A stretch of 64,000 nt of DNA, taken from Selaginella tamariscina. Taxonomy: Eukaryota; Streptophyta; Lycopodiopsida; Selaginellales; Selaginellaceae. Shown in pieces: positions 1 to 64,000 of the stretch (positions are counted from its first letter, which is position 1; every line of letters starts with the position of its first letter). The notes beneath the pieces were generated by a model, which was not told the DNA's origin, searched no databases, and saw only the letters and a list, made by a program, of their open reading frames with translations. The translations under genes were made by a program, and so were the position numbers. The DNA is taken from the NCBI GenBank assembly GCA_003024785.1, contig PUQB01000036.1, positions 784,090-848,089 on the forward strand, in the 5' to 3' direction.

Positions 1-456
1 GTACCACCACATCCAAATCTATGTTTCGGACGAAGAACTGAGGTTGCGAGCTATCTAACATTGCCATGACAAACACAACTACGGGACATTTTGGGCATTC
101 GAAAGAGACGATCGAGTTGGTACAACGTGTGTCTGGTGGCCTTGACTTGACATATATGTTGAAAATTTGTGTGATCTGTGACACGTGCCAGTGTACAAAG
201 CTTCCTTGTCATTAACCAGTTGGACTACTATAGCCTCTTCCTATTACTCAACAGCCATGGTCCTCCATCATCATGGATTTCCTCACTGATTTACCGCCTT
301 CTAGAGGGTTTGATGTTGTCCTAGTCATTGTTGATCGATTCTCTAAGATGACGCACTTTATTCCTTGCAACAAGACATGTTCGGGTCCTGATGCTGCATA
401 TTTGGTGTACTGGGAGGTGTTTCATCTTCATGGTTTTCATGATGAACTTGTTAATT
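1..456 (+). mobile_element. Ty3/gypsy chromovirus fossil, integrase part (left piece)
   Basis: Integrase-like coding remnant. The stretch around 273-450 shows the typical chromovirus integrase words MDFLTDLPPS, VIVDRFSKMTHFIPC and a VFHLHGF-type segment, and the part upstream resembles the zinc-binding HHCC region. The element is broken with many breaks. It is interrupted on its right by the LARD-like insertion at 457-7587 and resumes at 7588. The family assignment rests on motif recognition only. Confidence 0.85.
412..454 (+). repeat. Direct repeat flanking LARD-1, left copy
   Basis: A 43-bp piece of the host integrase remnant is present here and again at 7591-7633, directly outside the two ends of the inserted LTR element, differing at only about two bases. 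LTR elements normally leave 4-6 bp, so this is an atypically long target duplication or the product of later recombination. Confidence 0.8.
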
Positions 457-2126
457 TGTCAGAGTTTTAACCCAAAGGGCCAACACGTGGCAACACGTGG
501 CCATTTGGCGTCATCACCCTGTGTGAGCAACGCTAAGTTTCCTAGAACAACCCCAACGACCCTAGGGTTAGACTCTAATGCCCAAGTGGACAGAGACTTA
601 GGGTTTAGCCTAAGTCTCCCTAGAGTGTCTACCCCCAAAACCCTTGAGGGATAACCCTAGTTGACTTAGGGTCTTGCCCTAGAAGACCTAGACAGGCTCA
701 TGCCCTAACCCCCATCAAGGAGACGTGTGTTCCACACATACCCCTGGACAGAGCTAAGGCATCGTCACTTACCCCTTGAGGAATCACCCTCATCCGGGAG
801 TACAACCCCTTTAGGGCGACAAGGGGTACCCTGAACCACGACTAACCCCTAAGGGTTTGAGTGGCCAAGTTATACCCTAGACCTAGGGCTAGTACTTAGT
901 GAGGACACGAGTGTGCGCCGTAGGCGGACACGAGTGTTCTGCTAAGCAAACTCCCTAAGGCTAGGTTTGGGATAACCCTAAGCACATGACCTTGCGAGTG
1001 CCTCACGAAAGGGCTCCTGCTAACATGTTTAGGTTGTTCAACCCTTGAATTCCAAGGAGAACACTCCCCTAGCCAAGTGTGCCAAAGCACACCTAGTTAT
1101 GAGACCTAACCTCCCTTGAGCGGATGCCCAAGGCTTAGCACCCTAGTGCAAGCACAAGCATGTCTGTTTGCTAAGTATCCAACCCCTTGGCGACAAGCCC
1201 ATGACATAACCCCAAAGGGCGTGCCTCAGGCGTTGTACCATGTGACGTTTAGCCCAGTGTCACATCTCCATGTGACACTGCCTTCCCCGATGTGGGCTAT
1301 CATGCCATAGCCCTTAGATTCAAGAGTTGCACCAAGTGCCACAAACGTGGCTCCTAAATGCCAACTCTAGAACCCCTCAATGAACCCTCAGGAACCAGTA
1401 ACATGAACCTGTCAAACAAGATCCCACGCCACAGTTGGACAAGGACACGGATGTGCCTTGCTTGGCCGTGAGTGCTACACCTAGCTTGACGTGGAGGAGG
1501 AGGCTGGAGACAAGCCTCAACCTCTGCCTCTTGGAACGTGCATTCCGACAAGACCTCCCAGGCATGGATTCGCCAACGTTAAGGGTAAGCTACCCCGATT
1601 TGGAAGTTAGGGCGGCACAACAGAGGGTTGTGCCTTGACGACACAAGCTAGAGCTTGCACCGGGAGAAGAGTAACGAGCTCAGTCATGAACCCAGGAACC
1701 CTCACTCCTATATACTACCTTATTTATGTGACAGAGGCCCCCCCCCTGTTTTCCTGTTTACATAAGTGGGCTAGCACTGAAATCTCATTCCCAGAGGGAA
1801 CATACTTGGTGAGTTATCCATCGACCCCTAAACCCTAACCTGTCAAACCTGGGGGTATTTCTAAGCATATCCGACATGCCGAACTCACCGGAACTAGCCA
1901 TTAATCCAACCGGGACACGGAAAACCAGGTAAGAGTTTTCTAGAAGGTAAGTGCTACTTCGCTTAGAGTTTCTTGCATACTAATGACACCGGCCGGACCA
2001 TCCTAAACCAAGTGCACTAAGCGGGCTGTTTCTCATCTACATCTAGGGCTTGCCAACATAGTACAGTAGGTAACAACAGTCAACGTCCAAAGTAAAGGGT
2101 CGAGTCATAGTAAAAACTATGACACA
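457..2126 (-). repeat. LTR of LARD-1 (3' LTR in element sense)
   Basis: On the plus strand it begins TGTCAGAG and ends TATGACACA, so in the element's sense it runs TGTGTCATAG...CTCTGACA. It is strikingly rich in CCCTA/TAGGG words and contains a telobox-like AAACCCTAA near 1830-1842. A short hairpin made of GTCATAG and CTATGAC (about 2104-2123) sits at the very edge. It matches 5825-7587 over its full length. Confidence 0.85.
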
Positions 2127-2138
2127 CTCCCCGCCTTT
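2127..2138 (-). other. Polypurine tract of LARD-1
   Basis: Read on the minus strand this is AAAGGCGGGGAG, ending directly at the LTR's first base. This is the expected place for the plus-strand primer of an LTR element. The same tract occurs beside copy 2 (12491-12502) and, less pure, beside copy 3 (59551 onward). Confidence 0.75.
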
Positions 2139-5100
2139 GAAAATGTCAACGTCCTCGTTGACGTCCAACTCCAAGACTAGATAATGTTAGAAAAACTAAC
2201 CAAAACTAACATATCACTCTATGCGGAGTCAGCCAAAAGTTCACATAATTTTTACCCCCCTTGCATTACGCGAAACCAAGTACTTCAGAACCGTCGTTCA
2301 CTAAGTCGTAAACCTAGCTGCCGGAGGCACCACCTGCGACATGAAGTCACTTGGAGACCTTTTGCACGTCTGCAAAGTCTGTCACCCGACGCACACAACA
2401 CAATGGTTAATCTTTACTTAACTAGAATTTATATTGGAGGCCTCTAGTTAGTGTTGTTGCCGGCCCCTTGGTTAACAAGAAATAAAGACTTGCTTTATTC
2501 CTTAATATTAAATGCTGTTGACGACCTCTGTGTCTACACAACAAGCACTTCTCAAATGCTTGACCAAACACCTTCGCATTTCTTTTGATTTTCCAATGGT
2601 CCCATCTTCACATGTTACGATATTATAGCTTACATCTCTGCATCCCTCGGTGCTTCTCATTACCCCTTTTCATAAGGGTCTGCTACTATACCTATCTCTC
2701 ATTAGTATATAGCTACGCCAGACTAAGTATGAGACTTTTATCGGAATCAAGCTCTTTTCCGATACAAGAGTACAATTCGTAAAACCCTGTTCTTTGTAAA
2801 CATATTCAATCTGGCCAGAGGCGATCACAGAGGCGCATGGCTGTACACATGTATACAACAAGGTTTGCCAACTTGCCAACCACCATCCACTTGGTGTGTT
2901 ATTAACATAAATTTATTCCCGATAGGAATCAAATTCAGTCAAATTTGCAACCAAGTGTGATAGCACTTACCATTCATCTTTCACAATCAACTTTGTACTC
3001 TTTCATAACACCGACCAGTTCAGGGACCAGATAAGCTAACATACCTTTCTTATAAACCAATGTGGAAACCAGGAAATTCAACCCATCTCTAATGCCTCAA
3101 TCAACAATCTTTGTCTTAATTAGTACCCTCATTGTACTCATTCCCAAAGAGCACATCATATACATGCCGTTCAATACTTCCTAACTCTTTATCTCACTAA
3201 GTTCAAAATACCAAATTTTAAGACTTAGTTTCCACGATAAGAGTCTCTGAATTCGAATACTACAGCCTCCATAACATTATATTTATTTCCAACTCTTAAA
3301 CTGATTTCGTAAATGTTTCTCAACACTATACCGAAGTATAGCATTTTCACTAATTGAAGCAACTAGTGTTTTTGATAAACATCTTTTAAAACTAATCCTT
3401 ATTCTATAAATAGTCGCAATTTCGATATTGATACTCTCGAATGGATAATGATCGTTTTAACGTTCAAATCCTAAGCTTATCAACTAGTTGTTATACTAGT
3501 GGATATAAACTTACAATCATATCAATTTATCGAAATGCTACAACTACATTATAGATATGGTCTTAGTTTACATGAACCGAACTTCAATTTTGAGACGGAA
3601 ATATAATGTTATGACAGTATTTCGAGGAACTTTGTTCAGAGACTAAGAGGAATCATGAACTAGTGTCTGGTTCATCTAATTGATTTAGTAAGATATCAAC
3701 CTCCACATAAATGTTATCATAACACTGAAGTGTTATATCAACTTCATGTTTTCGTCATACCTTATAATTCAATAGATCTCCCCAAACATGAATAAATATC
3801 TAGTTCAGTATGTGAACTAAGATACATTATTCATTCTAGACACCTATAATCCAGAAAGTACTACATTGCCCCTCAAGCAATGTATTGAGAAATGCCTCAT
3901 TTCTCAACTAACTTGAAAACACGTTTCAAGTTATAACACTAAGGTAGTGCCTTACCAAAGTGTTGAACTCAAGTCCGCTTGAGTCTTTATATTTCATGAT
4001 TATGGCCACCTCATGTGATCATAACCAAGTTTAATATTGAGCGCTCCAAACTCAATATTCAAGAGATACCATACTATACTTTGACAAGTCATTTATAATC
4101 AATCTTAAAAGATTGTCATAAATACTTTCAAAGTTTAAGATATGAATATCTCAATGAATGAGGTGATAGGAAACCTCATATTTTGTACCGAATATTGGAC
4201 ATACGTTATGGTCATTTATCACAATCATCAAGAAGGGAGACCATCTTCTTGATTAATCCCGCTACTTCACTTTCAAGAATATTGAACCAAGGTCAAGGAA
4301 CACCATCAAACCTTGAGATAGAACCAAAGACTAACCCAAGGAATACAATCAAACCTTGAGTCAAGAATAGTTCTAATTTTTCAATATTCTAAAGAACTGA
4401 AGATACTACTTTATAAGTTCTTTGAGTCCCACATTTGCGACCATGATGCAAGTCAAGAAACCGTCTTTTGAATAATCGTATTCGACTCTAAAATGAAATC
4501 GTTATTGAAAAAAATACCAACTTCTGATTCTCATCGAATACCGACTCTCTGAGGAGGTACATGCACTTAAACCTCCAATAAAAATCCGACTGTTACTAGC
4601 TCATTGTAATTCTCACATAAGTTATCAAACTTAGCAAGTTTCCTTAGTTGATAAAAAAGTGGAGAATCCCAAATCATGCTCTTCTTAACCAAGGAATCAC
4701 CCTTGTTCAAGAGCTTATCCCCACATTGCAAACAACGTTACAAATTTCAATATTAAAGAGTTAACAATGAAAAATGCACAAGTGTGTGCCGAACGCCTTC
4801 ACTATGCAAGTCCTTCATTACTCAGTAAACTGAAAATGTAAACGTATGTTTCCAACATTACTCTTTGTGATAGATCACGCCATCATCCCAAAAGCTGCAT
4901 TGATAGGGATGCAACATTAAAGCCGAGCTAGCTAACTTGAATACAGAGTGCACGCTTACAACTAAGTAAGGTTTCAAGTTGTACATGTTCAAATTAGGTA
5001 ACTTGAACTTAGTAAACTATTTCACCTAATGTTACTTGTAGCTAGCATCATCAAAATATTGCGAACATCGGACAATACTTTGATTACATTGGATGTTCGA

Positions 5101-5810
5101 ACCAACTGCTTAACATATTCATCATATGTTAATATTTGACATTTTGTTGTATTACAAGTTCACACCATAGTCTGCTTCTAGAGTTACACTCTCAGAAACA
5201 TGCACTATAATGAGAGCTTATTTATACTTTATGTCAAAATGTAGTGTTCTCTTATGTTTGAATATGCCCTTTTTCCGAAGTCAAAGACGCACATTTGAAC
5301 ATAAGTCTTTCCCCGTTTGAACACTACAGTTAAATCTGATATTGAATCTTGACATAAGCCAAAACTCAAAGGACACTGTCTGTTTCCAAATCATGTGTTA
5401 TCCCAAATTCAAACACCTTAAAGAAAAAGAAAATTTTCAATAATGGGTAAGCTTAGCATATCACATGATCCACTTCACAAGACTTAGTTTGTAAGCCAGA
5501 ACAAACTAACACGCCATGTCTTGTGGAAAATATGGTAAAGTAACCTGAACATTCATAAGGTAAAGTAACCTAAAGAAAACGTAACCTGGCATGCAACTTG
5601 GAAGTTGCCTCCCAAGTACTACCCAACATTGGAGTCCATAACCCACACCCACTTATGAAGTAGGTGTCTCTGAAAGTTATAGATCTCAGGACCAACTCTC
5701 TGCGCAAAATTCAGACGTTAGCCAAAAGTGATAAAGTACTTCAAAAATTTAGAACTAACTAAACCCTGAAACACACTACAACTTTAGGCAGTCCTACTGA
5801 CCGTAGAGAA

Positions 5811-5822
5811 TGCTCGATACCA
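5811..5822 (-). other. Primer-binding-like site of LARD-1
   Basis: The minus strand reads TGGTATCGAGCA two bases after the LTR end. It resembles the 3' end complement of initiator methionine tRNA (TGGTATCAGAGC) used by many plant LTR elements. Copy 2 carries the related TGGTATTAGAGTC at the same place (about 16218-16230). It fixes the element's orientation. Confidence 0.75.
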
Positions 5823-5824
5823 AT

Positions 5825-7587
5825 TGTCAGAGTTTTAACTCAAAGGGCCAACACATGGCGACACATGGCTGTCAGGTGGCCATTCGGCGTCATCACCCTG
5901 TGTGAGCAATGCTAAGTTTCCCAAAACAACCCCAGTTAGACTCTAATGCCCAAGTGGACAGGAGACTTAGGGTTTAGCCTAAGTCTCCCTAGAATGTCTG
6001 CCCCCAGAATCCTTGAGGGATAACCCTAGTTGACTTAGGGTTTAGCCTAAGTCTCCCTAGAGTGTCTACCCCCAAAACCCTTGAGGGATAACCCTAGTTG
6101 ACTTAGGGTCTTGCCCTAAAAGACCTAGACAGGCTCATGCCCTAACCCCCATCAAGGAGATGTGTGTTCCACACATACCCCTGGACAGAGCTAAGGCATC
6201 GTCACTTACCCCTTGAGGAATCACCCTCATCCGGGAGTACAATCCCTTTAGGGTGAGAAGGGGTACCCTGAACCACGACTAACCCCTAAGGGTTTGAGTG
6301 GCCAAGTTATACCCTAGACCTAGGGTTAGTACTTAGTGAGGACACGAGTGTGCGCCGTAGGCGGACACGAGTGTTCTGCTAAGCAAACTCCCTAAGGCTA
6401 GGTTTGGAATAACCCTAAGCACATGACCTTGCGAGTGCCTCACGAAAGAGCTCCTGCTAACATGTTTAGGTTGTTCAACCCTTAAATTCCAAGGAAAACA
6501 CTCCCCTAGCCAAGTGTGCCAAAGCACACCTAGTTATGAGACCTAACCTCCCTTGAGCGGATGCCCAAGGCTTAGCACCCTAGTGTAAGCACAAGCATGT
6601 CTGTTTGTTAAAGTATCCAACCCCTTGGCGACAAGCCTATGACATAACCCCAAAGGGCATGCCTCAGGCGTTGTACCATGTGACGTTTAGCCCAGTGTCA
6701 CATCTCCATGTGACACTGCCTTTCCCGAGGTGGGCTATTATGCCATAGCCCTTAGGTTCAAGAGTTGCACCAAGTGCCACAAACGTGGCTCCTAAATGCC
6801 AACTCTAGAACCCCTTAGTGAACCCTCAGGATGGTAATGTGAACCTGTCAAACAAGATCCCACGCTCACAGTTGGACAAGGACACGGATGTGCCTTGCTT
6901 GGCCGTGAGTGCTACACCTAGCTTGACGTGGAGGAGGAGGCTGGAGACAAGCCTCAACCTCTGCCTCTTGGAACGTGCATTCTGACAAGACCTCCCAGGC
7001 ATGGATTCGCCAACGTTAAGGGTAAGCTACCCCGAAGGTGGGACGTACCCCTGGCATCTGGAAGTTAGGGCGGCAACAGAGGGTTGTGCCTTGACGACAC
7101 AAGCTAGAGCTTGCACCGAGAAGAGTAACGAGCTCAGTCATGAACCTAGGAACCCTCACTCCTATATACTACCTTATTTATGTGACAGAGGCCCCCCCCC
7201 TGTTTTCCTGTTTACATAAGTGGGCTAGCACTGAAATCTCATTCCCAGAGGGAACATACTTGGTGAGTTATCCATCGACCCCTAAACCCTAACATGTCAA
7301 ACCTGGGGGTATTTCTAAGCATATCCGACACGTCGAACTCACCGGAACTAACCATTAACCCAACCAGGACACGGAAAACGAGGGTAAGAGTTTCTAAAAG
7401 GTAAGTGCTACCTTCGCTTAGAGTTTCTCGCGATATCTAAGGATAGCTGGCCGGACTACCCCTAAACACCTAAGTGCACTAAGCGGGGCTGTTTCTCACT
7501 ACATCTAGGGCTTGCCAACATAGTACAGTAGTAACAACAGTCAACATCCAAAGTAAAGGGTTGAGTCATAGTAAAAACTATGACACA
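5825..7587 (-). repeat. LTR of LARD-1 (5' LTR in element sense)
   Basis: Full-length partner of 457-2126, with the same TGTCAGAG start and TATGACACA end. It differs mainly by small insertions, including an extra repeat of the 'gacttagggtttagcctaag' type segment near 5965-6060. As the 5' LTR it should contain the promoter. The plus-strand run TCCTATATACTACC near 7160 reads TATATA on the minus strand and is a possible TATA box. Confidence 0.85.
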
Positions 7588-8915
7588 ACAGAGGTGTTTC
7601 ATCTTCATGGTTTTTATGATGAACTTGTCAATGATCGAGGTCCCCAGTTCACTTCGGCATTCTGGCGGAGATTCCTAGATTGACTACATACCACTAGGAA
7701 GATTTCTACTGCACATCATCCTGAAACAAATGGCCAAACGGAGCCCATGATTCAGACTCTAGAACAATATCCCGGTGTTTCATTTCTCATCTGCAAGATG
7801 ATTAGGTCGATCTCCTTCCTACTGCCGAGTTCACGTATAACATCATGGCATACTCATCCATAAGTGTGTCGCCATTTTTTGCGTTTCTGGTGTTCATCCT
7901 CGCTGGTCCAACAGCTTGCTCGTGGTTCCTGGCCTTACCACTACTGCCGATGATCGTGTTGAGCATCTCCAACAGGTCCATGAAGAAGTGTAGCATCATC
8001 TTTAACGCGCTCAGGATTTGCAACAACAAGCTGTTGATCATTCCCGTTCCTCTCCTCCAACATTCACAGTTAGTGACCAAGTGTGGCTCCTCTAGTGTCA
8101 TTGGCCAACCACACGTCCTTGTGATAAGCTAAACTATCAACACTTGGGCCCATTTCGCATCATCGAGAGACTCTCTGATGTGACGTTTCGTCTCGAGCTT
8201 CCACCAACCATTTGGATCCATCACGTGTTCCATGTTTCTTTGTTGGAGCCTTATTATGCTCTTTCTAAACCCGGCCGACTTCTTCCACACGTCCCTGTGA
8301 GCTGGACTATCAACGCTTGGGCCCATTTTGATGATTCCCTATGACAAGCTGGACTATCAACACTTGGGCCCATTTTGCATCATTGGCACGTCCCTGTGAC
8401 AAGCTGGATTATCAATGCTTGGGCCCATTTTACATCATCAAGAGACTTTCTGATGTGATGTTTTGTCTCGAGCTTCCACCAACCATCCGAATCCATCCCG
8501 TGTTCCATGTTTCTTTGTTGGAGCCTTATCATGCTCCTTCTGAACTCGATCGACTTCTTCCACCACCTCCTCCAGTTACAGTTGCTAGTGAACTTGAGTT
8601 CGAGGTTGCTATAATTCTTGACTCCAAACTTGTTCGTGATTAGCTTTACTATTTCGTGGACTGGGTCGATTATCCGCCTAGCAAACGCACTTGGGAATGC
8701 ATGTTGCTCATCTTGTTCATGCTCCTAATCTTGTTGCCGAGTTCCATCATCGATATCCCAAGTGCGCCTGGTGATCCTGCCATCCGGATCCATCCTATGT
8801 TTCATGTTTTTTTGTTGGAGCCTTATCATGCTCCTTCTGAACCCAGTCGACTTCTTCACCACCTTCTCCGGTTATAATTGCTGATGAACCTGAGTTCAAG
8901 GTTACTGCAATTCTA
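7588..8915 (+). mobile_element. Ty3/gypsy chromovirus fossil, integrase end and chromodomain part (right piece)
   Basis: Continuation of the remnant at 1-456. The integrase core words near 7640-7730 (RGPQFTS-, STAHHPETNGQTE-like) are followed by the C-terminal linker HVFHVSLLEPYYA and a chromodomain-like VDWVDYPPSKRTWE around 8655-8700. The linker region has been multiplied: segments with 'cttgggcccattt' occur near 8145, 8318, 8368 and 8420, and the LLEPYHAPSE block occurs near 8245, 8520 and 8815. Broken with many breaks. Confidence 0.8.
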
Positions 8916-9525
8916 GGATTAAAGACCATCTACAACATGCAAAAACATTCAAGGAAGAAGAAAAAGAACAATAGCAAACCTAAACCACTAGTGGTGGCTG
9001 TGCTACCAATTATCAAAATAGAAACATAACAACAGCCTTTGAAAAGGGAAAAAATTCTAAAAGACAAAGTGATGAAGACAAACTCGAAAACCGTAAGTCA
9101 AAGAAATCAAAGAATCAAAAGTAAAATGGTTCATAAAAGTTACTTTCATAAGAAATAATTCTTTGTATTAACTGATTGTCCAGATCTCCGTTTGTACTTT
9201 TTTTGACTCAATGAACAGCCCTTATCCTCAGCTACAAGCACGTTTTGACCGATTTCCATTCCGAGTTTTCTTCTGGCTAATATTCACTAAATACGGTGAT
9301 TTTGCTTAAACAAATTATAGCTCTTAGCTCTCTCTATTCACATCCATATTCCATAATCTTGGTGCCGTTGGGACGAGCTGGTCCAGATCTACATACCCAT
9401 TTAGTCCGATCTCGATTTATGTGACATCCGTTCCTACTAGTTTTGGTGTCTTTACGAAGCCCTTAGCCTGATCTACGTCCACGTGTTTTTCTGATCTCCG
9501 TTTCGTCCTTTCTTTAAACACCCCA
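8916..9525 (+). repeat. Unidentified repeat family X, partial copy 1
   Basis: This stretch is a direct, somewhat shorter copy of 19290-20025. It starts in the tail of the family's coding-like part (ATTAAAGACCATCT...) and runs on through a non-coding section ending CCGTTTCGTCCTTTCT. Two internal segments present in the other copy are missing. No known family is recognised. Confidence 0.7.
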
Positions 9526-9911
9526 ATTAAATCAAACGACAATTAATACTTGTTTTTTTTTAATAAATTATTATGCTGCACCACATAATTAATAAAAAAC
9601 AATTGTAAGTACATGCAATATTATTGTATATGTATTCATATATATAATATATATTATATATATACAAACGTATATAAATAACATTTATGAGTACATTAAC
9701 AAATATAATTAACATTCTACTAACACGATTAAACATAGTTAAAAATAAATTAAGGATTTAATTGTAAAAAGTGTTCGTATTCTATGCATGCCAATTTATG
9801 TTTGCATATACAAGTTTGACAGATTGGTTAGCTTGTTAGGTTTGACATTTTTGAGGTTGTTGGTTCGCGTCCTACTAAAATAATTTTTTGATTAGAGGAT
9901 TTAGGAACGTG
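9526..9911. other. AT-rich stretch with a possible tRNA-derived SINE scrap
   Basis: No gene is seen. Around 9822-9890 a B-box-like GGTTCGCGTCC stands about 30 bp after a weak A-box-like TTGGTTAGC, followed by an A/T tail, which is the layout of a tRNA-derived SINE head. The A box is poor, so this is tentative. Confidence 0.25.
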
Positions 9912-10750
9912 ATTAACTGTTTAAGCACGCAATTAGGCAGGAGGAGGTTAATAACACTTGTTTTCAGTTGTATTAATTATTTATGTTTAATAGCTTCTTA
10001 CTTAATTAAATTATATAATATTAACCTTATATAATATAGTATTATTCTACATATGTATTACACATTCATATATAATATTCCATTGTTATTATAAATTTTA
10101 ATACTGCATAACTAATAAAAAAGGACAATTTACAGGGACAATCCTTTTCAAAAGTAATTAAAAAGTCAATATTTATCTTCTTTTTAAATGCAATTAGGCT
10201 TCTACATAAAAGGCAAATGCCCATTTAAATTAATTGAATGTCATTTAATTGTATAACTACAACACATATATTTATAATATAGCAAGTGTTAATTTTATTG
10301 AATATAATATTCAAATTTAAATATTACAATCCAATACTTTAACAAATATTATATTATTGGATTTACAATTACAATTCATTCACATGTATAACCAATAATA
10401 ATAGTTTTAAAAATAAAATTTATATTTGAACATAAGACATAATACTTTACAAAAGCTTTATTAAATTCATCATTTCTCTATGTACAAAGATTAATTTTCG
10501 ATAGTGTTGCAAATGGGTTGTCCAAAAACTTTAAGCCACAAAGAACAAGATAAATAAAACAAAATCTATAAAGAATAACAAAGACGAGATAAACATTTGC
10601 AAATAACAACATAGTTCAATCAACACAGCATTCTTTTACTCCTGTCCCTCCATCGCGATATCCATTTCGCATCATTTTCATCTCGACAAGCAATGCTCAT
10701 CTAAAGACCTTCTCAACTAAAAACAAAAGTAGGAAATCAAAATCAGAAAT
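9912..10750 (+). repeat. Long inverted repeat arm Y, left copy
   Basis: The reverse complement of this stretch is found at 20034-20856, with high similarity and a few small indels such as 22 bp present only here near 9980. It is non-coding and AT-rich, with a conserved pair of GGACAATTT/CCTTTTCAAAA motifs. Its inner end abuts LARD-2. A distant relative of its centre is seen near 17480-17590. Confidence 0.85.
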
Positions 10751-10757
10751 CCAAAAT

Positions 10758-12490
10758 TATCAGAGTTTTAACCTAAAGGGTCAACACGTGACAACACGTG
10801 GTTGCCAAGTGGCCATTCGACGTCATCATCCTGTGTGAGCAACGCTAAGTCTTTCAAGATAGCCCTAAGAGTCTGACTCAGGGGCCCAATTAGGCAAAAG
10901 ACTTAGAGTCCTACCCTAAGTCCCCTAGAATGACCATCCCCCCTGAACCCTAGAAAATAACCTGAGTAGACTTTAGGATCTTGTCCCAATAGACCTAGAC
11001 AGGCTCATGTCCTAACCCCACAAAAGAGATGTGTCTCACACATACCCTTGTGACAGAGTTAAGGCATCATCACTTACCCCTCGAGGAATCACCCTCATCT
11101 GGGAGTACAACCCCTTTAGGGCGACAAGGGGTACCTGAACCACGACTAACCCCTAAGGGTTTGAGTGGCCAAGTCATACCCTAGACCTAGGGCTAGTACT
11201 TACTGAGACACGAGTGTGCGTCGTAGTGGACACGAGTGTTTTGTTAAGCAAACTTCCCAAGGCTAGGTTTGGATAACCTAAATACATGACCTTGTGAGTG
11301 TCTCATGAAGGGCTTTGCTAATGAGCTTAGGTTGTTCAACCCTTAGATCTTAAAGAGAACACCCCCTAGCTAGTGTACCAAAGCACACCTAGTTACGAGA
11401 CCTAACCTCCCTTGAGCGATGCCAAGGCTTAGCACCCTAGTGCAAGCACAAGCATGTATGTTTGCTAGAGTATCCAACCCCTTGGCGACAAACCCATGAC
11501 ACAACCCCAAAGGGCGTGCCTGGGCGTTGTATTGTGTGTTCTAGCCTAGTGTCACATCTCCATGTGACACTGCCTTCCACGATGTGGGCTATTCATGCCA
11601 TAGCCCTTTAGATTCGAGAGTTGCACCAAGTGCCACAAATGTGGCCTAAATGCCAACTCTAGAACCCCTTAGTGAACCCTAGGAACTGGTAATGTGAACC
11701 TGTCAAACAAGATCCCACGCCCACAGTTGGACAAGGACAGATGTGCCTTGCTTGGCCGTGAGTGCTACACCTAGCTTGACGTGGAGGAGGAGGCTGGAGA
11801 CAAGCCTACCTCTGCCTCTTGGAACGTGCATCCGACAAGACCTCTCAGCATGGATTCGCCAACGTTAAGGGTAAGCTACCCCGAAGGTGGGACGTACCCC
11901 TGTCATCTGGAAGTTAGGCAGCACAACAGAGGGTTGTGCCTTGATGACACAAGCTAGAGCTTGCACCGGAAAAGAGTAACGACTCATTCATGAACCCAGG
12001 AACCCTCACTCCTACATACTCTACCTTATTTATGTGACGGAGCCCCCCCCCCCCCTCTTTTCCTGTATGTGTAGTGGGCTGGCACTGAATTAGCTAGCCC
12101 CTTATTAAGTTAATGAGAGAGTGTTTAACTTAGCCTAACTCTACCCTAAACCCTACCCAAGGGGGTGGGGGTTTTTAGGGCGTGGGTTAGGGCAACCTAG
12201 GGTTAGGTCAACCCTAGGGGTGTTCCTAACCCTACTAAACACACGAACTCACATTAACCAATCACCTAATTGGGACGTCAAAATTGGGGGTGGGTTTTAG
12301 AAGGTAAGTTCTAGCTTGCTTAGAGTTTCCTGCAAATACCTAATGACACCCGGCCGGACCATCACCAGATACCCAAGTGCACTAAGGGGCCTGTTTCCTA
12401 CTACATCTAGGGTCCATCAACATAGTACAGTAGGTAACAACAGTCAACGTCCAAAGTAAAGGGTCGAGTCATAGTAAAAACTATGACACA
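10758..12490 (-). repeat. LTR of LARD-2
   Basis: Ends in ACTATGACACA followed by CTCCCCGCCTTT, identical to the junction of LARD-1. It is rich in CCCTA/TAGGG words, with telobox-like ACCCTAAACCC around 12150. Confidence 0.8.
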
Positions 12491-15400
12491 CTCCCCGCCT
12501 TTGAAAATGTCAACGTCCTCGTTGACGTCCAACTCCAAGACTAGATAATGTTAAAAAAACTAACCAAAACTAACATATCACTCTATGTGGAGTCAGCCAA
12601 AAGTTCACATAAGTTTTATTACCCCCCTTGCATTACGCGAAACCAAGTACTTCAGAACCGTCGTTCACTGAGTCGTAAACCCAGCTGCCGGAGGCACCAC
12701 CTGCGACATGAAGTCACTTGGAGACCTTTTGCACGTCTGCAAAGTCTGTCACCCGACGCACACAACACTGGTTAATTTCTTTACTTAACTAGAATTTATA
12801 TTGGAGGCCTCTAGTTAGTGTTGTTGCCGGCCCCTTGGTTAATAAGAAATAAAGACTTGCTTTATTCCTTAATATTCAAATGCTGTTGACCCTGTCGTCT
12901 TAGCACACAACAAGCACTTTGACGTCCATCTAAGTGCTTAACCAAACGCCTTCTCATTTTTTGATTTCCAATGGTTCCACATTTCCATATGTTACAATAT
13001 TTAGCTTACATTTCTGCATTCCTCGGTGTTTCTCATTACCCCTTTACATAAGGGTCTGCTACTATACCTATCCCATTAGTATATAGTTACGCCAGACTAG
13101 GTATGAGACTTTTATCGGAATCAAGCTCTTTTCCGATGTTAGATACTTCTCTGAAACCCTATCTTTGTAGACATGTCAATCTGGCCAGAGGCGATCACAG
13201 AGGCGCATGGCTGTACACATGTATACAACAAGGTCATGCCAACTTGAAATTAACCCATCCACTTGATGTGTCATTGACATAACTTCATTCCAATGGAAAT
13301 TAAATTCAGGTCAAATCTACTACCAAGTGTGATAGCACTATATTCGTCTTCGCAACCTACTTTGTACTCTTTCATAACACTGACCAGTTCAGGGACCAGA
13401 TAAGCTTAACATACCTTTCTACAAACCAATGTGGAAACCAGGAAATTCAACCCATCTCTAGTGCCTCAATCGATGACCTTGGATATACATCCCTTAATTG
13501 TCACTTTCATTGTACTCATTCCACATCATACTAGATGCCGTTCAATACTTCCAACTCTTTATCTCACTAAGTTTAAAAATACCAAATTTTAAACTTAGTT
13601 TCCATGATAAGAGTCTCTCTAAACTCAGAATACTGCACGCCTTCATAACATTATATTTATTTTCAACTCTTAAACTGATTTCATAAATGTTTCTCAACAC
13701 TATACCGAAGTATAGCATTTCACTAATTCGAGCAATTAGTGATTTGATAAACATCTTTTTAAACTAATCCTTATTCTATAAACAGTTGCAATTTCGATAT
13801 TGATACTTTCGAATGGATAATGATCGTTTCAACGTTCAAATCCTAAGCTTACCAATTAGCTATTATACTAGCAGATATAAACTTACAATCATATCAATTA
13901 TCGAAATGTTACAACTATAATATAACATGGTTTTAGTTTATATGAACCAAACTTCAGTTTTGAAATGGAATTATAATTTATAACATTATTTCAAGGAACT
14001 TATTCAGAGACTAAGAGAATCATGAACTAGTGTCTAACTCATTTAGCAAGATATTATTTTCCACAGTAATGTTATCATGACACCAAAGTGCCACCATAAC
14101 TTCATGTTTCAGTATATCTCATAAGTTCAGTAAATCCTTTCCAAACATGAATAAAATATTTAGTTCAATATGTTGAACTAAGATACACTATTCATTCTAG
14201 ACACCTAGTAATTCAAAAGTACCACATTGCCCCTTAGCAATGTATTGAGAAACGCCTCATTTCTCAACTAACTTGAAAACATGTTTCAAGTTATAACACT
14301 AAGGTAGTGCCTTACCAAAGTGTTGAACTCAAGTCTGTTTGAGTCTTTATATTTATGATTATGGCCACTCATATGATCATAACCAAGTCTTAATATTGAG
14401 CGCTCCAAACTCAATATTAAGAGATACCATACTATACTTTGACAAGTCATTTATAATTAATTTTAAAAGACTGTCATAAATACTTTAAAGTCTAAGATAT
14501 AAATATCTCAAAGAATGAGGTGATAGAAACCTCATATTTTTGTACCAAATATTGAACCATACGCTAGGAACCATGAACTCTAATCATCAAGAAGGGACAC
14601 CAACTTCTTGAATTAATCTAACCAATGGATATCTCACTTTCAAGGATTTTGCCAAACTCAAGGACACCATAAACCTTGAGTTAAAAATAATGACTAGCCC
14701 AAGGAATACAATCAAATCTTGAGTCAAAATAATTCTATTTTTCGATATTCCAAAGAATTGAAGATACCTACTTGATAAGTTCTTTGAATGCCCACATTTT
14801 AACCATGATGCAAAGTTAAGAAACCATCTTTTGAATAATCATATTCGACTCTAAAATGAAATCGATATTGAAAACCAATACCAACTTTAATTCTTATCGA
14901 ATACATACTATCTTAAGGAGGTATATGCACTTAAACCTCCAATGGAAATCCGATTGTTATTGGCTCATTGATAATTCTCAACATAAGTTATCAAACTTAG
15001 CAAGTTTTCTTACTTATCGATAAACTAAGTGAGAATCCCAAATCATGCTCTTCTTAAGCAAGGAATCACCCTTGTTTAAGAGCTTATCCCTCATTGCAAA
15101 CAACGTTACAGATTCCAAGATTAAAGAGTTAATATAAAAATCACAAGTGCCTTCACTATGCAAGTCCTTCATTACTCAGTAACCTGAAAATGTAAATGTA
15201 TGTTTCCAACATTACTTTTTATGATAAATCATGCCATCCATCCAAAAGCTGCATTGATAGAGATGCAACATTAAATTCGTCTACTACCAAAATCTATTAT
15301 TCTATTTCATTCTTATGATCCCACATGAGATAACTTCATAATCAAGTTAGTCGAGCTAGTTAACTTGAATACAAAGTGCGTGCTTACAACCAACTAAAGT

Positions 15401-16232
15401 TTCAAGTTATACTATGTTCAAATCAGGTGACTTGAACTTAGTAAACTATTTCACCTAATGTTACTTGTAGCTAGCATCATCAAAATATTATGAACATCGA
15501 ACAATACTTTGATTATATTGGATCTAAGAACCAACTGCTTAACATATTCATCATATATTAATATTTAACATTTGTTATATTATAAGTTCATCACCATAGT
15601 CTGCTTCTGGAGTTACATTCTAGAAAACATCCACTATAATGAAAGCTTATTTTACACTTTATATCAAAATGTAGTATTCCCTCTTATATTGAGTATGCCC
15701 CTTTTTTCCGAAGTCAAAAATGCACATTTGAACATAAGTCTTTCCCCGTTTGAACACTACAATTGGATCCGATATTGAATCTTGCCCTAAGTCAAAACTC
15801 AATAGACACTGTTTGTTTCAAAATCATGTGTTATCCCAAATTCAAACACCTTTAAATAAAAAGAAAAATTTTCAATAATGTGTAGACTTAGGATATCACA
15901 AGACACACCTCACAAGACTTAGTTTGTAAGTCAGAACAAACTAACATGCCACATCTTGTGAGTATATGGTAAGGTAACATGAACATCCATAAGGTAAAGT
16001 AACCTGGCATACAACTTGGATGTTGCCTTCCAAGTGTTACCGTTGACATTTGAATCCATAACCCACAGGTGTACTCTAAAGAGTTATAGATCTCAGGACC
16101 AACTCTCCACGCAGAATTCAGACGTTAACAAAAAGTGATAGAGTACTTCAAGAATTTAGAACTAACTAAACCTTAAAACACACCACACTTTAAGCAGTTC
16201 TACTGACTATAGAGAATGACTCTAATACCAAT
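12491..16232 (-). mobile_element. Non-coding internal domain of LARD-2
   Basis: Homologous to 2127-5824. Many of the same inverted repeat pairs are present, for example CATTGC/GCAATG, AATATTGAG/CTCAATATT, GGAGGT/ACCTCC and GTTCAA/TTGAAC. Some pairs differ from copy 1 only by G-U-compatible changes, such as ACTCAAG with TTTGAGT. No coding frame is seen. Confidence 0.8.
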
Positions 16233-16792
16233 TGTCAGAGTTTTAACCCAAAGGGCCATGATGTGGCAACACATGGCTGCCAAGTGGCCATTCAACATCA
16301 TCACCCTGTGTGAGCAATGCTAAGTCTTACAAGATAACCCTAAGAGTCTGACTTAGGGCCTAATTAGGCAAAAGACTTAGAGTCCTACCCTAAGTCCCCT
16401 ATAATGACCATCTAGAAAATAACCCGAGTAGACTTTAGGATCTTGTCCCAATAGACCTAGACAGGCTCATGCCCTAACCCCACAAAAGAGATGTGTCTCA
16501 CACATACCCTCGTGACAGAGCTAAGGCATCGTCACTTACCCCTCGAGGAATCACCTTCATCCGGGAGTACAACCCCTTTAGGGCGACAAGGGGTACCTTG
16601 AACCACAACTAACCCCTAAGGGTTTGAGTGGCCAAGTCATACCTAGACCTAGGCTAATACTTACTGAGGACACAAGTGTGCACTGTAGGTGGACACGAGT
16701 GTTTTGTTAAGCAAACTCCCCAAGGCTAGGTTTGGATAACCCTAAGTACATGACTTTGCGAGTGTTTCATGATAGGGCTTTTGCTAATGAGC
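16233..16792 (-). repeat. Partial LTR of LARD-2
   Basis: Starts TGTCAGAGTTTTAACCC and follows the LTR consensus for about 560 bp, after which unrelated sequence begins. Confidence 0.8.
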
Positions 16793-17626
16793 AACAGTTC
16801 TAATGGTGTAGTCAGTCAATTTTATGTTTGACAAAGCGTACGGAGCAAACGGATTGTTTGTTGAGGGAGTCACACCCTTCTCAATGATTTTCTATGTCTT
16901 GTTATTGAACAACTCAACCATACCGCATTGTCCGCACACCCTTTGCCTACTTATTACATTTTTTCCGTACTCGTCAACCCATTCACTTGCAAGGTTACCC
17001 AAGTTCACAACATTCTTGAACGAATTCTTCCTCATGGACATGAAATTCAAACTTGTAGATAACACTTTCTTTCTTGACCTCACCATGATGGATACACCCT
17101 AAATCCCACAAACTGTACACTACATACTTCCTTTTCTTAAAAAAAGGTTGAAAACACGTTCAGACCTAAACAATAACCTAAACGTGGTTAGTGCAACGGC
17201 CAGGAATTGATTTGCTTGTAACTCTTTCAATACAGCTTAGATTTGTGTGAGTTTGGTATCGATGGAAAGAGATCGTTGAGATTTACAAGTCTGTACACAC
17301 GGATATTGAAAATGCTAATATCATATTATAAGTTAAAGGTGAGTTCGGTTTGACCATACGAATTTGCCATTAATACATATGTATAAAATAACTAATTGAA
17401 CTAACAAAAAGGACGACTTAATAATATTACTCAATATAATACAGAGAACTAATTAATATACAACTATAAAACATGAAATTCAACAAACAAAAAAGGACGA
17501 TTTAAAAGGCTAGTCCTTTTCAAAAAGGAATTAGGATTCTCCAAAAAAGGCAATATTCATCCTTTTCAAACGCAAATAAAAGGGCGCTACGTAGGATCGG
17601 TTTATAGGTTTAGACTAAATGGTGAC
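16793..17626 (-). other. Unidentified coding-like remnant and AT-rich sequence
   Basis: On the minus strand a frame starting near 17086 reads MVRSRKKVLS...WVDEYGKNVISRQRVCGQCGMVELFNN and continues in a protein-like way toward 16800 (NPFAPYALSNIKLTDY). It has a basic start and one CxxC pair. No family is recognised, and it may belong to the same mobile unit as repeat X. From 17160 to 17626 I see no gene, only a weak relative of arm Y near 17480-17590. Confidence 0.35.
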
Positions 17627-18240
17627 TGGTAAAAAGACGAGAGAGGAACATAACAGCCACGTCAGCTCATTGATTACTAAGTACAACGAGAAGGACCACC
17701 CAGAACAGATCTAGGGCGTAATGAAACAGTTCTTACTCTCCACAAGTCTTCTACAGAGAGATAGTGTTGACTAGACAGGAGTGTAACAATTATTTGGCTA
17801 CCTACAAGAAAGAAAATGGTCACAAACTTGACTTATACTATGTAGCACAACTGCTATTTGTCTTTAACATTCCTCAGGATAGAATACTTGCGTTCAATGG
17901 TACTGCTCAACGTAACGCGTGCGATGCATGCTAGAAAAGACTAAGAGAGCATGAACCAACTGACTAACAAAAGCTCACACGTTGGTGAAATTCATCAATC
18001 TTGGGATTAAAGACCATCTGCAACTTGCGAAAACATTCAAGGAAGAAGAAAAGAACAGTAGCAAACCTGAACCACCTAGGTATCCTATGAAAGCAACTTT
18101 TACAAACCAGCTTACTTTTGACTAGTGCTACCAATTATCAAAATAGAAAACACAACAACAGCCTCGGAAAAGGGAAAAAATTCTAAAAGACAAAGTGATG
18201 AAGACAAACTCGAAAACCATAAGTCAAAGAAATCAAAGAG
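17627..18240 (+). repeat. Unidentified repeat family X, copy 2
   Basis: Direct copy of the coding-like part of family X: it shares TGGTAAAAAGACGAGAGAGG and the following 600 bp with 18895-19490. It is decayed. It directly abuts the left arm of the palindrome at 18241. Confidence 0.75.
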
Positions 18241-18798
18241 GTTTGCTACTGTTCTTTTCTTCTTCCTTGAATGTTTTTGCAGGTTGCAGATGGTCTTTAA
18301 TCCCAGGATTGATGAATTTCACCAACGTGTGAGCTTTTGTTAGTATTTTGCTGTTTGATTCCTCAGTTAGTTCATGCTCTCTTAGTCTTTTCTAGCATGC
18401 ATCGCACGCGTTACGTTGAGCAGTACCATCGAACGCAAGTATTCTATCCTGAGGAATGTTAAAGACAAATAGCAGTGTGTTGCATAGTACAAGTCAAGTT
18501 TGCGACCATTTTCTTTCTCGTAGGTAGCCAAATAATTGTTACACTCCTGTCTAGTCATGTATTCTACACTATCTCTCTGTAGAAGACCTGTGGAGAGTAA
18601 GAACTGTTTCATTATGCCTTGGATCTGTCCTGGGTGGTCCTTCTCGTTGTACTTAGTAATCAATGAGCTGATGTGACTGTTATGTTCCTCTCTCGTCTTT
18701 TTACCAGCCCACCACTCTTCGGGAGGGCAACCGATGAAATTCAATTTGAATGAATGCTTTCTGTTTGGAAAAAATATTTCGTTAGACTGAACATCTTG
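18241..18798 (-). repeat. Family X, copy 3; left arm of a 0.55 kb palindrome
   Basis: Reverse complement of 18822-19366, separated by a 23-bp spacer. The minus strand reads a protein-like frame (about 18744-18382) with CPPEEWWAGKKTREEH, LLQRDSVEYMTRQEC and YEKENGRKLDLYY. No known domain is recognised. All copies appear decayed. Confidence 0.8.
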
Positions 18799-18821
18799 CT
18801 TACTTTGTTTGCTGAGATTTA

Positions 18822-20025
18822 CAAGATGTTCAGTCTAATGAAATATTTTTTTCAAACAGAAAGCAGTCATTCAAATTGAATTTCATTGGTTGCCCTCCCG
18901 AAGAGTGGTGGGCTGGTAAAAAGACGAGAGAGGAACATAATAGCCACGTCAGCTCATTGATTACTAAGTACAACGAGAAGGACCACCCATGACAGATCCA
19001 GGGCATAATGAAATAGTTCTTACTCTCCACTGGTAGTGTAGAATACATGACTAGACAGGAGTGTAAAATTTATATGGCTACCTACGAGAAAGAAAATGGT
19101 TGCAAACTTGACTTGTACTATGCAGCACAACTGCTATTTGTCTTTAACATTCCTCAGGATAGAATACTTGCGTTCAATGGTACTGCTCAACGTAACGCGT
19201 GCAATGCATGCTGGAAAAGACTAAGAGAGCATGAATCAATTGAGGAATCAAATAGCAAAATACTAACAAAAGCTCACACGTTGGTGAAATTCATCAATCC
19301 TAGGATTAAAGACCATCTGCAACTTGCGAAAACATTCAAGGAAGAAAAAAAGAACAATAGCAAACCTGAGTGGCTGTGCTACCAATTATCAAAATAGGAA
19401 ACACAACAACAGCCTCGGAAAAGGGAAAAAATTCTAAAAGACAAAGTGACGAAGACAAACTCGAAAACCGTAAGTTAAAGAAATCAAAGAATTAAAAGTA
19501 AACTAGTTTGTAAAAGTTGCTTTCATAGGAAATAAATTCTTTGTATTAACTGACTGTCCAAATCTTTGTTTGTACTTTTTTTTGACTCAATGAACAGCCC
19601 TTATCCTCAGCTACAAGCACGTTTTGACCGATTTCCATTCCGAGTTTTCTTCTGGCTAATATTCTCTAAATACGGTGATTCTGCTTAAACAATTTGATTA
19701 GCTCAAATCAACGGTACACATTAATTATAGCTCTTAGCTCTCTCTATTCACATCCATATTCCATAATCTTGGTGCCGTTGGGACGAGCTGGTCCAGATCT
19801 ACATACCCATTTAGTCCGATCTCGATTTAGTCTCCGATCCGCTAATATTTCACTAATCATTGAGCAGTTGTTAATATGCACAATTAACCAAAACCGACGG
19901 TCCACGGCGTTTTTCTTGAATAACTCTCCGTACCAAACATCCGTTCCTACTGGTTTTGGTGTCTTTGCGAAGCCCTTGGCCTGATCTACGTCCACGTGTT
20001 TTCTGATCTCCGTTTCATCCTTTCT
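18822..20025 (+). repeat. Family X, copy 4; right palindrome arm and downstream part
   Basis: 18822-19366 mirrors 18241-18798. The protein-like frame (LFVFNIPQDRILAFNG, NACWKRLREHE, KAHTLVKFINPRIKDH) is followed by a long non-coding tail that is shared with 9120-9525. This is the longest copy of the family here. The protein is unknown to me: charged, with conserved Cys and Trp residues (NACNACW). It could be part of a DNA transposon or a virus-like element. Confidence 0.75.
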
Positions 20026-20033
20026 GCTGCTTA

Positions 20034-20856
20034 ATTTCTGATTTTGATTTCTTACTTTTGTTTTTGGTTGAGAAGGTCTTTAGATGAGCATTGCTTGTCA
20101 AGATGAAAATGATGTGAAATGGATATCACGATGAGGGACAGGAGTAAAAGAATGCTGTGTTGATTGAACTATATTGTCATTTGCAAATGTTTATCTCGTC
20201 TTTGTTATTCTTTGTAGATTTTGTTTTTATTTTGTTCTTTGTGGCTTAAAGTTTTGGGACAACGCATTTGCAACACTATTGAAAATTAATCTTTGTACGT
20301 AGAGAAAATGATGAATTTAATAAAGCTTTTGTAAAGTATTATGTCTTATGTTCAAATATAAATTTTATTTTTAAACTATTATTATTGGTTATTGTAAATC
20401 CAATAATATAACATTTGTTAAAGTATTGGATTGTAATATTTAAATATGAATATTATATTAAATAAAGTTAACACTTGCTATACTATAAATATATGTGTTG
20501 TGGTTATACAATTAAATGACATTCAATTAATTTAAATGGGCAACTGCCTTTTATGGAGAATTGCCTTTTATGTAGAAGCCTAATTACATTTAAAAAAGAA
20601 GATAAATATTGACTTTTATGGAGAGTTTTAATTCCTTTTTGAAAAGGATTGTCCTTGTAAATTGTCCTTTTTTATTAGTTATGCAGCATTAAAATTTATA
20701 ATAACAATGGAATATTATATATGAATGTGTATTACATATGTAGAATAATACTATATTATATAAGGTTAATATTATATAATTTAGTTAAGTAAGAAGCTAA
20801 CTGAAAACAAGTGTTATTAACCTCCTCCTGCTTAATTGCGTGCTTAAACAGTTAAT
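20034..20856 (-). repeat. Long inverted repeat arm Y, right copy
   Basis: Reverse complement of 9912-10750. It follows family X directly, whereas the left arm is separated from its X copy by about 390 bp. The two X copies are in direct orientation while the Y arms are inverted, so the pair is not a simple terminal-inverted-repeat element. Confidence 0.85.
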
Positions 20857-21060
20857 TTGAGAGCATGAACCAACTGAGGAATCAAACAGTAAAATACTAA
20901 CAAAAGCTCACATGTTGCTTATCATGTTCCTTCTGAACCCGATCGACTTCTTCTACCACCCCCTCCGGTTACAATTGCTGGTGAACTTGAGTTCGAGGTT
21001 GCTACAATTCTTGACTCTAAGTTTGTTCGTGGTCAGCTTCACTATTTCATGATCCTGATC
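20857..21060 (+). mobile_element. Scraps of family X and of the chromovirus chromodomain region
   Basis: 20857-20915 repeats the 'GAGCATGAACCAACTGAGG' section of family X. 20920-21060 repeats the chromodomain linker seen at 8530-8660 (CTCGAGTTCGAGG-like, then GACTCTAAGTTTGTTCGTG). Both are fossil fragments. Confidence 0.65.
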
Positions 21061-21080
21061 TTGTTATTCTTATTGAACAT

Positions 21081-21315
21081 GGACCATCCTGCAATACCTG
21101 GACCAGTGACGCGTGGTGCTCGTCCCATCCTGCAATAGTGTAAGGATCATGGGCAAAACCTGGACCATCCTGCAATACTTGGACCAGTGACGCGTGGTGC
21201 TTGTCCCATCCTGCAATAGTGTAAGGATCATGGGCAAAACCTGGACCATCCTGCAATACCTAGACCTGTGACGTGTGGTGCTCGTTATTGAAAGAGGATA
21301 GTGTAAGGATCATGG
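21081..21315 (+). repeat. 81-bp tandem repeat, almost three copies
   Basis: Copies start at 21081, 21162 and 21243, each beginning GGACCATCCTGCAATAC. The unit is a multiple of three, so both strands stay open through it, but nothing else suggests that it is translated. Confidence 0.9.
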
Positions 21316-21420
21316 GTTTTTTTTACCTTTTACATGACTTGAACCCAAGACCTTTTCACTAACAAAATATGTGTTAGTCAACTTGTTTATATGATGGAAT
21401 GTTTGAAGTTTATTCATGGG
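21316..21420 (-). repeat. Possible tRNA-derived SINE fragment
   Basis: The minus strand reads AAAAGGTCTTGGGTTCAAGTC, containing a B-box-like GGTTCAAGTC and a neighbourhood commonly seen in plant tRNA-derived SINEs. It is followed by an A-rich end at 21316-21325. No convincing A box is visible. Confidence 0.3.
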
Positions 21421-21534
21421 GCAAAAACACAACAAACACTTCCAAGTTTTCCTCTCCTCTACGTACTATGCCGTCTAAGAGTCTCTTCCTCTACATCTAA
21501 GGACCTATTCTATAAACAATCCCGCACTTAGGCC

Positions 21535-21745
21535 ACAAACAAGAACCTCATAAGTAGCCACGTGAGCAGCCACGTAAGCAACCACGTGGGTTTAGCCACG
21601 TCAGCAGCCACGTAAGCAACTACATATGTAGCCACGTAAGCAGCCACGTAAGCAGCCACGAAAGCAACCACGTAGGCGGCCAAGTAGGCGGCCACGTAAG
21701 CGACCTCATCATCCTCCACACATGCCGACACGTGAGCAGCCATGT
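21535..21745 (-). repeat. 12-bp minisatellite (GCAGCCACGTAA type)
   Basis: About 15 imperfect units of AGCAGCCACGTA/AGCAACCACGTA. Because 12 is a multiple of three, the minus strand reads a repeating VAAY peptide. Every unit carries an ACGT core. It lies just downstream (minus-strand sense) of the LINE end and may be that element's 3' region. Confidence 0.85.
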
Positions 21746-21765
21746 CATCACACATCAACGGGAGT

Positions 21766-22350
21766 CTACCAACCATCTGGGGGGCTCCATCTCCATTTCA
21801 CCTGATCCTGTAGTTTGACTCCAAGCAACGGGAGCCACACCCTCTCCATCAAATCTCTCTCATCCAAATCCCCTCGCTCCCAAACCACTTCGTGATGTGA
21901 AGCAACCGCGGACACAAGCGTTGTCCAGAAGAACGTTGCCGTCCGTTGGATTGACCATCTCTGACCCTTAAAAACCCCTGCGTTCCGTGCACGCCAGATC
22001 GCCCACATGGCGCATCCCCTGATAAAATACCACTGTGTGGCAAACATACCTGGCGGCTCCTCCACCATATCCAAGGCAAGTCCCGGACTGAAGCTTGGAG
22101 GCACATCCCTGTCAGTTTTTACCACCCATACTCCCGCAGACTTGGAAAGGAAACCTGCGTGCTCACCCAAGCACACTAGCTCCCAGCTCACTAAGGCCTC
22201 CAAGCGACTAACCTGTTTGACCACGCGCATGACCCGGGCCCATACTTCCTGCGCACACACACACTCCCAGAAACAGTGACGTTCGGATTCCAGAGCGCCA
22301 CAAGCATCACATCCCTGGAACGGAAGTCCCACACATTCCCACGCACTGCC
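21766..22350 (-). pseudogene. LINE (non-LTR retrotransposon) ORF2 C-terminal end, 5'-truncated
   Basis: An open frame of about 188 residues starts with GLPFQGCDACGALESERHCFWEC, a Cx2Cx7Hx4C pattern matching the reverse-transcriptase zinc-binding domain at the end of plant LINE ORF2 proteins. It continues with EVWARV and, 90 residues on, CAMWAIWRARNAGVF, the usual W..W..RN..F block of that tail. The frame ends at 21766. Upstream of about 22340 the frame closes and LINE similarity is lost, so RT and endonuclease are absent: a typical 5'-truncated insertion. The GC content is higher than that of the surroundings. Confidence 0.8.
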
Positions 22351-23836
22351 AAGCTATTTTGTAGAACTTGTCCATATGATCCTAAATATTGAATTACACC
22401 ATCAACAGCAAGGCATATATTCATACGCATGTTCCAGATTAGTTGTGAACCACACATTCCAAACCAGTTATGAACCACACAATTCTCAGGACTTCAGATA
22501 TATAAACAAGGTTCCAATTTCAGGTTTTTCAGAATCATTCAACACTAGTCTTCGGCTTTGTATTTCATTTTATATTCATTTCTTTATTTGATACAATCTC
22601 TTCCTTTCAGCTCAAAAGTTTCGTCCTTTGCACAAGGTTGTGACAGATACCAAAGTATCACATACAATCAAATTGATATAATTTTTGTGAGGATATTTAT
22701 AATAGAAGTTTAAAAAGAAGAAATTAAAATAAAATTATAAAAATTAATAAAGTAAAATTTGGTAAACATAAATATAATGTTAATTGTCAAGTACATGGTT
22801 GATGGGTGTTCGAAGGTATGGTCAGTGGGTGTTTAAATGTATTAAATGTGATTGGAATCGTATATTTTTAGTTCTCCTAGAAAACCATAATTAAGAAATT
22901 TTAATTAACATTTTGTGAGAATGTGTTAAAGTACTTGTAATAGCCTGTATACCTGCTTTTACTAGTGGTTTTTTTGCTAAATCTTTTTAAATTTAACAAA
23001 TATTATAATTACATACAGATACTAGTTTATGATCCATTTAAGCAACTAGTCCACCGTGGGTTCGTGTTTTATTTTTAAACTTGTCTATTGATTTAATTCA
23101 TAGAAGATAACAATATAAAGGTTTATATGAAATTATTATTAAATTTTAAAAGTATTATGTATATATGAATGTAAATAATCATATTTTGTACCATGAAGAC
23201 CTTTTAAATGATAACCCAAAGAGGTTATGGTTAAATTTAAATAAAAAGAAATTCATGATAAATTTACAAATTTACATGACTCTTCTCACAACACGAGAAG
23301 AGGTCTAACTTGGTCACCATGTATGAATTCCTAGAATGTTAGTTACATCATATCCGTTGTATATAAATAAATATTTAATTTATCAAAATTGAATAAATTA
23401 ATATTTTAAATAATTAATTTTTTATTTATTTTTTTATGTCTGAGCATGTTTAAGTGTAGATATCTAATGAATGTATATATTGTACATGTATATGTGTATC
23501 TGTATATATGTAATTATCTTGCTTTATACACGCCATAACCCGCTTATAAATATTAAATTAACGACAATATGTAATATTAATTTAAGGAATACTATTTATC
23601 TTAGAAAATAGATGTGTATCTACATGCGCGTGCATAACACAAAGACCGCTATGGAGTGTATTTAATTTATTGAATATAATAACACAGTAACATATATGTA
23701 AATTGGATAAGTGTTCCCTTTCTTAATTATGATTAATTAATTTAACTATTCTAGTTTTAAATTTAAACTATGGCCCAATTAATTAGCATTTTAAGTAATT
23801 ATACTCTGTTTTAGGGTTCTAGAGATTTTGTTTTTG
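22351..23836. other. AT-rich intergenic DNA upstream of CLPR1
   Basis: No gene is seen. There is a tandem-like pair, GGTTGTGAACCACACATTCCAAACC near 22436-22480, and a TTTAGGGTTC motif at 23810-23819, 17 bp before the CLPR1 start, which probably lies in its 5' leader. Confidence 0.5.
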
Positions 23837-26083
23837 ATGGCTATGGCGGCAGGGGTTTCGGCGCCGCAGCAAATCGCGTCCAGCAGCTCCCCATTCTTCC
23901 GGAAAGGAATCGATTTTCCAAAGCAGCATATTCCGGCGAGAGTCCGAGCTTCCGGCATCAGAGCTTCATTCGATCACATTCCCAAGCAATTCCGTGAGGA
24001 AAATCTCAAAGATGGATGTGAGTCTTTCTCTATACCCCGCATTTTCACATATACATACATATACATGTGATATGTGTATATGGTTATTACCAAGATACGT
24101 ATTTGTACAGTCTGAGACGTGGGCATTATCACACTCCAAATTAAGGAAGTTATATGTGTGTGTGTGTAATGAAACTTATTTAAACTTGCGTAAGTTTCCA
24201 TATATGCGTGTATATGTATATTTCATGTGTACATATATATGTAATTCATAGCAGTGTGAAACCATATATGCTAGGAATGCGTGTATACACATCTACTATA
24301 TGTGTGTTGGAAACGTTGTTATTGTCCATATTGGAAGTTAACTAAACCCCCGACGAAGAGCTATACATATGTATATGTCTGCGTTTATATGTATACAGCA
24401 TGGATATATGTATTATATAAATGTGTATGCTTATATGTAAATCAGGAGTACGTGGGTACTATCAGTATATTCTAGTGTTCATAGATGTATCCATGTCTGT
24501 GTATATGTATATTACATGTATATATAATCCGCAGTGAACACTAATCCTGGTGCGCGCAGATTCGCCTTTTACAAACTTTCAGTGTACAGATTTTGTATGT
24601 TTTGCATGTATATATACACATTCATAGACGTATATACGCTCGTACATACGGATACAAAATCAAAACTAAGTAACTTTATTATGTACACAGGATACTGAAT
24701 AGTAACACAGAAGACATTTTCACATTATCACATACACAAATGTGTATATTTTGCTAATTTGAGTAAATCTTTCTGTCAGTGATGCATAATTTTAAGAATG
24801 TTCCACAGAGTTTGTACGGTCTTACTCCTGCTCAAATGGATATGTTCCTTGCAGAAGATAATCCGTTTACTAAAAAATCAAAGCAGCTCACTGAGGTATG
24901 TATACTTATAGTATATGCATGCACGTGTGTCTATGCTCTCTCTCTCTCACACACACAACACACTTGACATGTATAAAGGTGATTTACTAATTGTTATTAT
25001 GAATTCAGGAATCTATTACATCAAAAGCAAATTATCGAGATGGTGCAGGAGTATGGAGTCCAGCTTCTATGCAAAATGGACCGTCCAGATTGAGCATGAG
25101 CGTAAGCATGTACCGTGGCGGTGGTGGAGGTAATTAATTTTATAGTTATGGAACTGCTTATTTATAATTAAGAAAATGTGTACTATGTTTATTATATTTT
25201 AAGCAATGTTATTTAGTGTTTATTTATTTTTCTTTTTGACTTTTTAGGTGGATATATGCGTCCTAAGACAGCACCTCCAGACCTGCCTTCACTTCTTCTG
25301 GATGCACGAATTGTCTATCTGGGAATGGCGGTAAGTTAAAAAGTGAATCTCTCTCTCTCTTTAAGGATAGTTAAGTAATTGATCCTCTATCAGATGCCAT
25401 TTAGTTATAGTACTCTTTCTCATTCTCTCAACGTCCCTAGCTTAGAGCTAAATTATTTATCATCAATGAAAGTTTTTATGATAGTTAAAATTCGTACTAG
25501 TTATGTAAAGCTTTCATAATTTTTGGTAGTTAAGTTAATGCAATTGTTTTGCTAATGGTTTCAGATAGTACCAGCAGTTACGGAGCTGATTGTTGCTGAA
25601 ATGCTCTTTCTGGATTATGATAATCCCAATAAGCCAATTTACTTGTACATAAATTGTTCAGGCACACAGGTAATTTGATTTGCTTAACAATACCAACACA
25701 CGCATAAAAAACACTCTACTTTACTTGTGTATATGTATATCACGTGTGTGTATGTATGTATGTATACACACACACACACGTGTGTATGCATTTGTTGCTA
25801 CAGAATGAGAAGAAAGAAAGTGTTGGTTTTGAAACGGAGGCCTATGCAATTGCCGATACCATGTCGGTAAGTAATCTACGTATATATAATATTGACATAT
25901 ATTCTAATAAGACAAATGTGACATAGTTTACACACACATTATAAAGTAAAATGTAATGTTATTGCAGTATGTAAAATCTAAAGTGTACACAGTAAATTGT
26001 GGGATGGCATTTGGTCAAGCAGCCATGCTTCTCTCAGCTGGTGAAAAAGGATATCGTGCAGTGCAACCAAACTCCTCAAGTAA

Positions 26084-26123
<40 letters not shown>

Positions 26124-26985
26124 GGTCGTAATTTCTACTTAATTTTAAGTATCATCTGATGGATATATTGTTTTCCAGCTAAACTTTACTCTCCGAAAGT
26201 GAACCAGTCAAGTGGCTCAGCTATTGACATGTTTATCAAGGTTTGGCAATCATTATATAATAGCGTTTATATATATATATATATAGACCTGTGCTTTATG
26301 TCTCTGTGCGTGCTTGTGTTGTATACTATAAGATATACCATTTTGTCACAGTTGTATGTAATATATCAGATACCGCATGTTTTGCGCATTATAATAGTAT
26401 GTATATTAGTTTAATTAAGCTTAAAAGCCTTAATCACGATTAATACAGGGGAAAGAGCTAGATGCAAACACTAAGTACTATATAGAGCTGCTTGCACAAG
26501 GCACAGGCAAATCCGAGGAGGAAATTGCAAAAGACATTCAAAGGTATGTATATACATACGCACGCACGCACACACACGTGTACACACATATATATAACTG
26601 TGTCTATTTCAGGCCAAAGTATTTCAGAGCCAAGGAAGCTGTAGAGTATGGCCTTGCGGACAAAGTCATTGTAGAGCCAGATGTCTTCATGGATGCCAAG
26701 GTACTGTGTATTATACTTATAATATGTTTCTCTTGTAATATTTTCCATGTAATACACACAAATAGATATCTTTAGAGGTATATCCATGTCTATATATAAT
26801 GGATATAACATAAGTGCGTGTATAAGATACATATGTATTTATGATCTCTCTCTCTCTCATATACGTATATTTATATAACTTCTTTTTTAATGTAGAATTA
26901 TGATGAGCTGCTGTTACAATCTAAAGCTGCAAGAGCAAGTTTTGGTAGAGGCGGTCCACAAGCAGCTCCAGCTGGGCCACGCTAG
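23837..26985 (+). CDS. CLPR1: CLPR1, non-catalytic subunit of the plastid Clp protease core
   Basis: Eleven exons: 23837-24017, 24780-24895, 25009-25129, 25248-25330, 25565-25669, 25804-25866, 25968-26079, 26179-26240, 26449-26543, 26613-26700, 26896-26985, giving 371 residues. All junctions are GT-AG and the frame is continuous. Residues 1-42 are Ser/Ala/Arg-rich like a plastid transit peptide. SFDHIPKQFREENLKDG and the RGGGGGG linker before the ClpP-like fold are CLPR1 hallmarks. At the position of the protease serine the sequence is NCGMAFGQAAM (Gly239), and the histidine position is also changed, so the subunit is structural within the stromal ClpP/R ring. The length is close to that of the Arabidopsis protein. 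The first ATG of two (M-A-M) was chosen. Intron 1 is the largest. Confidence 0.95.
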
Positions 26986-29900
26986 GCGAAGTTATATGTA
27001 TATTTTATACTCACAATGTAAACTTTTTATGCTTGTGTGTGTGTGTGCGTGTGTGTGTGTGTGTTCGGTGACACTCCGAAACAAGAAGTGGTGATATGTA
27101 AGTGTATACAATATACACACATTCATACACAGATAACATACACATGTATATGGAAGGGACTATTAATTATTTGATAAAATAATATGTTCTATAATATTCA
27201 ATGCTATTAGTTTTTAAATGGTCAATATAATATATATTTAATTATGTTATGAGATATGCCGATTGATATTGAATAAGTACTAAGAACAAATCATTTTAAG
27301 ATATAATTTATAAGATATACAGCTGGATACTAATAAGAGATATAGCTAAGGTTATATATGTATGTGTTCATAAGGTATACACATAGTCTAATATTTTGAT
27401 TTATATGCATTATTCATAATGTACATAAGATACACATAACGTAAATTTTTTTGCATATATTCATGTTAAAATATGTTTTTATTAAAAATTTAAAAGGTTC
27501 TTAGTTTAACAATGGGAATGGGAATGGTCTTTTATATTTCAATTTCATTCATGGATAAACGGTTTAGAAAAGTATTTAAATTAAATTTTTAATTATTATT
27601 AAGGTCATAATATTAATGAAATAATGAAATTTATTTATAAGTAAAATAAAAATAAAAAAAGTTAATTACAATATCAATTCTAAATAAAGATAAAACATGA
27701 ACATACGGAAGACTTATTACAATAAGAACATAAGGTTATTTTTTGGAGTGTTAATATTAGTCACTTTAGAATACTTAATTACTTACTTGTACATATAAAT
27801 CAAAATTTTGAGGTTATTTTAAAATATTTAACATTATTAACAAATGATAATGACATTAGATAACCACTTGAGAATCATATATTATTATTAAGTGTTTCCT
27901 TATAAGTCAAATCTTTCACATTTGTTATGGTTCACTTAAATTAAATTTTAATATATATATTTATGAACTCCTAATTAAATACGTTGACTTTACTAATGTG
28001 TTCAATAAGATCAAAACGAATAAGCTTTTAAAATATTGTTTTTATGATTATTTCATTAATTTCATGAAAAGAACTCAATTGTTATGGACAATTTATATAC
28101 TTTCTTCAACAAAATTATAAGTCTTACAAACATATATTTAGGAGAACTTGTTTAATTAAATGAATTTGTATACATTAATTAAAGATTGAAATCGTGCTAA
28201 ATGAATTTCATTTAACATAATTTCAAATATCTAGTAGGTGCCTTTATTTTTTTTGTTAAAAAGAAAGATGATAATCATAGTTTATTATAAATTTAACAAA
28301 ATCATTATATACAACTGGTAATTACTTTTTATTATTGATATTCAATTTTTTAAGGCAATTACTTCAATAGATTAATACTTAATGTGTATATAATTTAATT
28401 AATCTACTTAGGAATTAAATAAAAGATTACATTTTACATATGATGTGGACATTTTAAATACACAATGATGCTATTTAGTCCCACTAATACACCAATTATT
28501 TTTTAATACATAATTAATGACATTGTTTATGAGTTTTTAAATATATTTATTATTATTTACCTTAAGACTTTAGAGGAACACGAGATTCATATTCGTCATA
28601 TTTTATAAAATTATAAGTCATGATTTTTATGTTGATTTAAAAAAATGTAATTTTGCAAGACTATGTGAAATTTTTAAAGCGCAATTAAGTGTTTAAGGGT
28701 AGTTCGACTGAATGTTCTTAAATATCGCAAGAAACTTTCTCAATTGTTAATGTGGTCACTTCAATACTATTTAACAAGTGTAACTATAGATTTAATAAAA
28801 AGTTTTTATATATCAATTAAAATAAGGATTATAAGAGTTTTAATTAAAAAGGCCGACACATAAATAATAAGTGATTATGCAATGTTATTGATATATAAGT
28901 TTTTTAAATGACCATGAGAGTATAACTCAGATACCTAAATAGATACAAGATTTAAAATTATACTTTAAAGTTACTATTCTAAACCGAAAAAATAATTCTA
29001 ATATATTTAAGATCTTGATTCTAATAATATAAAAGTGGATAATAAATAAAAATATTAAGAAAAATTTATAATAGTGCATGAGTTGCATTAAGATATTATT
29101 AAGGTCATGCATTAATAATGAAAATAATAATAGATGTGTTTTCTAAGTGCGTTCGTTTAAAAAATAATTCACGAAATTGATAAGGTAATATAACTTAGTA
29201 CAGACTTAAAAATAATAGTAACTTTATATTCTATATGGCTTAGTTAATAATAATAATAATACCGTATGATTGTAAAAAAATTCATAATACAAAACCAAGA
29301 TGTAATACACTAAAGACTAGATAGATGAGGATACAAACAAAAACAATATTATTTAATTTTAATAATACTAGAACATTTTTATCACTCCTTATAGTTTTTA
29401 AGTTATATCTTAACAGTCAAACCACCTCAAACACATAAGTAATGTAATAGTTTCAGTTGGTATTATTTCGTAATAGGATTAAACATGATAAAATGATGTA
29501 TTAACTCTTTAATGTATTAGAAATAATTGAAAAAGAAATCTGTATAAACATGTAAAATCAACACGCATGTTGATAAGTAATTACCATAAGAACTTTCCAA
29601 CAATAAGAGTTTGACTCACTTATTCAATTGATAATTACTGAAGAATTGAATGTATTACTTTAAATTTAAATGGAACATTTAATTTGATAGTTTATTTATA
29701 TACAGTAACATGAGGAAAGAGCTCTCGTACCAATTAAAGCTTAAATATGTTGAATAAGGAGTTTTTATATTAATAAAAAAGAATTATCAGCCGAGTATAA
29801 ATTATTAAAATTAAAAATTAAAAATTAATATCCATGGAACAAACATGGTGAATAGAGAAATCATAAAGTATTATAGATTATAAATTTATAGAATAAACAT

Positions 29901-30090
29901 ATTAGTAACACTAACTATTTATAAAAGATATTATTAAATACATATTTATTTAATTTAACTTACAATGTTTTATAAGTTTTAACAAAATAAACAAATAAAT
30001 AAAAATAATTATAAGTACGACGATTTGAACTTATTACTATCACATTTTACAGGGTTCCTAAAATATTAGGGCTTCTAAAGATTAGGGAGA
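26986..30090. other. AT-rich intergenic DNA between CLPR1 and PFD3
   Basis: About 3.1 kb without a recognisable gene. There is a (TG)n run at 27033-27063 just after CLPR1. The rest is very AT-rich, low-complexity sequence with short A/T homopolymers and no frame resembling a protein. The 3' UTR of CLPR1 and the promoter of PFD3 must lie here. Confidence 0.5.
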
Positions 30091-30282
30091 ATGGCAGCGG
30101 CAGCGGCAGCGCCTGCAGAGAGGAGAGGCATTCCGGGGGCGCCATTCGTGGAGGATGTCCAATCGTTCCTCGAGAAATCTCAATCAGATGCATCCGTTGC
30201 GCTCGTTAATCTGCAAGACAGGTATGTTCTAATCCAAGATTTGCCTAATTGTATTAAATTTTATAAATTGCTATAATTATAA

Positions 30283-30351
<69 letters not shown>

Positions 30352-31507
30352 ATATATATATATAATGTATGATTGTCAATGCTGTAAACCATGCGTTTGT
30401 ACTTATGTGTATTATACTTATGAGTTTCTCATGTAGACAATCATATTATAAATGGGTTTTAATAAAATAGAAGGTTTTGATATTTTTAAAATTCGTTGTA
30501 AAAGTGTCAAGTTCATAAATTGCGATATGTATGTATGTGTGAAGATATATATGTATAAATTAATACTATTGGTGTTAATACTTGTTAGTTTCTCTGTCTT
30601 TTTGTGTATATATAAAGATCTTAACAAAATAAAAGGTTTTAATTAGTTATGAATACCGGTATGGTTCAATGTTTAAATTATTTTGCAGGCTTCAACAATA
30701 TAAGCTCGTAGAAATGAAGCTTTTAGCACAAAGAAGAGATCTCCAGGTACTTTGTAAGTGTAATATATATATACACACATACATACATATACATTGTATA
30801 TATGTAGATTTGTATACATAATACGTGATGGCAGGGGAAAATCCCAGACATCAAGAAGTGTTTGGACATAGTCGAGGCTTTATTGAGTAAACAAAGCAAA
30901 GGCGAGGTATGCTGCTATGTATACAATAGTATATAGATACTAATTAAATACTTAATTACTTTTTAAGGAACCGATGATAGTGGACTTTGAACTTGCCGAA
31001 GGAATATACTCGCAGGCACGTATAGACGACACAAACAATTCAGTTTGTTTGTGGCTTGGAGCCAATGTGATGCTCGAATATGCTTATGACGAGGTAAACT
31101 TATACTAGATGATATTATAACTACTAGAGCACGCAGTAGTTATCTTAGACACTGTTATAGTAGTGAGCTCTCTCTCTCTCTCTCTCAACACACACACACA
31201 CACACACACACATTGTATGTAGGCTTTGATGCTTTTGAAGAAGAACCTGGAGAATGCAAACTCTAGTCTGGAAGCAATAATTGAGGATTTGAGATTCTTA
31301 AGGGATCAAGTCACTATAACTGAGGTTTGTTTATATGGTTTTATATAATTATGTTTCAATATTGCAATTTATTTCTTATTTCTATATTATTTTTATATCT
31401 ATATCTAAAATTGCTATATTTCTATATTTCAGGTGACCATAGCAAGAGTGTACAATTGGGATGTACATAACCGTAGGAAGCAAAAGCAGCAAAGGAATGA
31501 AGAGTAA
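30091..31507 (+). CDS. PFD3: Prefoldin subunit 3 (VBP1-like)
   Basis: Six exons: 30091-30221, 30689-30746, 30835-30906, 30968-31093, 31223-31324, 31433-31507; 187 residues, all junctions GT-AG. Prefoldin is a six-subunit cytosolic chaperone that passes unfolded actin and tubulin to the CCT chaperonin; subunit 3 is one of the two alpha-type subunits. The N-terminal coiled coil (about residues 20-70, [20 protein letters not shown]...[19 protein letters not shown]), the central beta region ([24 protein letters not shown]) and the C-terminal coiled coil (LKKNLENA to [10 protein letters not shown]) are in the family order. Its length is close to the usual 185-195. It is convergent with RPN3. Confidence 0.93.
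30283..30365 (+). repeat. Compound microsatellite (CA)n(TA)n in PFD3 intron 1
   Basis: About 26 CA units run directly into TA units. The sequence alternates purine and pyrimidine over about 80 bp. Confidence 0.95.
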
Positions 31508-32153
31508 AAATGACGGTTATCTGAATTCATTACGTAATCTAATATTTTTACAGCATTTATTTTTTATATCAAATATTTATACATACACACAATTATATTT
31601 ATATATATAAATATTTGAATTTATAATCTATTTAGGGCTGGGCTTGCTTCTGTTTTATACGTGTGTGTAACAGTTTTAAAATTTATTATAGGCTTGAAAC
31701 TTAAATTTCAAATTTCATAATTAAAGATAAAACAATTTTTTTAAAATTAATAAAAATTTATAATGTGTAAAATATAATATAGTTATTTAAAAAGCCTTAA
31801 AAAGAACAGATAAATATGCATCCTCTTATCTGCCACGTGGCACACATGTGACACGTGGCGATGACATATGAGGCCAGATCATCACCCATGTGTCACTATA
31901 CATGTGTGTATATATACATGTATATACATATCTTACAGCCTTACTTAATATAGAAAGTATATACTACAACATATACTTTTTCTACAAATTTATTTTTGAT
32001 TTAGAACCAATACAAAATTAAATCTTTATGTATTAATACACATAAGTTATTCGTAAAGGCTCCTGTGTTTTTACATTTGTTATATTCATGTTACAATGTT
32101 CAAAATCAAATATTCTTTATTATCATAGCACATTGTATTTAAATTAAGTCTGA
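31508..32153. promoter_or_regulatory. Region between convergent PFD3 and RPN3, with two G-box/ABRE-like motifs
   Basis: It holds both 3' UTRs. A perfect 12-bp palindrome TGCCACGTGGCA at 31831-31842 and a second ACACGTGGCG at 31851-31860 are G-box/ABRE-type sites, unexpectedly placed downstream of both genes. GTGTCAC/GTGACAC pairs surround them. No gene is seen. Confidence 0.5.
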
Positions 32154-35100
32154 TTAAAAATCGTCATCTTCTTCCTCTGCAATATGTTTGGCAAGCTCCT
32201 GCTCCTGCTGTTGCCTCTCCCTCCTCTTCTCTGCACTCTCCAGCTCCTTTTTGTGTGCATTTGGGGGAAACCTATAAACACATATATACATATAAATATA
32301 CATGTGCGTATTGCAAGTATATATAACTACGTGTGTGTATGCAATTATATATTTCTGAATATAGAGAGAACCCCTCATAATGTATAATTCAGCACATATC
32401 ATCAGATAGAGCTAATACAAAATATCAAACATAATCATCGGGATTATACATATCACTGTATCTGCATACAGAATGGATTACACTGTAAATGCACACTAGA
32501 ATAATATATATCTAGATGTGGTTAGGCATATATACAGATATAAACTATAAATACATGTAGATGCTCTATAGTTTTTGATATGAGAGAGTCCCTCATAATG
32601 TTGTGTACAGCACAGATCATCAGATAGAGCTAATACAAAATAATCATTTATAATCACCGGGAATAACTCTCCTTTAACACATACACACACACGGAGCAAC
32701 ACTATGCCATAGATACAGTCGTATTATATATAGAAGTATGACACAATAGAATACACTTATATATATATATATATGTATGAAAATGTATCTGTATACTTAA
32801 TATATCCGCACACATACGCACGCGCACGCGCGCACATACACACACACCTCAGAGCTTTGACGGCTTCATTATAAGTGTTGAGGCAGAAAGCAATTCTAGA
32901 GTGGAATGCAATCTGGGGCTCCTGCGTGGAATATATATCGCCCGTCTCTTTTGACTGCATATACCGGTTTGTGTGATCAATAACTGCGTCTATACCACCA
33001 TCTCGGATAGCCTTTGCCACCTGTGTATACAAGTATAAATAAGTATATACATCAAAAATACACATACAAGTATATAACTGACAAAATAAAGATATGTATG
33101 TATACATTACCATGCTTTCTGCGTCGTAAACAGCATTGTCCGTGGATAGATGGAGCTTGGCACCCACGTCAGCAAGGGATATGCGCGAGTACGAGATGGA
33201 TATGTTGCGGAGACCCGTACGGATGACGTTGTGCCGGAGCCGTACGATGAGGTTATGTGTTTTATCAATGTAAAATTTAGAAGAGAACTTATCAGCTACG
33301 TTTCGAAACTGCTCCAGGTCTCCAATACGCACCGCCTATACATGCACACAAATGATACATATATAATGATATCTATGACAACATACATATGTATACTTCA
33401 ACCACAGGCGCACGCATAGATGCACACAATATTAATGTAAATTCACATACGAAGAAAAGTGGAAAAGCTTAATTTTAATGGGGCTCTCGTTTACCAAATC
33501 CAAACATTTGGTCGAACCTTTTTAAACGTATAGCATACACAAAAATTATGACATATCAACTATGCACAAGAAACGTAGATACACATATATCATCTATACA
33601 AAGACGCAGCACACACACACACACAGATATATATATATATGTGTGTGTGTGTGTATGTGTATATATATATGTATGTATGTATAATCACAAGGTCACACGC
33701 ACACACATACATTCGTGAGCTCGAAATATGGGCGGAGAGCTTTACGCATGCCAGGCTGCATGAAGGTCGTACGTTCCGGGATTTCACCGAGCAAAAGACG
33801 CACAATCACGGCCCACTTGCTGCACTGTATACGGAAACCACGTGCAATTGCCGGAGCCTTTCTAGCAGCCTGAAGTAAAATAACATAATTAAGATTAACA
33901 CAAACGGTAATAATAGTGTATACTGCATGTGTGTGAATATACCTGCATCAAGCAGTCTTTTGCATCAGTGTATTCCAGCTGAACGGTTCGAATCGTTCCC
34001 AAGTAGAACAAATAACGGCATAGCTGGAGGAAACATTCGTGTTATAAATACAGGGTGTGTATGTATGTATGTATCTGTGTGTGTGGATGTATGCCTGTAC
34101 CTGTTGATTCGAATGTGAATCGGACCTCTGTGATTTCGAGCGGAGCTTCTCTGCTTGATCATACAAGTTGTAATGAAGGTAGTTACGTAACAGTAAATTG
34201 AGAAGTGTTTCCTGTGGAGGTAGGATAAGCATGTGTGTATGCTAGTTAAGTATGAACTCTTATCATGCGTGTTCATTATATATAATACCAATACGACTCT
34301 TATCATGCGTGTTCATTATATATAATACCAATACGATATGTAATACCTTATGTATCTGTTTAAATACACAAATGGCTGCACAAGTACTAGATAACTAGGT
34401 ATTTTTTTATAGTAAATACACATGCCACGGGTCTCTAGATGCCTACATACATATATTACACGTGGGTGCGTATGTATATGAACATGGAATGTGTATTTAT
34501 TATAGACTTTACGTGAGCATTCTCCGTTAATAATATTACTCGGTTTTGTTACCTGTTTAAATACCAATATAATATTTGTATTATGAGATGACACTAACAT
34601 AATAGATCTACATATGTCTACCTGACCCAATTCGTCGTGCCGAAGAGTCGCCGTTTGGTGCAGAGCAAGTAGCGTCCTGAAAACAAACAAAACAAAATAT
34701 TACAAATAATCTGAAATAAATAAAGGACATACCCTCGGATCTCCGACAGCTGATCTACACGCTCATAACTGAGTGAGTAGTAGAAATAGAGCCTGGCAGC
34801 CAACACATCTAGAGTCCTGCGGTTATACTGTTGCAACCTCCTTATGCCCGCATCAGAACATGCTTTGGCCTGGAAATAATACTCATATATACATAATAAT
34901 AATGTATGTCTGTATATTACCTGCTTGTATTGCTTCTGGTCAATCAAGAAGATGAGAACAAGCAGGTAGCAAAGAATTTCAAGCTCCGGTAGCACACTCT
35001 GTTTCGTGGGTGATTGAGAAGGCATATCAACGTCCATAGACTTCTCATCCTCTGCCTGTATAAGTAACTTGTGAGTCCATAGCTACTACATCGTATGTTT

Positions 35101-35690
35101 ACATATATTTCAGATGTATATACATGCATACGTAAGATATGTTGCTACTTTCTTGACAAATCGGAGCAATTCTGAATCATCGGTAGCACGTCGTGTATAT
35201 ACATATAGAGACGTACATGTCTATTAAGATGCACACACATGTAGATACGTATATGCATAAGACATGATTACACAGTTACGCAATTAGGGCATTTGATCAA
35301 TCCATTCTGGATCGCTACACACCGAGTAGCAAAATGCAGCTTCTCTCTCTCTCACACACACACACATATATAGAGAGAGAGAGATCACAAATTTGTATGA
35401 GCTACTGGCACTTACCTTCTTGACAAATTGGAGCAATTCTGAGTCATTGGGCAATACAAACTTGATAAAGGCGGAGAGAGAACCGGGTTTGAGCTTCCGT
35501 CTAAGACCCACTACTGTCCGTACGGCTCGGACCATCAGCCGTACTTCCTTCGTTGCCACGCCCTTCTCCACAAGAGCTGCCACGCCCTTCAAATCTACAC
35601 ATAGCAATCATAATATATCAGATCCCACTCTATCTCGTGGGCGCTAGACTTACGCGAAAGAACTGATTCGGGTTGCGAAGGAGCTCCCAT
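32154..35690 (-). CDS. RPN3: 26S proteasome lid subunit RPN3 (PSMD3)
   Basis: Eleven exons in transcription order: 35654-35690, 35416-35594, 34921-35055, 34733-34869, 34622-34676, 34101-34211, 33943-34023, 33711-33869, 33111-33335, 32848-33020, 32154-32271; 469 residues, all GT-AG. RPN3 is a scaffold subunit of the 19S lid with a helical N-terminal part and a C-terminal PCI domain. Highly typical segments are [71 protein letters not shown] and the acidic tail EEEDDDF. The N terminus ([17 protein letters not shown]) is about 20 residues shorter than in Arabidopsis. The first exon is only 37 bp. Divergent from the F-box/kelch gene. Confidence 0.95.
32361..32670. repeat. Two copies of a 90-bp repeat in RPN3 intron 10
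   Basis: 32361-32455 and 32578-32670 share CCCTCATAATG and ATCATCAGATAGAGCTAATA with the sequence between them, in direct orientation about 215 bp apart. Confidence 0.8.
34256..34335. repeat. 40-bp perfect tandem duplication in RPN3 intron 5
   Basis: ACTCTTATCATGCGTGTTC and the following 21 bp occur twice head to tail, at 34256-34295 and 34296-34335, without a difference. Confidence 0.9.
35146..35190 (-). pseudogene. Partial second copy of RPN3 exon 2 inside intron 2
   Basis: The minus strand reads GATTCAGAATTGCTCC followed by GATTTGTCAAGAAAG, closely matching the last 35 bp of exon 2 (35416-35450). Its donor-side sequence has become AAGTAGC instead of GGTAAG, so it is unlikely to splice as a full alternative. 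Confidence 0.7.
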
Positions 35691-36936
35691 TCTTGCTGAA
35701 AACCCTAAGAGCCAAAGCAAGAACCCTAAAAACTATCTAATACCAAAGAAGATTCTTAGAATCTGATTTTTTTTTAAAGAATATTCTTAGGATCTGATTT
35801 CCACATTTCTAATAAAATTTATTATAAATATCTTCATATATAATACACGCACACCTATGTATAAACATTTTATAGTTATATGCAATATACAATAGATATA
35901 AGAATTAGAAAAGTAGTATTATTATTTTTTATATATTGCATATAGATTATATATGTATATTAAATATATAGATTTATATTTTCAAAATACATATACATAT
36001 TATAATATATATATTGGAGAGGCTTTCCTTAATCACGTTTAATTAAGCTAATTATTAGGGTTGAATATATTAAAAATTATGTATGTAATGTATTTCATGT
36101 ATACACATGATTTGGTAGATATAGATTTTCTTAAATACACGTTCTTTTCCTGGTTTTTAATATTTATAAATAATTAAGTTTTAATTAATTACTACTAATA
36201 CATCATAGTTCCTAACGAGAGATCAATATATAACATATATAAAATTTAAATAGATTCCTATTGTATAATTTTTATTACATTTAAATTATTTCAATCCAAA
36301 TGCATATTATATAGCAAATCCATTATTGCACATAAAATAATTAAAAATGGGAGCTCCCCAACCCTAATATATATTAGATTTTAATCGATTATTATCATAT
36401 CGAAATGCAACATATAGCATATAAAATTAAAATTATTCCTATTATATTATTTTTATTACATTTAAATTATTTCAATTTAATCATTACAAAATCCTGTTTA
36501 AGATCTTAGATGCAATTGTATTAACTAAAGACTACTTTAATTTCATTTAGGGTTTGTGCAAAGGAACATTTAGGGTTTGTGCAAAGGAACGAATCTGCTA
36601 TGCAGAATGTGTACGCCTATCTGATGGAAATATCTTCGATCTGATCTTCAAAATACCTGTAAGTCTACATGATACAGATACGTATGTATGTATTCAGAAT
36701 TTTTAATGTACACTTTTTCATAGTTTGTAGAGATGCTTGGTTTTTTAATTTGTTTTTATATATAAAATTCAAAGGATTTTAACAAGGTAAGTTAAATATA
36801 GATATATATGTACTGTATGTGTGTCTATCTATCTATCTATCTATCTATCTATATATGTATATATATATACGCACATATATATATGGTATAAAATGATTTT
36901 CCCTTTTGTTATAGTTTTATTGATTTATTTCAGGAA
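35691..36936. promoter_or_regulatory. Divergent promoter region of RPN3 and the F-box/kelch gene
   Basis: On the RPN3 side AAAACCCTAAG (35698-35708) and GAACCCTAAA (35721-35730) are telobox-like elements close to the start. On the other side a perfect 23-bp tandem (36545-36567 and 36568-36590, each containing TTTAGGGTTTGTGCAAAGG) precedes a probable leader exon. That exon ends at 36658 with the donor CT|GTAAGT; the acceptor is 36933. The leader contains a short upstream frame (start 36600). The middle part is low-complexity AT-rich DNA. Confidence 0.55.
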
Positions 36937-38626
36937 ATGCATTGTGAAAGAGACACGACGTATATTCCCGGACTACCAGATGATTTAGCACTGCAAGTGT
37001 TGGTGAGAGTGCCTAGAATACACCATGGAGTCATAAGATGCGTGTGTAGAAAATGGAGTGTTTTTCTACGCAGTGAACACTGTTTATCTCTTCGGAAAAG
37101 CCTGGGTTTAGCAGAAGCATGGATTTACGCCCTCATCTGTGATAAATCGGAGTATTTACACTGGCACGTTATGGTATGTATATCCGTATACTCATACATA
37201 GTGTGTATGTGTGTGTGTATAAATATGATTTAATCTGATTACACACATATAGATAGATCAGTGTATCTGTATTAATATAAGATATGTCTATATATATGAT
37301 ATTGATTTACACATTCTCTGCTGCTTAACTTATATGTATACACACGCACATAGATCATTGTGTGTATCTTAATATAAGATGTGGATCTAGATGTGTAGAA
37401 TATACACAGAATTAGAAGTATGTTTTCCTTCTCATAGACGTAAAACTCACCGTGTCTTTCCATATATATGCATAGTATACCAAGTAATATTAATTGCTAT
37501 AATATGTTAGAAAGGGTATAATCATATTAATTAATGGTTAACAGGATCCACATGAAAGAAAATGGATGAAACTACCACAGATGCCACAGGGATTTGGAAA
37601 GTATGGACTGGCTTGTGAAGTGGTGGGCAGGGAACTATTTGTGATGGGAGGCTGTGATAAATACGAGGATCCTACAGATAAGGTGTGTGCGTGCGTGTGG
37701 CTAGTATACACTACTATGTACATGTATCACACGTTAATATAGTTCCAGGTGCGTGTGTAGTGTAGTGTGTGTATAATATGCATGTTTCGGTGCATGCTGT
37801 GTACATGTATGTATGTATGTATAATGCATGATATGTGTGTCTGTGTGTGTATATATATATGTGCGTATGTCTGTGTGCAGGTAGTACGATACGATGCATT
37901 GACAAACATGTGGACATCATCTCCTAGCATGCAAGTAGAGCGTTGTCATTTTGTGAGTGCGTCACTAAACGGGCGTTTATACGCAATAGGAGGCATGGGA
38001 CTTAAATCAGGTGCATTAACCTCATGGGAGACATTCGATATAGATTCTGGAATTTGGTCCGTGTACGAAAATGCTGGCATTATTTCGGATCTCGGTGAGT
38101 CTCTCGTGTACGACGGTAAATTATACGTACGGCATGCGAGTCCCGGTTTGGTACCTCCGTCTTATGCCGCTGTTTACGAGCCCGAGTTGAATACATGGAC
38201 TACTCTCAACAACCAAATGATGCAAATGTAAGATATTATATACGTGTGTGCGCGCGTGTGTGTATTATATATGTATGTGATGTATATATGTATGTACGTG
38301 GGTATAGGTGGTTAGGGCCTGCGGTTACAGTCGCGGACGAGGTATACATGTTGGACCAATCGTTTGGATTAAAACTTACCGTGCTTAATAGAGAGGCCGA
38401 AGAATGGTGTGCGGTAGGGAGAATATCTCCACATTCTATTCGTGCACCTTGCAGAATGGCGGCCGTTGGTAAAACCTTGTACATAGTTGGCCGGGGTTTG
38501 AAGACTATGGTTATAAATTTAGAGAACGCAGGGATAAACAGGGGTGTTCTGCTCACGTCTTCGATTCAAGGGCTGCCATCTGCTGGGGATGATGTGGTTG
38601 TCAGTTGTAACGTTATTGACCTGTAA
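36937..38626 (+). CDS. F-box/kelch-repeat protein, SKIP4-like
   Basis: Four coding exons: 36937-37173, 37545-37682, 37881-38227, 38308-38626; 346 residues. Residues 9-48 (YIPGLPDDLALQVLVRVPR...CRKWSVFLRS) form the F-box that would bind SKP1 in an SCF ubiquitin ligase. Residues 95-300 contain kelch units, for example ELFVMGGCDKYEDPTDKVVR, GRLYAIGGMG and WLGPAVTVADEVYMLDQSFG. AEAWIYAL, the LDQ-FG-KLT block and the VVSCNVIDL end resemble Arabidopsis SKIP4 in order and length. Substrate unknown. A leader intron precedes the start codon. The stop codon TAA overlaps a perfect donor-like CTGTAAGT. Confidence 0.88.
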
Positions 38627-40328
38627 GTCCCCATTGTAATATCTAAGTTTGTGTATATATAGGTGTGTGTGTGAGAGAGAGAGAGACAGAGACAGAGATG
38701 TGAAATTTTATGATATCCAAGGCGGCTTAACTAAGGTTGAGATCAATGGTCATCATGAGTATCCAACTGACCACCAGCAATTGGGCCATGTGGTAGAAGG
38801 CTATTCAAAGGAGTTTAGCCTTTGAAAATGGTTGAGACATGTTTGAATTAGCACAAGTTTACACCACCTTATTTAAACGTATATATATAGTAAAAGAATA
38901 AAAGTTTGAACATGTATTTTTTATATACAAATGTATTATAGTACAGTAGTTCCCCTTGGGGAATGGCATATGTTATTTAGTTTATCACAGTATTAAAATA
39001 AAAAAATATATACATAATGCATTAGCTTAGAGTAGTTCACCTATGGCAATGGGATATGTTGTTTTAATTTATCATGATATTTAAATAAAAGAAAATTTAT
39101 TTATTTTTTCCTTTTTAATTAAAATATATATACATTGATTTTATCGATTTTGACTTACTTTATTCCATATCTATTATATTTTAATGCATTTGGATGTATA
39201 GATTATAGGGCATAACTAAGCTTCAAAAATTAATTTATGAAAAATAAGATTTGTTAGCGTGTTTCACATATATAACAAAGATAAGTGGTAAACCTTATTT
39301 ATTTAGGCTAACCAATGTTCATTTTACAAGCAATCCCCTAAAAAAATAGGATTTAAAAAAAACAAAAATACTCTATGTTCATTTAATTATCACATTGATA
39401 ACCATTATTTATTGAAAACCATCGTTTATTTCCTTAACACATCTGAAGAGCATACATAAATTTCTTTTTATTAGTCCATGCATAACTATAAGGACTATAT
39501 GACTATAAACAACATGTGGCTAACAGTTCACATATTGCTTAAGGATCAACAACTTTTTATCATGAATATGACCTTCACTTCTCTAAGAAAGCAATGATAA
39601 ACAGAAACCTTGAAAGATTGCACATTGCTAAATAAAATATAATGTTGGAGTCTTGACTTAAGCTTTACGGGACAAGTCAAACTAAAAGCAATTAACATAA
39701 GTTTGCTTTATCTTTGTTATGGTCATTGGAAAAAGAATTTAGAGATTAAGAGTGTTGGGAATAACAATACTCCAATTCTAATAACAATGAACACAATTAT
39801 GATACATGCAGTGATAAGCTATTTTATACTAAAGAAACAACTTAAAACTTTAAGACTAAAGAACAAATTGAAAAGTCATAAATAACATATTAATGTTATA
39901 GTCAATAACAACTTAAAATAATATCGCGAATTTGCAATGGAACCACCTATAAAGAACCAAAAGAGAAAGAAAAAAAAAAATATCAATATAAAGTATAACA
40001 AGTGATGTGACAGGACATTGCCTAAGACTAATTAATTTTGTATAAGATAAGAAAACTTTATTCATGCATCTTAGATTATAATAAGAAGTGCATACATGTA
40101 CGTGAAAGAGAATTACTTTATCCTTCCATCATTCTATAGTTAGTGTAATTGAATAAAATTATTTAATATAAGTGAAAAGATTTACTTAATGTACACATTC
40201 ATTCTGAAGAGAAAGAACTGTATTAATGTCAATACAGTAACATTTCATATCAATGTTCCTTATTGTTATTTAAAGATAAATAAATAACATCCACTTAACA
40301 TATAGGGTTTTTTAAAACATAATTATTT

Positions 40329-40373
<45 letters not shown>

Positions 40374-41294
40374 CATACACAAAAATAACTACATTTATAC
40401 TCATATAATTTGTTATTAAATTCTAACAAGATTTTTAGATCTAAATTATAAATAAGTAGTGACATTTTTTTAAAAAAAAATATAAACTTTATTACGTCAA
40501 ATAAAACAAATGATTGATGATGATGAAAATAAAACTCTATTCAATATTGGTTAAAAATTATTTATAATTATCTTCTTTATTATGCATGCAACAATTTTTA
40601 TTAAAAAGAAATTGAATTTGCACATTTTATAAAATCCAATTCACACCTTATAAGGCCATGCACCATGCACCATGATCCTTATTCGAGGATGTTACATGAC
40701 CTTAAAAGGTGCAAGTTCGAACCCTTTTTGAAATCTTTGTTGAAAATAAATTAAATTTGCAACTTTACACTTTATAGAGTATGCATAAAAAGAAACTAAC
40801 ACTTTATAAGGCCATACCACCTTTTACTAAAAAGAATGTTTATGTAGCCATGCACTATCCTCTTCATGCTGAGTGGTGTATGACTTCATGCACCATTTCT
40901 CGTTAAAAAGAAATTTAATTCATGTCTTATGAAGCCATGCACCACGTTTTTTATTTTAAAAAAAAATTAAATTTCCACTTTATAATGCCGGCACTGAGGA
41001 TGGTGTATGACACCGTAAGGTTGGAGCACATGCATCAACCTTTTTTAAAACTTACAACCTTATTAATTATTTATTAAAAAGGAATCAAACTCGTACTTTA
41101 TGGACCATCGTATTGCATTACTCATGGACAAAAGAAAATTAGAATACAATTTATAAAACCATATATTCAAAATATGGTTGCAGATATAATGATTTCTAAA
41201 ACACATTAAAATTTGATGTAGCTATATTTAAAAAATGGCAATAACATTTGACTAGTAATATTTTGAATCAAAGTAGTAAAATATGTACAAGATA
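38627..41294. other. AT-rich intergenic DNA with degenerate repeats
   Basis: No gene is seen. It has a GA run at 38672-38695, a (TA)n run at 40330-40371, and from about 40580 to 41110 a series of degenerate units, each with GCCATGCACCA followed by a T-run and an AAAAAGAAATT...CACTTTATA section. One unit contains a B-box-like GTTCGAACC at 40713. The 3' UTRs of the flanking convergent genes are included. Confidence 0.45.
40580..41110. repeat. Degenerate repeat cluster (GCCATGCACCA type)
   Basis: At least four diverged units near 40655, 40805-40855, 40930 and 40985 share GCCATGCAC, a T-stretch and an A-rich segment. Two of them also share a TGACCTTAAAAGGTGCA / TGACACCGTAAGGTTGG type stem. The origin is unknown; an old SINE-like family is possible. 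Confidence 0.45.
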
Positions 41295-42818
41295 TTATAA
41301 AACAAGTATATATAATTTAATTTCAAGTATTATTGTATTATTGTATCCTTTCAAATTTCTCTTCGCAGTTACAAGAAAAGCAGACAAGGTGTTTTCCTCG
41401 AATAATATAAAGTGAATCTGAAGTCATGGAAAAAAGTATTAATATTCATTGAATGGTTGTACAAATATACTAATTGATAGCATTTTATACTCGTATGGTT
41501 AATTAAAAATAAAGCATGTATTTATAATAAACATACTATACTAAATAGAAATTGGTCAGTACTAAATACGTATAATATATATTATACATGCACGTGCATA
41601 TTTTGTGAAATAACATCCGAAAATAAAAATTACAAATAAAGATAGGTGCAAATTCACCGGTTTGGTTTTAATATGGACCACGCAAATCATGCTATTAACA
41701 TCCATTGCATATGCTTAATTGATATAGATTGCAAACTATATTATGTTTATATTTACCTCTTTAAAGCCGTTTGAGCTCTCCTTCAAGGTTTCCAAGGCAA
41801 GACCTATTGCATCAATGAGTGGATAACTACATAAAACATACATCAGTATACGCCTCACACATACCATTGGATATATTTATATATATGTTACTGTATAGTA
41901 ATTGAAAACTTACCGATAGATACCACAAGAAATAGCTGGGAATGCAATGTACTCAATGCCCTTCTCCCTTGCCAGCTTCAAAGAGTTGCTGTCATATGTC
42001 TCGTTAGTATGCTTCATAAAAATTAATATAATCTAATTGTCAATAATACATATAATTATAAAGTTTTATAATTTAATTGCATGAATGACACATTTTATGT
42101 TTATAACACTTACAACACCACTACCTTAGCTTTACCTATAGGCTTTTGTGAGGTCCTTGGAGCACTCGCTTTCTTTCTCCTTCTTGTAAATAGGACCGAC
42201 CGTGTGTATTATGCGAGATACTGGCAACTTAAATCCTCTGGAAATTAAAATGCATAAGAAAAAATATTGTACTCTCTCTCTTCACATGCAAACTTACAGT
42301 GTGTCAATTGCCCCACCAGTAGCACAACGGACGTCAGGAGATATCTCTTGCAATCCTTCACAAGCGGCACGCAGCTCAGGTCCAGCAGCACGATGGATTG
42401 CTAATAAATAATAGGTGACATGGAATAAGTGTGAGAAACATGTAAAATAATATTATATTATAGAATATATACCTCCATCAACACCACCACCCCCAAGCAT
42501 CCTTTTATTAGCAGCATTTACAATGGCGTCTGTTGTGCCATTCACGCACCATTTGGTGATGTCTCCAAAGTTAATAGCGAGCGTGCAAGAATCGGTGATT
42601 TTAAACTGAGCCCCAATGGTTGGTCCTGGTTTTGATCCCATCTTAGTCCCTAAGGAAAAGAAAAAAAAGAGAGAATAATTTATGGTACATGGTGCCGTGG
42701 GAGAGAACTTGAAAGAGAATATACCTTGTTCTAGTTTTGGGTGTGAAATTTTCCTCCTCTTTACATCATCCTTGTCTGTAGAGTCAAATGTACAGCGCAT
42801 CCTTTTAGGAGATCCCAT
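41295..42818 (-). CDS. Macro domain protein (MacroD-type ADP-ribose hydrolase)
   Basis: Seven exons in transcription order: 42725-42818, 42473-42649, 42298-42400, 42136-42237, 41914-41988, 41757-41826, 41295-41417; 247 residues, all GT-AG. The macro fold starts near residue 55. NAANKRMLGGGGVDGAIHRA (76-95) is the ADP-ribose binding and catalytic loop of the MacroD class, VSRIIHTVGPIY follows, and AFPAISCGIYRYP forms the second phosphate-binding loop. Such enzymes remove mono-ADP-ribose from proteins or hydrolyse O-acetyl-ADP-ribose. The N terminus is basic (KRMRCTFDSTDKDDVKRRK), possibly a nuclear signal. The last exon gives the expected IHFILFEEN strand and an unusual hydrophobic end, TIILEIKLYILVL. 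Confidence 0.9.
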
Positions 42819-43923
42819 AACATATAGATAAGATGAAATCCCTACAATACTTCCCTATTTATATACACATTTGTGTGTGCATCTTACGCCGTCGGTTCTA
42901 TATCTTGAACCATCGGAAAACTGTATCTTAAACCTAGAAACAACAGCGTGGAATCCGGACAAACGCAGTATGGTATTATCCATTTTGTGTTGATTCCACT
43001 TGATGTCAGATGGTTAACTACTCGAGATGACACGTTAGTCCCATCCAGGGTACAAAAATGTAAGTAAATGCAATATACACAATGATCCCCACATTTACAC
43101 ACACAACAAGCTTCCTCGTAATTACTACTTCATGTTTGCTGGTTTACATATTAGGCATACATATATACATCTTGAAGCATATGTATACAATAAACATAGA
43201 TTTTATATATTTACAACTCCTTGCATGCTGATGGTACTTGATGTCTCATACTCAGATTTTATAGTACATACACATACACATAGGTGTCGTGTATGTACTT
43301 GTATATGCTTGAATTTGTGCGTATAATTTTTCGAATGCGTATATTCTAAGCATATTGGTTTTTTATGATGAATTTATTTCATATTGAACTATATACTAGT
43401 AACCCCGCACTAAGGCTTACACACGTATGCACACACAATATAGGAGTGTATATATGTATGTGCATGTTTAATAATCATGTTTGTGTGTACATAAGCATAC
43501 ACAAATGTACAATTTTACGAGTTCACTATTCTAATTATTCCATGTACAGATATAAATACATATATTAGGTGGAAGTATGGTATTTATTGCATACAGCTTT
43601 TCAATATACTGAAATATTAATTATAACCACGTTAATAGCCACATGTTTAAACAACACATTGTGTTGTGTGTAATAATCAAAGTCAATTGTCCAAGACAAA
43701 GAAGTAAATATATCTACAAACCTTCAAATTTGTATGATAAAATTTGTTATATTGATATTACTACAGTTCTCTCTCTTCAATTCGATTGTGTATGCTTGTT
43801 GTCTTGTATTAAAATAGTTTGTTCAATTTACATTAATTATGAGACAGCGGAAGGAATAAAGTATATCAATTCTCTCTCATGTGCAACCATTATTTTAAGG
43901 TCTGCACTCATTGCATTATATTC

Positions 43924-43961
<38 letters not shown>

Positions 43962-44450
43962 ATGTGTGTTATTGTGACCTATTTACAAATATATAAATTA
44001 GGGTCTTATTTAAAATTATATTATGTATATATCTACATTTTTACTTATAGAATTTGTTATTAAATTCTAAAAAGAGTTTCATATTTAAATTATAAACAAG
44101 TAGCTTAAATATGACATTCTTTTAGTATGAAAATATCAAATATAATAATTTATTATGTAAAAACTGCAACAATTTTGGAAAAAGTAATTCTTAATCAATC
44201 CTAATTCGGAATTGTCTCTTTAGTATTGGGAAAATTCCCACTTTAATTTAACAAATACTAAATACTCTCATTCTCACTGGCTAGTAGGAACATTGTAATG
44301 CATGCATTACATGTGCATGTGTGTGTTATATGGTATTTGTGGATATCCATACACACTTACATGAGACAGTGATATGGAAATGGAGGTGTATTACTTGATG
44401 ACACTGATTCCATGACGGCTCAATCTTGAGTACTGGGTGTGATGAGTTTG
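42819..44450. other. Intergenic DNA upstream of the macro domain gene
   Basis: No gene is recognised. It contains a (TA)n(TG)n run at 43921-43967. The stretch 42880-43110 is less AT-rich and may hold the promoter and leader of the macro gene. Confidence 0.4.
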
Positions 44451-47400
44451 GTTGTTCTTACATGACCTCTGTAGTAGGACACACAAATTTCTTAGATGAC
44501 TTCTGGCCAGTTACTATTTGTCCATTCTGTTGTCACAATAACTAAGGACGACGAACTATTCAAAGGCATTGCTGACATGGTGGACCTCATGATGTCCTTT
44601 GAGGTGAATGGCACTGCCCTCCCATCATTACCTCATAGTACATGCCTTAGGAGTGCGGTCCACCCTTGTGGACCATGTGACCCTATGAGCTGACCACACA
44701 TGTGGTGAGGCATCATTACCCTCATAGTACATGCCTTAGGAGTGCGGTCCACCCTTGTGGACCATGTGACCCTATGAGCTGACCCACATGTGGTTGGAGG
44801 TCTTCCTTCTGATCACACCGCCCCACTGTTGTGCTTCCTTGGGGGTTCCATGTTGTAGTGGTTGCTTTGTCCAAGGCACCTTGATCTGGGATCCATCTAA
44901 GTGGATATCCGGCTCAAAGCAATTTTTATTGGCTATCTATCGTAGTGATTGTCCATCATTGCCGCTCCTTGCCACCCTGATGACATTTGGTAGAGTCCAT
45001 CCTAGCCCTATTTGTAGGGCTTTCCCAATTTTTCCTCCCCTCGAGGTCTCCAGTCTCCAGCCACCAGTCATGATGTTGCTATTCTTGGCCGAGGCCAGGG
45101 TTGGCATGGGAGCCGTCGGTGGTGGCTAGGTCGGCCCTAATTTGGTGGCACTCTCTTCTGGCTATGGTACGTCTAAGCTACTCCTCCATGATTGTGCAAA
45201 TGGTCGGTGATTCGGTCCCTAAGCTCCCATATTGTGTTTGTATTACCTTGTGCTTCGGGGGTTCCCTATGCATCCCTCTACCTGATCATGTGGTGCCTTC
45301 CCTAGTGAGGGCTCTCTTGACTTACGTGGTCGAGCCTTGTGGGTGGGTGCGGAAGGTCGCTGCTTCGTCATCGTCCAGTCCTCCTTTCCCACCTGGCATG
45401 TGGTATTCTAGCACTCGGAACTCTTGTGGGGGTGCCCAAACTTGCTTTGCTGACACAGATATTAGCCCCTCTTGGCACAAAATCTTACTTGCTGGTGTTC
45501 CCAATTGTGCTATACCTAAAGCGAAAGGCAACTAGAAGCAAGTTGAATCCCCCTCCTTTGTGCATGGCAAGGATGATAACATTTATCCAAAATTTGATAA
45601 TTTAGATCTTGACTTCCACTACCCTTAGAATACCCTTGGGTGTTACCTCGGCTTGATTTGCCATGTGTACGTGGAAGGGGCAGGCTCCAGGGTTGGCATA
45701 CCTAGCTCTTGGTGGAAGTTCCATTGACATGATGTTCACGGCCGACCCTCTGTCTATGATCACATTGCTAATCATGTGGCTTGCCACTTCAACTGGGATT
45801 GCTGGTACGTCATTCACGAAGTCCACTACAGTCATGGTTGAGGTATGGCTGATCCATGTGGTAGAGCCTCGCATAGCTCGGCTGGGGAGAATGGCACACC
45901 TTGTTTCATCAATGCCTTGGCCTCTCCTATGCTGATTGCAAGGTGTTCCAGTATCCTCATTGTTCCCCATGATCCTTGGCTCTGGTTGGGCTTTGCCGGC
46001 TCTAGAGCAGTTGGCACTTCGGCGTGCCTCCTTGCTCACTGCTTCAACCCCGAGGGTTCTATTGTTCGTTTTCTTCCCGATACCCCCCCCCCCCCTTTCC
46101 TTTGGTTCTGCATATGTATGAACGTCTTGCTTGCTGAGCTTGCGGCTTTGTGTTTTCCCCATAGTGCAGTCCTGGTGATACCACCATTACTTGGTTGGCC
46201 TGCGATGCCGGGATCGGTGTCGAGCAAGAGGGGGCTAGTCCATTTGGCGGCCTTGCAATGCCGGTTGCATGTGCTTCCAACATTGGTTTGATCAACGAGA
46301 TCCAGGAGCATTGGTACAACGAATGTTGGTCGCCGCATAGGGTGCAAATCATCTCTCTGCAATGTGGCCACCTATCTCAGTCATCTTACCTTGGTCAATA
46401 AGGCTGCTGCTCTCGGGAGTGGGACCTCCAGCTGTGCTCCCCTGACCTCAACCTTATGCAGGGTCGGTTGTTCCCTTAGTCATGTGCCTTTGACTCCTTC
46501 GATTCTCTGTGTCCTCTTCTGGCTTCCGTTCCATCACTATTGCAACTGCATGTGGCGGCCTGTTACCTATGACCTCAGTTAGTCGACAATAGTCGTCTAT
46601 GTTGTGGGACCCATGAAGTTACATACCTTATAGTACTTGTCCCCGTGTGCTATGTATCCCAGTTGGGCAAGTGTTGTAGTTAGGTCTTCCTTCCGCATTG
46701 CAACCTCCCCTCATTGTGGTTGCCCTTGCTCTTTAGCTCCTAGCTGTCGCTCCTTCCTTGCAAGCTTTGGGGCATCCGAGAGATTCTCTTCGTCTATAGA
46801 GAGAGGGAGATTTCACAGTCGCCGCCTCCGCCACCTTTCTTTTTGAAACCCTAAGAATATACCTACATTTCTGCTTTCTTGGCGTACTAGAGTAACTTAT
46901 CGAACATTCGGTTGTCATCTAGCTCGATCCATTTGCAAATCTTCACTCACAATCCCTACCAGTACTAGATCTTCTTGGTAAAGATCAACGGGGAAATCAC
47001 TTAGTTGAGTGATGTACCCTAGTATGCGGACTGTGTATTCATCGACCAACTCTCTCGCTTTCTGTTTCAAGTTGGTTAGCTTATTCTCCTCTTGAAAGGT
47101 GTCCAAGAATGCCCTTCGCATGGCCTCCTAGCGGGCTCCTTTGTTTGCCGTATGGAATTGCATCCACCAAGCATGTGCCTTATTATCTAGAGTGCATGCG
47201 AATGTGCTCAGCTTCTTGTAATTGTCATTTACGCCCCTCGACAACTTGTGTACATTCTATTAGCGTCTTCACTCTTCGCTCTTCGGAATGTGGTTAAGGG
47301 CACTGTCACAATGCTCTCCTGCATTAGATTGAGCACGTGGGCCAGTAGGGTCACTGGATCCACTCCCATGGCTTTCCATTGAGCCTGGAAAGTGTCTCGG

Positions 47401-48330
47401 TCTAGGCCCTTAGATTCAAACATGTTGTCGTCTATGTCTTAGTACCCTGCGGGTACCTTCTTCCTTTTCCATGCACTTGCCTTCTATTGAGAGTTGGTAA
47501 CGATGATGGGCTCCTCTCAGTTGTCCTTCGGAGGCCCCTTCATGGGACCAATATGATGGCTGGTGGTGCAGCAACCTCAACTAGATGGTATCCCCTCGTC
47601 CAACAAGTGTCTTGGCAAGACTGTGTGACTTTGCAGAATCCCCTCACGGTTTCGGGACGGTCATGGCTACTAGGGCAAATTCTCCTCGTCCTGAGACGAT
47701 ATTCCCTCATTGTAGCTGTTGCTTTCACCTATGTCGAGAGGGGGTGGAGGGCTTCCCTCATCCTGCCAACCGTTTCACTCTGCATCGTAGGTCGTCGTCA
47801 AGCACTCTCGCCTGTCCAAGGTGCTACTCATTCCCGCACGTTCCTACACCTAGAATTCCATCAGGGCGTGCTAGGGGTTCTTCATACCTTTCTTCGTCAT
47901 TTATGGCTTGCGACTGACTTCGATGGTGATGTGCCGGGTCTTCCACTTCTTGGGGATTTGGCCATGGTGTGTCTGCATCGTGCACTCAGGTAGGCAAAGC
48001 TGGGCCGACTTGGCATTCGGGGTATCTCTTTACCCTCCATTAGCCTCTCCAACCAACTGGGTGCATTTTCCTAGCCATTTAATATTTATTAATCTCCAGT
48101 TATTCAAACGAGTTAATCCCAACTTTCTGATCCCTCCTTTGAGCCGCAACTCTGTTTGTTAGGGTGAACTCCATTCATGTGCAATTAATATCCCTCCTTG
48201 GTGGCCACAAATGATTGTTGGGACTCCGCATGCTGATATGGGGTGACTTATGTAGCCTTGGTGGTCGCCAAGACATTTTTGCTAATTCCCAGTCTCAGGT
48301 TTCGTGCCAGTGGGTCAACCTTTACCTCGA
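44450..48330 (-). mobile_element. Ty3/gypsy fossil with gag and protease parts
   Basis: GC-richer than everything around it. On the minus strand a gag-like region (about 47423-46900) shows FLDTFQEENKLTNLKQK and the typical gag continuation. A zinc-knuckle-like CTLCGDQHSLYQC lies near 46345. A retropepsin-like section near 45830-45610 has VIIDRGSAVNIMS, close to the usual LIDSGSSADIL. No clear RT or integrase is seen and no LTR pair could be found. Broken with many breaks; appears old. 44623-44785 holds two copies of an 88-bp tandem repeat. Confidence 0.7.
44623..44790. repeat. 88-bp tandem duplication
   Basis: CATCATTACC-CTCATAGTACATGCC and the next 60 bp occur at 44623 and again at 44711, nearly identical. 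Confidence 0.9.
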
Positions 48331-50165
48331 AAGATGCAGGAATGTGCAACTTTGGACATTTATATATTTATCTATATATACTAAGGATATATAAAGGATA
48401 ACACATGCATACACATATAATATATTCCTTACAAGGGAAAGTTATATTTATACCCTTAAAATTAATCCTATTTGTGTATATACAGTTAAAAAATTTAAAT
48501 TTACATATATATAATTGAAGAACTTCAATTATAAACATATATAAAAAAAAGTGTTAATAAAAAATGGAATATTTTTTAAACTTATTATATTATATTGTGA
48601 TTCATATGTTTAATATGTTGTATTTTGAACCTAAATATAATAAAATATAAATTAATTAAATTTTAATGATTTTTTAAAAGTATTTTTTAATTTTTAATTT
48701 TAAAATTTATGAAGTTTTAAACTAAAGTTTCAGGTATATATGTAAATATAAGTTTTAATTAAAATTAGTTAGTTTATAATATTTCAAATTAGATTCATAA
48801 ACATGTATAAAAAATATATTTACTTAATATTATTATTTTAAAAGTCAAAAATTATGATTAAAGTTGTTCAAGGGTATATATATAATTTTAAAACTTTTAA
48901 AGGGGTATGTATGTAAATATAAAACTTTTAGGGGTATATATTAAATATAATAAATTTCAAGAATATGAATATAATTTTCCTTATTATTTATTATAAATAC
49001 AACTTTCAAAAGAAGTTTCATGACTTTCATTATGTTTCTAAAACATACATTAAAATAAATATTTAAGAGATCTTCATTAAAAAGCCCTAAACTCTTTTGA
49101 AAGCCTAATTTGATTAGACAATGACCATGATATTTATAAGTGAAAAAGTCTTATCAACATAAGTGTATGTGTGTGAGAGTTTTTATTTTAACTTGTTTAT
49201 ATTAGATATAATTGAAATGAATATTACTATTACCTAGTAAATTAATTATTTATATATTATGTAGAGTACATGGCCAGAGTTGACACTCACTATTTAGCAG
49301 TAATATGATGTTTTACACTACTTAAGTATTGTAAGTGCTTGTTTATGCAAGTTTATATTATTCATAATTTGTATATGTTTTTGTTTTTTGCATGTGGTTG
49401 TTAACTTACTATTAATATATGTTTATAAATGTGTTAATTAAATTTTGTTCTATTCAAATTACCCTCTAAATATATTAAGTATGTATGTACTAAGTGTGAG
49501 TGAGTGGGAATGTGTATGTGTGAGAGAGAAATGTACATACATATATATATGTTTATATATCATACTTTAAATTTATATTTTAACTCAATTAGAATTATAA
49601 ATATTTCAATCTTAATTATAAAAACAATTTTAATAAATTAGTTACATTTCTTTTATTTTACATTAGGTTTTAAAAACATAAAATAAGAATTAAAGTAAAC
49701 CTTATTGGTGTTTATTATTTATATGTGGATAGAAAAAATTAAAAACCTTAAGATGAATAATTATTTTCTTACACATTTAGTTTTATTAAAGTATTGCATG
49801 TTAAACTCATAGTTGTATGGTTTCAAAATTGATAATAATATTATGGATATTATCATTTAATATTAAATTCTCTTTGTTTTAGACTTTTTAATACTTTTTA
49901 TTAAAACTTAGTAAGTGTAGTAGTAACATTTGATTTAATAGTTTTCTTTTTATAGAAGTAGGTTTGCACAAAAGAAATACACATTTAGGTAAAACTTAAA
50001 TAAATAAACATAGATTGTAATATGTTTAATTAATACATGTAATATTAATATCTCTATTATGTGTAGTAATGTTAAAGATCTATTTTAAAAAGTTTTTAAG
50101 TATCGACAACTTAAATTCTTTTTTTAGTGGTGCCGTAACAAACATTTTTAAAAAATGTTGTAACA
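48331..50165. other. AT-rich intergenic DNA
   Basis: No gene is seen. It contains the possible MITE at 48436-48985, TG/GA runs near 49498-49530 and otherwise low-complexity A/T sequence. Confidence 0.4.
48436..48985. mobile_element. Possible MITE-like inverted-repeat element
   Basis: The left end GGGAAAGTTATATTTATACC and the reverse complement of the right end (AAGGAAAATTATATTCATAT) match at about 23 of 29 positions. The right half carries three GGGGTATATATA-like repeats. The ends are AT-rich, so the similarity could partly be chance. No clear target duplication was found. Confidence 0.35.
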
Positions 50166-50169
50166 TATA

Positions 50170-50766
50170 AAACTTCACTATATCTTTAAACCTTACCATG
50201 AGACAAAGCGGGATTAAAACGCACTGCACAAACAGAAAGCCCTAATGTCTATGTAGCAAGGTGTGTCGTGTAACAATGACGACGTAGAACAGCAGCCTAT
50301 ACAAGACGCTCCAACCCAGCAGCGCCTAACACGTCGACCTGACCCATGTCCATGGTTTTCAGAATGTCATGGCCTCAACCATCGGTGTAGTTTGTGGTCT
50401 TCACAGCTCCCAGCGCCCCGGGCGTCTCCAGCCTTAGCATCGGTTGCCGTGCCGGAACTGGTTGGTTAGCAAGGCCTCGAGGGGTACTTCATCGTGGAGA
50501 TGAGCCAACGGAGCGCCCTTGAGGAAGTAGCCGCAGTTGAGGAAGAAAAGGGCGGTAGCCCATGATGTCGTTTGGCACGATGGCCCAGAAGACATGACGA
50601 ACGGATTCGTGGTGATGAGCAAATGAGCCCCCCCTGCAGCTTGACTGCGAACCAGGTGAATGTCAGGTTGACGATGAAGATCGCTACCGTGTGCTATGAG
50701 GCCCTGTGATGCTCCTGTCAAAGTCATTCTCGTCGTCCTGCAAGAGTCCACATATAACCGATGCAA
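50170..50766. other. GC-rich island of unknown nature
   Basis: Sharp contrast to the flanking A/T sequence. Frames are open on both strands for 60-110 codons (for example minus strand 50766-50434, HRLYVDSCRTTRMTLTGASQ...), but none resembles a protein I know. It could be a decayed gene or retroelement piece, or recently inserted DNA. Confidence 0.35.
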
Positions 50767-52133
50767 TAGATATTATACATTTAAACAATGTGAGTACAAT
50801 ATTTGGAAGATTATTTTTTATGGTGGATATTATAAGAATATGCAACATGTGATTTACTAGAATATTTTAACATGTAATTTACTTTCATGTGATTTACTAA
50901 AAGACTGATGCAGGAATTGAATCAAATTCCGTATTATATAATCCGGTTTGTTTAATCATCCCCTTAAACTGGTTGCTTAACCTTTATAATGCTTTTAATA
51001 TATCTAATGTCAAGTACCCACTGTGGTTGTATATTTACAATATGTCTGTGTCTGTGTGTATGAATACATATCTAGAACATATACACACCTCATATATGTT
51101 CATTGCATACAGACGTCTGACCTTGTCTGAAATAAAAGTTGGTAATTGTTCATAGTCATACATACACATATAGTGTTTACATGATGTATATCCACACATA
51201 CAAACTATATGTCTACCGCGCGCGCGCGTGTATTATCAGTATTTGGTTGCTGGTTCTTATTAAGAGGATTGAACAAATAGGACACATGCACAGGCACACA
51301 CCTACACTTGGAAAAACATATATAGTGCATATATGGTGTACATACTCACACAATAACAACATCTTTTTCCTATATATAAACTCTTCCAGAAAAGTTTTAT
51401 ACACACTCAGTTTTATGTATTATCATGAACACATATTGGGAATGAACTGGCATTTGTGGTGGAGAGAACAACTGGATACACAGTTGCTCAGCAGCTGTAC
51501 TTACCAGGGAACAAAGAACTCACTAATTTAATAAATATACATTTGAATTAAATTATAACTATAATTCATCTATGATTCAGTGATATGGTAAGTAAATAGG
51601 TCAGAAAGCTATATGCATATACTAACCAAGATGTATGCGTGTGTGGGTGTCTCTCTCTCTCTCTATATATATATATATGTGTGTGTGGGTGTTGTGTGTG
51701 TATGAATGTAGTATTTGTTATTCATATGTCTTATATGTAAATTCTCTAAGTTTTTAATCTTATAGAACCCAGTAAATTTGCAGCAAACAGGCTTGGATCT
51801 CAATACGAATTAAAAATTAATTTATCAAATTGTAAAAATAACAAATAATAAATGGATCTGTATACTCTTGTTACTGTATTTCTTGAGGCAAATAATATTC
51901 ACCATAAAAGCTTCATATTTTAACCTAAATCCAAAGCACCATTATTTGAATTTCTAAAAGACTACCGTGGCGCTCTGCATTTCCGTAACCTAAATTTAAT
52001 TCAAACATGAATTTCTTTATGTATTTAATTTATCGAACAGTATTAAGTAATTCCCGGAAGAATATTCCTTGGCTTTAGAGAAATCGGTTTATATGAAAGG
52101 GGACTAGGTATCTTAGCAAGAGCGAGAAACAAA
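50767..52133. other. AT-rich DNA with one half of a local duplication
   Basis: 50985-51420 is similar to 53290-53520 (shared TATCTAATGTCAAGTACCCAC and the CAGTATTTGGTTGCTGG block). Around 51425-51530 there is a protein-like stretch (IGNELAFVVERTTGYTVAQQ) without start or family. There is a TC/TA/TG run at 51648-51700. Confidence 0.4.
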
Positions 52134-52313
52134 ATGGGCAAGGCAAGTATGAAGAGGGCATTGGGCGCTAAAGAGATGGGGGCAGTGAAGGCACTTATCA
52201 AGCTCAGTAAGGACTCCGGCGTACACAGGCTGTGTGGTCTCAAGTGGGCCAAAACCGGCAAGCGTTCTCCCCGCAAGCTCATCCCGTCGTATGCAGCTCT
52301 CATGGTAAACTAA
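52134..52313 (+). CDS. Small basic reading frame of unknown function
   Basis: 59 residues, MGKASMKRALGAKEMGAVKA then LIKLSKDSGVHRLCGLKWAK and TGKRSPRKLIPSYAALMVN. It is lysine/arginine-rich, in a locally GC-richer patch with an AAAATGG start context. The end CTCATG|GTAAAC could equally be an exon end with a donor site, the apparent stop then being intronic. Its second half is repeated at 52755-52836. No homologue is recognised. Confidence 0.35.
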   Translation: MGKASMKRALGAKEMGAVKALIKLSKDSGVHRLCGLKWAKTGKRSPRKLIPSYAALMVN

Positions 52314-52324
52314 GCATGGCCTCC

Positions 52325-52367
<43 letters not shown>

Positions 52368-52930
52368 CCTCAAATTGCAGTCAGAAATTGCTCAGTGTGT
52401 GTCTCTAAGCCTCTCTAAGTCTACGAAGGGGTAGGGATTTAGTCCCGCCGGCATACCGAGCGTGGCCGGGACCTCCGGCTTGGCGCGCTGGTGCGGGTGG
52501 AATTGATAGAGTTACAATCAATCAGATCTTTAGAAGTCCCGGCACTTATCACAATCTGGAACTATCTGTACGCGGTGGGGTAGAGCCGTCGGTTCAGCAA
52601 CGGCACGCAGAAATAGAGATTTTAGGTACTCGAAGCGCGAGAAATACCATCCAATGCCGTGCCTAGCTCTCCAATGGCTGGGAATGGGAGAGAGAAAGAG
52701 AGCCTCAAATTGCAATCAGTGAGTCTCTAATTGCTCAGTGTGTGCTCTCTGAAGGTGTGTGGTCTCCAGTGGCCAAAACCGGCAAGCGTTCTCCCGCAAG
52801 CTCATCCCGTCGTTTGCAGCTCTCATGGTAAACTAAGCCTTCCAAGAGAGAGAGCCTCGAATTGCAATCAGTGAGTCTCTAATTGCTAGTGTGTGCTCTC
52901 TAAGCCTCTCTGAGAAGTCCATGCGTGTGT
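52191..52930 (+). repeat. Local duplication cluster around the small frame
   Basis: The 3' half of the small frame recurs at 52755-52836, including GTAAACTAAGC. A following motif, GCCTCAAATTGCA...TTGCTCAGTGTGTG, occurs three times (about 52371, 52691, 52855). A (GA)n run is at 52329-52366. A distinct GC-rich insert at 52440-52500 (CCGGCATACCGAGCGTGGCC) has no match in the window. Confidence 0.7.
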
Positions 52931-53050
52931 GTGATCTGTGTGTGTGCGTGTGAACATATGGACAACAACCATGTATATTGCACCAATCAAATTTATATAA
53001 TAGGATGAAGTTTGTTCTTAACTCTATCAGCATGTTTAATATGTATTTCT

Positions 53051-53142
53051 GTACATACATGTCTGTGTATACGTTGCTCAATGAGACAGTACATATGTAC
53101 ATACATGTCTGTGTATACGTTGCTCAATGAGACAGTACATAT
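53051..53142. repeat. 46-bp perfect tandem duplication
   Basis: GTACATACATGTCTGTGTAT and the next 26 bp are repeated head to tail at 53051 and 53097. Confidence 0.95.
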
Positions 53143-53193
53143 GTACACATTCTTCAATCAATAGATGAAATGTATAAGCTTGAATCATCTATA

Positions 53194-53285
53194 TAAAAAA
53201 AAACTGGGGATGCCGGGAATTGAACCTGGATCTGAAACTGCGTAATGTGTAATCGGTTGCTTGATATCCACTAAGCCGGTCCTTA
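53194..53285 (-). ncRNA. tRNA-like pol III unit (tRNA-derived SINE head or tRNA relic)
   Basis: On the minus strand an A-box-like CCGGCTTAGTGGATA is followed about 40 bp later by a good B box, AGGTTCAATTCCC, then GGCATCCCCAG and a run of nine T, a pol III terminator. A T-arm can be drawn, but the 5' end does not pair with GGCATCCCC as an acceptor stem, so a working tRNA is unlikely. Confidence 0.55.
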
Positions 53286-53980
53286 ATATTTATAATGTCT
53301 TTAAATATATCCAATGTCAAAAAAGTACCCACCGTAATATGTATCGCACACAAACTTATGTCTACACACGCCCATTATCAGTACTTGGTTGCTGGTGCCT
53401 ATTCAAATAGGTTAAGTATATACGTGTACATACACAATAACACACTCAATACACATCTTTCTTCTACACTTGGAAAAAATATATATGCATGTACATACGC
53501 ACACAATAACACACACACACACGCATGCTCAAGTATTGACATTGATAATACAAATAGCATCGTACGTATATTTACGTGTATGACATTCATAAGTGCTTTA
53601 CATACACAAAAAAAATTTTATATATACTAGCTAGTACATATACAGTTATGACCGTATAAGTATAGACTATACAGGATCACATATACATGTATGTGATACA
53701 CAATACATGTATATATTATTTTAACTCTTCCAAGGCTCATTTTGTTGAACAAAGACATTATGTTGAACTCCAGTCTGTTTTTGCTATTATAAATATTTAC
53801 TAGCATATTATATATGATATCATATATAAATCAGTATATATATAGTGCATAAGTCGTGTATATGTGCATATTATATTTTGTATACTAGTGACTGTTAACC
53901 CAGAGTATTTAGTAGGGACTCCAAGTTATAGCATTCTTATAGCAGCAGGCATCAAAGGTTACCTTTATGCTTATACAAAT
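53286..53980. other. AT-rich DNA, second half of a local duplication
   Basis: 53290-53520 matches 50985-51420. The remainder is CA/TA-rich. No gene is seen. Confidence 0.4.
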
Positions 53981-54900
53981 GTTGATTTTGCGGGCTGAAT
54001 TTGATTCTCAGGTTCACTAGCGGGAGTTGTTACTTGATTAATGGTGTTATTTCTTGGTTTTTAAAACACCATAAGTGTATTGCAATGTCTATTACAAAAG
54101 CTGAGTATGTGCTGCTAGAGAGATCATTTGAATTTGTCATCTTCTAGATGATATCAGTCATTGTATAGCACAAAGTGATATGCTTTAGCTTGGGATCTTG
54201 TTTTGCAAAGTCAAAGCATATTGAAGTTATTATTATTATGCGCTTTGAGGTTTTGCAAAAGGTCATCAATATGATTCCTTTAAACACAACAAAACAACAT
54301 GTTGATCTCTTGACTAAGCTCTTTTCAAGTTAGCTTTCAACATTATTGTATTGCACTTGGGGTTATGAGCGTTTACTCATGGACATTAGTTCCACATTGC
54401 CATGAGTTTTTCCTCTAAAAGCCCAAAGATTTTCCATCCATGTTTAGTGGGTTACTTACATAAATTAGAGCTATATAAGGCTTTTAAGTATGTAATACAT
54501 AATGAGTTTCTTTCTTGAGGCTTTAAACAAATTGAATTTGTAAACTCTAATTGGACTGAGAATCCCAATAGTAAACATTCCACCACATGTTTTTTCTATC
54601 GTGCTCCATCAGAGGTGCAAGGTTGTAAGTAAACAAATAGCACTTTCATTATGCGAGGCACAATATATGGGAACCTAAACAGTAATAAGGGAGATTGTGT
54701 AGTTGTAACAATTTATAAAGGAAATAAGTATAGTCAAGCTGACACCATTGTTCTCTATAATGATAACAAAAGCATCATTAATTAATAGAGAACCAGATTC
54801 TTTACAAATTGAATATAGTATGCATATCATTTATAAGAGATTGAGTGATCACAATGGAAGATCAGTTCGAATGGGCTGACTAATCTCTTAATTGAATTTT
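53981..54900 (+). mobile_element. Ty1/copia fossil, RNase H and 3' end
   Basis: 53981-54340 reads in pieces like the copia RNase H region (SWF-, HKCIAMSITKAEYVLL) and the tail that follows it. 54620-54880 holds a second similar stretch around ADTIVLYNDNKSI. Several overlapping remnants are likely. Broken with many breaks; old. Confidence 0.6.
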
Positions 54901-55383
54901 CTAATTAGCCTGTAATAATATATTTGCTATATTGCATTATTCTAACACTTCATGCTTTCATGGATAAGTGGGAGTACCTTGTTTAAGTAAAGTGTTAGTA
55001 CATTTTTTATTATATCTTTATTTAAAACTTGAGTAATTTGGCTTATATTTAATATAAGAAATCTCTAATATTTTAAATAGTCAAAAGGTCAATAAAAAGG
55101 AATTCATATAATATGTGATAGCGTAGGAGCTTGCATAAATTGCCCAAGGCTATTAACAGCAAAAGATCTGGTGCAATGGCCAATATACATAAGAATGCTA
55201 AAATTGGTTGGACATTAATAGAATCCATCCATTATGTAGTGTGAAATTAAATCACAAATTTGCTTGGTAAAGCTTAGATGAATAGAATCCGTAGGAAGTT
55301 AAGACTCAGCATTGATGAGATAAGATTCATAATTAAAGATAAGTATAATGTCATCAATGTATAGCGTAATAATAATGAAAGAA

Positions 55384-56150
55384 TCACCTAAGAACATTAG
55401 TATCAACCATAATATTAGTAGCTCCAAAACTAAAACCACGTAGAAAAGAGTTCATCTTGGTGTACCATGCTCGAGCAGCTTGTTTAAGGCCATAAAGATC
55501 CATAAAAATTTGCTCATCTAAATCATCATTAAGAAACACAGTCTTCACATCCATTTGATGAACGTGAAGATTATACTCTGCTGCAAAAGCCAAAAAAATC
55601 CAAATGGTGGTAATACGCACAACATGCAAAAAGGTCTCATGATAATTAAAATTAGGTTGTTGAGAAAACCCTTTGGCAATGAAATGAGATTTGCATGGAT
55701 GTATAATGTTGGTATTCCTTTTACTTGAGCTTAAAGAACCATTTAGATTGGATAGCAATACATTCTAGCAATAAAGCACATAAAACCCATAATATATGTT
55801 TTTGAATAAGTGAAAAGAACTCATCATTTGCAACCTTGAGCCATAATCTAGCATCAGATCATGACATAGCTTTTGACCATGAGCAAGGCTCTGAGTTAGA
55901 GGTGGAAATAAAAAAAGAACGTAACCATCTAATTAAGTGGATGCACATCGAATACGAGCATTATGTCAAGGTGTTTGACCTAATTATTGACTAGACAAAT
56001 CTGTATTAGTGGCAGAGGTGTCATTAGAAAAAAATGATGATAAAGCTTGTGACTAAATAGCAACACCATTAGAAGAAGAAGTGGAAGAAGAACTTAATAC
56101 ATAATTACTAAGTGAGGCAAAGGTGATTGATGCTTTTATTATCCATGAGA
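55384..56150 (-). mobile_element. Ty1/copia fossil, reverse transcriptase part
   Basis: The minus strand shows the start of a copia RT: FIAKGFSQQPNFNYHETF, LHVHQMDVKTVFLNDDL and LYGLKQAARAW. Upstream (to about 56150) lies a Ser-rich linker like that between integrase and RT. Broken with several breaks. It is in the opposite orientation to the copia piece at 53981-54900. Confidence 0.8.
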
Positions 56151-58330
56151 ATAATAGGTTTTTAGAAAAGTCTCAAGGACTTCTTTACCACAAGAAGAAG
56201 AGGATAACGTAAGAAAAGCATCCTTTGTGAAAAATAACATGACGAGAACAAAGAACTTTGTTGGCACCAGAAAATACAAAAAATAATAAGGTAAAAAACT
56301 ATGCATAATTTTGCAAATATAATGATACAAATTTTTTGATCAAAATTCATTCAAATATAGTAATAACACATTTTATTTCTTTTCACATTTAAATTATATT
56401 TATATTTCAAAATGGTAAATGCAATTTGAAAATAAGTCATACTCTATAACTAAATTAGGGAGAGTTTTATACTTTGTAAATAAGTAACTCTTGTTATATG
56501 AGTGATAAGAAGGAAGAATGTTTTAGTTCATTAAAATATAAATATTTATTTATGAATTATATAATATTTAACATAATATATTATTACATAATGTTTAACA
56601 TAGGATGTGTATGTGAGGGACCATCCACTATGGAGTGCGTGTGAGAGATAATTAAAGAGGAGTATATATTATAACATATATTTATATATCTATGCACAAA
56701 ATATATCACCACTATAAACAAATTAGTGTGAGAGAGACAAAAAAAAAAAAAAATACATTGTAGAAACATATACATGTGTATGTCATGTTAGGAGACGAGA
56801 TAAGAGTGTATATTAACATATACTTGTGCCTATGCACAAAATATACTAGTTTGTGCATATACCACCACTTATGAACAAAATATATTCCCAAGGAACTCGA
56901 ACTCATAACAACAAATTTTAAAATCCTTATGATTTACTAAAAAATTAGGTCAATTTAATAATAAAAATATCATCTGAGCCATTCATCAGTGTTTAGGGTT
57001 AGGGTTCATTAGCCGGGTGACTCTATGCAGCTCTGGATTTTTATATTCTAGGTATAATTTGCTCTTAATCATTTTCCTAACAATGCATTTATATTTATAA
57101 GGGGATTTTACATTAAAGATGGGAATTTGCTCATGAAGATTGAATCTTATTGGGTCTCTTTGGGTAGGCTTTCACATTGTTTAATTCTACACACATATAT
57201 AAGTACCCATGTTTTCATCTTTGCCACATTTTTTGAGTTTGTATATTCATCTATTTTTACACATATATATGTTAAATGTTTTCTTTATATATGTTTTATG
57301 TGTGTATGTATGTGTATATTTGTGTGTTTATATGTATATATATGTCAAATTAAAAAAATAACATTATATACTACATATGTACAATAATTACATGAATAAA
57401 TATATTAGTGTGTGTGTATGTCTATATATGTGTATATATGAACACAATAAATGTAGCAAAAAAGGTGTTTTTGGTGAACATTTTTTAGCATGAACTTATG
57501 GAATATTCTTTGTTATGTTATTGTTACATATATTTATATATGTATATGTATGTAGTGTGTGTGTGTATGCATAAATATATATGTGTGTGTGAGTGTGTGT
57601 GTGTATGCATAAATATATATGTGTGTGTTATTTATTTTCCATGTATCCCAGCAGTTCTTTTTTCTCTTTAATTTCGCACACACACACATATATCTTGTTG
57701 AGTACCCATGTTGTTTCCATGTTTACTCAGAGTTTGTGTGCATACATATATTATCTTTCTCTCTCTCTCTCTATCTATCTATTGTATTATATGGTTTTTT
57801 TTTTTGTTTTTTTTTGTGTATATACACACACACACCTTATAAGATTATATGTATTATATTATATTTTCCATGTATCCCATAGTTCTTCTTTTTTCTCTTC
57901 AACTCCAACACACAAATATATCTTTCTGTGGGTGCTCATGTTGTTTCCATGTTTGTTGTTCTCTAGTTTATGTGCATACATATATTTATCTTTCTCTCTC
58001 TATATGTATTATATGTTTTTGTGTGTATGTATAATAACACATACACAATTAGGGGTTTATATGCATAATTACTTAAAGCTTGGAAGAAAACTTAAGAAGA
58101 GAGAGAGAAGTGGGAAATTAATGATTTAATATTTTGTTGTTTATTTTAATTAAGGAAAGTTTAGAGTTTTTATTAAGTATATAATATAACTAAAAACAAT
58201 TGCATATAAATACAATGCAAAAAACAAACCTAAAAAGAAGTAAATAAACTATACAAAATATCTATATAATATATTACAAGGCAAGTTAAGTTCAACCCTT
58301 ATATGTTTTTTACTGTAAAAATAACAAAAA
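56151..58330. repeat. AT/microsatellite-rich insertion with tandem units
   Basis: It lies between two copia remnants of the same strand. Around 57640-57725 and 57868-57955 two diverged units of about 230 bp share TTTCCATGTATCCCA, a T/C-rich stretch, (CA)n and CATGTTGTTTCCATGTTT; a third weak unit is near 57180. 56600-56720 and 56785-56890 form another pair. TTTAGGGTTAGGGTTC at 56993-57008 is telomere-like. No gene is recognised. Confidence 0.55.
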
Positions 58331-58690
58331 CTAAGGGTTTACATTTTTCCGGTGGTGGTTATATTATAAATGCTTCATAACCGATGAAAATGAGACATTG
58401 TCCAGGAGAATCAAGTTTTTCTTGAAGTTTAGGAGAAACAATAGCAAAAGCTTCACAACTGAAAATACATAAGTGAGATATATTTAGTTGTTTACCTGTT
58501 CAAAGTTGAAATAGCGCAGCAAAATCATCAATAGCAATGGAAAGATTGTGATTCAAAGTATAAACAACAGCAAAAGCAGCTTCAACCCAAAAACTCTTGG
58601 ACATACTAGCCAAAATGAGCATGTTACGCACCATATTAAGTATAATATGATTTGTTAAAGTTTACTTGGTGCCATGAAGACGGCTTGCAA
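58331..58690 (-). mobile_element. Ty1/copia fossil, end of the integrase part
   Basis: The minus strand reads like the copia integrase C-terminal region: MLILASMSKSFWVEAAFAVV, then LNISHLCIFSCEAFAIV and KCLIFIGYEAF-type words. Broken. It probably belongs to the same insertion as 55384-56150, split by the sequence at 56151-58330. Confidence 0.65.
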
Positions 58691-58772
58691 ATGCCAACCC
58701 TGGAATCCCTCTTTGGAAACCCCCTACAATATTTAGTAAAGTACCTATATTAGCAACCTATCTCAAGTCCAC

Positions 58773-59880
58773 TGTCAGGGCTCACCTTGTGAGTTAGGAT
58801 TTGTGAGCTAGTAAAGCTGCAAGTGTTGTTTTTAGCTTCGCGTGGATGAGGTGGTCGGAGCAAGGCCTCATCCACTAGTCTTGCAAAACATGAACTCAGG
58901 CAATCCTTTCCATGCTTGTGAGCAGGTTGACAGACCAAAGAATTGATTAACTCCTTAGACGTGACGTACTCGTCACAGGGCAAAATTTTGCCAATGATAA
59001 GGGTAGCCTAACCCAAAGATGAGACCACCCTTGTCGTGTGGAAGTTAGGTGTGCATAATAATATTGAGCTTAACTTGCACCGGTAGGAGAATAACCTAGA
59101 AACTCTTACTACATTTATTTATGTGACAAAGGCCCCCCCATTTCCTAATAGGGTAAGTGAGCTGGCATGGAATGCCAACCCTTAGTGCCCCTAACCCTTT
59201 TGACAAGTTATACTCTTTGAGAGAACCTAAATGGAACATTAAATTAGGGGAAAGTTTTCTAAAAAAGCTACGTGCTTTTGCCTAGAGTTTCTTGAGATAT
59301 CTAGTGACAGCCAGTCAGACTACTCCTAAACACCTAAGTGCATAAGTGGGGTTGTTTCTCATTATATTTAGGGTTTGCCACATAATCTAGTAAGTAACAA
59401 CAGTCAGCTTTCAAAGTAAAATAGATATCCGATTGCGCAGGACCTGCGCTTGGTGACCCGGCAGGCACAGCCAGGCGCACCTAATCTATATTTATCATTA
59501 TTCAATTGTTCGGCAGCACCAGGTTGAGTCATAGTAAAAACTATGACACACTCCCCATCTATAAAAATGTCAACATCCTCGTTAATGTAAGACTAGACTA
59601 GGTTAGGAAAAATTAACTAAAAAACTAATACTAATCACTCTTTGCAGAGTCAACAAAAAGTTCACAAGTTTTATTCCTTTTACATTATGGAAGCTAAGTA
59701 CTTCAAAACCATCATTCATTAAATAACAACTCAGTTATCGGAGGCACCACCTTCGATATGAAATTACCTGGAGACCTTTGCACATCCTACAAAGTCTGTC
59801 ACCTAACACATATAATATTTAGTTAATTTCTTTATTTTAATTAGTATTTATATTAAAGGCCTCTAGATAATATTGTTGGG
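58773..59880 (-). mobile_element. LARD-like fragment, copy 3
   Basis: An LTR-like part 58773-59550 begins TGTCAGGG and ends CTATGACACA, followed by CTCCCCATCT and about 330 bp of the interior. Compared with copies 1 and 2 the LTR is much shorter and more diverged, and 59421-59522 is a GC-richer segment absent from the others. Broken and the oldest-looking of the three. Confidence 0.75.
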
Positions 59881-60237
59881 GTTCACCTACCATTAACCTT
59901 ATACACACAATTGTAACAGACTTTAAATTTAACCCCCCAAGTATATAAACTTACATATTCAAAAAATTCATATTTTTATTTTTATTTATTTATGACCCCC
60001 TAAACTTAACTTAACTTTAAAAACTTCATGAAAATAAACCCCTATCCTTAACTTTTTATTAATTTATTTAAATAAAAACCTTAAAATAATATTATTTATT
60101 TATTATTTTATAAATTCATCTAGTTTGACCTTATGTTACTTTCTAAAAAATAAAGCTCTCGACACTTCTAATCCCGGCTCTCACATCATCATGAAGATCA
60201 AAAGAAGTCCCAAAATCATCCACTTGTTTTTCCCAAG

Positions 60238-60277
<40 letters not shown>

Positions 60278-63200
60278 GAGAATTCTATCTTTTGCAAAGC
60301 TGGGAAAGTCCTCCAAGTTGATGCTCTCATGAGTATCTCTCCAAGAGTTTTTAACCTTTTTTTCTCATGCTAAGCACACAACCGAGATACCACACAAGCT
60401 TCATCTTTGATTTGCGTTTCTTGCTTCTTGATCCTCTAAGAGTTGCAACGTCCTCCTCAAACCACAAGGAGCAATCTGAACATGTGCTCAAAGTCGTTGC
60501 TTTGTTCAAGTTTCTCCCCTGCCGCTCACAATATTTTTCACTCAGGTCAATCTATTTTTTGAGAGCCATGGGTTTCCATTTAGCTAGCTCATCAAAGCTA
60601 ATTTATAAACCTCTTTCCCATCCACTAGCACATTATTTGAAACCTTTCTTCCTTCCAAAGATGAAAACTTCAATAAATATAAAAAGAAAATAAAAAAGAA
60701 TTATTACGTGTGTTTGTCTCATTAACTTCCTCACAATTGTCCAAGATAAGATCAAAGGTGTGTCAAAGCTCACTCCTATCCACCATCTCTATCCACATCC
60801 AGACTCTCTAGGTTCACTTCATCATCACAATCTGCTTCTAGAACCTCATCAGCCTCATTTTCAACTAGCCCTGATCCGGCTCCAAACTTAGTGAAATCCT
60901 TTACAAAATTCTCATGCTTCCATTGAAATGTAAACCAAGAACTTGCAAAGCTACTCAATGAGCAAGTGATTCACATTTGAACATCTTTGTTGTGCTTAAG
61001 AAGCCCTACTCGTAAAGCTTCAATTATATCTTGGTCCTCAGCCAGGACAATATTTGAATTCATGACCCAATCTTCAAGATCCACAAGCACTTTATTTCTA
61101 GTCCTTTCCACCTCCAATTTCTCCCAAATGTTTTTTGTTTCGAGTGGCCTTTGAGAATTGAAGGTCACCTTCTACCTCATAACTTGCAACCTGGTTCAGT
61201 GCCCCAATACTATTTACAATATCCTTGTCATCCTAGGAGCGTTTATATTGCACCATGCCTCCTACTTTTGAGAAGAACATCTCACAAACATGGGATCGTG
61301 TTCTCTCTAGAGGAACTGAAAGACCCGAATGAAAATCCTAGAAGTACTTGATGAGAATCACAGTGAAATGGTAAAACTGTACATTCAAGAAAGTCTCTTA
61401 GCTGAGAAAGTTTTGCTTCAGGGTCCCCTTCTCTTCTCTTGAGGATCCAAAGTTGCCACAACCTAAAGATATATATTAGAGTTTTAAAAGACGATTAAGA
61501 ATTAAAAAACTTATTAAATTAAAAATAATAATTAAGTTAATCCTATACATAATTAAACTTATATAATTGAAGATAGTAACAAGGATTCAAGGTTAATTCC
61601 ATTTAAATAATGTTTTTTTTTTTATTATCTTACAGTGTATTTCTAAAGTTGATCTAAAATAACTTCTGCTTTGCTCTAAATTTACTTTATAATTGTTGCT
61701 AATCGAGAGGATTGACTTCTCTACTGCCCTGAATGCGAGTGCCTGATCCCTGCCACTACAGATTGGTGAAGAATGCAGATACATTGCAGATACATTGCGT
61801 ATAAACATATGTACGCTAGGAGACACTTAATTAACTAGCTCTAAGGTTACTATTGAATGTAGTTAAATTATAAACAATGTTAATCACATAAGATAAATTA
61901 TAAACATTTCCTTAGTTTGGCACAGGAAAGCTTACCACCAACCAACGTTAAAGAATAACCAAACAGGAACATTCTTGTATACAACAACGCTTGAAAAGTT
62001 ATATTTTTAATATATGTATCATAATTTCCTCATGAGCATTGTCAATATAATATACGATTTACAAGAATTAATAAGATAGAAATTACATAGCAGGATGGAG
62101 ATTTTATGAATTAAAATCTAAATTCATATCTTTCAAAAAATTCAGAAATTATAATTTATTATCTTATATTTAAAATATGTAAATAATAGTATATTACACA
62201 CACAAGAATAGTTCTTAAATATAAAACATAACAAATATAATATATTATTATTTGTGTGTTATTTGAAACGTCGATGTAGTTCAGATGCACGATTAGAAGT
62301 ACGAGCGGTATGATACATTTTCAGCCTTATATAGATCAAGATCTATACACGTATACTTGTGACATATATTTTGTATATACATGTTACTATCTTGGTAACA
62401 TTAAAGAAATGGCTAACGTTGGAAGTATATATACGTATGTATGTATGTTTATTTTATGTATGTATACATACATGCATGCAGAGTAATGCATTTTTTTTAT
62501 ATAAATTTTTTATTTTATAAAGATTATAACGTCATAAATGAAAACATGTCATCTTTTTAAATTTTACTAACGTTCAGAGTTTCACGTCTATCAAAAATTA
62601 AACTGCAGCTCATGTCACATGACACCACGTGTGCCCTCATTTTAAATTATGCAATTTAAAGTTAATATTTTATGTTTGTATAAAAAATTGTTTATAATGT
62701 AATGTTAAAGAAAACACGTCATGACTACAGATTTATGTGTGACTTGCAGCCATGTAATATATTCTCAGCATGTTCTATGGGAATATCCTGAATGCAATCA
62801 GTTTGTCTAATGACATGGACTTCATATTGTGGTCGCAATATAATGTCATCAGAATATTATATTGATATTTTACGTATTTTCATCCTTTCTATCCTTTTAT
62901 ATATAATATCGATGTATGACTTCAATCTAATTAATAATAAATGTTTTAAACATATTTCAATATTCGTTTAGAACTGACAAGAAAAAGATTTATTTATAAT
63001 GATGGATACTGTTAAAAATGTTGTTAACAACGCAAGTTATTAACAATGTAAATTTATTTTTAGCATTTTAAAAATCCATAGAATTACTATTCATTAAAGA
63101 ATATAGAATCTTAATACAAAGCCATGTACTTAAAACATGAGAATTATTAATATTATTTAACATTATTTTTTACTTAGTACATGATTATGTCATGCACACT

Positions 63201-63470
63201 TAATATCATCAAAATCATATATATCTATGTGTGTGTGTGTGTGTGCGTGTGTGTTCAAGTATATATTTATACAGCACTACAATTGTTCTACATACTGTAA
63301 TAGAACTATATTCACTGTTATAAATATTAATTATCCATAATGATATTATTCTTAATTCCACGTGTGTGTGAGAGAGATAGAGAGAGAGCATTCAAAACTT
63401 ACAGTTTTAAATTTATACATTCATCACTATAAAAATATATATATATATTTATTTATAACAGGAAAATGGA
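59881..63470. other. AT-rich DNA with unassigned coding-like scraps
   Basis: 60367-60693 (+) and 60776-61170 (-) are open for 60-108 codons. The minus-strand pieces (TKNIWEKLEVERTRNKVLVD, NIVLAEDQDIIEALRVG, an acidic EADEVLEADCDDEVNLESLD) look protein-like but match no family I know. There is a (TA)n run at 60239-60271. From 61830 to 63470 I see only A/T-rich sequence with TG/CA runs (63227-63253) and an isolated CCACGTG near 62624. Confidence 0.4.
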
Positions 63471-63475
63471 CAGCA

Positions 63476-63641
63476 CCATTGGATTAGTCAGGGCAGAGAA
63501 GAGCGACAAATGGATGGCAGAGATTGTCGAACGTCTTGAAGACAAATAACCGGGGAATATTCCAGATACAGTTTCCATAGTGTTTTACCAAATGCTCGCC
63601 ATTGGGTACACGTTGATAACCCACAAGGTTGACACCTTTTA
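63476..63641 (+). pseudogene. Exon-like fragment of an unidentified gene
   Basis: After an acceptor-like TTTATAACAG the sequence is less AT-rich and reads MDSTIGLVRAEKSDKWMAEI, VERLEDK, a stop codon (TAA at 63547-63549), then in the same frame PGNIPDTVSIVFYQMLAIGY and TLITHKV. Protein-like composition on both sides of the stop suggests a degenerate host exon. No family recognised. Confidence 0.35.
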
Positions 63642-64000
63642 AAGATTAATTTACCTATAAAAATGTAAATAATTTCTCTCTCTAAAAAATCATAAATAAA
63701 TAAAAACTAGCCTTCATTTTTTAACCATAATAAAAATTTATGTAATTCTAAAAAACACTATTCTAAAACATATCATATACTGACCAATGTATTATACATC
63801 TGAATTCTCCAATACACAGACAGGCAAAGATTAACCTCAAACACGCCTACATTATAAATAAAATTTATATAACATAAAGTCTTTTAAAACTTAAATAATA
63901 TAAAATTATCTATTAATGTAAAACTAAATGAAATTCACGAAAATATTAATTTCAAATTGCATAATTTAAAACGAGGAAACACCTGGCGCCAGAGCTGCTC
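63642..64000. other. AT-rich DNA to the window end
   Basis: No gene is seen. The last 25 bp (CACCTGGCGCCAGAGCTGCTC) turn GC-rich and could be the edge of an exon continuing beyond the window. Confidence 0.3.

What the first reader, a model, noticed from the sequence alone, without database searches (positions are those of the whole stretch)
2127..5824. LARD interior made of serial, nested hairpins
Instead of gag-pol the 3.7 kb interior is a string of perfect short inverted repeats spaced every few tens of bases. Examples are TTAACATAT (5110-5118) with ATATGTTAA (5124-5132), AATATTGAG (4033-4041) with CTCAATATT (4051-4059), and nested pairs such as TAGTGTTC (5242-5249) with GAACACTA (5319-5326) enclosing CTTATGTT (5251-5258) with AACATAAG (5298-5305). 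This is far more ordered than AT-rich DNA should be and suggests the genomic RNA is an extended multi-stem structure, perhaps for packaging or for evading small-RNA silencing.
Basis: partly seen in the sequence, partly recalled or inferred. Interest (0 to 1): 0.85.

Follow-up and report, generated by a model that had tools for sequence, protein, structure and literature searches.

The report
Noncoding retrotransposon with selected RNA folding
A high-copy jumping gene, apparently from a plant, encodes no protein and instead carries a 3.7-kb RNA predicted to fold into dozens of short hairpins; differences among its copies indicate that this folding was protected by natural selection while the element was mobile.

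Summary
All four quoted inverted repeats are exact. The element is a minus-strand LARD-type LTR retrotransposon (457-7585) with PBS, PPT and no recognised coding. Raw hairpin counts are not distinctive, since unrelated DNA of the window also exceeds shuffles. Folding energy is: the interior is 25-28% more stable than dinucleotide shuffles, three other window regions 2-9%. Mutations that break sense-strand pairs are common as private variants but depleted among variants shared by three or more copies (broken:unpaired 136:126 versus 28:119; odds ratio 4.6, p 4e-11; 4.5 after stratifying by mutation type and CpG). For antisense pairs the ratio is 1.4-1.9. Compensated double changes are twice the null (34 vs 17; 0 of 500), on either strand, as expected for Watson-Crick swaps. 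Folding weakens as private mutations accumulate. The sense RNA's structure was therefore probably under purifying selection along the interior. Conserved RNA structure in LARDs is already in print, so this is a new family of a known kind with unusually strong evidence. What the folding does (protection, compaction, packaging) is inferred, not shown.

The parts
457..2124 (-). LTR of element A (3' LTR in the sense orientation), plus-strand ends TGTCAG...TATGACA
   Evidence: LTR-LTR identity 95.4%; ends, the last two bases reassigned by the 5-bp target-site duplications seen in L009, L016 and L011
2125..2139 (-). polypurine tract, sense CAAAGGCGGGGAGTG, next to the LTR
   Evidence: sequence; the GGCGGGGAG end is kept in 17 of 19 aligned copies, L015 being cut short there and L028 differing
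2125..5824 (-). noncoding interior; its minus-strand RNA is predicted to fold into 45 stem-loop domains with 75 hairpin loops (46 and 77 in young copy L009)
   Evidence: no stop-to-stop frame over 88 aa, and none of 5 interior frames scanned (A and L009) matches Pfam above cut-off
5110..5132 (-). quoted hairpin TTAACATAT/ATATGTTAA
   Evidence: exact; fully paired in 28 of 32 copies, gaps in 3, one mismatch in 1
4033..4059 (-). quoted hairpin AATATTGAG/CTCAATATT
   Evidence: exact; fully paired in 8 of 32 copies, one position unpaired in 19, two in 1, gaps in 4
5242..5326 (-). quoted nested stems 5242-5249/5319-5326 and 5251-5258/5298-5305
   Evidence: exact; fully paired in 28 and 30 of 32 copies; the same nested domain appears in the fold of L009
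5812..5822 (-). primer-binding site, sense TGGTATCGAGC (TGGTATCGGAGCC in 10 of 19 aligned copies), resembling the initiator tRNA-Met type
   Evidence: sequence; the tRNA assignment is recalled knowledge
5825..7585 (-). second LTR of element A (5' LTR in the sense orientation)
10758..12488 (-). LTR of copy B of the same family
12489..16232 (-). interior of copy B, 87.5% identical to A, also structured (mean z -1.25 minus, -1.20 plus)
16233..16787 (-). truncated second LTR of copy B
59253..59878 (-). old LARD fragment C: LTR pieces plus about 330 bp of the PPT end of the interior
   Evidence: about 75% identity; its two nearest genomic relatives match the L009 interior only over 325-345 bp

Best explanation
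The feature is the noncoding genome of a LARD, a non-autonomous LTR retrotransposon whose sense strand is the minus strand. SHOWN by computation: the sense RNA is predicted to fold into a continuous series of short stem-loops (45 domains, 75 hairpins in A); the fold is shared by copies across the genome; variants that break it are depleted among shared variants relative to private ones, and those that keep it, G-U included, are not. SHOWN: some copies are young (LTRs 99.5-99.9% identical), so the element moved recently without proteins of its own. INFERRED: the breaking variants were removed while the lineage was mobile; the element is copied in trans by the Gag and reverse transcriptase of another retrotransposon; and the folding serves the whole RNA (compaction and shielding from nucleases, ribosomes and silencing, perhaps many weak Gag contacts) rather than being one local packaging signal. 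I put about 0.85 on selected sense-RNA structure and about 0.4 on the global protection/compaction function.
For: Energy: mean 120-nt z of -1.44 to -2.02 in the sense strand of 8 of 8 copies tested; MFED 25-28% interior and 17.5% LTR against 2.0-8.6% in four control sets. Selection, 32 copies, sense pairs with P at least 0.7: broken:unpaired 136:126 private against 28:119 shared, OR 4.6, p 4e-11; stratified by mutation type and CpG 4.5, p 2e-8; broken:kept 136:85 against 28:76, OR 4.3, p 7e-9. Antisense pairs: 92:197 against 56:172, OR 1.43, p 0.08; broken:kept OR 0.67, p 0.27. Covariation: 34 of 964 sense pairs show a compensated double change, null 17.0 +/- 3.5, 0 of 500; slid partners 7-20. 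One-sided changes in sense pairs are G-U in 664 cells and A-C in 261 (cells, not events). Structure decays with private mutations (energy per base rho 0.62, p 1.5e-4; MFED rho -0.45, p 0.01; 32 copies). Depletion has the same direction in all four quarters (OR 2.5-15.9, small counts). Recent mobility: LTR-LTR identity 99.86, 99.58 and 99.50% in 3 of 9 pairs measured, and exact 5-bp target-site duplications in 3 of 7 elements with both ends visible (read).
Against: Energy alone is not strand-specific: antisense MFED of L009 is 28.1%, and in L016 and L018 the antisense z is as strong as the sense z. The covariation excess is not strand-specific either: 34 of 772 antisense pairs against 17.4 +/- 3.9, 0 of 500. 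So the strand claim rests on the depletion contrast, and antisense pairs still show a weak depletion at two of three cut-offs (OR 1.5 p 0.01; 1.9 p 0.02). Double-broken pairs are also in excess (23 vs 12.5), so part of the double-change signal is mutation clustering. Copies A and B alone show no compensation excess. With 26 copies the transitions-only test was not significant. In 27 LTRs the sense broken:unpaired ratio is significant at two of three cut-offs (OR 3.5 p 0.002; 2.8 p 0.04; 2.6 p 0.1), broken:kept at one of three, and the antisense LTR set gives p 0.02 at the strictest cut-off on 20 broken sites. No transcript, probing or small-RNA data were available, and no helper element was identified.
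Confidence: 0.72

Rival explanations
1. Mutational origin: reverse-transcriptase template switching turns imperfect palindromes into perfect hairpins, which pile up because no protein constrains the interior; no function is needed.
For: Double-broken changes are also clustered; 11 of 19 compensated pairs listed lie only 9-30 columns apart; energies and covariation are alike on both strands.
Against: It predicts no depletion of pair-breaking variants among shared variants and no difference between strands; both are seen. Seven of the 19 compensated pairs are 43-126 columns apart, and one spans 382 columns across an insertion.
Confidence: 0.12
2. A localized packaging, dimerisation or nuclear-export signal is the only selected part, and the rest of the folding is incidental.
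For: Retroelement RNAs generally need such signals (general knowledge; passages on structured export elements in PMC12786077); the strongest depletion is in the third quarter (OR 15.9).
Against: Depletion has the same direction in all four quarters, and most sense windows of the young copy L009, LTRs included, have negative z (29 of 30).
Confidence: 0.15
3. DNA-level structure (cruciforms, matrix attachment or integration preference) is what is kept.
For: Watson-Crick hairpins are strand-symmetric; energies and covariation are strong on both strands.
Against: The depletion of pair-breaking variants, and the sparing of pair-keeping ones, is much stronger under sense-strand pairing rules; DNA hairpins would treat G-T and A-C mismatches alike.
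Confidence: 0.05
4. The hairpins feed small-RNA production (hairpin-derived siRNAs or miRNAs), so the structure is a silencing or regulatory source and not a shield.
For: Hairpins are abundant; sub-threshold Rfam miRNA matches occur elsewhere in the window.
Against: The longest uninterrupted helix in the predicted fold of L009 is 14 bp, with none of 17 bp or more; no miRNA family reaches threshold in L009.
Confidence: 0.06

Closest known systems
LARD (large retrotransposon derivative; Sukkula of barley, Kalendar et al. 2004)
   Same: LTRs, PBS, PPT, kilobase-scale conserved interior without coding, many copies, dependence on helper proteins assumed. [quoted passage not shown]
   Different: Different family and host. 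Here structure is tested against shuffles and by covariation and private/shared variant contrasts. The 2004 paper is not held, so how it tested structure could not be compared; long Sukkula LTRs of about 4.4 kb are recalled, against 1.64-1.83 kb for the LTRs extracted here.
[quoted passage not shown]
   Same: Consecutive short stem-loops along the whole RNA, high MFED, less variation at paired sites (PMC7642675, abstract and passages). The interior's 25-28% is above the values quoted there (about 15% SARS-CoV-2, 7.5-10.7% HCV, 23.4% the highest recorded); same fragment length, larger step and my own dinucleotide shuffle.
   Different: Not a virus and no coding constraint. Pair positions are shared among copies here, whereas that abstract reports GORS pairings to be poorly conserved between related viruses.
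Retrozymes
   Same: Plant non-autonomous LTR elements, no coding, tRNA-Met PBS, PPT, highly base-paired RNA (PMC4918200 passages: above 70% double-stranded for metazoan retrozyme-like RNAs, said to resemble the plant ones). Here 68-70%.
   Different: Retrozymes have direct repeats of 300-400 bp with hammerhead ribozymes, a central region of 300-600 bp and 4-bp TSDs; here LTRs are 1.6-1.8 kb, the interior 3.7 kb, TSDs 5 bp, and no hammerhead is among the Rfam matches.
TRIM elements such as Cassandra
   Same: Noncoding LTR elements with predicted conserved RNA folds (PMC7215508 passages).
   Different: TRIMs have short LTRs and almost no interior (same passages).

Membership tests
LARD | Two LTRs with TG...CA ends and short target-site duplication | tested here: met
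   exact 5-bp duplications in 3 of 7 elements with both ends visible (CAAGC in L009, CGAAC in L016, AACCA in L011); not in A, L018, L026 or L027
LARD | PBS and PPT for reverse transcription | tested here: met
   TGGTATCGGAGCC PBS in 10 of 19 copies, variants of it in 7, interior cut short in 2; GGCGGGGAG PPT end in 17 of 19
LARD | Kilobase-scale interior conserved among copies | tested here: met
   29 of 32 aligned interiors are 3.5-3.76 kb (others 2.8, 2.9, 4.1); the first 19 are 88-99% identical
LARD | No gag-pol coding | tested here: met
   Longest stop-to-stop frame 85 aa in the L009 interior and 88 aa in interior A; 5 interior frames scanned, no Pfam match above cut-off
LARD | Conserved RNA secondary structure | tested here: met
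   (predicted, not probed)
LARD | Mobilised by an autonomous partner | tested here: inconclusive
   20 LTR-adjacent stretches: 5 continue into LARD interior, 4 have an LTR end followed by other DNA, 11 show no LTR-end motif; none was searched for coding
Retrozyme | Hammerhead ribozyme in the LTR | tested here: not met
   Searches (window 1-20000, E up to 1; L009, E up to 5): no hammerhead family among the matches
TRIM | Short LTRs and nearly no interior | tested here: not met
   LTRs 1.64-1.83 kb, interior about 3.7 kb
GORS (as a property) | MFED well above unstructured controls along the whole RNA | tested here: met
   single 350-nt fragments range 7-56% in the L009 interior and 3-47% in A, so not every fragment is high
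GORS (as a property) | RNA folded in the cell | not testable with these tools
   Needs chemical probing

The most novel reading that the evidence does not exclude
A plant retrotransposon has traded its protein genes for a genome-scale ordered RNA structure: the fold itself, spread over the whole transcript, is the selected product that lets a noncoding RNA survive silencing and outcompete for a helper's particles, an LTR-retrotransposon counterpart of GORS in persistent RNA viruses.
Probability: 0.4. Interest if true: 0.8.

Novelty: new member of a known kind. Interest (0 to 1): 0.6.

Why it matters
Why LARDs keep kilobases of noncoding interior is, in my assessment, an open question; the searches listed no paper whose title or abstract start answers it. 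The contrast of private with shared variants in one genome indicates that the sense-strand fold, not only the sequence, was under selection, and it can be repeated on any LARD family. If the fold protects or packages the RNA, these elements are natural models for how a noncoding RNA parasitises a helper and escapes silencing.

Tried and rejected
Raw counts of perfect hairpins: rejected as a measure, because controls also exceed shuffles. A strand-symmetric helix finder with G-T and A-C treated alike found too few wobble cells to decide. A-B pairwise covariation: negative (one search had failed through a filter error in my script, and one search stopped on a script error, rerun). Copy C as a deeper lineage: rejected, because L037 and L038, its nearest relatives, match the L009 interior only over 325-345 bp. 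One search gave a covariation excess but chose pairs with the carriers included; it was replaced, which define pairs only from majority-letter copies. The LTR test mixed both orientations and is void; one search replaces it. Helper element: none identified in 20 LTR-adjacent stretches, which were compared with the LARD interior but not searched for coding. Rfam: no family at threshold in the element.

Rows dropped: of 20 full stretches (L009-L028), L010 (interrupted interior), L019 (same hits as L018) and L020 (rearranged) were left out, 17 used; with A and B that makes 19, plus L029-L036 makes 27, plus L039-L043 makes 32. L037 and L038 are fragments and were left out. The tests with 26 copies leave out B. 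Variants seen in exactly two copies were left out, as were sites of intermediate pairing probability. The copies come from best-hit lists, not a random sample: 40 scored of 1490 first-look candidates and 40 of 2774, of which I fetched 28 and 5.

Full report
WHAT IS THERE. Element A spans 457-7585, with LTRs 457-2124 and 5825-7585 that are 95.4% identical around an interior of 2125-5824. It reads on the minus strand: a PBS-like TGGTATCGAGC follows the sense 5' LTR and a polypurine tract (CAAAGGCGGGGAGTG) precedes the other. The ends TGTCA...TGACA are set by exact 5-bp target-site duplications in L009, L016 and L011, 3 of 7 elements with both ends visible. The interior has no stop-to-stop frame over 85 aa in L009 or 88 aa in A, and the 5 frames scanned have no Pfam match above cut-off. 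A second copy, B (10758-16787), is 87.5% identical over the interior. The held genome (300.7 Mb, 1391 contigs) gave 1490 loose candidates for one 601-bp stretch of interior; the 40 scored are all 95% or more identical. The plant identity of the host is my inference.

IS IT MORE THAN CHANCE. The quoted repeats are exact. Perfect-hairpin counts exceed shuffles about fivefold, but several unrelated regions do much the same. Folding energy separates the element from its surroundings. Mean z of 120-nt windows is -1.72 sense and -1.16 antisense in interior A, with 47% and 27% of windows below -2, while the 25 two-kb blocks away from the two elements lie between -0.92 and +0.34. Eight copies of eight give sense means between -1.44 and -2.02; antisense means run from -0.97 to -1.73, and in L016 and L018 are as strong as the sense ones. 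With 350-nt fragments MFED is 27.7% (L009) and 25.0% (A), LTR 17.5%, control sets 2.0-8.6%; antisense L009 gives 28.1%, so energy does not choose the strand. The predicted sense fold of L009 has 46 domains and 77 hairpin loops, 70% of bases paired; helices of at least 10 bp number 20 against a mean of 6.5 in four shuffles, the longest is 14 bp, none 17 bp or more.

IS IT SELECTED. My premise is that private variants are mostly post-insertion and close to neutral, while variants shared by three or more copies mostly passed through mobile ancestors. For 32 copies, pairs were defined only from copies carrying the majority letter. At P of at least 0.7 in the sense strand, private variants are 136 broken, 85 kept, 126 unpaired; shared ones are 28 broken, 76 kept, 119 unpaired. 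Broken:unpaired OR is 4.6 (p 4e-11), stratified by mutation type and CpG 4.5 (p 2e-8); broken:kept OR is 4.3 (p 7e-9). The same copies with antisense pairs give OR 1.43 (p 0.08), stratified 1.5 (p 0.16), and broken:kept 0.67 (p 0.27). At the other two cut-offs the antisense broken:unpaired OR is 1.5 (p 0.01) and 1.9 (p 0.02), below the sense values of 3.1 and 4.5 (all). With 26 copies the sense values were similar (broken:unpaired OR 2.5-4.9 at four cut-offs) and the antisense ones 1.8-2.2, each with p below 0.05; stratified, sense 3.1-4.9 and antisense 2.3-2.6. With only 18 copies most of these tests were not significant.

COVARIATION. Compensated double changes occur in 34 of 964 sense pairs against 17.0 +/- 3.5 when partners are re-dealt (0 of 500), and in 7-20 when partners are slid; double-broken pairs are also raised (23 vs 12.5), so part of this is mutation clustering. 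Antisense pairs show the same excess (34 of 772 against 17.4, 0 of 500), as expected because Watson-Crick swaps look alike from either strand; this result supports the stems but not the strand. With 26 copies the sense figures are 16 vs 4.3 (0 of 500) with 10 vs 4.1 broken. One-sided changes in sense pairs are G-U in 664 cells and A-C in 261; these count sequences, not events.

DECAY AND SPREAD. Energy per base weakens with private mutations (rho 0.62, p 1.5e-4) and MFED falls (rho -0.45, p 0.01), though even the most mutated copies keep 15-20%. All quarters of the interior share the direction of the depletion, on small counts. In 27 LTRs the sense broken:unpaired signal is present at two of three cut-offs.

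RESULTS AGAINST. Copies A and B alone show no excess of compensated changes (8 vs 7.3). The transitions-only test was not significant. One of the quoted stems is imperfect in most copies. In the LTRs the antisense set reaches p 0.02 at one cut-off. Antisense energy and covariation equal the sense ones. The copies come from best-hit lists.

HOW IT WORKS. Young copies with LTRs 99.5-99.9% identical (3 of 9 pairs measured) show recent movement without proteins, so a helper is inferred; none was identified in 20 LTR-adjacent stretches, which were not searched for coding. Because depletion is spread along the RNA and predicted stems stay short, I favour a global role (compaction and shielding) over a single packaging signal. 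This step is inference.

WHAT IS KNOWN. [quoted passage not shown] 2004, which is not held. GORS in RNA viruses is the closest property (PMC7642675, abstract and passages). Retrozymes (PMC4918200, passages) are much smaller and carry hammerheads. Searches for GORS with retrotransposons, and for retrotransposon RNA structure with covariation, showed no LTR-retrotransposon GORS case in the titles and abstract starts listed; that is a statement about those listings only.

CHANGE AFTER CHECKING.

Noticed in passing
414-455 and 7591-7632: Element A has no matching 5-bp duplication; instead a 42-bp direct repeat (95% identical) lies directly beside or within a few bases of its two ends, in Ty3/gypsy integrase-like sequence (integrase likeness partly by eye, one search gives only a weak match on the left flank).
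   Followed up: partly
L012 and L022 (G000 C1102, about 86-99 kb): Two LARD copies appear in tandem sharing one LTR (LTR-interior-LTR-interior-LTR), seen from overlapping stretches.
   Followed up: no
about 4921 (window) against 15275-15349 (copy B): Element A lacks about 75 bp present in B and most fetched copies; in L009 the corresponding region holds a predicted stem-loop (sense 888-940).
   Followed up: partly
18680-18940 (minus): Match below the curated cut-off to MIR7533 (E 1.1e-29, 141 bits, cut-off 230), possibly a long-hairpin transposon-like repeat.
   Followed up: no
59253-59878, L037, L038: An old LARD fragment; its two nearest relatives L037 and L038 share about 1.3 kb in two blocks at 89-90%, mostly outside the LARD part, suggesting a duplicated block.
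   Followed up: partly
LTR positions about 1416-1567 of the element A LTR (query ltr3A): Many copies with otherwise about 92% identical LTRs do not align here and match weakly just beyond (77-86%), as if a block had been swapped between subfamilies.
   Followed up: no
5964-6050 and 6032-6119: An 88-bp near-tandem duplication (92%) in one LTR of element A that the other LTR seems to lack; other copies appear to vary for it.
   Followed up: no
L057 (G000 C686:179450-180360): The DNA beside this LTR also looks, by eye, like Ty3/gypsy integrase on the strand opposite to the LARD sense, as beside element A, possibly nested insertions into one host family.
   Followed up: no
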